Below, in pieces: positions 1 through 45,584 of a stretch of 45,584 bases of DNA. How positions within the stretch are numbered: position 1 is the stretch's first letter; each line of letters begins with the position of its first letter. The notes beneath the pieces are model-generated. The model saw nothing but the letters and a program-made list of their open reading frames with translations. It did not search any database and was not told the DNA's origin. Made by a program: the position numbers and the translations under genes. Source of the stretch: Flavobacteriia bacterium (GTDB lineage Bacteria > Bacteroidota > Bacteroidia > Flavobacteriales_D > Crocinitomicaceae); assembly GCA_947463445.1 (NCBI GenBank), contig CANHRS010000013.1, positions 1-45,584 of the forward strand, in the 5' to 3' direction.

Positions 1-1013
1 ATGGTTAATAGTATCCCATGGAAAATGGTAGACATTTTTGTTTTTGCACCTGCGTTTATGTTTACAGAACTTCGAACGATAACCGAAGTCACAGGGATTC
101 CGCCAATTAGTCCAGAAATTAAATTTCCGTAGCCTTGCGCTAATAATTCGCGGTTGGAGGAAACTTTTCTTTTTAATGGGTCAATTTTGGATACCGCCTC
201 TAAGTTTAACAAGGATTCTAAGGATGCAATAATGGCGATGGTAACACCAACAATCCATACATGTTTATTCGCTAAAGATGAAAAGGATGGGAATGTAAAA
301 AGTTCATTTAATCCATGAATCGGCGGGATGGAAACAAGGTGTTTTGTTTCAATCGTTAAAAATGGGAAATACTGACTGAAAATAGCATTTAGCAATATTC
401 CAAAAACTACCACAAATAAGGAGGCAGGAATTGTTTGCACCCATTTTAATGGAATTTTCTTCCAATAAATAAGAATGAGTAAAGAAAGTATACTGGTAAT
501 TATTGCACCGTAAGAGAAGTAATGTAAAATATTAAAAAGTTCTGAAAAGGTGTTTTGGTTATCCTTTTGAATAAAAGAGAAATCTTCTTCTGCAACTGCA
601 TCATAACCAAAGGCATGCGGAATTTGTTTTAAAATCAATATGATTCCGATGGATGAAATCAGACCATTAATAACATTCGTAGGAATATAATTTGCAATGA
701 TACCCGCGCGTAAATAAGCACCAATAATTTGTAATACACCTGCAATGACAACAGCCATTAAAAAGGTTTCGAAACTTCCGAGTTGATGGATGGCAGAAAA
801 TACTACTGCCGTAAGTCCTGCTGCAGGACCACTAACACTTATATGTGAGCGACTTATTAATCCTACTACGATTCCACCAATAACGCCGGAAATAATACCG
901 GAAATAATCGGAGCGCCACTCGCAAGAGCAACACCGAGACATAATGGAAGTGCAACAAGAAAGACTACTAATCCAGCTGGAATGTCTTTTTTTAAATTAT
1001 CTAGTGTAAACAT
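1..1013 (-). CDS. SulP family anion (probable bicarbonate) transporter, partial
   Basis: This is the N-terminal 337 codons of a SulP/SLC26 transporter; the 3' end lies beyond the left edge. The start is the ATG at 1013, three bases after the carbonic anhydrase stop, so the two are probably translated from one mRNA. The translation begins MFTLDNLKKDIPAGL and runs through repeated hydrophobic helices. It has the SulP signatures SGPAAGL near residue 55 and GLIGGIPVTSVIVRSS near residue 300. It closely resembles the second SulP gene at 3548-5185 in the segment LKRK...NRELLAQGYGN. SulP proteins carry sulfate, bicarbonate or other anions; pairing with a carbonic anhydrase favours bicarbonate, which is an inference. 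Any C-terminal STAS domain is outside the window. Confidence 0.9.
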   Translation of the reverse strand, partial: MFTLDNLKKDIPAGLVVFLVALPLCLGVALASGAPIISGIISGVIGGIVVGLISRSHISVSGPAAGLTAVVFSAIHQLGSFETFLMAVVIAGVLQIIGAYLRAGIIANYIPTNVINGLISSIGIILILKQIPHAFGYDAVAEEDFSFIQKDNQNTFSELFNILHYFSYGAIITSILSLLILIYWKKIPLKWVQTIPASLFVVVFGILLNAIFSQYFPFLTIETKHLVSIPPIHGLNELFTFPSFSSLANKHVWIVGVTIAIIASLESLLNLEAVSKIDPLKRKVSSNRELLAQGYGNLISGLIGGIPVTSVIVRSSVNINAGAKTKMSTIFHGILLT

Positions 1014-1016
1014 AGG

Positions 1017-1652
1017 TTAAAAGTCTAATTTATATACAGATGGAAGTTTAGAGTTGTCCCACATGGAAAGTTCTAGGTCTTTAATTAAGCCATTTTTTAA
1101 TCCGTAAACCCAACCATGGATCCCTAATTCCTGACCTTTTTCCCATGCTTTTTGCACAATGGAAGTTTTTGCTAAATCGTTGACTTGCTCTTTTACATTG
1201 AGTTCCACAAAACGATTGAAGCGTTCTTGCTCGTTTTCAATGGCATTTAATGCATCATCGTTTAAGCGATACACATCTTTGATATGGCGAATCCAATTGT
1301 CGATAATACCAATATGTTGATTTTTCATGGCAGTTTGGATACCTCCACAACCGTAATGTCCACATACAATAATGTGTTTTACTTCTAGTACATTTACAGC
1401 ATAATCTAGTACACTTAGCATGTTCATGTCGGAATGAATGACCATGTTTGCAATATTTCGATGTACGAAAACTTCACCTGGTTCAGCACCAATAATTTCA
1501 TTGGCTGGTACGCGTGAATCCGAACAACCTATCCAAAGTACTGGAGGCTTTTGTCCTGCTGCTAATTTTTCAAAATAGTGTGGGTTGATAGCAAGTTTTT
1601 CTGCAACCCAATCCTTGTTATTCTCAAGTAATTGTTGGTAGTAATTTTCCAT
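1017..1652 (-). CDS. can: Beta-class carbonic anhydrase
   Basis: This 211-residue cytoplasmic zinc enzyme interconverts CO2 and bicarbonate. The beta-class zinc site is complete: Cys43 and the Asp45/Arg47 pair lie in the CSDSR motif, and His99 and Cys102 in HYGCGG. Length and motif spacing match bacterial Can/CynT enzymes. It has no signal peptide. It sits between a small acidic protein gene (46 bases upstream) and the partial SulP gene (3 bases downstream), so an operon supplying or consuming bicarbonate next to the transporter is likely. Family assignment is firm; the role in anaplerotic carbon supply is an inference from the neighbours. Confidence 0.97.
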   Translation of the reverse strand: MENYYQQLLENNKDWVAEKLAINPHYFEKLAAGQKPPVLWIGCSDSRVPANEIIGAEPGEVFVHRNIANMVIHSDMNMLSVLDYAVNVLEVKHIIVCGHYGCGGIQTAMKNQHIGIIDNWIRHIKDVYRLNDDALNAIENEQERFNRFVELNVKEQVNDLAKTSIVQKAWEKGQELGIHGWVYGLKNGLIKDLELSMWDNSKLPSVYKLDF

Positions 1653-1697
1653 TAAGTTAAGTTTAAACGTTTTTTGAACAGAAACTGCTCAAGCAAA

Positions 1698-2033
1698 TCA
1701 CGATAAACTTAGTACGTCTGGAGGGGAGAAAAAACGGTCTAGATTGGGTGTTAAATAATGTTGTGTTTTGTAGTAATGGATTGTTTTGTTGGGGGTTATG
1801 TTTGTTTTTTGTTCTGTAGAATTAGTAAAGAAAGTGGAGAGGTAGATATCTTTTTCAGTAGTTTCTTTTTCGGTGTCTTCCTCGGTATCTTCTTCATCAT
1901 CCGTATCTTCTTCGTCTAAGTCATTCGATAATTCGATATCAGAATCTGAAAAATGCAAATAAATTGCTACATAGGTTTTGGTAGCAATTACAGCAAATAA
2001 AAAAAAGAATAAAATGTAATGTTTGGTTTTCAA
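1698..2033 (-). CDS. Small acidic membrane or exported protein of unknown function
   Basis: I do not recognise this 111-residue protein. Residues 6-27 are a hydrophobic segment that could be a signal or a single membrane helix. Residues 30-61 are extremely acidic (runs such as DLDEEDTDDEEDTEEDTEKE). A neutral tail of about 50 residues follows. The start appears to be a TTG at 2033, because an exact TATTTTTG box lies just upstream at 2051-2058 and no better start fits. It is the first gene before the carbonic anhydrase and SulP genes. Another small protein of the same layout (9713-10063) sits at the same position in front of dabA. The shared layout suggests a family linked to inorganic carbon transport, but sequence similarity is weak by eye. 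Confidence 0.65.
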   Translation of the reverse strand: MKTKHYILFFFLFAVIATKTYVAIYLHFSDSDIELSNDLDEEDTDDEEDTEEDTEKETTEKDIYLSTFFTNSTEQKTNITPNKTIHYYKTQHYLTPNLDRFFSPPDVLSLS

Positions 2034-2050
2034 TACGAATACTTGTGGGA

Positions 2051-2058
2051 CAAAAATA
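2051..2058 (-). promoter_or_regulatory. Bacteroidota -7 box (TATTTTTG) of the carbonic anhydrase operon
   Basis: Read on the minus strand this is TATTTTTG, an exact match to the Bacteroidota -7 consensus TAnnTTTG. It ends 17 bases before the TTG start of the small acidic gene. I see no clear TTG at the -33 position, so the call rests on the -7 box and its location. Confidence 0.5.
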
Positions 2059-2229
2059 CATTATTTTTAATGTCTTTTTATTTGTTTTTCGGTAAAATCG
2101 TAATTTCAAAAACATACGAAGTAATTGTATTTTTAAAGTTAGAAATTTGAATAGCAATTATAAGGCTGAAATAATATTAGGAAAACCGAAGAAAATATAG
2201 TTTGATTTTTGAAAATCATTCTTTTTAAA

Positions 2230-2604
2230 TTAATTGTTTTTAAATCCTTCCTTTACCCATATTTGAATTGCTTTTTTTGAACAAGAATCTAATTTAGCGT
2301 CATAGGATGGTGGCATTAAAATTTCACCATTACTCCCTGTAATACAATCTTCTAATATTCCTGCTTTAGCAAAAGGTAAGGTTCCAGTATAATTGGTGAA
2401 ATTTTGAGATGTCGCTGCATCGTGACATTTTACACAATAAGCATTTAGTATTGGCTGAATCGTTTTTTGATAAGAAATTGCTACTGTGTCGGAACACGTT
2501 TTTATAGTTGAATTTGTCGAAGAAATTGGTAAAGAAGATGCTACTTTCTTTGTGCAGGACAAAGAAAGTAGCAAAATCAATAGTATTAATCCTAGTTTAT
2601 TCAT
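2230..2604 (-). CDS. Heme c lipoprotein (single CxxCH)
   Basis: This 124-residue protein has a lipoprotein signal ending at Cys17 (LSLSC), so it is probably anchored to a membrane outside the cytoplasm. One heme c attachment motif is visible, CVKCH at residues 57-61. Met97, in the segment ILMPPS, is a plausible distal heme ligand. This pattern resembles the small cytochrome-like domains found in many Bacteroidota lipoproteins. The gene starts 4 bases after the DUF2490 gene ends, so both are probably one operon. Two further Cys pairs (Cys37/Cys87, Cys108) could form a disulfide. A role in electron transfer or redox sensing is likely, but the partner is unknown. Confidence 0.75.
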   Translation of the reverse strand: MNKLGLILLILLLSLSCTKKVASSLPISSTNSTIKTCSDTVAISYQKTIQPILNAYCVKCHDAATSQNFTNYTGTLPFAKAGILEDCITGSNGEILMPPSYDAKLDSCSKKAIQIWVKEGFKNN

Positions 2605-2608
2605 GTTT

Positions 2609-3403
2609 TTATTGTGCTACCTCTTTTTTGGAGAAATCAAAATTATACGTCAAGCCAATCGTTAGCGTATTATTGTTTTCCGCTTGGTCTAATACGGTAT
2701 TTGTAGGAGATACTTTTGCGTTTTTAACAACGTACTGATTCATATATCCGGCTTGAACCATACATTTTGCATTAAATTTCCACCCTAATGCAAACTGCAG
2801 ACGGTTTTGATCTAAAATATTGGTTCCTATTCCTTCACCAAATCCTAAAAAGACCTCATCATTTACATTCAAGAATAATGTATTGTCGCTCATTGTTTTA
2901 TGGTTAATTGGAATGAATGCCATTGCTCGATATCGAACACGATTACGAAACACAGTACCATCTTTTACAAATTCTGCACCTGATTTCACATAATTATCCA
3001 AGATACGTTGCTCTAAGCGGTAACGATGTTGTATATCCACTCGACCAATGGTGCTTTTTTGCGTAAACTGTTCCCATATACGATGCTCGTTGAATTGGTG
3101 ACTTACAGGCATTTCACCGTATTGAAAGGTGATGATACTACCATAACCTGCAGAAACAAATGCATTTGCATTTAAGTGATAGTCTAAACCAATACGTAAA
3201 AGCGATTGTTGCCAGTGTTGGTAGTAATCCGCACGACGCCATTGATATTCTGTGTGTAATCCCCATTTTTTGGAAAGTTTATGATTTCCTTGGTAGGTTG
3301 TCCAAGCATGGTTTTGTTCCGATATTTTCTTTTGTCCGAAAGTTGTAGACGTAAAAAGAAGAAATAGGAACACTACAATTTGTTTTATCATTTGTTTTAT
3401 CAT
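2609..3403 (-). CDS. DUF2490 family outer-membrane beta-barrel-like protein
   Basis: A 264-residue protein with a signal peptide ending near FGQ (residues 22-24), followed by alternating hydrophobic and aromatic strands typical of a small outer-membrane barrel. The motif HRYRLEQR near residue 125 and the segment NEHRIWEQF are characteristic of DUF2490 proteins, whose function is unknown. It starts with a duplicated MIKQ (MIKQMIKQ), so the start may be residue 1 or 5. It is followed at 4 bases by the heme c lipoprotein gene. A repeat-rich gap of about 140 bases separates it from the upstream SulP gene, which makes joint transcription with that gene uncertain. Confidence 0.8.
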   Translation of the reverse strand: MIKQMIKQIVVFLFLLFTSTTFGQKKISEQNHAWTTYQGNHKLSKKWGLHTEYQWRRADYYQHWQQSLLRIGLDYHLNANAFVSAGYGSIITFQYGEMPVSHQFNEHRIWEQFTQKSTIGRVDIQHRYRLEQRILDNYVKSGAEFVKDGTVFRNRVRYRAMAFIPINHKTMSDNTLFLNVNDEVFLGFGEGIGTNILDQNRLQFALGWKFNAKCMVQAGYMNQYVVKNAKVSPTNTVLDQAENNNTLTIGLTYNFDFSKKEVAQ

Positions 3404-3420
3404 TTTTTGAAAATTAAGTT

Positions 3421-3541
3421 TCCTCTCTTGAGGGTGGATTAAGCAGTGTGAAATTATTTTAGATAAAAGGTCACCACCCTTTCCCGAAAACTTTCGGGAC
3501 CCTCCTCACTTCGACAGGCTCAGTGTAAACAGGAGGGAAAT
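3421..3541. repeat. Dispersed intergenic repeat R1, copy 1 (compound)
   Basis: This AT-poor patch in an AT-rich gap contains a form of the cctc-ttgaggg-ggatt repeat at its left end. On the minus strand, its right part (3499-3541) matches the copy at 15414-15471 over ttccctc..gtttacactgag and gtcgaagtgaggaggg. A small palindrome, cccgaaa/tttcggg at 3483-3498, is inserted in this copy only. It lies between the SulP and DUF2490 genes. Confidence 0.7.
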
Positions 3542-3547
3542 ATAAAA

Positions 3548-5185
3548 TCACTTCTTAACTGCTGCAAATTTGTGTTTCGATTTCGTAGCTGGTCTAAATT
3601 CTTCAATCCCTTTAATCGTAAACGAACCACCTTCATTTTCGAAATCATCTTGGATATGATGAAGATTTTCAATTACTGTATGATCTACCAAATTACAAGC
3701 GGTAACATCGAAAACTACATTGTCCGTATAACTGAATTTTGCAATTTGTTTTTTGATACCAATTAAGTTACTAAAAACTGCCGCGCCTTCTACTATAATT
3801 GTATTACCCTCAGTGCGTGCTTTAGAACTAAACAAGTTTTTCAAAGAAGCACCATGCATTACGTGGAAGATAATTTTGATGACGATACCCGCACCAATAC
3901 CAACTAATAAATCGGTAGCTAAGGTAAAGATGATGGTTGTTAAGAAAATGATAATTTGTTCCCAACCAATTTTAGCCATGTGACCAAATTCTTTTGGGTG
4001 CGCTAATTTGTAACCAACACCAATCAACATGGCAGCTAATGCAGCTTTCGGTATCATGTCACTAAATTTTGTCGCAAAAAGTAAGAATAATAATATAAAG
4101 AAACCGTGAAAGAAGTTCGCCCAACGTGTTTTACCTCCATTTGCAACGTTTGCAGAAGAACGAGCAACCTCACTAATCATTGGTAAACCACCTAACACTC
4201 CAGCAATAATATTCCCAACACCAACAGCAATTAAGTCTTTATTAGTGTTTGCTTTACGTTTGAAAGGATCTACCATATCGATTGCCTTAACGGTAAGTAA
4301 GGCTTCTAAAGAACCTACTAAAGCAAACATGATAACGAATTTTATAAAAGTCCCTAATTGCGAAAACCCATCAAAACTTACATTGACTTGAATAATATCT
4401 AATAGACCATCTTTGAAATTTAATAATGGAGAGAAACCTTTAATGGTTTTACCCGCTGCGTCAACCGTGTCTGGTTCATTCACAACATGTAAAAAATGTG
4501 CTAGTGGTATTGCAACTACCAATACAACTAATGCAGCTGGGATTTTTTTAATTGCTTTCACAGGTATTCTTGGCCATGCAAATACAATTGTCAAACTAAC
4601 TAAACCTACAATTACTACATCTTTATGTTTAAAGAAGTTTGCGAATGTATTTCCTAATTCTTGGATGAGTTCAAGTGGTTCAACCATCGGTTTTCCCGCC
4701 TCTGTTAATGGGTTAAATCCTAATAGAATGTGTAATTGTTTACTGATTATAATAATTCCAATGGCAGCTAGCATTCCGTGAACAGCAGACAGTGGAAAGA
4801 AATCACTTAATTTCCCTAACTTAAGTACACCGAATAGTACTTGGCATACCCCTGCCACTACGATTGCGCCTAAAGCTAAATGCCAGCCTAATGTAGAATC
4901 ACCATGTCCAAGTTCTGCAACGGAGCCTGCAACTATTACGATTAATCCTGCTGCAGGACCTTTAATGGTCAATAAAGAACCAGCAAGTAAACTAACGATT
5001 AACCCACCTACCATTGCGGTAATTAAACCGTAAATAGGCGGGAAGTCACTAGCAGAGGCAATTCCTAAACTTAAAGGAAGTGCTAATAGGAATACTAAGA
5101 ATCCTGAAAGGGCATCCGAACTAAAGTTCTCTTTTAACCCTGCGATTCCATCTTTTGGTAGGGTTGTTTTATTTTGTGTTGTCAT
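3548..5185 (-). CDS. SulP family anion (probable bicarbonate) transporter with STAS domain
   Basis: A complete 545-residue SulP protein. The membrane part covers roughly residues 20-430, with the signatures IKGPAAGLIVI near residue 75 and GVLGGLPMISEVARSS near residue 335. A cytoplasmic STAS domain follows from about residue 445 to 530 (VFDVTACNLVDHTVIENLHH). It is a paralogue of the partial SulP at 1-1013. It lies 86 bases downstream of dabB on the same strand, with a hairpin overlapping the dabB end, so it may be the last gene of the dab operon or have its own mRNA. Bicarbonate as the substrate is inferred from the DabAB and carbonic anhydrase neighbours; sulfate cannot be excluded from sequence alone. 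Confidence 0.93.
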   Translation of the reverse strand: MTTQNKTTLPKDGIAGLKENFSSDALSGFLVFLLALPLSLGIASASDFPPIYGLITAMVGGLIVSLLAGSLLTIKGPAAGLIVIVAGSVAELGHGDSTLGWHLALGAIVVAGVCQVLFGVLKLGKLSDFFPLSAVHGMLAAIGIIIISKQLHILLGFNPLTEAGKPMVEPLELIQELGNTFANFFKHKDVVIVGLVSLTIVFAWPRIPVKAIKKIPAALVVLVVAIPLAHFLHVVNEPDTVDAAGKTIKGFSPLLNFKDGLLDIIQVNVSFDGFSQLGTFIKFVIMFALVGSLEALLTVKAIDMVDPFKRKANTNKDLIAVGVGNIIAGVLGGLPMISEVARSSANVANGGKTRWANFFHGFFILLFLLFATKFSDMIPKAALAAMLIGVGYKLAHPKEFGHMAKIGWEQIIIFLTTIIFTLATDLLVGIGAGIVIKIIFHVMHGASLKNLFSSKARTEGNTIIVEGAAVFSNLIGIKKQIAKFSYTDNVVFDVTACNLVDHTVIENLHHIQDDFENEGGSFTIKGIEEFRPATKSKHKFAAVKK

Positions 5186-5242
5186 TTTATTTTTACTTAA
5201 AGTTATTTAATTTTTTTTTCTTATTATATACGCAGACAATCA

Positions 5243-5283
5243 AAATCCAGTCAGATTGAGCGGAGTCGAAATCAACTGGATTT
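5243..5283 (-). terminator. Hairpin at the end of dabB
   Basis: Perfect 9-base arms, aaatccagt (5243-5251) and actggattt (5275-5283), enclose gattgagcggagtcgaaatc, whose ends also pair (gatt/aatc). The structure overlaps the dabB stop codon at 5272. There is no U-tract on the minus-strand transcript, so it may be an mRNA 3' stabiliser or a processing site instead of a strict terminator. The gagcggagtcgaaat core is a motif often seen in Bacteroidota intergenic repeats. Confidence 0.45.
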
Positions 5284-7140
5284 ATGTGCAATCGAATGGT
5301 AGGTTTTTACATGCGGTCCTAAAAACAAGCGCGCATAAATTCTTACCAATGCTAACCCATCGACAATCAAACTGATTGCAAGGAATAGTGCTAAAAAATA
5401 TTGGTCTTCCCGAATGGATGAAAAAACTAAGTCTTCTCCTATCATTGTTGGGGTTATTGGAAAACCTGCTAGTCCCAAACAGGCCAACAAAAACACAAAT
5501 GCAGTTTTAGGATATTCAAAAGCATGTCCTTGAAATCGGGCAAGCGTAATGCGTTTTTCTTTCCGTATTAAATGTCGAATTGCTATAAATCCCACGATAC
5601 CAGATACAATAACTCCGGATAAGTACATTACCAATGTGGAAAGATGAATCTCCGTATTTATCGAAATTGCTAATGCTATCCAAAAATGATTCATCATGAC
5701 CATAAACCAACTAAGCTGAACATTTCTTCGTTCAGTAAATGCTTTGATGACCATTAACAAGCCGATAAAAGCAAAAAATCCAGGGACATAATTTACTAGA
5801 AAAGGGGGTATGCTAACTTTCGTAATCACTAGTACCACTCCAGCTAAAAAAACAATTATAAAAAATAACAAACCTAATTTTAGTCGGAAAAAACCAAATT
5901 TTTGTACTGTTTTTTTTAACGGAGAAATGAATAGTTGATAAATAATGGATTCTAAATTCCATTCTTTTAAACTCAAAATGTATAACGAGTATTCGATGCG
6001 TTTTGGAAAACTATCTTCAAGCGTTCTTTCTCTTGGCTCATAGCTATACAATTGCTCTTTGATTTTATAACTTGCTATAGAGGGAGATATAAGTAATTGA
6101 TAAGTACGCAACAAGGCATTTCCACCAATGTGAAACAAAGCCAAATCATCAAAACCAGCAACAATTTCAAGGAATATCAATCCAATTTGTGCAATGGATG
6201 AATACGCAATTTGACTTTTTACAGAAGTCTGAACCCTTGCCATCAAACTAGCAACGAAACAAGTGAGTACCCCTAAAAAACCAATGAGTACACGAATTAC
6301 GAGTTGATGCTCCCAAAATGGATGTGTACGTAAAAGTAAAAATGCACCTATATGTACCGACAAAGAACCGTAAAAAATTGCACTGGAAGGTGTTGGACCC
6401 TCCATTGCGCGAGGTAACCAAGACGAAAAGGGGAGTTGTGCTGATTTTACTAACGCAGCTATCAAGATTACAAAAGAAATAAAAAATCCTTCCCAACTAT
6501 GTTTTTGGAGTAAATGACTGACAAGTTCTGCGTTATGCATTTTACCAAATGTCACATTCTCATGAAATAAATGGTGACTTAACCACATCGCTAGTATTAA
6601 TCCAATATCCCCAATGCGATACAGGGAGAAAATCTTTAAAGCATTTTTTACAGGTAAGTAACGATCTCGATAAAAGGCAATTAATAAAAAGGAGGATATC
6701 CCCAAAAATTCCCAACCTATAAACAATGTCTCAAAATTCCCAGATAAAATAATAATGTTATATCCTAAATAAAACAACAAGATTGTAGTGAAAAAACGTT
6801 TGAAGCCCGGTTCACGATGCAAATAAAATCGGCTGTAATAGGTGATTAAAAATGTTAAAAATGCTCCCATGACTAAAAACAATGCGGAAACACGATCAAA
6901 ATATAAGTCAATTAAGAAATCGTATCCTTTTGTTTTATAGATAGAAAATTCGGCTAAATTAATATCCTTATGTCCAGATACAATCCATATACATGTAAAA
7001 CCAAGCGCAAAGACGAGTTGTATACTCAATGTAACAAATGCTATACGTGAAATAACAAACTCATTTTTAGATGGAATACACAAACCGATTAGGTACCCTA
7101 GGACAGGTATCACTAAAAAATAATGTAATAAATATTCCAT
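5272..7140 (-). CDS. dabB: DabB: ion-translocating subunit of the DAB inorganic-carbon transporter
   Basis: A 622-residue polytopic membrane protein of the NADH-quinone oxidoreductase subunit L / Mrp antiporter family. The hallmarks are GWEFLG around residue 144, LVKSAQLPFSSWLP with Lys232, AMEGPTPSSA just after it, and YSSIAQIGL near residue 315. These belong to the cation-conducting core. No other complex I subunits are nearby, and the gene starts 4 bases after the DUF2309 (dabA) gene, which identifies it as DabB and not NuoL. In characterised DAB systems DabB couples a cation gradient to DabA-mediated CO2 hydration in the cytoplasm. The C-terminal part has additional helices up to residue 610. 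Confidence 0.92.
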   Translation of the reverse strand: MEYLLHYFLVIPVLGYLIGLCIPSKNEFVISRIAFVTLSIQLVFALGFTCIWIVSGHKDINLAEFSIYKTKGYDFLIDLYFDRVSALFLVMGAFLTFLITYYSRFYLHREPGFKRFFTTILLFYLGYNIIILSGNFETLFIGWEFLGISSFLLIAFYRDRYLPVKNALKIFSLYRIGDIGLILAMWLSHHLFHENVTFGKMHNAELVSHLLQKHSWEGFFISFVILIAALVKSAQLPFSSWLPRAMEGPTPSSAIFYGSLSVHIGAFLLLRTHPFWEHQLVIRVLIGFLGVLTCFVASLMARVQTSVKSQIAYSSIAQIGLIFLEIVAGFDDLALFHIGGNALLRTYQLLISPSIASYKIKEQLYSYEPRERTLEDSFPKRIEYSLYILSLKEWNLESIIYQLFISPLKKTVQKFGFFRLKLGLLFFIIVFLAGVVLVITKVSIPPFLVNYVPGFFAFIGLLMVIKAFTERRNVQLSWFMVMMNHFWIALAISINTEIHLSTLVMYLSGVIVSGIVGFIAIRHLIRKEKRITLARFQGHAFEYPKTAFVFLLACLGLAGFPITPTMIGEDLVFSSIREDQYFLALFLAISLIVDGLALVRIYARLFLGPHVKTYHSIAHKSS

Positions 7141-7144
7141 GGCC

Positions 7145-9643
7145 TTAATTGTTAATTAGTTGATAAACAGGAATATTCTTGTGACTTGATTCCACTAAAT
7201 GTTCTAAATTGGTACTCGTTTTAAAAACAGTGTGTTGTGGGTGGTATACGTGAAATTGATCCTTGGTAAATAAATATAATTCTTTGGTTTCAGGATGTAT
7301 CACCACAAGTTTAATCCAATCATTTTGATACCATTCATAGGTTTTAGGTGCTTTTTGAAGTACTTCAAGAACCACTTCAGGAAAATGTTCTACAATACAC
7401 ATGAGACGCATAGGATCATGCACTTCCACCATTTGTTTTGGTAGTCCAGGACGTATATCTCCCTCAATTCCATTCGTAACTCCAAATAAACCAACAATAT
7501 TATGTGGTAGTTTTGAACCAGAACCAAATTTTTGATCATCCACTTTGGCAAAATAATAGGCTAAATTAATACCGCCACAAACTGGTGTGACTGCATTCAT
7601 TATCGTCAATAAAAACGTCCCTGTAGGGTCTTGTTTGTAATTATAGGAATTCAAAAATGCACGTCGATCTAGAAACACATTTTTTGTCAACCATCTACCA
7701 CCAACTACACATAGTGAATTTGTTGCATGGTCTAATTCTGGTCGTGGTTCAAACAAGGAAAATGAACGTGTTTGAACTGCTTTGTGTACATATTTTAATG
7801 ATTTTTTAGTATCAATCGAAATAAATCGACGCGATCTTTCTTTTGCATTAAGTTCTAAAGCCCGATTGAATACAGCTTGATTTTTTAAGTGCTTTTGTTG
7901 ATTTACTTCCGATAATTGGACAATATCATAATACACCATTAAATCTTGCGCAGTGTCATGAAGTCCACCAATAAACTGTGTCTCTTCCGGAATATGAATT
8001 CCTCGTTCAGCTAATTTTTTGCGTACTTCTGGATGATTCCCCATTAATGCAGTTAAGCGAGCATTTACAGAGCCAGGCTTACACGAACATGCACCACAAT
8101 CCATGGTAGAATAATAGGCGTTGTTAGCACTTGTAGATCCGTGACCAATCACATAAATAAGTGGCGCAAAATGATCAATCAATCCAATACTACGAAGCAA
8201 TCCCTCGATACGATCTGCCATTTCAACTATTGTAAATCCAACGGTTAGTTCGTGTTCTCGGGTATTTTCGCCAGTGTTTTCAAAAATCAAAGAACTCGTA
8301 GGACTCATGTGTTGAAAGGAACTGACAGTTGTACTACCGTAACTTGGCTTGAAAATATATTTCAAGAGTTTAAAGGCAGACAAATATCCCATTGTTTGTG
8401 TAATTAACCATCCAATGAATAAACCATGACTCTTACTGGAAAAACCGACTTCTTTTTTGTGTTTGTAGGTATGTGCTTTTTCTAAAATTAGATGTTTTGG
8501 TGTAAGTGGCGCAGGACACAATTTAGTAAGGTATTTACCACCAGCTGGTTTGTAGTAAAATTCAATGTTAAAAAATCCTGCTGTGCCATAGGTTTCAGCA
8601 TGTGGATCACATTTTTCAACATAGGTTCTAAACGAACCTTCTCGGTCATCGATGCAAAATAAAGACTGGAAACTGACATTTTCCTGCCATGGTTCCGCTT
8701 CTTGTTTCGCTAAATAAAATAAAACTTCATCGTAGTACGACCATTCATAGGCTTCTTGCCACAATTTTAAAACTTCTGCAATTTCCACGTTGCGTGTTGG
8801 TGCGAAGATATCCTTATCCCCATTCTTTGCTAACAAACCTAAGGCCGACCATTGTCCGGGATATCTATCGTCTAGGGTATCTATTTCTAATAATAATTCT
8901 AGAAAAATAAAGTCCTCTAAATCAATAGCACGTTTCTCTAAAAGTACAAGCGGATTTTTCTCCAAATATGCCACCATGCCTGACCAACCGGGATGTTCAA
9001 ATTGCTGATCGAAAATATAATGAAAAAAGTATGCTTCGTTCCCAACTAAAATTTTCAACAAATCCTCTATTCCAATAGATTTGTTTGCTAATAATTTTTT
9101 CGCACGCGCTGTACGAAAGAAACTAGTAAAACTATTTTTTTCTAATTCGATTAGTGAATTGCGTAAGCCCTTTTTGTTTGCTGGAAAATTCCAAATAGAA
9201 ATACCTTGATCTAAATAGGCACCAACAATTCTAAAAAGATGAAGGTGCACATAATTGTCTACATCGATTTTCAAGAATTTTTTCCAAGCTTCCCGTAATT
9301 TTCCGACACGTGAATTGATGCGTATCTGGTAATCTTGGTCTATTAATTTTTGTTTCCAAACATGCAGATTTTCAGCGCCTTTTTGTTCGATGAGTACTTT
9401 TTCTAATACATCTGTGCGAATTTGTCCTTTAGCGTAAAAGTCCCGATATTCAACTAAATCTAAATAGGTTTTGTAGCCAAAAATTTCGGACGAACGTTTC
9501 ATTGCTTCATGAAATGGTAAGTCTTGAAAACTAGCTAGTGTATTTAAAAAGATATAATCTTTTAAAGGGCCTTGTGTAGGTAAATATTTTTTAAGTTCTT
9601 GAATGGTAATTGTTAAATCAAAAGAACTTGATTTTTTTTCCAT
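7145..9643 (-). CDS. dabA: DabA: zinc-binding carbonic-anhydrase-like subunit (DUF2309) of the DAB transporter
   Basis: An 832-residue soluble, membrane-associated protein of the DUF2309 family. The beta-carbonic-anhydrase-like zinc site is visible: Cys330 and Asp332 in FCIDDREGS, His501 in VIGHGS, and Cys516 in MDCGAC. The 15-residue His-Cys spacing is that of studied DabA proteins. DabA is thought to hydrate CO2 to bicarbonate in one direction, energised by DabB, so that bicarbonate accumulates in the cell. The gene lies between a small acidic protein gene (69 bases upstream) and dabB (4 bases downstream). All expected zinc ligands are present, so it should be active. Confidence 0.95.
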   Translation of the reverse strand: MEKKSSSFDLTITIQELKKYLPTQGPLKDYIFLNTLASFQDLPFHEAMKRSSEIFGYKTYLDLVEYRDFYAKGQIRTDVLEKVLIEQKGAENLHVWKQKLIDQDYQIRINSRVGKLREAWKKFLKIDVDNYVHLHLFRIVGAYLDQGISIWNFPANKKGLRNSLIELEKNSFTSFFRTARAKKLLANKSIGIEDLLKILVGNEAYFFHYIFDQQFEHPGWSGMVAYLEKNPLVLLEKRAIDLEDFIFLELLLEIDTLDDRYPGQWSALGLLAKNGDKDIFAPTRNVEIAEVLKLWQEAYEWSYYDEVLFYLAKQEAEPWQENVSFQSLFCIDDREGSFRTYVEKCDPHAETYGTAGFFNIEFYYKPAGGKYLTKLCPAPLTPKHLILEKAHTYKHKKEVGFSSKSHGLFIGWLITQTMGYLSAFKLLKYIFKPSYGSTTVSSFQHMSPTSSLIFENTGENTREHELTVGFTIVEMADRIEGLLRSIGLIDHFAPLIYVIGHGSTSANNAYYSTMDCGACSCKPGSVNARLTALMGNHPEVRKKLAERGIHIPEETQFIGGLHDTAQDLMVYYDIVQLSEVNQQKHLKNQAVFNRALELNAKERSRRFISIDTKKSLKYVHKAVQTRSFSLFEPRPELDHATNSLCVVGGRWLTKNVFLDRRAFLNSYNYKQDPTGTFLLTIMNAVTPVCGGINLAYYFAKVDDQKFGSGSKLPHNIVGLFGVTNGIEGDIRPGLPKQMVEVHDPMRLMCIVEHFPEVVLEVLQKAPKTYEWYQNDWIKLVVIHPETKELYLFTKDQFHVYHPQHTVFKTSTNLEHLVESSHKNIPVYQLINN

Positions 9644-9712
9644 AATGAATTAATTTGAGTAGGAATATTCAGTTACTAACATTGAGTAATCAATGCGAAG
9701 TGAATAGCAGAA

Positions 9713-10063
9713 TCAAATTAAAATATGTCTCACTTCCAACCAAAGAGGTAGAGAAGTGTTTTTTTCGTTTTTGTGTTTGGAAAAATGTAGATAGGAAGTA
9801 TTATTAATCGCATTCTCTTGAATTTCAAGTAAATGAAATGAGGAAAGGGTAATGTATTTGTTTTGAAAATCTTCCTCTTCTTCCTCTTCTTCTTCGTCTT
9901 CTAAAAAGGAACTTACGTTATCAACGAGTTCAAGTTTGGAAAATTTAAGGGATTTATCGGAGCTAAATTGCTTGTGAGAAAAAGCCATAACGGTAGATAC
10001 ATGTCCAAAAAGCAGTATTAAAACTGCTAACATGTTTATGATTCTACCGATTACTATTTTCAT
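9713..10063 (-). CDS. Small acidic exported protein of unknown function at the head of the dab operon
   Basis: I do not recognise this 116-residue protein. Residues 1-27 look like a signal peptide (MLAVLILLFGHVSTVMAFS). An uninterrupted Asp/Glu run occupies residues 55-65 (LEDEEEEEEEEDF). A tail of about 50 residues follows, rich in Ser, Asn and His, ending WLEVRHILI. The start is the ATG at 10063, with an exact TATCTTTG box at 10080-10087. It has the same layout (hydrophobic N-terminus, acidic run, 50-residue tail) and the same operon position as the small gene in front of the carbonic anhydrase (1698-2033). A short region such as kYItLSsF here and DIYLSTFF there may be related. Confidence 0.7.
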   Translation of the reverse strand: MKIVIGRIINMLAVLILLFGHVSTVMAFSHKQFSSDKSLKFSKLELVDNVSSFLEDEEEEEEEEDFQNKYITLSSFHLLEIQENAINNTSYLHFSKHKNEKNTSLPLWLEVRHILI

Positions 10064-10079
10064 CTATGAATTTTGAATA

Positions 10080-10087
10080 CAAAGATA
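10080..10087 (-). promoter_or_regulatory. Bacteroidota -7 box (TATCTTTG) of the dab operon
   Basis: On the minus strand the sequence is TATCTTTG, an exact TAnnTTTG match that ends 16 bases before the ATG at 10063. No convincing -33 TTG is seen. The position supports the small acidic gene as first gene of the dabA-dabB unit. Confidence 0.55.
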
Positions 10088-10251
10088 TACTTATAAATTT
10101 AAATGCTTGACTAATTAAATTTCTTTCGCTTTAACTTGTATAGATAAACTTCCATTAAGCTGAAATATTTACATTAATTAAGTAAAATCATTCGGCCTTT
10201 TGCTATCTTCAAAAAATAATGTACTTTCAACAAGTATTATTCTATTTGCAC

Positions 10252-12510
10252 ATGCGTTTTTATTTATTGATTCTATTTCTACTAAGTATCGGAGGAAGTG
10301 TATTTACGCAAACAATTCCTGGATTACCGTATTCCATTTCCAAAAAAGTTCTGCAGACAACTGATTTTTTAATTATGCCTTCGGTAGATGCGGAAAAAGA
10401 AATCACTAAAAATGAGCAAGCGGAAATAACTAGTAGGGAGAAAATACAACAATACGGAAAAGCATTAGATGTTAATATAGACGTATTGAAAGCTGCAAAG
10501 ATAGATACCCTGCCAAATGGTGAATTGGTATATCAACTTGGTATATCATGCCAAAACGCAGTATCAATTAATATTGTATTTGATCGTTTTCAGTTGAAAA
10601 TGGGTAGTCGCTTGTATGTTGTCGGTGCTACTACGAATCGCTATATCGGTGCTTATACCAGTTTAAATAATTCCAATGCACAAGTACTTGGAACAGAATT
10701 GGTAGAAGATTCTAAGGTAATTATTGAACTGATTGAACCCAAAGAGAATTGGGGTACTTCTAGCTTACATCTTGGATCGGTGATTCATGGCTATCGTTCG
10801 TTAGAAGCATTAATAAAACGTAGTTTTAATAATTCTGGAAACTGTAATATTGATGTCAATTGTCCGCAAGGAAAAGGGTATGAAATTCAACGTAATTCTG
10901 TAGCAATGCTAATTAATAGCACTGGAGGATTTTGTACTGGAACATTGTTGAATACCACTACTGGGCCTATTAAACCATATGTATTATCTGCTTACCATTG
11001 TGGCACAAATCCCGCTTCTTGGATATTTCGTTTTAGGTGGGAAAGTCCAAACGAAGGGGTAGATTGTGGTACTTCTAAGCCTTCACAAGATGGACCAAAA
11101 GAGAGGTCTATTACTGGCGCATCCTTGGTTGCCTCGTATAAAACTACCGATTTTATTTTGTGTGAACTAAATGCAGCTCCCGCACCGGAATGGGAAGTGG
11201 CCTATGCTGGCTGGGATAAATCGGGTAATATACCACAGACTGGTACTAGTATACATCATCCGGAAGCGGATATCAAAAAAATATCATTGGATTTTAAACC
11301 AGTGGTTGCTGAAGCGTTTAATAAAGGGGAACCGCGTAATCATTGGCGCTCAAATTGGGACCAAGGAATCACAGAGTCGGGCTCTTCCGGTTCACCATTA
11401 TTTGATCATAAGCACCGCGTTGTGGGACAATTACATGGCGGTGATTCGGATTGTATATCTAAGTTTATGACGGATTATTACGCGAAATTTAGCGAGTCAT
11501 GGAAAGGTGGCGGTTCGCCAGAAACGCGTTTAAGCGATTGGTTGGATCCTACAGCCACCAAAATGGAGTTTGTAGACGGGACTTCAAATTCAAAATACGA
11601 TCCATTTTTAACCTATAATGCAACTAATTTGAGCGGAAATCTTTGTTCAGATACCGTAAAACCCTACGTAATTATTATAAACGGGGGAACGGATACATTG
11701 AAATCTATACGTGTGCGTTATGCTTACGATACAGGTGCATTTACAGATATCACATGGAATGGAAAATTAGCATTATACGAAACGGATACCCTCCATTTAC
11801 CTGCTATGAAGTTGGATAAAGGTACACATGTTTTTACAGCTACTTTACTTGCTGACTCGGATAAAATAGATGCTGAAATCACGAATAATAGCGTATCGTG
11901 TACGTTTAAAATACTCCAAAATCCACAAAAATATTACCTAGAATTACAGCTGGACACCGAAGGAGATGATAATGTTTGGTATTTGACGGATTCGACGAAT
12001 AAAATATGGTACAAGGGTGGTCCATATTTACAAACAATAGGTAAACCTATGAAAATCCAACAAACCTTCTGCTTGGAACCAAATTGCTTCACGTTTTCAA
12101 TGTATGATTTTTCTGGGGATGGAATGTATGTAAATGATTCAAATGTTGGTTCCTATTCTATAAAAGATGAATCAAACAAGGTGGTTGCACAATTATTACC
12201 CGAAAATGCCAAATTCGCAGCTTCCTACACAAAGAAATTCTGCTATATTTCCAATGTGGAAGAAGTAGACTTTGAAAATCAAATTCGTTTATTCCCGAAT
12301 CCATCTAATTTGGATGTTTTTCACATAACTGCTGAAAATAGTAGTATTAGAAATCTTGAAATATATACTATTGCGGGACAGTTAATCTCTAGCTATGCGG
12401 TGAATGCATACGAATTTGAAGTCCCTATATCTCAATTACAAGCTGGTATGTATTATGTGCGAATCATTGGTGCTAGTTCTGAAACAACCAAACCTTTTGT
12501 TCGTTATTAA
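10252..12510 (+). CDS. Secreted lysyl-endopeptidase-like serine protease with type IX sorting domain
   Basis: A trypsin-fold protease. Counting from an alternative ATG at 10219, the catalytic residues are His260 (LSAYHCG), Asp311 (KTTDFIL) and Ser390 (ESGSSGSPLF), the pattern of Achromobacter lysyl endopeptidases. A signal peptide (FYLLILFLLSIGGSVFTQ) precedes them. I prefer the ATG at 10252 because the first 11 codons add nothing to the signal and a -7-like TATCTTCA lies at 10204-10211. After the protease come beta-sandwich regions and, from about residue 690, a C-terminal domain starting LFPNPSN and ending ETTKPFVRY, a type A sorting signal for type IX secretion. Export to the surface or medium is expected. 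The next gene, hemW, follows after 5 bases. Confidence 0.88.
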   Translation: MRFYLLILFLLSIGGSVFTQTIPGLPYSISKKVLQTTDFLIMPSVDAEKEITKNEQAEITSREKIQQYGKALDVNIDVLKAAKIDTLPNGELVYQLGISCQNAVSINIVFDRFQLKMGSRLYVVGATTNRYIGAYTSLNNSNAQVLGTELVEDSKVIIELIEPKENWGTSSLHLGSVIHGYRSLEALIKRSFNNSGNCNIDVNCPQGKGYEIQRNSVAMLINSTGGFCTGTLLNTTTGPIKPYVLSAYHCGTNPASWIFRFRWESPNEGVDCGTSKPSQDGPKERSITGASLVASYKTTDFILCELNAAPAPEWEVAYAGWDKSGNIPQTGTSIHHPEADIKKISLDFKPVVAEAFNKGEPRNHWRSNWDQGITESGSSGSPLFDHKHRVVGQLHGGDSDCISKFMTDYYAKFSESWKGGGSPETRLSDWLDPTATKMEFVDGTSNSKYDPFLTYNATNLSGNLCSDTVKPYVIIINGGTDTLKSIRVRYAYDTGAFTDITWNGKLALYETDTLHLPAMKLDKGTHVFTATLLADSDKIDAEITNNSVSCTFKILQNPQKYYLELQLDTEGDDNVWYLTDSTNKIWYKGGPYLQTIGKPMKIQQTFCLEPNCFTFSMYDFSGDGMYVNDSNVGSYSIKDESNKVVAQLLPENAKFAASYTKKFCYISNVEEVDFENQIRLFPNPSNLDVFHITAENSSIRNLEIYTIAGQLISSYAVNAYEFEVPISQLQAGMYYVRIIGASSETTKPFVRY

Positions 12511-12515
12511 TTATC

Positions 12516-13637
12516 ATGGCAGGAATTTACATCCATATTCCATTTTGTAAGAAAGCATGTACTTATTGTGACTTTCACTTTAGTACCACTTTTGAAAAAT
12601 ACCGGGAGGCAATGGTACGTGCCATTTGTACTGAAATTAGTGCACGAAAAAAAAAGCTAGATGGTCAAGTGGTAGAAACCATTTATTTTGGTGGAGGAAC
12701 TCCAAGTCTATTAACTTTGGAAGAGTTACAATCTATACTAGATACGATTCATTCAGAATTTGAAGTCCATAAGGACTTAGAAATTACCTTGGAAGCAAAT
12801 CCAGATGATATAGATGCTTCAAAAGCGCAGGAATGGGTTAGTGCAGGTGTAAATCGTTTGAGTATTGGGCTGCAGTCTTTTCATGCCGAATCCCTGGAAT
12901 GGATGAATCGTGCGCATACGGTTGCACAAAGTGTAGCATGTATACCAATTGCACAACAGGCAGGAATTCAAAATATTAGTATCGACCTTATCTACGGCTT
13001 ACCAAACATGGATAACGAGGTATGGATAAAAGAAATCCAAACCGCATTAAAATTAGGAGTACAGCACATTTCAGCCTATTGCTTAACCGTAGAACCAAAT
13101 ACCGTGCTTTCTTCGTGGGTGAAAAAAGAGAAGATACAACCTGCAAGTAATGAACTTCAAAATGAGCACTTTACGATTTTGCAAAAGGAATTGTTAACTG
13201 CTGGATTTGAACATTATGAAATCTCCAATTTTGCACTTCCAAACTTTATTTCAAAGCATAATTCTAGTTATTGGAAAGGAGCAATTTACCTAGGAGTAGG
13301 ACCTTCCGCGCATTCCTACGATGGAAAATACCGTTCCTGGAATTTAGCAAACAACCAACGGTACATTCAAGGGATTGAAAACAACCAACCAGAATTTGAT
13401 TTTGAATTACTTACCAAAGAGAATCAATTTAATGAGTTACTATTAACTGGTCTACGCGCTAAATGGGGTGTGAGTTTAGCACAGTTGGAAGCCATTTTAC
13501 CTTTAGACAAATCGTTCTTACAGCAACTGGAAAACTTAGAGAAAAAAGGTTGGGTAGTTTGCAATGAAAACACCGTATATCTTACACAAGAAGGGAAGTC
13601 CTGGGCAGATAAAATTGCGCAAGATTTGTTTGTGTAA
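12516..13637 (+). CDS. hemW: HemW-like radical SAM heme chaperone
   Basis: A 373-residue radical SAM protein. The iron-sulfur cluster motif is Cys11-x3-Cys15-x2-Cys18 (FCKKACTYCDF), followed by YFGGGTPSLL, the SAM-binding glycine stretch. The length fits HemW (about 375-400 residues), shorter than the true coproporphyrinogen dehydrogenase HemN (about 450). HemW carries heme and helps insert it into respiratory enzymes, although it is often annotated as a coproporphyrinogen oxidase. The C-terminal HemN-type domain is present (LLTGLRAKWGVSL). It begins 5 bases after the protease gene and may be co-transcribed with it. Confidence 0.93.
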   Translation: MAGIYIHIPFCKKACTYCDFHFSTTFEKYREAMVRAICTEISARKKKLDGQVVETIYFGGGTPSLLTLEELQSILDTIHSEFEVHKDLEITLEANPDDIDASKAQEWVSAGVNRLSIGLQSFHAESLEWMNRAHTVAQSVACIPIAQQAGIQNISIDLIYGLPNMDNEVWIKEIQTALKLGVQHISAYCLTVEPNTVLSSWVKKEKIQPASNELQNEHFTILQKELLTAGFEHYEISNFALPNFISKHNSSYWKGAIYLGVGPSAHSYDGKYRSWNLANNQRYIQGIENNQPEFDFELLTKENQFNELLLTGLRAKWGVSLAQLEAILPLDKSFLQQLENLEKKGWVVCNENTVYLTQEGKSWADKIAQDLFV

Positions 13638-13665
13638 ATATCAGATTTTTTTCACCATTAAGTAG

Positions 13666-13821
13666 TTAAGATTTATTGATTTTTATTAATTCAAGTTCAT
13701 GTAGAATGGCGACGTCATTATTGCATTTTCTTAATAAATCTAAATTTTTACGTGGTCCTCTTGAATAATTCCTTAATGGTAAAAGAGCTAAAAAATACGG
13801 TTTAATACTTGTAATATCCAT
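13666..13821 (-). CDS. Possible 51-residue protein of unknown function
   Basis: This open frame in an otherwise gene-free gap of about 390 bases encodes 51 residues (starting MDITSIKPYFLALL, ending LELIKINKS). The ATG at 13821 is preceded by a purine-rich stretch, gaaaagata. No known family comes to mind and there is no signal or obvious domain. It could be a small gene, a remnant of a larger one, or chance. The rest of the gap, 13822-14026, shows no further gene; it probably holds the promoter of the next gene. Confidence 0.25.
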   Translation of the reverse strand: MDITSIKPYFLALLPLRNYSRGPRKNLDLLRKCNNDVAILHELELIKINKS

Positions 13822-14026
13822 TATCTTTTCGTAAATTCAATGTAAAGTTCATTGAAAAAACAATCGGTGTTAATTGCTTTAGGTATTGAATTTAAAGAGC
13901 TTTATTATTAATTCAATATTAAGTGATTACCATTTTTTGCTATTCACAATTACTTTGGGAAAAAGTAGTTGGGTAACCAGTAATCGTGAATGTATTCACA
14001 CATACTTTTAGTAAAAAAATAGTGTC

Positions 14027-15355
14027 ATGGCTAAACAAACCAAAATTTTCGTTCTCGACACATCGGTGTTGTTGCACGACCATCATTCCTTGGTGCATTT
14101 CAAGAAAAATGATGTGGCTATTCCAATCACGGTATTGGAAGAATTAGACAAATTTAAAGTAGGAAACGAAATTAAAAATTTTGCCGCGCGAGAGGTAATT
14201 CGTTTCATTGACAAAATTGCTGGCAGTGGAAATCTGCAAGATTGGATTAAACTAGGAGGTTCAGATCTCGGTAAGTTTAAAATAGTCCTAGATTCTACGC
14301 CGACATCGATTAATGCAGAATACATCTTTTCCGTAGGTAAAAACGACCACAAAATCATCAATAGTGCATTGGTGTTAAAAGAGTCGGAACCTACCAAAGA
14401 GGTAATTTTAGTAACCAAAGACATTAACCTACGCATCAAAGCAAAGGCGTTAGGTTTGATGTCCGAAGATTACGAAACCGGTAAGGTAGAATCCGATGTG
14501 TTGGATGAAGATGCTTTCATGAACATTGAAAATCTAGATTCTTCCATTATCCAAAGTTTATTTACGAAAGATTCCATTCCTGAAAATGGGATTCTAGGGA
14601 ATAAAAAAACAGCGAATGGCTACTATGTGCTAAAAAATGGTAAAACATCTTCCTTAGCATACTACAATCCAGTAACCGATCATATTGACCGTGTCGATAA
14701 AAATTATGTATATGGTATCAAAGCGAAAAATGCCGAACAAGCGTTTGCTTTCCATGCTTTACTCAATAACAACATCAAGTTAGTAGCGCTCCAAGGAGTT
14801 GCAGGTACAGGGAAAACCTTATTGGCGTTAGCAAGTGCGTTGGAACAACATAACCAATACCAACAAATCATTCTTGCTCGACCGTTGGTTCCGCTTTCTA
14901 ACAAGGAAATTGGCTTCCTTCCTGGAGATGCAAACGATAAAATCGCTCCCTACATGGAACCGTTGTGGGACAACTTGAAATTTATCAAATCGCAATTTGG
15001 TGAAAATGAGAAAAAACACAAAGCGATTGTTGAGATGGAGAAAGAAGGGAAATTGGTGATTACGCCTTTAGCGTTTATTCGTGGAAGAAGTTTATCAAAC
15101 ATCCTTTTTATCATCGATGAGGCGCAAAACTTAACACCACACGAGGTGAAAACAATCATCACGCGTGCAGGAGAAAACACCAAAATCGTGTTTACAGGCG
15201 ACCTTAAGCAAATTGATACGCCTTACCTCGACGAACACAGCTGTGGTTTAGCGTACATCATCGATCGCTTACAAAACCAACCCTTGTTTGCGAATGTCAA
15301 ACTCGAAAAAGGAGAACGTTCCGAATTAGCGAATTTAGCGAACGATTTATTATGA
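14027..15355 (+). CDS. PhoH-family protein with N-terminal PIN domain (PhoH2/YlaK type)
   Basis: A 442-residue two-domain protein. Residues 5-150 form a PIN ribonuclease domain with acidic sites in VLDTSVLL (Asp11) and VLEELDKFK. A linker follows, then a PhoH ATPase domain from about residue 225. There, GVAGTGKT is Walker A, FIIDEAQNLTP is Walker B, and FTGDLKQID is the sensor region. PIN-PhoH proteins studied elsewhere unwind and cut RNA, so an RNA-processing role is likely. The start is ATG 14027. A rho-independent terminator follows 18 bases after the stop, so this is probably a single-gene transcript. Confidence 0.93.
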   Translation: MAKQTKIFVLDTSVLLHDHHSLVHFKKNDVAIPITVLEELDKFKVGNEIKNFAAREVIRFIDKIAGSGNLQDWIKLGGSDLGKFKIVLDSTPTSINAEYIFSVGKNDHKIINSALVLKESEPTKEVILVTKDINLRIKAKALGLMSEDYETGKVESDVLDEDAFMNIENLDSSIIQSLFTKDSIPENGILGNKKTANGYYVLKNGKTSSLAYYNPVTDHIDRVDKNYVYGIKAKNAEQAFAFHALLNNNIKLVALQGVAGTGKTLLALASALEQHNQYQQIILARPLVPLSNKEIGFLPGDANDKIAPYMEPLWDNLKFIKSQFGENEKKHKAIVEMEKEGKLVITPLAFIRGRSLSNILFIIDEAQNLTPHEVKTIITRAGENTKIVFTGDLKQIDTPYLDEHSCGLAYIIDRLQNQPLFANVKLEKGERSELANLANDLL

Positions 15356-15372
15356 GAATTAATTAAGAATTG

Positions 15373-15407
15373 AAATCCCTGTGGTGAGAACTTCGGGGAT
15401 TTTTTTT
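15373..15407 (+). terminator. Rho-independent terminator after the PIN-PhoH gene
   Basis: Arms aaatccc (15373-15379) and gggattt (15396-15402) enclose a 16-base loop, followed by a run of T residues up to 15407. It starts 17 bases past the PIN-PhoH stop codon, the usual terminator layout. Confidence 0.8.
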
Positions 15408-15413
15408 GATAAA

Positions 15414-15471
15414 TTTCCCTCTTGTTTACACTGAGCATGTCGAAGTGAGGAGGGATTAAGGGAGGTGATTA
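15414..15471 (+). repeat. Dispersed intergenic repeat R1, copy 2
   Basis: The segment reads tttccctcttgtttacactg, then gtcgaagtgaggaggga, then ttaagggaggtga. It matches the reverse strand of copy 1 (3499-3541). Its aggagggatt..gggaggtga end matches the copies at 28438-28480 and 28604-28640. It lies directly after a terminator, in the gap before the Fic remnant. Confidence 0.7.
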
Positions 15472-15606
15472 TAAGTACTAATAAATTTGAGTAATACTCT
15501 CGACTGTAAGTGTAATCCAGTGGTGAAAACTTAGCTCCTGCGGTAGTTTTTCAAAGTATACTTCAGAAAACTCCAAATTTTACCGTAACAATTCTAAAAT
15601 CAAATC

Positions 15607-15632
15607 AGCTCCGTTGGAATTGTATTCCTACG
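15607..15632 (+). repeat. Short palindromic repeat R2, copy c
   Basis: A degenerate copy (gctccgttggaattgtattc then ctacgg) of a 25-base unit that folds as a hairpin: outer CCG/CGG and inner GGAAG/CTTCC arms in the best copy. It stands 12 bases before copy d in the same orientation. The surrounding bases 15480-15606 hold no gene that I can see. Confidence 0.6.
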
Positions 15633-15642
15633 GCAAATTATC

Positions 15643-15924
15643 TTAGCTCCGCTTGAAGTGTCTTTCTGCTGTAGGATTTACCGTTCGGACTTTTCCTGCC
15701 CATACATAAACATCTTGAAATAAATAATGATGGATTTCCAATAAGGTATTTGAATCTTTTATCTTGAATGGATTTTCTAAGAGTTCTTCAACTCGCCTAG
15801 AAACCTTAAAACTCTCATAAACTAATAGTATACGCTCTTCTGTTATATTTGCTAAATTATGAAGAACTCCATTCGAATTTGTATATCTAAAATCGGGGTC
15901 TTGGTACCGATAATTATTTTCCAT
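15643..15924 (-). pseudogene. Fic-domain toxin, truncated before its catalytic motif
   Basis: A 93-residue frame whose residues 25-82 match the first part of a Fic/DOC adenylyltransferase (LLVYESFKVSRRVEE, then HHYLFQDVYVWAGKVRTVN). Intact Fic proteins continue for about 100 residues with the catalytic HPFxxGNGR loop, which is absent here. The frame breaks right after RTVN, and its last 10 residues (PTAERHFKRS) and stop are encoded by palindromic repeat R2 copy d. I could not find the missing half in the bases downstream. The start overlaps the antitoxin stop by 11 bases, a classic toxin-antitoxin layout. The product should be catalytically dead. Classing it as a pseudogene is an inference from the missing motif. 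Confidence 0.75.
15645..15675 (+). repeat. Short palindromic repeat R2, copy d, inside the Fic remnant
   Basis: The sequence gctccgcttgaagtgtcttt followed by ctgctgtagg matches the R2 unit seen at 28675-28710. On the minus strand it encodes the last residues and the stop of the truncated Fic frame. It marks the break point where the Fic domain was lost. Confidence 0.65.
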
Positions 15925-16135
15925 AAATAGTATAAATCTTTTTCAGAAATTCTGATTCAGAAATATTATTTGATTTCCAATCTATGTACAATTGAATAGA
16001 TTCTTTGGAAGGTATAAATCCCTCAAACATATTCGTACCAATAGCATTTGCAGTACTCTCCAATGTTTTTAAGTCGGAAAATTGCACGCCCATAATGGTT
16101 AGCTTTTCGCGGTCTATGTCTATAGATTTATACAT
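15914..16135 (-). CDS. VbhA-like antitoxin of a Fic toxin
   Basis: A 73-residue protein. Residues 33-41 contain the Fic-inhibitory motif (S/T)xxxE(G/N) as TNMFEG, inside AIGTNMFEGFIPS. The rest (IQLYIDWKSNNISESEFLKKI) fits the three-helix VbhA antitoxin fold, whose inhibitory helix blocks the ATP site of the Fic partner. It overlaps the following Fic gene by 11 bases and precedes it, as in VbhA-VbhT pairs. An internal Met15 is a possible alternative start. Because the toxin is truncated, the antitoxin may be a relic or may act on another Fic protein elsewhere in the genome. Confidence 0.7.
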   Translation of the reverse strand: MYKSIDIDREKLTIMGVQFSDLKTLESTANAIGTNMFEGFIPSKESIQLYIDWKSNNISESEFLKKIYTIYGK

Positions 16136-16231
16136 GCTTGACTCACTAATTATAGTTCTAATTTACAAATATTAATTGAGTTTTGATACTGTAGGTTGCA
16201 TATGAAATACAAACTCTATTAAAATTAGTCT

Positions 16232-17026
16232 TCATGGTGTGGTAATATCTTCTTTTTTCGAAGTTGTTTTTATTATCGGCTTCCCTTGGATTGCCTGAAC
16301 CAATGTTGCTAAAGCTAAAAGTCCATATAAAATAGAAAGACCAATGGTTAATTTGTTACTTTTTAAGAGGTAATACGAAAGAATTGGCAGCACTTGTAAC
16401 GCATGCATACCAATGAAGTGAGCGACACGTAAATCACCGACGGGCTTGCTCCAACCAACAATGAACCAATTAGAATTTTCGTTGAATGCGCCTACACTGT
16501 GGTTCAATCTAGAACCCATTGCAAAACCTTCCAAAGCAAATACGACAAAAAAGATAATTCCGAAACGAATTGCCCATACGTAATGACTTGGTAATTCTGG
16601 AAAATCGTACTTAAAAAATAGAAACCCAACATAGGCTGTATACAATGTCACTGCCGTGGCTGCTAAAGCCATCATGGAGTATAAGAACGAATAAACAGGC
16701 GTACTCAAATTATAATGTGACAATTGTCCTTTGCTTGCTTGTAGCGCAATATAAAAAATTTCAAAACCGAGTAACAGTATGACTGTCCAATTAAATAATT
16801 TTAGGTTGAAGTTTGGTAAATAAGAACAATACCATCCCATTGCCCAGGCAAATAATACCGTTGAAAAAGCGAATTTAAATGGTTTGTACCAAGCGTTAAC
16901 ACCATAAACTTGTGTCGATGTAAATTTTGTTAGTAAGATAAATACGACTGAAAATAAGAGACAAACGAGTCCAAAATAAAACAATGCTTCATTTCGGAAT
17001 TTAAGTTGTAGGATAAAGTCTTTCAT
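16232..17026 (-). CDS. Polytopic membrane protein of unknown function beside carotenoid genes
   Basis: A 264-residue protein with about seven predicted membrane helices. I chose the ATG at 17026 (MKDFILQLKFRNEAL) over one at 17080 because the extra 18 residues look like untranslated leader. Polar groups recur near helix ends: YKPFKFAFS, GSRLNHS, and LRVAHFIGMHALQVLP with an HxxxH pair. Such conserved His pairs occur in membrane-bound oxidoreductases and hydratases, but no family is named by this pattern. It is divergent from the CrtA-like gene and lies between it and the Fic remnant. A link to carotenoid metabolism rests on neighbourhood only. Confidence 0.7.
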   Translation of the reverse strand: MKDFILQLKFRNEALFYFGLVCLLFSVVFILLTKFTSTQVYGVNAWYKPFKFAFSTVLFAWAMGWYCSYLPNFNLKLFNWTVILLLGFEIFYIALQASKGQLSHYNLSTPVYSFLYSMMALAATAVTLYTAYVGFLFFKYDFPELPSHYVWAIRFGIIFFVVFALEGFAMGSRLNHSVGAFNENSNWFIVGWSKPVGDLRVAHFIGMHALQVLPILSYYLLKSNKLTIGLSILYGLLALATLVQAIQGKPIIKTTSKKEDITTP

Positions 17027-17204
17027 CAAATTATTTAATACGGGAATAGTTAGAGAGTATAGTAACAATTTTAAACACATGTAAATTTAATCATGTAATT
17101 TAAATTAAACTAGGTGAACAACCCTACATGTAAATTAATATCCGCTGTTCCCCTTTAATTCTATTCCTTCTAAAGTATTATTATCACAACTTAATATAAA
17201 TAGG

Positions 17205-17212
17205 TATGTTTG
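17205..17212 (+). promoter_or_regulatory. Bacteroidota -7 box (TATGTTTG) before the CrtA-like gene
   Basis: TATGTTTG is an exact TAnnTTTG match, 24 bases before the TTG start at 17237. It supports that unusual start, since the frame has a stop at 17222 and no ATG near the expected position. No clear -33 TTG is present. Confidence 0.5.
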
Positions 17213-17236
17213 TTAGAACATTAAAATTTTTATTTC

Positions 17237-17953
17237 TTGAGTGCAATTACCACAATCACACTGTTTAAATTCTCCGGTTTTTGGAATAAAACTTGGGCAT
17301 TCGGACAAATGCAATTCGCACATAGTTTTTTACGAAAAACACCCGGACTGAATTTTTATAAATTGATGGGTAGTGGAAAAGAACCTGGATTTAATCCACT
17401 TCCAGATTGGGGTGTTTACGCTTTGCTGTGTAATTGGGAAAATGAAGAGGCTGCAAATGATTTTTTGCAACAAGCACCCATTTTTAAAAGATACCAAGAT
17501 CACACCACCGAACAATGGACGATTTTCATGAAACCATTGCATGCAAAAGGGTTATGGTCAGGGGTTAATCCTTTCAATCCTTCTTCGGATTTGGATGAAA
17601 CGAATCCGTTAATTGCTGTAATTACCCGCGCTACAATTCGAAAAAAAAATCTAATACAATTCTGGCGGTATGTTCCAATCTCACAACATCCAATTATTCA
17701 TGGTTGCGAAGGCTTAATTTATACCAAAGGAATTGGCGAAGCACCATTGGTTCAAATGGCTACCTTTAGTATTTGGCGAAGCATCGAAGATCTCAAAAAT
17801 TTTGCCTACAATAGTCCGGAACATAAAGAAGCAATCGCGAAAACACATCGGATAGATTGGTATAAAGAGGAAATGTTCGCGCGTTTTCAACCATACAAAT
17901 CTATAGGTGAATGGAATGGCAAAGATCTTTTATCCAGTTATTTTACTACTTAA
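17237..17953 (+). CDS. crtA: CrtA-like (spheroidene monooxygenase family) carotenoid oxygenase
   Basis: A 238-residue protein of the spheroidene monooxygenase family. It shows the family pattern FGQMQFAHS, then LMGSGKEPGFNPLPDWGVYALL near residues 45-65 and VITRATIR near residue 130. In phototrophs CrtA adds keto groups at C-2 of acyclic carotenoid ends. In Bacteroidota it may modify C-2' of the linear end of monocyclic carotenoids, which fits the CruF and CrtD genes nearby. The start is a TTG: there is no in-frame ATG before the conserved region, and a -7 box lies just upstream. It is convergent with the methyltransferase gene, 7 bases away. Confidence 0.8.
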   Translation: MSAITTITLFKFSGFWNKTWAFGQMQFAHSFLRKTPGLNFYKLMGSGKEPGFNPLPDWGVYALLCNWENEEAANDFLQQAPIFKRYQDHTTEQWTIFMKPLHAKGLWSGVNPFNPSSDLDETNPLIAVITRATIRKKNLIQFWRYVPISQHPIIHGCEGLIYTKGIGEAPLVQMATFSIWRSIEDLKNFAYNSPEHKEAIAKTHRIDWYKEEMFARFQPYKSIGEWNGKDLLSSYFTT

Positions 17954-17960
17954 TTAATCC

Positions 17961-18893
17961 TTACAATGGTTTTGCAACTACGGTCATAAATCCCATCGAA
18001 ACCATTTTTTCGAAGAGATAGATAGGTGAATGTAGTACCATGCCAGCAACAAATCGGATGAATCTTGGTTCCATGGATTCAGTCCAGTCAATGTGTTGTT
18101 TTTCCATTTTACTCATCCAATGTAAGGTGTAAGGTGCTAAGGAACCATAGGTTAAAAGAGATTCAACTTGCCAACCGCTATTTTTAAGTAATACTTCTAT
18201 ATTTTCTGGAGAATAAAGTCCTGTATGCCTTGGTGTATGATATCCTGCCCAATATTTCCCAAATTTACGACGGGTATAACTAGCAAAATTAGGCACTTCA
18301 ATAATCAACCTTGTTTCAGGATGCGAAATTGTAAGTAATTCGCTCAAATGTTTTTGTGGTTGATAATCGTGTTCTAAATAATGCCACATGGTAATAACAT
18401 CCATTGGTAATTCACCAGTTAGATTACCTACTTCCCCGATGCGTAAATCAATATTCGTAAAATCTTCAGGCGCATGCTTCCATCCTTCATTCGAAAAGTC
18501 AATGCCCATTAATGTTGCATCTGTTTCTTTGCGTAAATCACGTAAATATGTTGGTTTACCACAACCGACATCTAGAACCCTACTAGCTGAATTCAAGGAG
18601 ACATGTTTTTTTACGACTCCGATACGAGCTTTATCTGTTTTTTGTTGGTCTTTTTGTACAAATGATCCATATTTTCCCCATGCTTCTGACGCACGGTAGG
18701 GTAGATAGGAAGCGGTATAAAAAGCTCCTAATTCTTTCTCTGGAATTCGTGGGTTTAAAAAAACTAAACCACAATCTGTACATCTGTCAAAATTGTAAGA
18801 TTCTGTAGAATACGTATGCATCATTGCACCAGTTTCTATGTAGGATGTAAAGTTACTCGAATTACAGGCTAAACAGTTGCTTACGTATTCCAT
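17961..18893 (-). CDS. Class I SAM-dependent methyltransferase with N-terminal zinc-ribbon-like region
   Basis: A 310-residue protein. Four cysteines at 7, 10, 38 and 41 (CLAC and CTDC) form a probable zinc ribbon, then GLVFLNPR links to a Rossmann methyltransferase domain with LDVGCGKPTYL as the SAM-binding motif and MWHYLEHDYQPQ near residue 165. Proteins with this layout act on sugars or small molecules; it is not the O-methyltransferase CrtF. The start overlaps the end of the lycopene cyclase gene by 13 bases, so the two are translationally coupled. A step in tailoring the carotenoid, or a sugar or acyl group on it, is an inference. The target is unknown. Confidence 0.8.
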   Translation of the reverse strand: MEYVSNCLACNSSNFTSYIETGAMMHTYSTESYNFDRCTDCGLVFLNPRIPEKELGAFYTASYLPYRASEAWGKYGSFVQKDQQKTDKARIGVVKKHVSLNSASRVLDVGCGKPTYLRDLRKETDATLMGIDFSNEGWKHAPEDFTNIDLRIGEVGNLTGELPMDVITMWHYLEHDYQPQKHLSELLTISHPETRLIIEVPNFASYTRRKFGKYWAGYHTPRHTGLYSPENIEVLLKNSGWQVESLLTYGSLAPYTLHWMSKMEKQHIDWTESMEPRFIRFVAGMVLHSPIYLFEKMVSMGFMTVVAKPL

Positions 18894-20021
18894 GATCGTG
18901 TAATATAATTGGTAAATGCTTGCATAAAATATTTGGAACGAAACTTCGACATAATACCCAAATCCTCCTTGAAATTTGTTTCATCATCGAGAAATGCAAA
19001 TATTTTTTGAACCGGAATTTTGGAATACATCGTTTCAAATAATGCAGGACCCATATAGTTTTTACGGTTCAAGATATCTAAAAACAAGGAATCGTATAAC
19101 CGGAATTTTTTTGAAATTAATCCATCGTTTGCATTTCTACCTAGCTTTAAATTTTCTACAATTTTTCGAGCATTGCGTTCACAATTTTTAAAGGAATAAC
19201 CGGTAGTAGGTTTTACCCATCCACCCCCTGTACCAATGCTAATGTGCTTTCCAATCGAATATTTTTCGAAAGGAAAATCACTCATCGGAATTACTCCTTT
19301 TTCTTGTTCTATAATGGTATAGTTCGTTATGTTTAAAATATCGCTAATGTATTTTTTTAGCATCGTATCATAGGCGTCTTCTTGGAGTAAATTCCCTGAA
19401 AATAAGGTGAATTCAACCAATGCTTCTCGTTTATTTAAGGGAAGTACATAGGTAAAACTACAGGTCTTAGGTTGAAGTAGTCTAAAGTCCATCATCGTAA
19501 ATTGTTCAGGATCAAAAGTATCTTCTTCCGTGCGAATAATCCATCCTTTGAAATGTTGTAAAAGTCGTGTGTAGTGATCCTCTGTTGCATGAAATTTTTC
19601 AGGGATACGACTGTCAAAAACAGATTCTGCAGTATAGGTAGATGTCGCGCCTTGTATAGAAATTGATGCAGCTGTTTCTACCGAAAGCACATCATCGCTT
19701 ACCCATGTAAAAATGGAACTTGATGCAATTTCATCTTTTGCATATCGATAAAAATCAATTGCTTTTATCATTTTATAGCGATAGGGTTCTAGCGCTAATG
19801 GAATAGATTTGTTTGCTGTAAAAAAATGACCACGTGACCATTGTTTAGTCACAATATCCTCCCATAATCCATTCCCTTTTTCCCAAAAACACCATGTTCG
19901 GTCATTTTGATCTTTAGCGGATTTTTCTAGAATCAAGATGCGTTTATTCGTAAAAAACGATTCTTTTTTTATGGCTAATGCCAAATGCAGCCCAGCAGCC
20001 CCAGCCCCTATAATGGCAATA

Positions 20022-20041
<20 letters not shown>
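18881..20041 (-). CDS. crtY: Lycopene beta-cyclase, CrtY type
   Basis: A flavoprotein of about 386 residues that closes the beta-ionone ring of lycopene or gamma-carotene. The FAD-binding IIGAGAAGLHLAL lies at the N-terminus, followed by the cyclase signatures RTWCFWEKG and FDSRIPE, then DFRL and FTYVLPLNKREALVEFTLF. I chose the ATG at 20041 (MSSTHFDIAII). The frame extends 25 residues upstream, but that part is a shadow of the CruF gene, with which it overlaps by 20 bases. The surrounding genes suggest cyclisation of only one end. It overlaps the methyltransferase downstream by 13 bases. Confidence 0.88.
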
Positions 20042-22207
<2,166 letters not shown>

Positions 22208-22434
22208 TTAAAAGTAATTAAATTTTCCCCATAGAAATAATATAAAATGTAAAAAAAGCTTGTAGACACTTAGTCGTATAATTAAGAGTTTATTATAGTT
22301 TGGTTTTGGTCCAGTTTTTTCTTCGTTTCCATTCCCCTTAACTTCCCCCGACCTTCCCTTGCCATTTACTTATATTTTGTGACCTTTGTGCAAAAAAACT
22401 TTGAGTACTTTGTGTTAACCAAACTTACCATATC

Positions 22435-23232
22435 ATGAAAGGACAACTCCATAAAATGCGTGTTTCGCAAGATACACCTGTTAAGTACTACTTAGAACTC
22501 GAAAATACGATTTGCATGAACGATTACATTGGTAAATCCATCACACTTTCGTGGAGTGGTGTTATTCAATGCGTTTCGTGTCAAAAGGTGACGAAAAGTG
22601 CCTTTGGACAAGGTTTTTGTTATACCTGTTTCACACAATCTGCATCGGCTGCTGAATGTATCATTCGACCAGAACTGTGTCGTGCGCACCTCGGAGAGGG
22701 GAGAGATATTGCTTGGGAAGAAGCGAATCATAACCAACCACATGTAGTCTATTTAGCGCAGTCAGATATTGTCAAAGTCGGAGTCACCCGAGAAACGCAA
22801 ATCCCTACTCGCTGGATTGATCAAGGAGCAGTGGCTGCGATTAAAGTTGCGGAGACACCTAATCGATATTTGGCTGGTGTGTTAGAAGTTGCGTTAAAAG
22901 ATCATTTTTCAGACAAAACCAATTGGCAACGCATGCTTCGCAACGAAGTGGATGAAAGTATCGATTTAGTAGAAGAAAAATGGCAGCTAGAGGGAATACT
23001 ACCAGACGATTTATTGCAATATTTCACCGAAGATGATGAGATTTTAGCATTCGAATATCCAGTAAATAAATATCCTACAAAAGTAAAAAGCATGGCTTTG
23101 GAAAAATTAGGTTCCGTATCTGGAATCTTACAAGGCATCAAAGGACAATACCTATTATTTGATGGGGATCGCGTCATCAATTTACGCAAATACTCAGGAT
23201 ATATGGTGGAATTCAGGAATGATGAATTCTGA
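22435..23232 (+). CDS. DUF2797 family protein
   Basis: A 265-residue protein of the DUF2797 family, function unknown. Six cysteines at 46, 49, 62, 65, 75 and 82 (CVSC, CYTC, then single Cys) form a treble-clef-like zinc site. The middle part HVVYLAQSDIVKVGVTRET has the look of a GIY-YIG core (YL..VKVG), which hints at a nucleic-acid-related role. Sequence features of an active nuclease are not clear. It is convergent with the PhnA gene, with a shared hairpin in the gap. Confidence 0.8.
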   Translation: MKGQLHKMRVSQDTPVKYYLELENTICMNDYIGKSITLSWSGVIQCVSCQKVTKSAFGQGFCYTCFTQSASAAECIIRPELCRAHLGEGRDIAWEEANHNQPHVVYLAQSDIVKVGVTRETQIPTRWIDQGAVAAIKVAETPNRYLAGVLEVALKDHFSDKTNWQRMLRNEVDESIDLVEEKWQLEGILPDDLLQYFTEDDEILAFEYPVNKYPTKVKSMALEKLGSVSGILQGIKGQYLLFDGDRVINLRKYSGYMVEFRNDEF

Positions 23233-23280
23233 TTTATGAATTATTTGGATGAAATAAATTAGATTTTTCGAGGCAAACAA

Positions 23281-23327
23281 AAAATTAATTTCCGCAGTTT
23301 ACATTAGTAAATGAGGAAATTAATTTT
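23281..23327. terminator. Bidirectional hairpin between convergent genes
   Basis: Perfect 13-base arms, aaaattaatttcc (23281-23293) and ggaaattaatttt (23315-23327), enclose a loop whose inner tttac and gtaaa also pair. It lies between the ends of the DUF2797 gene (23232) and the PhnA gene (23366). The AT-rich arms give U-tracts in both directions, fitting a shared terminator. Confidence 0.65.
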
Positions 23328-23365
23328 GCAGTTGAACGATGAAAAAGCATTTTATTTCATTCAGA

Positions 23366-23947
23366 TTACGATTTCTTTACGTATTGCGTAAGTATAACAA
23401 TCTGCTGATCATTCACCCTCCCTTCAATTTGTTCGTGGTTATCATGTACTAATGAAATGTTACGCACAGCAGTTCCGCGTTTTGCCGTAAATCCTCCACC
23501 TTTCACATTTAAATCTTTAATCAATACCACGGAATCCCCCATGGTTAAAGTAACACCATTACAATCTTTGTGTATTTGAATATCCTCTTTGTCTTCCCCT
23601 TCTCCAGTTGCTTTTGCCCAGTTTAAGGTTTCTTCTTCCAAGTAAAGCATATCCAACAAATCTTGCGGCCATCCTTCTGCACGTAATCGTTGTAACATTC
23701 TCCATGCCATTACTTGTACAGCAGGGACTTCACTCCACATACTATCATTTAAACATCTCCAGTGGTTAGCATCTGCATTTTCTGGGTGCTCAATTTGATC
23801 ATGGCAGGTTTCACAAATGAAAATATAATCCTCTAAACGACCATTGTTAGGTGCCGGAGCGACTTCATAAGCGCGTAATTCGTTAGTAGATGTACATAAT
23901 TCACATGCGGAATTACTTCGTGCGTTTAATTCTTTTTCAAATGCCAT
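23366..23947 (-). CDS. PhnA/YjdM family zinc-ribbon protein
   Basis: A 193-residue protein. The N-terminal zinc ribbon has Cys15/Cys18 (CELC) and Cys45/Cys48 (CETC). A C-terminal PhnA SH3-like domain starts near residue 130 (DCNGVTLTMGDSVVLIKDLNVKG). These proteins were named after a phosphonate operon in E. coli, but no phosphonate genes are nearby, and the molecular role is unclear. The name alkylphosphonate utilization protein should not be taken as function. An exact TATCTTTG box lies at 23974-23981. Confidence 0.85.
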   Translation of the reverse strand: MAFEKELNARSNSACELCTSTNELRAYEVAPAPNNGRLEDYIFICETCHDQIEHPENADANHWRCLNDSMWSEVPAVQVMAWRMLQRLRAEGWPQDLLDMLYLEEETLNWAKATGEGEDKEDIQIHKDCNGVTLTMGDSVVLIKDLNVKGGGFTAKRGTAVRNISLVHDNHEQIEGRVNDQQIVILTQYVKKS

Positions 23948-23973
23948 GGTATGGATGTTTTAGTTATGTGCAG

Positions 23974-23981
23974 CAAAGATA
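23974..23981 (-). promoter_or_regulatory. Bacteroidota -7 box (TATCTTTG) of the PhnA gene
   Basis: On the minus strand this is TATCTTTG, an exact TAnnTTTG match, 26 bases before the ATG at 23947. Confidence 0.55.
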
Positions 23982-24106
23982 GAGAAAAATACAGGACCTT
24001 GGACCCGATTAAATGTACCTTGCTTATAGATAGATATGGAAGTAAAAAGAAATTTTAGTAATTTAACACTCCAATACAATGTAAATAATTAATCAAAATG
24101 TATACT

Positions 24107-24493
24107 ATGAAAAGTAGCTTAGTTTTAGCAGTTTCTTTATTCCTTTTTTCTTTTGTGAAAGATGCTCCCAAACATAAAGGATTGGCAAACGTAACAGTGG
24201 TAAAAGCATATTCCCAAAATGTATTAGGAAAAAATGTTGGTTATTATGTAGAGTTTAAAAACAATGGTAAAAGTGAAGTAGATGCACTTAAATGGAAGGC
24301 GTTTTTTTACGATAATTTTGATGAATACAAAGGAGAATCGGAAGGGACTTGGAGTTCTGGTAATTTTATTCAACCTATAAAAAGTGGAAAAACTACGGAA
24401 GATCTAGAAACTGCTTGGATAAAAGACGCCTCGAAAGTGGTAATAAAAATCCAAAAAGTTCATTTTGTAGATGGAAAAACAATCGGGAAATAA
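24107..24493 (+). CDS. Small secreted protein of unknown function
   Basis: A protein of 128 residues with a signal peptide (MKSSLVLAVSLFLFSFV). The rest looks like one beta-sandwich domain: YYVEFKNNGKSEVDALKWKAFFYD, then IKIQKVHFVDGKTIGK, a pattern of extracellular domains that compare accessory beta strands (FxLYD/DUF5780-like), though I cannot name the family firmly. The start is chosen at ATG 24107, with another ATG three codons upstream at 24098. It stands alone on the plus strand. Confidence 0.65.
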   Translation: MKSSLVLAVSLFLFSFVKDAPKHKGLANVTVVKAYSQNVLGKNVGYYVEFKNNGKSEVDALKWKAFFYDNFDEYKGESEGTWSSGNFIQPIKSGKTTEDLETAWIKDASKVVIKIQKVHFVDGKTIGK

Positions 24494-24535
24494 CTTATTT
24501 TTTACAGTTAATTAATTGTAAATCAGATTGTAGTT

Positions 24536-24973
24536 TTATTTTTTCTTGATATTTATGACGATAGATTCGTTTTTGTCAAGTACAGAAACAAATGGTGTAA
24601 TTACATTGTCATCCAGTAAAATAATATTTACGGTGTTTTTCCCCTCACTACCCGTAGAAATAGCTGAAAATTTTAACTTAGCTCCATCTACATCTGCAAA
24701 AGGTAACTCAATCAAGGTTTTCTTATTCTTAATAACAAAATTTTCTAATATTGGTTGATCATCATAGTAAATCGTAATAATATCATTGTCTTCGTTGGAA
24801 CCATCCCAAATAAATAAAGAAATATTATTAGACTTCCATCCTAATTGAATGAAGTTTTTAGCTGTAATTGTTTTGTAATTAATGAGTTGACTTATTTTTG
24901 GGTCGATGGATTGATTTACTTGTGTAAAACTCCAAAAGGGAAATAAACAAAGTATAAAAAGTGCTCTAAGCAT
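24536..24973 (-). CDS. Exported protein of unknown function
   Basis: A protein of 145 residues from ATG 24973, beginning with the signal peptide MLRALFILCLFPFWSFTQ. The frame extends 42 residues upstream without sense, so the upper part is not used. The mature part is mostly beta-strand-like, with the segment LFIWDGSNEDNDIITIYYDDQP near residue 45, then charged strands. I recognise no family. It lies 106 bases downstream of the lipoprotein gene on the same strand and may be co-transcribed. Confidence 0.6.
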   Translation of the reverse strand: MLRALFILCLFPFWSFTQVNQSIDPKISQLINYKTITAKNFIQLGWKSNNISLFIWDGSNEDNDIITIYYDDQPILENFVIKNKKTLIELPFADVDGAKLKFSAISTGSEGKNTVNIILLDDNVITPFVSVLDKNESIVINIKKK

Positions 24974-25079
24974 AAATCTAAAGTGTACTAAGCGTTTAAA
25001 CGTAAATTTAATTCTTTCTACAAAAGTAAAAAGACTTTGGAAACAATTTGTATAAGTTATCTCTTTTATGACTAATAAG

Positions 25080-26504
25080 TTAATAGAGACTAACCGCATC
25101 TCTTATTTTGTTAAGGTAGACATTACTAATTTGTTTCAAAATACCAATTCTCGTATCTTTCCCTTGAATTCGAATCGTAGATCCTTCGTTGTTTAGGGTA
25201 ATTTTAACCCAAGAAATGGCTTCTAAAAATGGATATGCTTGTACGGATACTGGTTGCGTAGCAGTATAATGCGCTATATCCACAAAACAATCAATTCCAT
25301 GTGTTCCAAAATCATGTGCAAAACCAGGTAATTCTACTCGTGGAAGGGGAGAGTTATGGTTATTACCGATTCCGCTAATTTCTTTTTTGTTAATGCTTAA
25401 TGCATAAAGCGGATTCGAACCAAAAAAAGATCGGGTAAGGTCGGAAATGGTTTTTCCTTGGTCTCCTAAGGTTAAATGGAAACTATGACTAGCACTCGAT
25501 CCATAATACATAAATGCTATTTCCCCACCGAATAAATTGGTAACAGGTCTATTACCTAAAGCCATGAGTGCAAGTGTAAGATTACCATTTGTCGATACAA
25601 GTTTTTGTAGCAAGTCAGGACTAAAATCTTCCAGTAAGGTTTGAACTTTCAACGGATTAAAATGCATAGAAATGCCACTAGTAGCTTTTCCTGGTGCTAA
25701 TTTTGAAACATTCGTTGTGGAAGCATTTTCAAAGAATAAACGTTTTTTTAATGCGCTAGAAAAATGATGCGTAGTTTGTATGGTAATGCCTCCTGATGCA
25801 AATTTGAATGCGCTTGTTAGTGATGCGCCTGTAAGTAGTGTCTTTATTTCTTTTTGTTGAATTTCAGTTAATTGTAAACCTGCGTTTTTAGCATATAAGT
25901 GGTACATATGTGCTAGGTGGGTTGTAAATTGAATAGCAGTTGATTTATCAGCTGTAATTGCATGGTTTGTTGTGTTTTCTTTCTTGTTTAACTGATTGAA
26001 TAATGTAGTGAAATGATGCGCAGTGATAACTCCTTGTTCTTGATAACGCAGAATAACAATGTCGTTCTGAATACCAATACTGAAGTTTGGACCGATAGCA
26101 TAATCTAAATCTTTAGTATGTTCTAATAATAAACCCAAGGATGCAATTTTTTCATGAATAGAATCTTTGTTTTTTACGGTGGCAAATACATGTATTACCG
26201 AAGGTTTTCCGGTAGGCTGCAATAATCCTTCTATAGAAAAATACACTCCTGAATCTAGATAAATACCTTGATTAAAAGCGTTTAATTCGGAAGAAACCAG
26301 TTTGTTAATTTTAGGAATTTGTTTGTAGTCCGCATTCTCCAAAATAGTGTTGAGATAAAGTTTCCCGGAAAAAATAACCGCTTCATTTTGACTGGAATAT
26401 GCAGTAAATTTCGCACCTAAAGTACGCTCTTTTGTTTTTTCAGAACAGGAAGTAAATAAACCAATGGAAAGTAAAAGAAATAGACTTAATGGAATTAATC
26501 GCAT
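25080..26504 (-). CDS. Lipoprotein of unknown function (resembles DUF4836-type)
   Basis: A lipoprotein of 474 residues from ATG 26504, with lipobox LFTSC near residue 20. The mature protein is a long mixed alpha/beta chain resembling Bacteroidota DUF4836 lipoproteins (approx. 450-500 residues): an N-terminal domain with IEGLLQPTGKPSVIHVFATV, a middle helical region, and a C-terminal part ending LNKIRDAVSLY. I am not certain of the family. The divergent gene begins 66 bases away at 26571, so promoters for both should lie between. Confidence 0.65.
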   Translation of the reverse strand: MRLIPLSLFLLLSIGLFTSCSEKTKERTLGAKFTAYSSQNEAVIFSGKLYLNTILENADYKQIPKINKLVSSELNAFNQGIYLDSGVYFSIEGLLQPTGKPSVIHVFATVKNKDSIHEKIASLGLLLEHTKDLDYAIGPNFSIGIQNDIVILRYQEQGVITAHHFTTLFNQLNKKENTTNHAITADKSTAIQFTTHLAHMYHLYAKNAGLQLTEIQQKEIKTLLTGASLTSAFKFASGGITIQTTHHFSSALKKRLFFENASTTNVSKLAPGKATSGISMHFNPLKVQTLLEDFSPDLLQKLVSTNGNLTLALMALGNRPVTNLFGGEIAFMYYGSSASHSFHLTLGDQGKTISDLTRSFFGSNPLYALSINKKEISGIGNNHNSPLPRVELPGFAHDFGTHGIDCFVDIAHYTATQPVSVQAYPFLEAISWVKITLNNEGSTIRIQGKDTRIGILKQISNVYLNKIRDAVSLY

Positions 26505-26570
26505 AGCGGGTCGATTTATCAATATTAATTACGAATTTTGCTTGTAAATTTAGTTAGAAAAACAAACGAT

Positions 26571-27137
26571 ATGCACGCTATTGAGCCCTTTTATCTATGG
26601 AGAGACTTTTATATTGCTTCGGAAGATGTAGCGTCCCCGTTTTACGGAAGGGATTATAGTGAGTTTACGTTTACGGATCAAATTTATAATTTTTACATTC
26701 ACCCACAGTGGGACTCCATCGGATCACCTACCATGTTTATTAAAATGTTGTATGTCGATTACGACGAAGCTTTTGCTGTCATAGAAATGATCGGTGAATG
26801 GAATGATGCAATCGAAAATGATATAATGACATTAAAACGGGATATCATTGAACCCATTATGGAACATGGTATTAATAAGTTTATCCTTATTGGAGAAAAT
26901 ATCCTGAATTTTCATTATTCCGACGATTGTTATTACGAAGAATGGTTTGATGAGGTAGAAGATGGTTGGATAGCTCTAGTCAATTTCCATGAACATGTCA
27001 TTAAAGAATTCGAAAAAATTCATCTAGATAGTTATTTCGTAATGGGTGGTGAATTGGAAGAAGAAGATTGGCGTACCATGCAACCTTTTGATTTTTATGT
27101 GAAAATTTCCGATTATGTCCAAAAACGATTGTCGTAA
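26571..27137 (+). CDS. Conserved Bacteroidota protein of unknown function
   Basis: A soluble acidic protein of 188 residues from ATG 26571 (MHAIEPFYLWRDFY). An upstream non-ATG extension of 11 codons is not convincing. Aromatic-rich segments such as EFTFTDQIYNFYIHPQWDS and LIGENILNFHYSDDCYYEEWF look like those of a group widely conserved in flavobacteria with no known role. No signal, helix or nucleotide motif is seen. A repeat-like hairpin (27143-27168) follows its stop. Confidence 0.7.
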   Translation: MHAIEPFYLWRDFYIASEDVASPFYGRDYSEFTFTDQIYNFYIHPQWDSIGSPTMFIKMLYVDYDEAFAVIEMIGEWNDAIENDIMTLKRDIIEPIMEHGINKFILIGENILNFHYSDDCYYEEWFDEVEDGWIALVNFHEHVIKEFEKIHLDSYFVMGGELEEEDWRTMQPFDFYVKISDYVQKRLS

Positions 27138-27142
27138 TGTAT

Positions 27143-27168
27143 CGTAGAGACACAATGCTTTGTGTCTA
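27143..27168. repeat. Imperfect palindrome (gtagagacacaa / tttgtgtctac)
   Basis: The arms gtagagacac (27143-27152) and gtgtctac (27161-27168) pair with a two-base bulge around a short loop. Elements close to gtagagacacaatgcattgt are a common dispersed palindrome in Bacteroidota, so this is probably a copy that has drifted. It follows the stop of the unknown gene by 6 bases. Confidence 0.55.
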
Positions 27169-27201
27169 CCTAATTGTTTCAAAAAAAACAAAAAAAATAC
27201 A

Positions 27202-27234
27202 AAGTAAGGATGTTGCAAAGCAACATCCTTACTT
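27202..27234 (+). terminator. Perfect 15-base-pair hairpin before the response regulator
   Basis: The arms aagtaaggatgttgc (27202-27216) and gcaacatccttactt (27220-27234) are perfect complements with an aaa loop, followed by ttataa. An A-rich stretch precedes it. It ends 20 bases before the start of the response regulator, so it could be a terminator for the upstream gene, a leader structure of the regulator mRNA, or a dispersed palindrome. Confidence 0.55.
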
Positions 27235-27253
27235 TTATAAATAAAAAATATAG

Positions 27254-28423
27254 ATGAAAAAAATCCTAATCATTGACGACGAACGCAGCATACGTCGCGC
27301 CCTTCGCGAAATCCTTGAATTCGAAGAATACGATGTATTCGAAGCGGAAAACGGTCGTGAAGGACTTGATTTGCTAAAAGCGAATCAATACGACCTAGTA
27401 TTCTGTGATATTAAAATGCCTATCCTAGATGGAATGGAAGTGCTGGAAGCGTTTAAAAAAACAGAAAACGAAACTCCATTTATCATGATTAGCGGACACG
27501 GAACCATCGAAACGGCTGTAGAAGCAATACGTAAAGGAGCTTTTGATTTTATTGAGAAACCATTGGATTTAAATCGTATTTTAGTCACTTTGCGCAATGC
27601 AAAAGAACGAGTTTCTTTCGTGGAACAAACGACAGTATTGAAATCCACCATCAAAAAGATCAAAGGTTCTACAATCATTGGAGAATCGGAAGGCATACGT
27701 CGTATCAAAGAAATGATGGAGAAAGTAGCACCATCCGATGCACGTGTTTTAATTACAGGAAGTAATGGAACAGGGAAGGAGTTGGTTGCGCGAGGACTAC
27801 ACGAACTTTCTAACCGAGTAAGAATGCCGTTTATCGAGGTGAATTGTGCCGCTATTCCATCTGAATTAATTGAAAGCGAGTTGTTTGGTCACGAAAAGGG
27901 AGCGTTTACATCTGCCGTAAAAGACAAAAAAGGAAAGTTTGAACTTGCGCAAGGTGGTACCATCTTCCTAGATGAGATCGGGGATATGAGTTTGTCTGCG
28001 CAAGCAAAAGTGCTGCGTGCACTACAAGAAAACGTAATTCAACGTGTAGGAAGTGAGAAGGATACAAAAATTGATTGTCGTGTAATTGCTGCTACCAACA
28101 AAGATTTACGCAAAGAAATAGAAGCAGGAAGATTTCGGGAAGATTTATTTCACCGAATAGCAATTATTCTAATTCATGTTCCAGCACTCAACGACCGCAG
28201 AGAGGACATTCCGTTGTTAGCAGAACATTTTTTAACGGTGGTATGTAACGATCATGGTATCGCCCGAAAAGCATTTGATCAAAAGGCAATTCAAGCGCTT
28301 ACAGCCATTAACTGGACAGGAAATATTCGTGAATTACGCAATGTAATCGAACGTTTGGTAATCCTTGCCGGAGATGTAATTACCGAACAAGATGTGAATC
28401 TATTTGCAAATCCGAAGGGGTAG
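27254..28423 (+). CDS. NtrC-family sigma-54 response regulator without a DNA-binding domain
   Basis: A 389-residue two-domain regulator. Residues 1-118 are a receiver domain with Asp8/Asp9, phosphoacceptor Asp52 and Lys102. Residues 141-380 are the AAA+ sigma-54 activator: Walker A GSNGTGKE (169-176), GAFTSA in the sigma-54 contact loop (216-221), and Walker B GGTIFLDEIGD (234-244). After the AAA+ domain (WTGNIRELRNVIERLVIL) the protein ends 20 residues later, with no Fis-type helix-turn-helix. Such proteins may work from solution or pair with other proteins. No histidine kinase is nearby. Repeats follow its stop codon. Confidence 0.93.
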   Translation: MKKILIIDDERSIRRALREILEFEEYDVFEAENGREGLDLLKANQYDLVFCDIKMPILDGMEVLEAFKKTENETPFIMISGHGTIETAVEAIRKGAFDFIEKPLDLNRILVTLRNAKERVSFVEQTTVLKSTIKKIKGSTIIGESEGIRRIKEMMEKVAPSDARVLITGSNGTGKELVARGLHELSNRVRMPFIEVNCAAIPSELIESELFGHEKGAFTSAVKDKKGKFELAQGGTIFLDEIGDMSLSAQAKVLRALQENVIQRVGSEKDTKIDCRVIAATNKDLRKEIEAGRFREDLFHRIAIILIHVPALNDRREDIPLLAEHFLTVVCNDHGIARKAFDQKAIQALTAINWTGNIRELRNVIERLVILAGDVITEQDVNLFANPKG

Positions 28424-28437
28424 AACCGAACTTTAAA

Positions 28438-28480
28438 CTTCCCTCCTTGAGGAGGGATTGAGGGAGGTGACCTCGAGGTA
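28438..28480 (+). repeat. Dispersed intergenic repeat R1, copy 3
   Basis: The sequence cttccctccttgaggaggga, then ttgagggaggtgacc, shares the gagggatt..gggaggtga core with copies at 15414-15471 and 28604-28640. The first half is itself palindromic (cctcc-ttga-ggagg). It starts 14 bases after the response regulator stop. Confidence 0.7.
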
Positions 28481-28487
28481 GGCTAGA

Positions 28488-28530
28488 ATTCCTGTTCAGA
28501 TGGAAGTGTCTACCCTTGTAGTCCTATTTC
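28488..28530 (+). repeat. Short palindromic repeat R2, copy a
   Basis: A degenerate copy (gttcagatggaagtgtctac, then ccttgtagtcc) of the R2 hairpin unit. It lies between two R1 copies in the gap after the response regulator. Confidence 0.5.
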
Positions 28531-28603
28531 AAAAGAGTAAATAGTTGGAGAAGAAAAAATAACAAAAGTTGAAGTTACACTATTAACTAAATTGATCTAT
28601 AAG

Positions 28604-28640
28604 CTTCCTCCCTTGAGGGAGGATTGAGGAGGGTGACCTA
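28604..28640 (+). repeat. Dispersed intergenic repeat R1, copy 4
   Basis: The sequence cttcctcccttgagggagga, then ttgaggagggtgacc, is close to copy 3. In both, the initial ctccc/gggag arms form a hairpin. It lies in the same gap, 124 bases after copy 3. Confidence 0.7.
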
Positions 28641-28674
28641 GAGTTTTGACCATTTCTTAAAAGTATACTACCAA

Positions 28675-28710
28675 ATTCCTGCTCCGCTGGAAGTGTCTTC
28701 CTACGGTTCT
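28675..28710 (+). repeat. Short palindromic repeat R2, copy b (best copy)
   Basis: attcctgctccgctggaagt followed by gtcttcctacggttc. The core GGAAGTGTCTTCC is a perfect hairpin (GGAAG, tgt, CTTCC), flanked by CCG and CGG. It ends at the stop codon of the DUF4197 gene. It is the reference for the R2 family in this window. Confidence 0.65.
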
Positions 28711-28711
28711 T

Positions 28712-29473
28712 TTACTTCCCCCCTTTTAAAATACTTCCAAACACCTTTGTGACGGTTGCGGTAGTATTTGCAGCAATATTTTTTACTGCAGCAGCTGGAT
28801 CTTTACGTATTTTATTTTCCTCAATTTCTACTAATTTAAATAAGCCTGAAATGGCGCGATCGGTAACATACTCATTCAGATCAGGATTAATACTTTTTCC
28901 GCCTGTAAATACATTGACCTTATTGTAATTGGTAGCAAGTGGTTCCCAATATTTTGTTAATTCAACAGTTTTAATAGCTTTATCTACCTCTGGTCTAAAT
29001 GCCGTTTTTAGTTCTTTACTGGTGTTGGATTGTAAAAATCGTGTAGCAGATCCATTGCCGCCATTCAAAATTGATAATCCGTCCGAAATTTGCATGTTTT
29101 TGATTGCGCTTAAAAAGATTGGTAATGCTTTTTTTGTTGCTTCTTCTGCTGCGCGATTCAAGGTCATTTCGAAACGTTCAACCTGACTCTTCATCTTAAG
29201 CTTTAGTGCTGCGTCTTTCACTTTTTGTGCATCCTGCGGAAATGGCAAGGTAATAAGTGAGTTTTTCCAGAAACCATCCATCGCAGAACTTTGTTTTACA
29301 GAGTTTTCTATACTGATGTTTAATGCATCTTTTAAGCCCTGTATTATCTCTTCTTTAGAAAGTAAAGGATTTAGCGCGATTTTTGCAGGTTGTTTGTTGA
29401 AAGAACTTAAAGTTGAAATTGCAGTTATAGCAAATGTTCCAACAAGTACAATAGATAGAATATTTTTTTTCAT
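28712..29473 (-). CDS. DUF4197 family exported protein
   Basis: A protein of 253 residues from ATG 29473 (MKKNILSIVLVGTFAITAIS), with a signal peptide. An upstream start at 29494 is ruled out by the -7 box TAAGTTTG at 29492-29499. The mature part fits DUF4197: helical, with PLLSKEEIIQGLKDALNISIENSVKQ near residue 40, KDAALKLKMKSQVERFEMTLNRAAE, and AISGLFKLVEIEENKIRKDP near the end. Function is unknown; members are in the periplasm or the outer membrane. Repeat R2 copy b abuts the stop codon. Confidence 0.85.
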   Translation of the reverse strand: MKKNILSIVLVGTFAITAISTLSSFNKQPAKIALNPLLSKEEIIQGLKDALNISIENSVKQSSAMDGFWKNSLITLPFPQDAQKVKDAALKLKMKSQVERFEMTLNRAAEEATKKALPIFLSAIKNMQISDGLSILNGGNGSATRFLQSNTSKELKTAFRPEVDKAIKTVELTKYWEPLATNYNKVNVFTGGKSINPDLNEYVTDRAISGLFKLVEIEENKIRKDPAAAVKNIAANTTATVTKVFGSILKGGK

Positions 29474-29491
29474 GAATTCAGATTTGGTATT

Positions 29492-29499
29492 CAAACTTA
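29492..29499 (-). promoter_or_regulatory. Bacteroidota -7 box (TAAGTTTG) of the DUF4197 gene
   Basis: On the minus strand the sequence is TAAGTTTG, an exact TAnnTTTG match 18 bases before the ATG at 29473. It overlaps an alternative upstream start at 29494 and so argues against it. Confidence 0.5.
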
Positions 29500-29535
29500 C
29501 GATAAATTTATAGAAAATTAGTCTTAATATAACGT

Positions 29536-30780
29536 ATGGTAGCAGAACTTATTTCGATTGGCGATGAATTGCTAATCGGACAAACAATCAACACCAACGC
29601 TTCTTGGTTAGGAAGTGAATTAGCATTACAAGGAATTCAAGTTAAATGGTGTACGACAATTTCAGATGATAAAGAAGATATCTTGTTTACGGTTGATCAA
29701 GCATTAAAGAGATCACAATTAGTCATTATTACAGGAGGTTTAGGCCCTACAAAAGACGATATAACGAAGCATACATTAGCGTCGTATTTTAATACAGAAT
29801 TAGTAATAGACCCAACCGTATTGGGTAAAATTGAAGAATATTTTCGCTTACGTGGACGTGAAATGTTAGAAGTAAACACCATGCAAGCAGCTTTACCAAA
29901 GGCATGTACAATTATTCCAAACAATCACGGGACTGCTTCTGGAATGTGGTTTGAGAAAAACGATTCCGTTCTAATAAGTTTACCTGGTGTTCCTTATGAG
30001 ATGAAAGGATTGATGAAAGACTTTTTATTAGAGAAAATCCAACAACATTTTCAAACAAAGGCGCTCTACCATAAAACTATTTTAACAACTGGAATCGGTG
30101 AATCTTTCTTGGCTGAAACGATGGCAGAGTGGGAAAGTCGCATTCGAGAACTAGGGCTTGGATTAGCCTATCTACCTTCGCCTGGATTGGTGAAGTTACG
30201 TATATCCTCCTACAGAGGTGAGGTGGATGCGCTAGTCATGGAAGGGTTTTTTCGAGAAATTGAAGATAAATTACCGCAGCATGTGTTTGGATATGAAAGC
30301 GATACGTTGGCGGAAGTAGTTGGACGCTTATTGTTACAAGCAGGTAAAAATGTAGGTACAGTTGAAAGTTGTACTGGTGGAGGTGTAGCAAATGCACTTG
30401 TTTCTGTTCCTGGTTCAAGTGCTTATTTTCAAGGAAGTTTAACAACGTATTCCTACGAACTTAAAACAAGATTAGCAGGAGTTAATCCTCTAACCTTAGA
30501 AAAATTCGGCGCTGTTAGTGAAGAAACGGTACGCGAAATGGCTATTGGTGGTAGAGAAAAACTAGGGGTAGATTACTGTATTTCGATCTCTGGTGTTGCC
30601 GGACCAGATGGCGGAACACCAGACAAACCAGTCGGAACTGTCTGGATGGCAGTAGCTTTAGCAGGAGATTGTGTAACAAAAAAAATAAATTTAGGAGATA
30701 ATCGCGAAAGAAACATACAAATGACTATATTTGCATCTCTGAATATGCTTCGAAATGTATTATCAACAAAAAGAAGTTAA
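29536..30780 (+). CDS. cinA: CinA: nicotinamide-nucleotide amidase / competence-damage protein
   Basis: A 414-residue two-domain protein. Residues 1-165 form a molybdopterin-binding-like (COG1058) domain starting AELISIGDELLIGQTINTN, with VIITGGLGPTKDD near residue 70. From about residue 255 to 410 the PncC-type amidase domain shows VESCTGGGVANALVSVPGSS and SISGVAGPDGGTPDKPVGT. The C-terminal domain deamidates nicotinamide mononucleotide, a step of NAD recycling; the N-terminal domain is linked to ADP-ribose pyrophosphatase activity in CinA. The length is normal. It lies just upstream of the ribosomal protein genes, separated by 80 bases. Confidence 0.95.
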   Translation: MVAELISIGDELLIGQTINTNASWLGSELALQGIQVKWCTTISDDKEDILFTVDQALKRSQLVIITGGLGPTKDDITKHTLASYFNTELVIDPTVLGKIEEYFRLRGREMLEVNTMQAALPKACTIIPNNHGTASGMWFEKNDSVLISLPGVPYEMKGLMKDFLLEKIQQHFQTKALYHKTILTTGIGESFLAETMAEWESRIRELGLGLAYLPSPGLVKLRISSYRGEVDALVMEGFFREIEDKLPQHVFGYESDTLAEVVGRLLLQAGKNVGTVESCTGGGVANALVSVPGSSAYFQGSLTTYSYELKTRLAGVNPLTLEKFGAVSEETVREMAIGGREKLGVDYCISISGVAGPDGGTPDKPVGTVWMAVALAGDCVTKKINLGDNRERNIQMTIFASLNMLRNVLSTKRS

Positions 30781-30861
30781 AAAAGAGAAAAATAGTTGTG
30801 TAATTAGAAAATTATAACTTTCTTTGCACCCGCTTTAGATTTTTAGTTAAATATATATAAG

Positions 30862-31098
30862 ATGTCACGAGTTTGTCAATTAACAGGTAAGTCAGTAATG
30901 GTTGGGAACAATGTTTCTCACTCAAACAGAAAAACAAAACGTAAGTTTTTCCCGAACTTAGTTACGAAAAAGTTCTTTCTTCCAGAAGAGGACAAATTTG
31001 TAACATTGAAAATTTCAACTTCAGCGTTGAGAACAATTAACAAAAAAGGGATCACAGAGGTTGTTAAAGAAGCTCGTGAAAAAGGATATCTAAAATAA
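30862..31098 (+). CDS. rpmB: 50S ribosomal protein L28
   Basis: A 78-residue bL28 with [22 protein letters not shown], then [15 protein letters not shown] and [13 protein letters not shown], all family hallmarks. It is the first gene of the Bacteroidota block rpmB-rpmG-DUF4295-ftsY. A weak -7-like box (taactttc) at 30816-30823 lies 38 bases upstream. Confidence 0.97.
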
Positions 31099-31144
31099 AA
31101 CTACTTCGACCCATTGTGAAATGGCAGAATAAAAAGTAAAGAAA

Positions 31145-31333
31145 ATGGCAAAGAAAGCAAAAGGTAATAGAATCCAAGTTATTCTAGAATGTACAGAGCA
31201 TAAAGCTACAGGTGTTGCTGGAACATCTCGTTACATCACGACAAAAAATCGTAAAAATACTCCAGAGAGATTAGAGATCAGAAAATACAATCCGATCTTG
31301 CGTAAATATACTGTTCATAAAGAAATTAAATAA
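31145..31333 (+). CDS. rpmG: 50S ribosomal protein L33
   Basis: A 62-residue bL33 ([20 protein letters not shown], then [17 protein letters not shown]). It lacks the CxxC zinc pairs, so it is the zinc-free form; a single Cys16 is present. It lies 46 bases downstream of rpmB and 9 bases upstream of the DUF4295 gene. Confidence 0.96.
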
Positions 31334-31342
31334 TAGTCTGAC

Positions 31343-31498
31343 ATGGCAAAGAAAGTAGTAGCATCCTTGCAAAAAGGAGGAGGAAAAGAGCATACGAAAG
31401 TAATCAAAATGGTTAAATCTGAAAAATCAGGTGCATTTACTTTCAAAGAAGAAATCGTTCACAATGATAAAGTGAAAGAATGGTTTGCAAAAAACTAA
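31343..31498 (+). CDS. DUF4295 family small basic protein, probable Bacteroidota-specific ribosomal protein
   Basis: A 51-residue lysine-rich protein (MAKKVVASLQKGGGKEHTKV, ending VKEWFAKN). The family is found in Bacteroidota next to rpmG. From memory, a flavobacterial ribosome structure showed a new protein, bL38, encoded here; I cannot confirm it from sequence. The start ATG at 31343 is 9 bases after the rpmG stop codon, so the genes are probably co-translated. A terminator follows. The gene is too short for many gene finders. Confidence 0.9.
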   Translation: MAKKVVASLQKGGGKEHTKVIKMVKSEKSGAFTFKEEIVHNDKVKEWFAKN

Positions 31499-31524
31499 TT
31501 CAAACTAAAAATAATTTAATGAAT

Positions 31525-31550
31525 AGCTCTCTTACCAAAGGGAGCTTTTT
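31525..31550 (+). terminator. Rho-independent terminator after the ribosomal protein genes
   Basis: The arms agctctc (31525-31531) and gggagct (31540-31546) pair, with one G-T wobble, around an 8-base loop, followed by a T run. It lies 26 bases after the DUF4295 stop and 14 bases before the ftsY start, so it may act partly, as attenuation before ftsY. Confidence 0.75.
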
Positions 31551-31564
31551 CTATTTTTAATACT

Positions 31565-32521
31565 ATGGCATTTTTCGGATTATTTTCCAAAGAAAAAAAG
31601 GAAACACTCAACAAAGGCTTAGAAAAAACGAAACAAAGTTTTTTCTCTAAAATTGCACGAACAATCGTTGGTAAGTCTACTGTCGATGATGAGGTGTTAG
31701 ATAATTTAGAAGAAATATTAATCACGTCAGATGTTGGGGTAGAAACAACCCTAAAAGTCATTGAACGTATTGAGGCACGTATTGCACGCGATAAATATTT
31801 AAATACCTCTGAATTAAATCGCGTTCTAAAAGAAGAAATTTCCTCTTTATTAGAAGAAAATAATACGCATAATCCAGGAGAATTTAAATTCCCAGATACC
31901 AATGGACTTCCATATGTAATTATGGTTGTTGGTGTGAATGGTGTAGGGAAAACTACTACCATAGGTAAATTAGCGCATCATTTTAAATCCGAAGGTAAAA
32001 AGGTGATTCTAGGGGCTGCGGATACCTTCCGTGCTGCTGCTGTAGATCAATTAATCATTTGGTCGGAAAGAGTAGGAGTGCCTATTGTACAACAAGGTAT
32101 GGGTGCTGATCCTGCTTCTGTTGCTTTCGATGCGCTATCTTCGGCAAAAGCACAAGGCGCAGATGTAGTTATAATTGATACTGCAGGGCGTTTACATAAT
32201 AAGGTAAATCTAATGAACGAGTTGTCGAAAATTCGTCGTGTAATGGATAAGATAATACCAAATGCACCACATGAAGTTTTACTTGTATTGGATGGCTCAA
32301 CGGGTCAAAATGCTTTCGAACAAGCGAAACAATTTTCACTGGCTACTGATATCACAGCGTTGGCAGTAACAAAATTAGATGGAACAGCTAAAGGTGGTGT
32401 AGTTATCGGTATCTCAGATCAAATGAAAATTCCAGTCAAATACATTGGTGTGGGAGAAGGAATGAATGATTTACAATTGTTTCACAGAGAAGAATTTGTG
32501 GACTCCTTATTTTCTGAATAA
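31565..32521 (+). CDS. ftsY: FtsY: signal recognition particle receptor
   Basis: A 318-residue NG-domain GTPase that docks the SRP-ribosome complex at the inner membrane. Motifs are GVNGVGKTTTIGKLA (G1), DTFRAAAVDQL (G2), DTAGRLHNKVNLMNEL (G3), and TKLDGTAKGG (G4). The acidic A domain of E. coli FtsY is missing; the N-terminal 20 residues (FFGLFSKEKKETLNK) are short and basic, as is usual in this phylum. A small lipoprotein gene starts just after its stop. Confidence 0.97.
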   Translation: MAFFGLFSKEKKETLNKGLEKTKQSFFSKIARTIVGKSTVDDEVLDNLEEILITSDVGVETTLKVIERIEARIARDKYLNTSELNRVLKEEISSLLEENNTHNPGEFKFPDTNGLPYVIMVVGVNGVGKTTTIGKLAHHFKSEGKKVILGAADTFRAAAVDQLIIWSERVGVPIVQQGMGADPASVAFDALSSAKAQGADVVIIDTAGRLHNKVNLMNELSKIRRVMDKIIPNAPHEVLLVLDGSTGQNAFEQAKQFSLATDITALAVTKLDGTAKGGVVIGISDQMKIPVKYIGVGEGMNDLQLFHREEFVDSLFSE

Positions 32522-32522
32522 T

Positions 32523-32750
32523 ATGAAGTCTATCTTATTTATTATTGGTATATGCGCATCATTTGCTTGTGCAGCACCAAAAGTAGCGGTAAAAAAATCG
32601 GTTGAAACGAAAAAAAAAGAAGCGTATAAAGATGTGAAAATTTCTAATAAGCCAATTAATCCATCTAATATACCAAAAGTTGCTGATAATCCTGTTCCAG
32701 TTTCCCCAAAAACTCCTGATAATAAGCCGTTAGATACAAGAGAGTATTAG
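32523..32750 (+). CDS. Small proline-rich exported or lipoprotein of unknown function
   Basis: A 75-residue protein. The N-terminal segment MKSILFIIGICASFACAAP is a signal, possibly lipoprotein type with Cys16 as the lipid site. The mature part is low in hydrophobic residues: lysine-rich (KKSVETKKKEAYKDVK), then proline and asparagine. ATG 32523 lies 1 base after the ftsY stop, so it is translated from the ftsY mRNA. It resembles no family I know. Confidence 0.65.
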   Translation: MKSILFIIGICASFACAAPKVAVKKSVETKKKEAYKDVKISNKPINPSNIPKVADNPVPVSPKTPDNKPLDTREY

Positions 32751-32954
32751 TAACCAAGTTAATGTGATTTCATAATCACTCTTTATTAAAGTTAAAATTA
32801 TTAACTTTTATTTTAAACAGATTTCTAATGTTTTTTTTTGATAAAAAATATTGGTTGTAAGCTTCCAGCTTTGATAAGAGTGGTTTTACTTTTGAAGATT
32901 AAGTTTTAGCGCAAGTGAGTTATTAGCCTATAATTATTTTATTATTTTGAAATA

Positions 32955-32990
32955 TAATAAAAGCTGTTTCGTTTGAAGCAGCTTTTATTA
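32955..32990. terminator. Bidirectional terminator hairpin (16 base pairs)
   Basis: The arms taataaaagctgtttc (32955-32970) and gaagcagcttttatta (32975-32990) pair over 16 positions with one G-T wobble around gttt. It lies 12 bases from the stop of the ACMSD gene (minus) and serves that gene; it may also end readthrough from ftsY. The rest of the gap 32751-32954 shows no gene. Confidence 0.75.
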
Positions 32991-33002
32991 CTTAATGCAA
33001 AA

Positions 33003-34010
33003 TTAGACAAACATCTGTTTATCTAACTTTAGCCAGTCTAATGTGGATTGATGAAATATATCCTCTTGTATTGATTTGGATAAATCACTTTCTTCGATAA
33101 ATTTACCTATCTCTAAATCTCCCAACGGAAAAGGATAATCGGTTCCAAAACATACTTTCTTACTTCCTTGCAGCTTAAGGATGTATTTTAATAAATCGAT
33201 GTCGTGTGTAATACTATCTACCCAGAATTTCCCTACGTATTCACGTGGATTGATTGGATTGTCAATCGCTACTAAATCTGGTCTACAGTTAAATCCATGC
33301 TCAACACGACCTAAAGTAGGTAAAAACGAACCTCCAGCATGTGAAAAACATACGCGTAAGTTTGGTAGTTTCTCAAGTAAACCGCTAAATATCATCGAAC
33401 AAGCAGCGCGAGACGTCTCAGCAGGCATACCAACTAACCAAGGTAACCAGTATTTTTTCATACTATCTTCCCCCATCATTTGCCAAGGGTGAATCATAAC
33501 AGCCATATCCAATTCCGCCATTGCCTCGAAAATAGGATAGAATTCTGGTTCTCCTAAATTTTTGTCATTGATATTACTACCAATTTGTACCCCAACTAGC
33601 CCGATTTCCTTACAACGTTTAAGTTCTTGAATTGCACTGTCCACATCTTGCATAGGTATTGTTCCTAAACCAATGTAATTCTTTGGGTAACGTGCAACTA
33701 AATCTGCGATATGATCATTTAAAAAGCGAGATGACTCTAAACAATCTTTCGGTTCTGCCCAATACGAAAATAATACTGGAATTGTACATACTACTTGGAC
33801 GGTAGTTGAGAAATCTTGGTATTCTTTTACTCTAAAATCTTCATCCCAACAGTTTTCTTCAATACGACGAAAAAAACGTCCTCCCTGCATCATATCTGCA
33901 GTTTTATCTTCGTTGTGTTTTAAATAAATGAAATCACCATAACCAAATTTTCCATGCCAATCTGGAAGGTTTTTTGGTATAATATGCGAGTGCATGTCAA
34001 TTTTCAACAT
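33003..34010 (-). CDS. Aminocarboxymuconate-semialdehyde decarboxylase (ACMSD)
   Basis: A 335-residue metal-dependent amidohydrolase-fold decarboxylase. His7 and His9 (MHSHIIP), His174 (MIHPW), His224 (FSHAGG) and Asp291 (GTDYPFP) make up a complete zinc site; they occupy the positions known from ACMSD enzymes. ACMSD diverts the kynurenine pathway intermediate 2-amino-3-carboxymuconate semialdehyde away from quinolinate and NAD. No other kynurenine gene is in the window. Related decarboxylases share this fold, so the substrate is a strong guess, not proof. A bidirectional hairpin follows its stop. Confidence 0.87.
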   Translation of the reverse strand: MLKIDMHSHIIPKNLPDWHGKFGYGDFIYLKHNEDKTADMMQGGRFFRRIEENCWDEDFRVKEYQDFSTTVQVVCTIPVLFSYWAEPKDCLESSRFLNDHIADLVARYPKNYIGLGTIPMQDVDSAIQELKRCKEIGLVGVQIGSNINDKNLGEPEFYPIFEAMAELDMAVMIHPWQMMGEDSMKKYWLPWLVGMPAETSRAACSMIFSGLLEKLPNLRVCFSHAGGSFLPTLGRVEHGFNCRPDLVAIDNPINPREYVGKFWVDSITHDIDLLKYILKLQGSKKVCFGTDYPFPLGDLEIGKFIEESDLSKSIQEDIFHQSTLDWLKLDKQMFV

Positions 34011-34057
34011 AATCTATTTTTTATAATTTATAATTAGTATAATTTCTTCTCTCTACC

Positions 34058-34085
34058 CGTCCCCCGTCACTCGTCCCCCGTCACT
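34058..34085. repeat. Two-unit perfect 14-base tandem repeat
   Basis: The unit cgtcccccgtcact occurs twice in a row (34058-34071, 34072-34085), followed by a partial third (cgttcct). It is GC-rich, in contrast to its AT-rich surroundings, in the gap between accC and the ACMSD gene. Confidence 0.7.
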
Positions 34086-34095
34086 CGTTCCTCAT

Positions 34096-35580
34096 TCATC
34101 GTACCATCAATTTCCATGCACCATGAATAGGTTTGGATATAAATTCCCGTTTATTTTGTTCTTGAAGGTTATTCCAAAGTGTTTCTACAGCCGCTTCAAG
34201 TGCAGTTTTTTCTTCCTGCATAGCAGTCTTTACTAATTTTGGTGAACTAAAATAATGCTTTATAAAATTTGTGTCAAAATCACCAGATGTAAATGCTTCA
34301 TGTTTTAGTACATATTTACAGAAATCTAAATTCGTTTTTACGCCAGATACTTGATACGCATCAATAGCATCGAGCATACGCGCTATGGCTTCGGAACGTG
34401 TTTCCCCCCAAACAATTAATTTAGCCAACATTGGATCATAATAAATCGGAATTTCCATGCCTTCTTCAAAAGAATCATCCACACGAATGTGTTCGCCAAA
34501 AGGAATACGATAACGATTTAGAGTTCCAATATCTGGAGTAAATCCATTAAATGTATCTTCTGCATATAAGCGTATTTCAAGGGAATGTCCATGGATTGTT
34601 AATTCATCTTGTAGTTTCGGAAGTCTTTCTCCACGCGCAACTCGTATTTGCCATTCTACTAAATCTAATCCCGTAATTTCTTCCGTAACAGGATGCTCTA
34701 CTTGTAGACGCGTATTCATTTCCAAGAAGAAGAAATCTAAATTTGCATCCAACAAAAATTCAACTGTACCTGCACCAACATAATTACAGGATTTACAAAC
34801 TGCAATTGCAGCTTCTCCCATCTTCACGCGTAACTGTTCACTCAAAACTGAGCTTGGTGCTTCCTCTATTACTTTTTGATGTCTTCTTTGTATACTACAT
34901 TCGCGCTCAAATAGATATACATAATTCCCATGCGTATCTCCAAATACTTGAATTTCAATATGTCGTGGTTTGCTAACAAATTTTTCTATGAATACAGCAT
35001 CGTTTCCAAAGGAAGAACGTGCTTCACTCTGTGCCATGCGCATTTGTTCTTCTAAGTTTTCAATCGATTCAACAAGTCGCATTCCTTTTCCTCCGCCACC
35101 TGCAGATGCTTTAATCAAGATAGGAAATCCAACTTGTAAAGCAATTTCTTTTGCTTCTTGAACGTCAACTATCGCTCTATCTACTCCTGGTACTAATGGA
35201 ACATTGAATTTTTTTACCGCTTGTTTCGCTTCTAATTTATCACCCATCACTTGCATGGATGCTGGCGAAGGACCAATAAATGTAATACCTGCTTCTTGTA
35301 CCTTAGTTGCAAATGCTGCGTTTTCAGATAAAAATCCATACCCTGGATGAATTCCATCTACACCCAAATTTTTACAATGTGCTAAAATTAGATCTTGTTT
35401 TAGATAACTTTCATTGGATGGTGATACACCAACGTATACCGATTCATCCGCCTCACGAACATGAAGTGCATCTTTATCTGCATCCGAATAAATTGCAACG
35501 GTGTTGATTCCCATTTTTTTTAATGTGCGAATTACACGTCTAGCAATTTCTCCACGATTAGCAATAAGTACTTTTTGCAT
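34096..35580 (-). CDS. accC: Biotin carboxylase (acetyl/acyl-CoA carboxylase subunit)
   Basis: A 494-residue ATP-grasp enzyme that carboxylates the biotin of a carrier protein with bicarbonate. Motifs include VLIANRGEIARRVIRT at the N-terminus, the glycine loop KASAGGGGKGMRLV near residue 155, HIEIQVFGD, and EMNTRLQVEHPVTE near residue 290. It is about 45 residues longer than E. coli AccC (449), ending in an added tail (FISKPIHGAWKLMVR). No biotin carrier (accB) or carboxyltransferase gene is adjacent. It starts 7 bases after tamB, so it may be expressed from that mRNA. Its need for bicarbonate is a link to the transporters at the left end, by function only. Confidence 0.93.
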   Translation of the reverse strand: MQKVLIANRGEIARRVIRTLKKMGINTVAIYSDADKDALHVREADESVYVGVSPSNESYLKQDLILAHCKNLGVDGIHPGYGFLSENAAFATKVQEAGITFIGPSPASMQVMGDKLEAKQAVKKFNVPLVPGVDRAIVDVQEAKEIALQVGFPILIKASAGGGGKGMRLVESIENLEEQMRMAQSEARSSFGNDAVFIEKFVSKPRHIEIQVFGDTHGNYVYLFERECSIQRRHQKVIEEAPSSVLSEQLRVKMGEAAIAVCKSCNYVGAGTVEFLLDANLDFFFLEMNTRLQVEHPVTEEITGLDLVEWQIRVARGERLPKLQDELTIHGHSLEIRLYAEDTFNGFTPDIGTLNRYRIPFGEHIRVDDSFEEGMEIPIYYDPMLAKLIVWGETRSEAIARMLDAIDAYQVSGVKTNLDFCKYVLKHEAFTSGDFDTNFIKHYFSSPKLVKTAMQEEKTALEAAVETLWNNLQEQNKREFISKPIHGAWKLMVR

Positions 35581-35587
35581 ATTGACT

Positions 35588-38500
35588 TTATTTTTTAACT
35601 GTCAAACTATCCTTAATATTCTGTAATGAATTCGTTGGGATTGGTTTTCTATTTTTTTTCGTTCGCTTTAATATTCTGCGTTCATTTTCTGGTCGAAATA
35701 TATTTAAAAAACGCTGTAAGGAAACGAATTCCTCTACGGTTGTAAATTCTTCTTGGTAGTTAATACCAATACCTTGGGTCGTATAGGTGTTCAATTGATT
35801 AAATAAATTGATATCATTTGATTCGTTAAATGTGCTCAACTTTAAATTTCCTGCATCATCCAAATTGTAATCAATACGCACATTACTAATCCATAATGTA
35901 GTGTTAGCATTCGTATTACTACCAAATTGGGATGTAATATTCCAATCACCATATCCTTTTGAGAGTCCTACTCGGATGGAGGTTGTACCTGTAGTCGCTT
36001 GTGTTGTAGTTGCTGTGTTATCTGTTGCTGTATTGTAACTTAAATTAATTCGGTAGTTTTTGGATAAATCATTTAATATACTATTTATTTGATTTGTCAC
36101 TAAATCCGCTACTGCATTCGACCCTACGTTATTACTACTCGAAAGTAATGGTTGGAATTTTTTCCATAGCAGTAATGAGAAAAATTGTTTGTTCAACTCT
36201 TCTTTACTATTATTTATTCGCGCAATTGCAGCTTTTGAATCTTCATTTATACCTGTGCCAACATTCCCTAATTCAATCTCGAAATCAATTTTAGGTTGTA
36301 AAACTGTTTCACTTAATTTTAGTTTGCAGCGAATTTCCTGAATGGATTTAGCATTTGAATTATCAATAGGTAAAATATCTTTTAATGTTGTAAATACAGA
36401 ACTTACTGTTGTTAGTTTTAATTCTGCTAAATATGGGTCTTTCGTCCAACTGATAGTTCCACCTTCTTGTATCGTAAAATTTTGTTTTAATGGCCCTAAT
36501 ACAAAGTTATAGGTACTTTGATTTGTGTTGCTGTTTAAGATAGTATACGTACCATTCATGGTTACATTTTCTGTCCGATCCATATTTATTGCAATATCCC
36601 CTGCTCCAAATGCTGTGATTTCATCTCCTAATTTTTCATTGAAAATTAATTTAAGTTTGGCGTCAGGAGTAATTTTAAACTTTAAATCTAATGTAACACC
36701 TGAATAATCAATCTTAGGTTTTTTATTTTTTTTCGTATCCTCCTTTTGTTTAAATCGTATAAATTTTCCCTCTTCAATATCGCCTTCGCCATACATTGGA
36801 AAATTAATGGCTGATCCAGTTTCTGTCTTTAAATCTACATTAAATGCAATATCGTCTGGTTGACCACTCATATTGATGGTGCCTGTTGCATATCCTTTTC
36901 CATAAAAAATATCCTCCTCTTTAAATTTGGTATTCATAACCAAAAAATGATCAACCGGCAAAACCATTCCAGGTACGGAGGTGATGTCTTCTTCTATATT
37001 TAAATTGACATCAAATGTCCAATCTTCAAAGTTTTTATGGTAGACAGTGGCGATAATAGAACCATTATTTCCTTCTTCATCTTTAACAGGCATATTGTTT
37101 ATATAAAAACCATCTGCATCCACTAATATTTTTCCTTTTGCACCTAGATTTACCCCAAACATTTCAATTTTTGTTCTACCATCAATCAAGTCTACTTCAC
37201 CTTCCAGTTTTGGAGTCTCAAAGGTACCTGCGACAAGTATATTACCCTTTAATTTTCCTTCAACATTGGATATTACACGTGGATCTAAAAAAGCATTGAT
37301 AAATTGAATATCTGTATAATTAAAATCTAAATTAAAGTTTAGATTGTTTTGATTCCGCATAGGAAAATATCTTCCATTAAATGTAAAAGTTGGATTCAAT
37401 CTATATGCTAAATCTCCTTGTAAAAAAATACTTTTCCATTCATTTTCCCAATAACCAGAAAGCGATACATCACCCACTTCTTCTTTATTGATAAATAAAT
37501 TTCTAATTTTTGAATCCCCAGTTATTTTAAGATCTGTAAATGGCGTACTTATTGAGGTATTAGCATTTAATTCTCCTGTTAACTTAGTTGGTAATTGAAA
37601 AATACTACTGACATGTAAAAGATCAAGTCCATGTATCTTAATAAGCGCTTTATCTTCATTTTTAGTGGAAAGTGTTCCATCGAAAGAAATTGTTTCTTCC
37701 TCGTGTTTAATAAGAAAATTTCGCATGGATAAAAATTGTGGTGCAACATCTAAATCACACGCTTCATCCAAAGACCATCTATTTTTGTCAATATGAAAAA
37801 ACGAAGGGAGGATATGAAAATTAAATGATTTGCCTTTATTACATGTTGTTTCCCATTGAATTTTTGATTCTTTTTGATTAGATAATTTCCAAGTTAATTC
37901 TGATTGTAATTGATTTTCTCCTCCGTTTATTTTCAATGCAAGATCCTCTAATTCTATAGAATCGCGATAATTAAGTTGGACAGCCTCTAGTTTTGTTTCT
38001 ATCTTTTTATCAATGATAAAACTTGTAGAAGTTAGTTTCTTAATTTTTAAATCTCCAATACGAAAATAAGGTGCCGATACTTTTATTTGTATTTTATCAT
38101 TCGATATATCTCCTTTTATTCTACTGCCTGGTGCAATTTTGAGTTGCGGAGCAAATAAATCAATGATTTCATCTGCTTTTTTTACCTCAATATTATATGT
38201 CCAATCGTTATTTCGAGGAATAGTTGTACGATGTTTGATCAATGCAGGAAGTACCTCACTTAATTGATTGTTAATTTCCGTAAATATGTTTGTCATTTCT
38301 AAATCACCATGCATATCCACATCGCAAATCGATGAATTTATTTGTAGATCATCTGCTTTTTTTGAACGATTTAATTTAATTTTAAAATAATCAATAAAAG
38401 CATTTTTGTTAACTTCTTTATAATTTAGAGCATTCAGTTTTATTTCACCAGCATAATTATTTAAATTGTTCCCATGAACATCCATGCTTATTTCACCGGA

Positions 38501-40168
38501 GATGTTGCTATTTAATCGATTAGATAAATGTAGTTTATCGAGATTAGCATATGTGACGTTTGCAGTTAATTTATAATGTTCCTCTTCATTAAATGAAAGG
38601 TTTCCATCGTAAGTAAAACGTGCATTTTCATCCTGAACATCTAGTTTACCTTCGACCTTATTGTTTATATATGACATTTTATCCACTAAAATAGAGGAGT
38701 ATGTGTAGTTTTTAAAAGTTAAATGCGCTAACCTACCTGATAATTCATGCACTTCTAGGTTTGCGTCAAAATCAAACATTCCTTGAATATTAACCACTCC
38801 AGACGTTTTACCAAATAATCTATTTTGGGTAATACCACCTAAATGTATACTATCCAGATAAATGTTAGGTTGACTTCCAATAGAAGAAAATAAATAGTCA
38901 TCCTTCACTTTGTTATAGTCAATTTTAACTCCCTTTGGAATGCGAATATGCCCTTGTGTAGAATTAATTTTTTGCGCAACGATAGTAGCATGTTGATTAC
39001 TACCTGTGATACGTACATTCTTTCCTTCAAAATATCCTAATCGTTTGACATAGCTATTGAATTCGATAGGTTTAATTCCTGTCAATATCGGGAAATTAAA
39101 TTTTTCAATATCTGAAATGGGAAAATAGCAATAGGAAATTTTTTCATTGTATTCAAGATTATGTAAGTTACGAAAGTCAGGTAAAATTAAATCTCCTTGT
39201 AGAATAGATTTTTCTCCAAATTTTAATTTTAAGTCTTTGATATTTAAGACTTTTAATCGATCTGTAACGATTGCTTCTACCTCGCAAAATTGATCCATTC
39301 CTCGAAGTGCGGAAGAGAAATATTGAATGTCACGCATTGCTACATAACTTTTATGCAAAATAGCATTGAAATAAACTTTATCATCAAATTGCAGAAAATC
39401 GTCCCATGTTGAAAATAACATTTGGAATTTAGGAAGAGTTACTTCTGAACGATTGGTTTTGAATTTCAACTGTTTGACAGCAATAATGTTTGAATTAACC
39501 TTGGTATATCCTGAAAAACTTCGAATTTTCAATCCACATCTTTCGTTTAATGATAACTGATTAATTGCCGCCTTAATAGTTCCTTTATTATAAGAAAAGT
39601 TATCGGCGAATAGATATAATTTTTTCAAATGGATATGATCGTAATTGATTTCGTCTGTGTAATTTGCTTTACGATAATCGTCATACCGAATATCTAAATT
39701 TTTTAATGCTAGTTTTTCGATTTTGAACGTGTACGGTTTGGAGCTAGTTGTTTGCTCAGAAGTAAAGTAATCTACAATAAACTGAAAATTAAATGCCTCT
39801 GTTTTCTTAGAGATGTTTAAATTGAATATCCCTTGCTCTATTTTTACTTTTTTAAGGCGAATTTCTCTTTTGATTTGGTTGACACCCTTTAACGTGACAA
39901 ATATAGATTTTGCGTAGGCTATTTTTTTATGCTGTCTATCTTCGATGTTAACTCCATCCAAAACAATTTTATTAAAAAAAACAATGGAAACACGTTCCAC
40001 GGAAAAAGTTGTATTTAATTCTTTCGAAAAATAGGTAGTTGCACTTTGGGCTAAATAGGTTTGTACTGGAGTAGTTCTAACTAAAAAGACAAAAAAAACA
40101 AAAAAAAGGATAACCCATTCGGTAGATATACCTAGTAATTTTCCTGTAAATTTGAGTACTTTTGTCAT
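35588..40168 (-). CDS. tamB: TamB-like translocation/assembly module protein (DUF490)
   Basis: A 1526-residue protein with an N-terminal membrane anchor (residues 17-32, WVILFFVFFVFLV), then long beta-helical AsmA-like repeats spanning the periplasm. The C-terminal DUF490 domain covers roughly residues 1000-1480 (VEGKLKGNILVAGTFETPKLEGEVDL, ending in NYRINLSYN and FGSNTNANTTLW). TamB bridges the two membranes and helps move lipids or assemble outer-membrane proteins. The start is the ATG at 40168, 20 bases from the divergent tsaD start. AccC follows 7 bases after its stop codon. Confidence 0.9.
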   Translation of the reverse strand: MTKVLKFTGKLLGISTEWVILFFVFFVFLVRTTPVQTYLAQSATTYFSKELNTTFSVERVSIVFFNKIVLDGVNIEDRQHKKIAYAKSIFVTLKGVNQIKREIRLKKVKIEQGIFNLNISKKTEAFNFQFIVDYFTSEQTTSSKPYTFKIEKLALKNLDIRYDDYRKANYTDEINYDHIHLKKLYLFADNFSYNKGTIKAAINQLSLNERCGLKIRSFSGYTKVNSNIIAVKQLKFKTNRSEVTLPKFQMLFSTWDDFLQFDDKVYFNAILHKSYVAMRDIQYFSSALRGMDQFCEVEAIVTDRLKVLNIKDLKLKFGEKSILQGDLILPDFRNLHNLEYNEKISYCYFPISDIEKFNFPILTGIKPIEFNSYVKRLGYFEGKNVRITGSNQHATIVAQKINSTQGHIRIPKGVKIDYNKVKDDYLFSSIGSQPNIYLDSIHLGGITQNRLFGKTSGVVNIQGMFDFDANLEVHELSGRLAHLTFKNYTYSSILVDKMSYINNKVEGKLDVQDENARFTYDGNLSFNEEEHYKLTANVTYANLDKLHLSNRLNSNISGEISMDVHGNNLNNYAGEIKLNALNYKEVNKNAFIDYFKIKLNRSKKADDLQINSSICDVDMHGDLEMTNIFTEINNQLSEVLPALIKHRTTIPRNNDWTYNIEVKKADEIIDLFAPQLKIAPGSRIKGDISNDKIQIKVSAPYFRIGDLKIKKLTSTSFIIDKKIETKLEAVQLNYRDSIELEDLALKINGGENQLQSELTWKLSNQKESKIQWETTCNKGKSFNFHILPSFFHIDKNRWSLDEACDLDVAPQFLSMRNFLIKHEEETISFDGTLSTKNEDKALIKIHGLDLLHVSSIFQLPTKLTGELNANTSISTPFTDLKITGDSKIRNLFINKEEVGDVSLSGYWENEWKSIFLQGDLAYRLNPTFTFNGRYFPMRNQNNLNFNLDFNYTDIQFINAFLDPRVISNVEGKLKGNILVAGTFETPKLEGEVDLIDGRTKIEMFGVNLGAKGKILVDADGFYINNMPVKDEEGNNGSIIATVYHKNFEDWTFDVNLNIEEDITSVPGMVLPVDHFLVMNTKFKEEDIFYGKGYATGTINMSGQPDDIAFNVDLKTETGSAINFPMYGEGDIEEGKFIRFKQKEDTKKNKKPKIDYSGVTLDLKFKITPDAKLKLIFNEKLGDEITAFGAGDIAINMDRTENVTMNGTYTILNSNTNQSTYNFVLGPLKQNFTIQEGGTISWTKDPYLAELKLTTVSSVFTTLKDILPIDNSNAKSIQEIRCKLKLSETVLQPKIDFEIELGNVGTGINEDSKAAIARINNSKEELNKQFFSLLLWKKFQPLLSSSNNVGSNAVADLVTNQINSILNDLSKNYRINLSYNTATDNTATTTQATTGTTSIRVGLSKGYGDWNITSQFGSNTNANTTLWISNVRIDYNLDDAGNLKLSTFNESNDINLFNQLNTYTTQGIGINYQEEFTTVEEFVSLQRFLNIFRPENERRILKRTKKNRKPIPTNSLQNIKDSLTVKK
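40157..40164 (+). promoter_or_regulatory. Bacteroidota -7 box (TACTTTTG) for tsaD, inside the tamB start
   Basis: TACTTTTG is an exact TAnnTTTG match 24 bases before the tsaD start at 40189. It lies within the first codons of the divergent tamB gene, so the two genes share or overlap regulatory DNA. Confidence 0.5.
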
Positions 40169-40188
40169 TAATTATAAAACAATAAACT

Positions 40189-41217
40189 TTGAGTCTTAAA
40201 CCTCTTATTTTGCTAGGCATAGAGTCCTCATGTGATGATACTTCTGCCGCGATTATCAAAGATACAATAATTTTATCAAATGTTGTTGCAGGTCAGGAAA
40301 TTCATACGAAATACGGTGGTGTTGTGCCTGAATTAGCATCTCGTGCACACCAACAAAATATCATACCTGTCGTACAACAAGCGATTGCACAAGCTGGAAT
40401 AGCTAAAGAAGACATTGCAGGCGTTGCATTTACCAGAGGTCCAGGGCTTTTAGGTTCATTGGTAGTAGGAACATCCTTTGCTAAGGCATTTGCTCTAGCG
40501 CAAAATATACCAATGTTGGATGTAAACCACATGTATGGCCATGTTTTAGCGCATTTTATAGGAGGGGAAGAAAAAAAGAAACCTACATTTCCATTTATTT
40601 GTTTGACTATTTCTGGAGGTCACACCCAATTAGTTTTGGTGAAAGATCATTTATCCATGGAGGTAATTGGAACTACCATAGATGATGCTGCTGGTGAAGC
40701 ATTTGATAAAACTGCAAAGTTGCTAGGTTTCCCCTATCCAGGTGGACCATTAATTGATAAGTATGCCCAAGATGGGGATGCTTCAAAATTTGTTTTTGCT
40801 AAACCCAATATGCCGAATTACGATTATAGTTTTAGTGGTTTAAAAACATCTATTTTATATTTTTTACAGAAACAAATGAAGGAAAATTCTGCGTTTGTTT
40901 CGGAAGAATTAAATCATATTTGTGCTTCGGTACAGCAAACTATCGTGGATATTTTATTTACTAAATTAGTGAAAGCGAGTAAAGAATTAGGAATTTCCCA
41001 AATAGCAATTGCAGGCGGTGTTTCTGCAAATTCTGGTGTAAGAAAACGTTTACTAGAAGAAGGTCAAAAACGCAAATGGGATGTGTTTATACCTGAATTT
41101 CAGTATTGTACGGATAATGCTGCGATGATTGCTATAACGGGGCATTATATGTATCATCAAGGATTATTCGCAGATCAATCAATCAGTGCAACCGCTCGTT
41201 TAACTTTTAACCGTTAA
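40189..41217 (+). CDS. tsaD: TsaD: tRNA N6-threonylcarbamoyladenosine transferase subunit
   Basis: A 342-residue ASKHA-fold protein that adds threonylcarbamoyl to A37 of ANN-decoding tRNAs. Motifs are LGIESSCDDTSAAI at the N-terminus, His114/His118 in the metal site HMYGH, CLTISGGHTQLVLV, and AIAGGVSANSGVR near residue 280. The start is a TTG at 40189, since no ATG precedes the conserved N-terminus, and it is only 20 bases from the tamB start. The next gene, an rRNA methyltransferase, begins 4 bases after its stop. Confidence 0.96.
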   Translation: MSLKPLILLGIESSCDDTSAAIIKDTIILSNVVAGQEIHTKYGGVVPELASRAHQQNIIPVVQQAIAQAGIAKEDIAGVAFTRGPGLLGSLVVGTSFAKAFALAQNIPMLDVNHMYGHVLAHFIGGEEKKKPTFPFICLTISGGHTQLVLVKDHLSMEVIGTTIDDAAGEAFDKTAKLLGFPYPGGPLIDKYAQDGDASKFVFAKPNMPNYDYSFSGLKTSILYFLQKQMKENSAFVSEELNHICASVQQTIVDILFTKLVKASKELGISQIAIAGGVSANSGVRKRLLEEGQKRKWDVFIPEFQYCTDNAAMIAITGHYMYHQGLFADQSISATARLTFNR

Positions 41218-41221
41218 GGAT

Positions 41222-42559
41222 ATGTTTTCAGATTTTCCAAGTGATTTTGTGTCACGTGTACTGTCCGATGATTTTTTAGGGGCTGAAAAATTATTACATG
41301 CTTTAAATACGGATTCTCCAGTTTCTATTCGTAAAAACCCTTTGAAAATAAACTCAGAGTTGACTGTTAAATCGGCGGTGGAATGGTGTGAGAATGCCTA
41401 TTATTTGCCGGAACGTCCATCATTTATTAAAGACCCGCTTTTTCATGCTGGAACCTATTATCCGCAAGAGGCTGGGTCTATGTTTTTAGATGCAATTTTA
41501 AAACAGTTGCATCTCCCTGACGCACCTCGTGTTTTGGATTTGTGTGCCTCTCCAGGTGGTAAAAGTACACTTATTGCCTCTTGGTTACAAGGGAAAGGCT
41601 TATTGGTAAGTAATGAGGTAATACATGCGCGTTCGAAAGTATTGAAAGAAAATATGACGAAGTGGGGGGTGAGTAATTCGGTGGTTACTTCAAACGATCC
41701 TGCTGACTTTGAGCGTTTACCTAATTATTTCGATTTAATCGTTGTGGATGCTCCTTGTTCTGGCGAAGGAATGTTTCGAAAAGATAAGGATGCACGAAAA
41801 GAATGGTCTTCGGATAATGTACAGTTGTGTACAGCGCGACAAAAACGCATAGTGATGGATGTATGGGATGCACTGCAACCGGGAGGGTATCTAGTATATT
41901 CGACCTGTACATTTAATGCGGAAGAGAATGAAAAAAATGTTGCTTGGTTCTTGTCGGAAACAGCGTCTGAATTAATAGCGATTGAATCCTCTTGTTTTAA
42001 AAATGGGAGAGAAAATATAGGGTATTATGCATTGCCATCAGAAGTGGATACGGAAGGGTTTTTTATTGCTGTACTTCGAAAAACAGGGGAGGCGAAAATA
42101 CGAAAATTAACGTGGAAAAAGAAGGTGGATTTAACAGTCTTTACCAATGAAAAATTGAAGGAATTATACCAATCTGCTGAAAATACAGTGGTGCAATGGA
42201 AAGAGTTTTTGTTTTCTGTACCAACGGATTTTCTAGAAGATATATACTATTTATATGCGCATTTGCATACCATAAAACTCGGTACTGAAATCGGAGAGGT
42301 AACACAAAAAGGGTGGAATCCAAAGGAGGGCTTGGCTTTAAATCCAAGGATTCAAAATTCTGAAATTCAACGTATAGACTTATCGTTGGAACAAGCTCTT
42401 TCTTATTTGCATGGCGATACTTTTTCGGTCGATGCTAAACAAGGCTATTATTTGATGACCTATAAGCAAGAACCGTTGGGGTGGATAAAACATTTAGGTA
42501 ACCGCTTCAATAATTTGTATCCTAAAGAGTGGCGCATAAAAATGCGTTTAGACCGATAA
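41222..42559 (+). CDS. rsmF: RsmF/RsmB-family (NOL1/NOP2/Sun) RNA cytosine-5 methyltransferase
   Basis: A 445-residue protein. The SAM-binding motif is LDLCASPGGKSTLIASW near residue 105. Catalytic cysteines are in VDAPCSGEGMFRKD and YSTCTFNAEENE. A C-terminal PUA-like region follows (KQGYYLMTYKQEPLGWIKHLGNRFNNLYPKEWRI), as in RsmF. It modifies cytosine C5 of 16S rRNA or tRNA. The gene follows tsaD by 4 bases and ends 2 bases before the convergent phosphatase gene. Confidence 0.9.
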   Translation: MFSDFPSDFVSRVLSDDFLGAEKLLHALNTDSPVSIRKNPLKINSELTVKSAVEWCENAYYLPERPSFIKDPLFHAGTYYPQEAGSMFLDAILKQLHLPDAPRVLDLCASPGGKSTLIASWLQGKGLLVSNEVIHARSKVLKENMTKWGVSNSVVTSNDPADFERLPNYFDLIVVDAPCSGEGMFRKDKDARKEWSSDNVQLCTARQKRIVMDVWDALQPGGYLVYSTCTFNAEENEKNVAWFLSETASELIAIESSCFKNGRENIGYYALPSEVDTEGFFIAVLRKTGEAKIRKLTWKKKVDLTVFTNEKLKELYQSAENTVVQWKEFLFSVPTDFLEDIYYLYAHLHTIKLGTEIGEVTQKGWNPKEGLALNPRIQNSEIQRIDLSLEQALSYLHGDTFSVDAKQGYYLMTYKQEPLGWIKHLGNRFNNLYPKEWRIKMRLDR

Positions 42560-42561
42560 TC

Positions 42562-44205
42562 CTATTTATTTAAAATTTCAAGAATCGGTTCGCCGGTTGT
42601 TAAACTTGGTTTCGTAAGCTGTAGTATGTGTGTTAAAGTCGCTGTTATGTCTGTGATTTCCACTTTTCGAAATACTTCTTGGGTTGGTATATTTTTACCA
42701 TACCAAAGTAATGGAACGTGTGTGTCGTAGCTGTAACCGGAGCCATGGGAGGTGCCTTGACGGTTCTTTTCATTGTCCTTTTGGTAGGGTAAATACCCAG
42801 GGTCCAACATGAAAATGACATCCCCACTTTCCTCTTTCATATAGCCGTTTTTGATTAGATTTTTCCAATAATCTGCTTGTTCAGAATTTTCTAAGTCCTC
42901 CGAAGTATAGGTGTTTTTTATATTTGGCCAAAACTTTAATTGATCTATGATGTAGTTTTTTACAAGGTTTAGGTCTAATTTTTTTGATGTAAGATTTAGT
43001 TTATCTATATAAATATTATTGTTTGTTACCTCTAAAATACAATCAAATCCAAATTTTCGTGTGCAACTATCCCGTAATTCTTTTAATGGTTTTTCTAGAA
43101 AAAAGTATCCGCCAGGAAGTTTTTGGTCTATTAATAATTGTGGTACTGGAACAACTGCGTGGTCTGCGGTCAGGAATAATGTAAATTCATTTTTGCCAAT
43201 TTCTTTCTCAAGGTATTGAAGTAAACGTGCAATCTCTAAATCTAAACGCAAATACATATCCTCAATTTCGATGGACTGTGGTCCGTAAGCGTGACCAAGA
43301 ATATCTGTTGAAGAAAAGCTTATACATAAAAAATCAGGGGTATTGTCTTTTCCTAGTTCTTCACCTTGTATGGCTTCGAGACTAGCGTTTAGTAAATGGG
43401 TATTTGCAAAAGGAGTCGCTGTAAACACTTTCATTTTTTTTGAATCATCCAACTTTTTAAACGCATATGGAAATGTTGGTTTAGTATTTCCGAAAATTAA
43501 TTCTTCATAGGGAGAATTGTCTATCCCGCTTTCTATATAGTTTTCAATGGGTAAAAGTGTATTCCAAGTTTGTTGCATGTAAGTTGAAACATGCTTTTTA
43601 GCATTAAAATTTTGTAACCAGAAAGGAAGTTCTTTTTTGTAATAACTGCTCGTAATGAAATCTCCAGTACTAGGATCGTACCAATAACTTCCATCACTTT
43701 TGTGTCCACCAGGTAAAATAGCTCCTCTGTTTTTAATGGAAAGTGAAATAACTTTGGCTTTTGGGTAAGTTAATTTTAGTTGGTCCGTAATCGTTATGGC
43801 TTGAAGGTTTTTTGGGGAACAAGCGCCATTTTTAGAACTAGAACCGATGGTTGTGTAAAGTGAATCACCTACGCAGTTCTTTTCGTGTTTTGTTTTGCGA
43901 TCATACCATTCATTGGCAACAATACCATGGTTGGATGGCGTGGTTCCGGTATAAATACTCGCGTGACCAGGACCCGTAAATGTAGGGATGTAATTGTATT
44001 GTGTATTTCTACAATTAGTTCCGTTGTTCATTATTTTTTGGAATCCATCTATTGAAAATTTATCGTAAAAGCGGTAGAGGTAATCATAGCACATTTGATC
44101 TACAACGATTCCAACAACGAGTTTTGGTTTTTTTTGTTCTTGCGAAAAAGATTGTATTGAGAAAATACTTAGGAATACGAATAGTAGTAACGTCTGTTTT
44201 TTCAT
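42562..44205 (-). CDS. PafA-like alkaline phosphatase / phosphodiesterase superfamily protein
   Basis: A 547-residue exported enzyme with a signal peptide (LLLFVFLSIFSIQSFSQ). Asp36 (VVGIVVDQM) is a zinc ligand and Thr77 (TFTGPGHASIY) the nucleophile, as in the phosphate-irrepressible PafA of Bacteroidota. Further metal ligands are in FTADHAVVP and the late GTSHGSGYSYDTHVPLLWYG. PafA is a phosphomonoesterase with phosphodiesterase side activity, acting in the periplasm or outer membrane. It is convergent with the RNA methyltransferase gene, 2 bases away, and no terminator is visible between the two. Confidence 0.9.
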   Translation of the reverse strand: MKKQTLLLFVFLSIFSIQSFSQEQKKPKLVVGIVVDQMCYDYLYRFYDKFSIDGFQKIMNNGTNCRNTQYNYIPTFTGPGHASIYTGTTPSNHGIVANEWYDRKTKHEKNCVGDSLYTTIGSSSKNGACSPKNLQAITITDQLKLTYPKAKVISLSIKNRGAILPGGHKSDGSYWYDPSTGDFITSSYYKKELPFWLQNFNAKKHVSTYMQQTWNTLLPIENYIESGIDNSPYEELIFGNTKPTFPYAFKKLDDSKKMKVFTATPFANTHLLNASLEAIQGEELGKDNTPDFLCISFSSTDILGHAYGPQSIEIEDMYLRLDLEIARLLQYLEKEIGKNEFTLFLTADHAVVPVPQLLIDQKLPGGYFFLEKPLKELRDSCTRKFGFDCILEVTNNNIYIDKLNLTSKKLDLNLVKNYIIDQLKFWPNIKNTYTSEDLENSEQADYWKNLIKNGYMKEESGDVIFMLDPGYLPYQKDNEKNRQGTSHGSGYSYDTHVPLLWYGKNIPTQEVFRKVEITDITATLTHILQLTKPSLTTGEPILEILNK

Positions 44206-44518
44206 GAAATTTAGTTTGATACTAAATTAAAGAAAAGACATTTCAACAATTTGACTATTTGTAAAGTTTATGAAGTGTTTGTGGTGAATAACTCAGGTTT
44301 AAATCTATTTTGAGTTAATTATTTGTTTATAAGTTGTTTATGTTTGTTGGTTAAGAGGGAAGTTTTGTAAGCTTCAAGTCGTATTTGGTTTTTAGTTTTC
44401 AACAAGCACAAAAACAATAAACTATGTGATTTTTATAGTTTATCTTTACCTTTTATTGTAAATCTTAAAATTTACAGCCCACTATAAGTATTTAAAATAT
44501 AACAAAAAACGTGCCAGA
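44206..44518. other. Intergenic region between two divergent genes
   Basis: About 310 AT-rich bases between the phosphatase and the glycosyltransferase genes. A -7-like TATCTTTA lies at 44441-44448, 71 bases before the ATG at 44519. I see no ORF, tRNA or repeat. It should hold promoters of both genes. Confidence 0.5.
44441..44448 (+). promoter_or_regulatory. Near-consensus -7 box (TATCTTTA) of the glycosyltransferase gene
   Basis: TATCTTTA matches TAnnTTTG at seven of eight positions, and lies upstream of the ATG at 44519. No -33 TTG is clear. Confidence 0.4.
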
Positions 44519-45584
44519 ATGATGAGTAAATTTCTTTTAGTTTTTGTAATGCTTTTATCAATCGGGGTTTCTCATGCCCAAGTTAGTAAGTTGGTAGAAG
44601 GTAATATCATCGATGAACGAACGGAAAACGAAGTAGAGAAGGTTGAGCTTTACATAAAGAATTATCAAACAAAGAAGAAATATGTTGCGGAGACAGATGA
44701 TAATGGTCATTTCGCTCTGAAAAACATTCCATATGGCAAATATGCTTTAGTGGTTAAGGATAAAGATTACGAGACAAAACAATTCAATTTTGAAATAAAC
44801 GAAGACCATTCAGAACATTTTACGTTTTCTCCATTTAAAATCAAATTAAAGGTAAGTTGGATGTTCAACTGGGGAGATGCATTTGGTGTTGAGCATTTTT
44901 GGTCGCACTTAACCGCAAAAATCATTTTAGGAATTTATGGAATTTGTTTAATTCTTATTTTCTTCTATTCTGTATTACAATTAACACTTTCAATTGCATA
45001 TGCGAAAACACGTAAAAAACGTGCAGAAGAGGTTGCTCCTTTTATGGATTTAGCAAATGCTCCAAAAGTAACGATGCAATTGCCTATGTTTAATGAATTG
45101 TATGTAGCGGAACGAATTATTGAAACCGTTGCTGCTTTTGAATATCCAGCGGATAAATTTGAAATTCAAGTGTTGGATGATTCTACGGATGAAACAAAAG
45201 ATGTAATAGCGAAAAAAGTAGCGGAAGTAGCAGCAAGAGGAGTAAACATCAAACATATTCACCGTGTGGATCGTACTGGTTACAAAGCGGGTGCTTTGGA
45301 TGCAGCAATGGATCGCGTGGAAGGGGAGTTTATCGGGATTTTTGATGCGGATTTCGTTCCAGAAAAAGATTTCTTATTGAAAACAATGCCGTATTTTCAA
45401 AATGCAAACATTGGAGTAGTACAAACGCGTTGGGGACATTTAAATAAAGATTATTCGATTCTTACAGAATTACAAGCGTTTGGATTGAATGGACACTTTG
45501 CTATTGAACAAGGTGGTAGAAATAGTTCTGGACATTACATTAATTTTAATGGAACTGCTGGTATTTGGAGAAAGAAGTGTATTG
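44519..45584 (+). CDS. Family 2 glycosyltransferase with secreted-type N-terminal domain, partial
   Basis: At least 355 residues, cut by the right edge. It starts with a signal-peptide-like segment (MMSKFLLVFVMLLSIGVSHA), then a carboxypeptidase-regulatory-like beta-sandwich domain (residues 22-105: LVEGNIIDERTENEVEKVEL, then GHFALKNIPYGKYALVV). A membrane helix follows near residues 135-160, then a GT2 cellulose-synthase-like domain with VLDDSTD (near 218), FDADFVP (near 275), and VQTRWGHLNKDYS. Such transferases move a sugar from a lipid or nucleotide donor on a membrane. Usual flavobacterial relatives lack the exported domain. There are two ATG starts (44519, 44522). Confidence 0.85.
   Translation, partial: MMSKFLLVFVMLLSIGVSHAQVSKLVEGNIIDERTENEVEKVELYIKNYQTKKKYVAETDDNGHFALKNIPYGKYALVVKDKDYETKQFNFEINEDHSEHFTFSPFKIKLKVSWMFNWGDAFGVEHFWSHLTAKIILGIYGICLILIFFYSVLQLTLSIAYAKTRKKRAEEVAPFMDLANAPKVTMQLPMFNELYVAERIIETVAAFEYPADKFEIQVLDDSTDETKDVIAKKVAEVAARGVNIKHIHRVDRTGYKAGALDAAMDRVEGEFIGIFDADFVPEKDFLLKTMPYFQNANIGVVQTRWGHLNKDYSILTELQAFGLNGHFAIEQGGRNSSGHYINFNGTAGIWRKKCI

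Follow-up and report, generated by a model that had tools for sequence, protein, structure and literature searches.

The window analyzed here is a 45,584-nucleotide (nt) stretch of a Flavobacteriia bacterium contig (CANHRS010000013.1), in which two operons lie on the minus strand, each headed by a small open reading frame (ORF). Operon B consists of dabA-dabB-SulP with head B in first position, and operon A consists of a carbonic anhydrase (CA) gene and a SulP gene with head A in first position. The genes and features are as follows.

10080..10087, minus strand: promoter box TATCTTTG of head B, 16 nt 5' of the ATG
9713..10063, minus strand: head ORF B, 116 aa, ATG start, with a hydrophobic signal-like N-terminus, an acidic run, and a class-B C-terminal motif
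9869..9901, minus strand: acidic run of head B (E55-D65), assigned from sequence, pN/pS, and constrained distance to the C-terminus
9716..9748, minus strand: C-terminal motif PLWLEVRHILI of head B, adjoining the stop codon; candidate arrest motif
9713..9721, minus strand: helix 5' arm of head B (last two codons plus the TGA stop)
9650..9658, minus strand: helix 3' arm on the dabA side, 7-15 nt 5' of the dabA ATG
7145..9643, minus strand: dabA (Pfam match, PF10070)
5272..7140, minus strand: dabB, NuoL-like (Pfam match, PF00361)
3548..5185, minus strand: SulP transporter 1 (Pfam match, PF00916)
2609..3403, minus strand: DUF2490 outer-membrane-like protein
2051..2058, minus strand: promoter box TATTTTTG of head A, assigned from enrichment across homologues
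1698..2033, minus strand: head ORF A, 111 aa, TTG start, with orthologues in loci L003, L004, L099, and L100
1848..1922, minus strand: acidic run of head A (residues 38-62), assigned from sequence and class-A distances
1716..1724, minus strand: class-A polyproline motif of head A, Pro-Pro-Asp, close to the C-terminal end
1704..1711, minus strand: helix 5' arm of head A, within the last codons
1658..1665, minus strand: helix 3' arm on the CA side, 6-13 nt 5' of the CA ATG
1017..1652, minus strand: beta-carbonic anhydrase (Pfam match, PF00484)
3..1013, minus strand: SulP transporter 2 (Pfam match, PF00916), extending past the window edge

Both heads combine a hydrophobic N-terminus (judged from hydropathy only), an Asp/Glu run, and a tail, and an enzyme gene closely follows each (CA 45 nt after head A and the DabA gene 69 nt after head B), as a preliminary description of this DNA had reported. 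Its suggestion that the two heads share a common ancestor was rejected on the basis of a BLASTP E value of 40 and of C-terminal motifs that belong to different classes. Class-A heads end in PPP or in PP plus a few residues (PPD in head A), with both Pro columns of the motif invariant in a 15-sequence alignment (A1). Class-B heads, including head B, carry no PP and end in a motif of roughly P-[LI]-[YWF]-[LI]-x-x-[RHNQC]-x-[FLIW]-[RKIL]. No Pfam or NCBIfam family, DUF2946 included, matched either head above cut-off. Neither head contains Cys, and their His residues (4 and 6) are scattered; an acidic run is present instead. A search of positions 1-12000 against Rfam at gathering thresholds returned no known RNA family. 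The exact TAnnTTTG box noted earlier was found ahead of each ORF, and we take it to be a Bacteroidota -7 type promoter box. Within the window, the motif occurs at chance frequency (69 found versus 70 expected), and the box was rejected as evidence from the window alone. It is informative only across homologues, where 78/128 heads had it no more than 45 nt ahead of their estimated start, versus 14/629 control windows.

Heads A and B each belong to a widespread class of operon heads. A hydrophobic N-terminus was a selection criterion for these heads and hence is no independent evidence. In the first round, 33 distinct type-I dabA loci had a head, six had none (L013, L015, L016, L022, L057, and L064), and five were unjudged because of a contig end or an ambiguous start (L005, L021, L024, L036, and L045). 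Among type-II dabA loci (~25-40% identity to the window dabA), no ORF passed the script criteria in L027-L030, L049-L056, L063, L066, and L068. In the hold-out set, a B-type head preceded 63 of the 70 testable dabA genes; this count retains the head of L267, a duplicate of first-set L019, and sets aside L255 and L263 (start not found) and L293 (upstream DNA too short). Synteny was used in place of a profile search for this class because, apart from three weak and partial matches, the class-B profile (A2) recovered just the window's own head. For class A, profile searching, proposed in the preliminary description alongside a synteny count, gave eight matches outside the starting set, six of them ahead of SulP or CA-SulP. 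A-type heads (Pro-Pro at the end) were present ahead of 18/29 SulP2 loci. Among the 11 SulP2 loci where a head was absent, a CA gene directly preceding SulP accounts for two (L135 and L154) but not for the other nine. Heads directly ahead of CA were confined, among the 51 CA loci L069-L119, to L069 (the window's own locus), L099, and L100, which represent the window's genus; the ORFs ahead of CA in L078 and L094 are unrelated. These synteny counts bear out the parallel placement first seen in the window: it is conserved and, for the most part, linked to inorganic-carbon operons.

At many loci, the end of the head pairs with RNA close to the next start codon. A stem-loop shielding that start is clear for head B (fold z of -4.4); the helix of head A gives a relief of 4.35 kcal/mol, but with a p value of 0.13 (this locus alone) and a fold z of -1.8. 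Relief is the easing of next-start opening, in kcal/mol, by a ribosome modeled on the stop codon of the head. The RNA tests omitted spacers outside 30-150 nt (30-170 nt for the hold-out set), non-ATG starts, and duplicate sequences, leaving 27/30 class-A, 25/34 class-B, and 3/5 SulP1 heads, as well as 61/63 hold-out heads. Mean relief was 3.11 in class B (17/25 at ≥2 kcal/mol) and 1.89 in class A (14/27 at ≥2 kcal/mol), versus -0.20 in control pairs (0/36 at ≥2 kcal/mol), and it peaked approximately -10 to +20 nt around the head stop. In hold-out class B, mean relief was 3.56 versus 0.20 for shuffles, with 34/61 heads at ≥2; the 27/61 heads below 2 comprised 15/45 with spacers of ≤100 nt and 12/16 with longer ones. 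Relief was present in 1/3 SulP1 heads and in just 2/7 new class-A heads, so class A may often work by another route. A helix was individually significant at 26/67 loci, at 24 of which it lies over the stop codon, with 23 distinct 5' arms. Both-sided changes in the arms occur among relatives.

The heads are probably cis-acting, co-translationally exported leader peptides that stall the ribosome and thereby open the next start. Under this model, the mRNA would start very close to the head ORF, and the signal sequence of the head would target the growing chain to the Sec translocon. The C-terminal motif would then slow or stall the ribosome at the stop codon or just 5' of it. The stalled ribosome would cover the 5' arm of the helix, thereby exposing the start codon of the operon's leading gene (dabA, SulP, or CA), which would then be translated. 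Once export pulled the chain free, the peptide would be completed, the helix would re-form, and the operon would be switched off. The model gives the sensing role to the acidic run, which would respond to force or to ions on the periplasmic side. In a narrower and rather doubtful version, this run would serve as an electrical or ionic gauge: while the ribosome was held at the C-terminal motif, the run would lie close to where SecYEG opens into the periplasm, and membrane potential, periplasmic pH, or divalent cations would decide chain release. Four elements of the model are inferred: stalling by the C-terminus, export of the peptide, in which direction control runs, and which signal is read. 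Computational support for the leader-peptide model comes from the position and conservation of the heads, the helix, the site-specific relief, and peptide-level selection in close relatives.

The helix over the stop codon and the relief there require only a passing or terminating ribosome and would also be expected from plain translational coupling, in which any ribosome finishing the head opens the helix, no arrest occurs, and the peptide is a by-product. We consider coupling alone unlikely, as it leaves several properties of the peptides unexplained. In close relatives, only two segments are under strong purifying selection, the acidic run and the C-terminal end: among seven such relatives, pN/pS is 0.02 for the last 14 codons and the acidic run versus 0.31-0.52 for the remaining parts, and the C-terminal value rises to 0.37 across eleven wider relatives. 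Coupling also does not account for a C-terminal motif common to otherwise dissimilar heads. On a matrix built from dabA heads (motif cores hand-aligned; score threshold of 6), 49/63 hold-out heads scored ≥6 and 14/63 fell below, and 2/450 long ORFs reached this score. Nor does it explain the constrained distance of the acidic run from the C-terminus, which is mostly 44-64 residues. A universal fixed distance of 50-60 residues was rejected, as the run lies 65-80 residues from the C-terminus in 13/63 hold-out heads.

The preliminary description had instead favored an accessory periplasmic or membrane component, that is, a small exported or membrane protein binding DabAB, SulP, or cations. The association of heads with dabA, SulP, and CA operons would fit such a subunit, and DAB1 of Halothiobacillus includes a third small transmembrane protein, Hneap_0908, encoded alongside dabA and dabB (PMC13144422). 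By locus number, however, hneap_0908 falls between hneap_0907 (dabA1) and hneap_0909 (dabB1), away from the operon head. In our data, the head ORF follows the lead position of the operon, irrespective of the gene found there, and not dabA: six of the seven remaining hold-out dabA genes lie after SulP (four by tblastn, one by Pfam, and one by eye), and all four of the SulP-first hold-out loci checked have a small acidic ORF ahead of SulP. Furthermore, much of the mature part drifts outside the two constrained segments, and at many loci the final codons also serve as the RNA that masks the following start. The subunit reading is thus probably wrong and, in our judgment, quite improbable, leaving the preliminary interpretation partly supported. 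The strongly constrained segments, the helix in the last codons, and the tracking of the first position fit a cis-acting regulator better, and this anatomy, together with the close promoter box, suggests a nascent-chain switch rather than a subunit. Transcription attenuation, in which arrest would govern termination within the spacer, either intrinsic or Rho-dependent, on the pattern of CruR or TnaC, is highly improbable, because although CruR, tested and alike in layout, works via Rho (PMC9426467), the two spacers that separate the heads from dabA and CA in the window have no intrinsic-terminator-like site listed and the 3' arm lies directly 5' of a start codon, not of a U-run.

Published precedents with experiments exist for CutF, CruR, and SecM-type peptides (PMC9973294, PMC9426467, and PMC10987492). 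CutF of Rhodobacter capsulatus (cutFOG) is a nascent exported copper sensor (PMC9973294), and it resembles the window heads in being a small head ORF with an intergenic stem-loop masking the next start. CutF is exported, and its next gene is translated when the ribosome lingers, both of which the model predicts for the window heads. The window heads (111 and 116 aa, 45 and 69 nt from the next gene) pass CutF-like filters of <150 aa and a next gene on the same strand (PMC9973294). The C-terminal proline motif of CutF has a counterpart in head A and class A but not in class B; the proline tail of CutF alone gave no stall in a LepB fusion (PMC9973294). CutF, a DUF2946 protein, senses Cu via a Cys motif, whereas the window heads lack a CutF-like Cys/His metal-binding motif, belong to no matched family, and have an acidic run and inorganic-carbon genes next to them. 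SecM, VemP, MifM, and related peptides, as covered in the accessible sections of PMC10987492, join an N-terminal localization signal to a C-terminal arrest motif 5' of the controlled gene, the layout proposed for the heads, and SecM-type arrest is released by pulling at the translocon. These peptides, however, monitor Sec or YidC and precede secA, secDF, or yidC, and the Bacteroidota arrest peptides named in those sections end in NSP or NAP, unlike the heads described here. CruR of Bordetella pertussis (bp2923) is similarly an operon-head upstream ORF; its nascent chain senses a signal, as proposed for the heads, and it has a C-terminal RAPP motif, but it involves copper, a CXXC motif, and Rho-dependent termination (PMC9426467). 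Bacteroidota HYC_CC_PP proteins (NF047658) share the operon-head position, PP, and a class-B-like C-terminal tail (7/12 tails scored ≥6 on the dabA-head matrix) but differ in being Cys/His-rich. As heads of metal operons, they showed RNA relief in 10/11 cases computed, and in 5/6 cases submitted to Pfam the genes that follow encode a TonB receptor, HMA, and an RND pump. The NF047658 model matched neither head A nor head B, nor anything else in their own genome.

We found no account in the literature of how DAB and SulP/CA are controlled in Bacteroidota. The proposed switch follows the logic of SecM and CutF, here in a new context. This work names a second class of C-terminal motif, without polyproline, and ties the uncharacterized HYC_CC_PP proteins to the same logic. 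It predicts an operon-borne translational switch for DAB and SulP/CA in many genomes; if this is true, inorganic carbon joins metals and protein export among the fields of action of nascent exported sensors. Should the gauge version also be true, a nascent chain that senses the energy state of the membrane would switch DAB and SulP/CA, which spend that same energy on CO2 and bicarbonate.

Two small open reading frames (ORFs) stand at the heads of neighboring inorganic-carbon operons, and when both were re-read in the window, the coordinates, lengths, and layout given for them in the preliminary description proved accurate. The features concerned are as follows.

9713-10063, minus strand: head B (116 aa), first in the order head B, dabA, dabB, SulP, DUF2490
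1698-2033, minus strand: head A (111 aa), first in the order head A, carbonic anhydrase (CA), SulP
2539-2573, minus strand: terminator-like hairpin (15 pairs and a T-rich tail) just after DUF2490, lying in the 5' portion of small ORF 2230-2604

Compared directly, heads A and B are too dissimilar in sequence to be related (E = 40); both lack Cys, and neither matches any Pfam or NCBIfam family above cut-off. Between DUF2490 and head A, on the minus strand, small ORF 2230-2604 gave cytochrome-c matches that stayed below threshold. The homologous loci L003 and L004 have no match to ORF 2230-2604 between DUF2490 and head A; the hairpin is either a terminator or a sign that the start of this ORF is mis-set.

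Among loci from database genome contigs and searched genomes (the first set), a small ORF built like head B was found upstream of dabA at 33 distinct loci and was absent from 6 judged type-I dabA loci. This class B build comprises a hydrophobic N-terminus (a search criterion for heads), an acidic run, and, immediately ahead of the stop codon, a C-terminal motif (e.g., PLWLEVRHILI, PIWLKLRSIII, PLYDLFCNWK, and NPLFIVYQVFRI; motif cores were aligned by hand). A hold-out set was drawn from 349 genomes of the order, of which 103 contained DabA; it consisted of 60 further dabA places with upstream DNA fetched and 13 type-I loci that the search itself had yielded. Heads, defined as ORFs of 75 to 200 aa with a hydrophobic N-terminus ending 20 to 400 nt upstream of dabA, preceded 63 of the 70 testable hold-out dabA genes, supporting the parallel placement pointed out earlier, and the qualifying ORF was the sole candidate in all cases but one. 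A motif matrix built from the first set scored ≥6 in 49 of these 63 heads, compared with 2 of 450 long ORFs, one of which is very probably the head of locus L060 itself. Of the seven headless dabA genes, six are preceded by SulP (L251, L262, L289, and L290 by tblastn, L284 by Pfam, and L247 by eye) and one, L292, has neither head nor preceding SulP. An acidic small ORF lies before SulP in all four cases with enough upstream DNA (motif score ≥6 in two), and the small ORF thus goes with the operon head, not with dabA.

Several dabA loci are unusual. On contig C22 of a single genome, L308 and L289 contain an apparent SulP-DabA fusion in one open frame of 1,411 aa with an acidic small ORF at its head. 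L036 and L047 are tandem dabA genes on one contig of a genome in the same family; the second of them is preceded by a head. The heads of L287, L294 to L298, and L300, whose acidic run lies about 75 residues from the C-terminus and several of which have a GG or GGG stretch, are unlike the remaining dabA heads. In L013, a His-rich small ORF with a hydrophobic N-terminus (4765-5214, minus strand), possibly a metal-operon head, adjoins dabA on the opposite strand.

The SulP genes of CA operons have a small ORF at the head in 18 of 29 phylum loci examined (out of 41 places listed); in two of the 11 loci lacking it, the CA gene directly precedes SulP. These class A heads are exported-looking, acidic, and end in PPP or in PP and a few residues (e.g., SPPPEA, APPPELV, and IPPPDFV; FFSPPDVLSLS for head A). 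A 15-sequence alignment has one Glu and two Pro columns invariant, and a search of 148 genomes with its profile gave 23 matches in 22 of them: 21 directly before SulP or CA-SulP (most already in the starting set), 1 before an ABC transporter, and 1 weak and partial. Outside the starting set, six of eight matches precede SulP or CA-SulP. The ABC transporter case is as follows.

L214 1450-1800, reverse strand: class-A-like head ending TPPPNYFC; the gene after it encodes an ABC transporter (PF00664) and is not a carbon gene

In close relatives, strong purifying selection on head B is concentrated at two sites. Among seven such relatives, the last 14 residues are identical with differing codons (pS 0.52, pN/pS 0.02) and the acidic run also has a pN/pS of 0.02, whereas drift is seen in the signal (0.31), the segment preceding the run (0.40), and the linker (0.32 to 0.52). 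When eleven wider relatives are compared, the pN/pS at the C-terminus is 0.37. In three relatives of head A, the C-terminus (0.29) shows no contrast with the rest (0.26 to 0.34), and the acidic region is at 0.12. The distance from the acidic run to the C-terminus is 52 ± 7 residues in class A and 59 ± 6 in class B and the heads before SulP transporter 1 (shuffles, s.d. 18 to 22), with length differences absorbed between signal and acidic run; in hold-out heads it is 44 to 64 residues in 48 of 63 and 65 to 80 in 13.

In predicted folds, 9713-9721, which spans the two final codons of head B and its TGA, forms a helix with 9650-9658, a stretch lying shortly before the dabA ATG (z, -4.4). Across a small alignment of eight relatives, 89.7% of cells are paired and three pairs changed on both sides (two of them in L035 alone), a level reached by 1 of 500 shuffles. 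Taken singly, 26 of 67 loci have a significant helix, each judged against 60 shuffles. The stop codon is covered in 24 of the 26, and the 23 different 5' arms indicate that pairing is kept while sequence changes. We also placed a modelled ribosome footprint at each position and computed how far it reduces the energy needed to open the start of the next gene, treating the RNA as folding by itself, free of proteins and ongoing transcription. This relief peaks between about -10 and +20 nt relative to the head's stop codon (2.2 to 3.5 kcal/mol in class B and 1.2 to 2.1 in class A), compared with about 0 in 36 control gene pairs from the same loci, none of which reached 2 kcal/mol. In hold-out class B heads it was 3.56, versus 0.20 in spacer shuffles, and at least 2 in 34 of 61 (30 of 45 where the spacer is ≤100 nt, 4 of 16 where it is longer). 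Head A has a relief of 4.35 kcal/mol despite a weaker fold (z, -1.8; helix p, 0.13), and relief was found in only two of seven new class A heads. The class A evidence is weaker than that for class B in both RNA and selection.

The sequence TAnnTTTG, which we take to be the Bacteroidota -7 box, is present in the 45 nt that precede the estimated start for 78 of 128 heads, versus 14 of 629 control windows. Its commonest position is -12, so that many head mRNAs would be leaderless or nearly so if this assignment applies; in the window, the gap of 16 to 17 nt makes the leaders short rather than absent.

Taken together, we infer arrest and export and consider it reasonably probable that the heads are cis-acting nascent-chain switches, a confidence lowered slightly by the C-terminal pN/pS in wider relatives and the class A values. 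The nascent chain would be exported, its C-terminal motif would stall the ribosome, and the helix would mask the next gene. The same combination is described for SecM, VemP, MifM, and CutF. The acidic run may serve as a force or ion gauge. A review attributes both the passage of acidic residues through SecYEG and the release of SecM arrest to membrane potential, with the caution that an effect was also seen for neutral and basic stretches; a simulation paper reports that glutamate in the Sec channel is prone to losing its charge, which speaks against simple pulling of the run there. DAB2 is described as coupled to membrane potential (PMC13144422).

CutF-like proteins occur mainly in Pseudomonadota and Bacteroidota, mostly beside metal genes, according to the CutF paper (PMC9973294), whose main text contains none of the terms carbonic, bicarbonate, sulfate, DabA, or SulP. 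Position at the head of metal operons and a predicted start-masking helix (10 of 11 computed) make a CutF-like role probable for HYC_CC_PP, a named but functionally uncharacterized family. At its loci L120 to L133, five of the six following genes submitted to Pfam encode a TonB receptor, HMA, or RND pump. The family has the class B tail in 7 of 12 members and RNA relief in 10 of 11 computed, as in the carbon heads, which on these predicted features are thereby tied to the metal-sensing group. Searches of the openly licensed PMC literature turned up, judging by title or listing where papers were returned, no earlier report of arrest peptides or upstream-ORF stalling for bicarbonate, inorganic carbon, or carbonic anhydrase, of HYC_CC_PP, or, for arrest peptides in Bacteroidetes, of these heads. 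The switch logic is known; the cargo, the proposed sensing region, and the C-terminal class are new.
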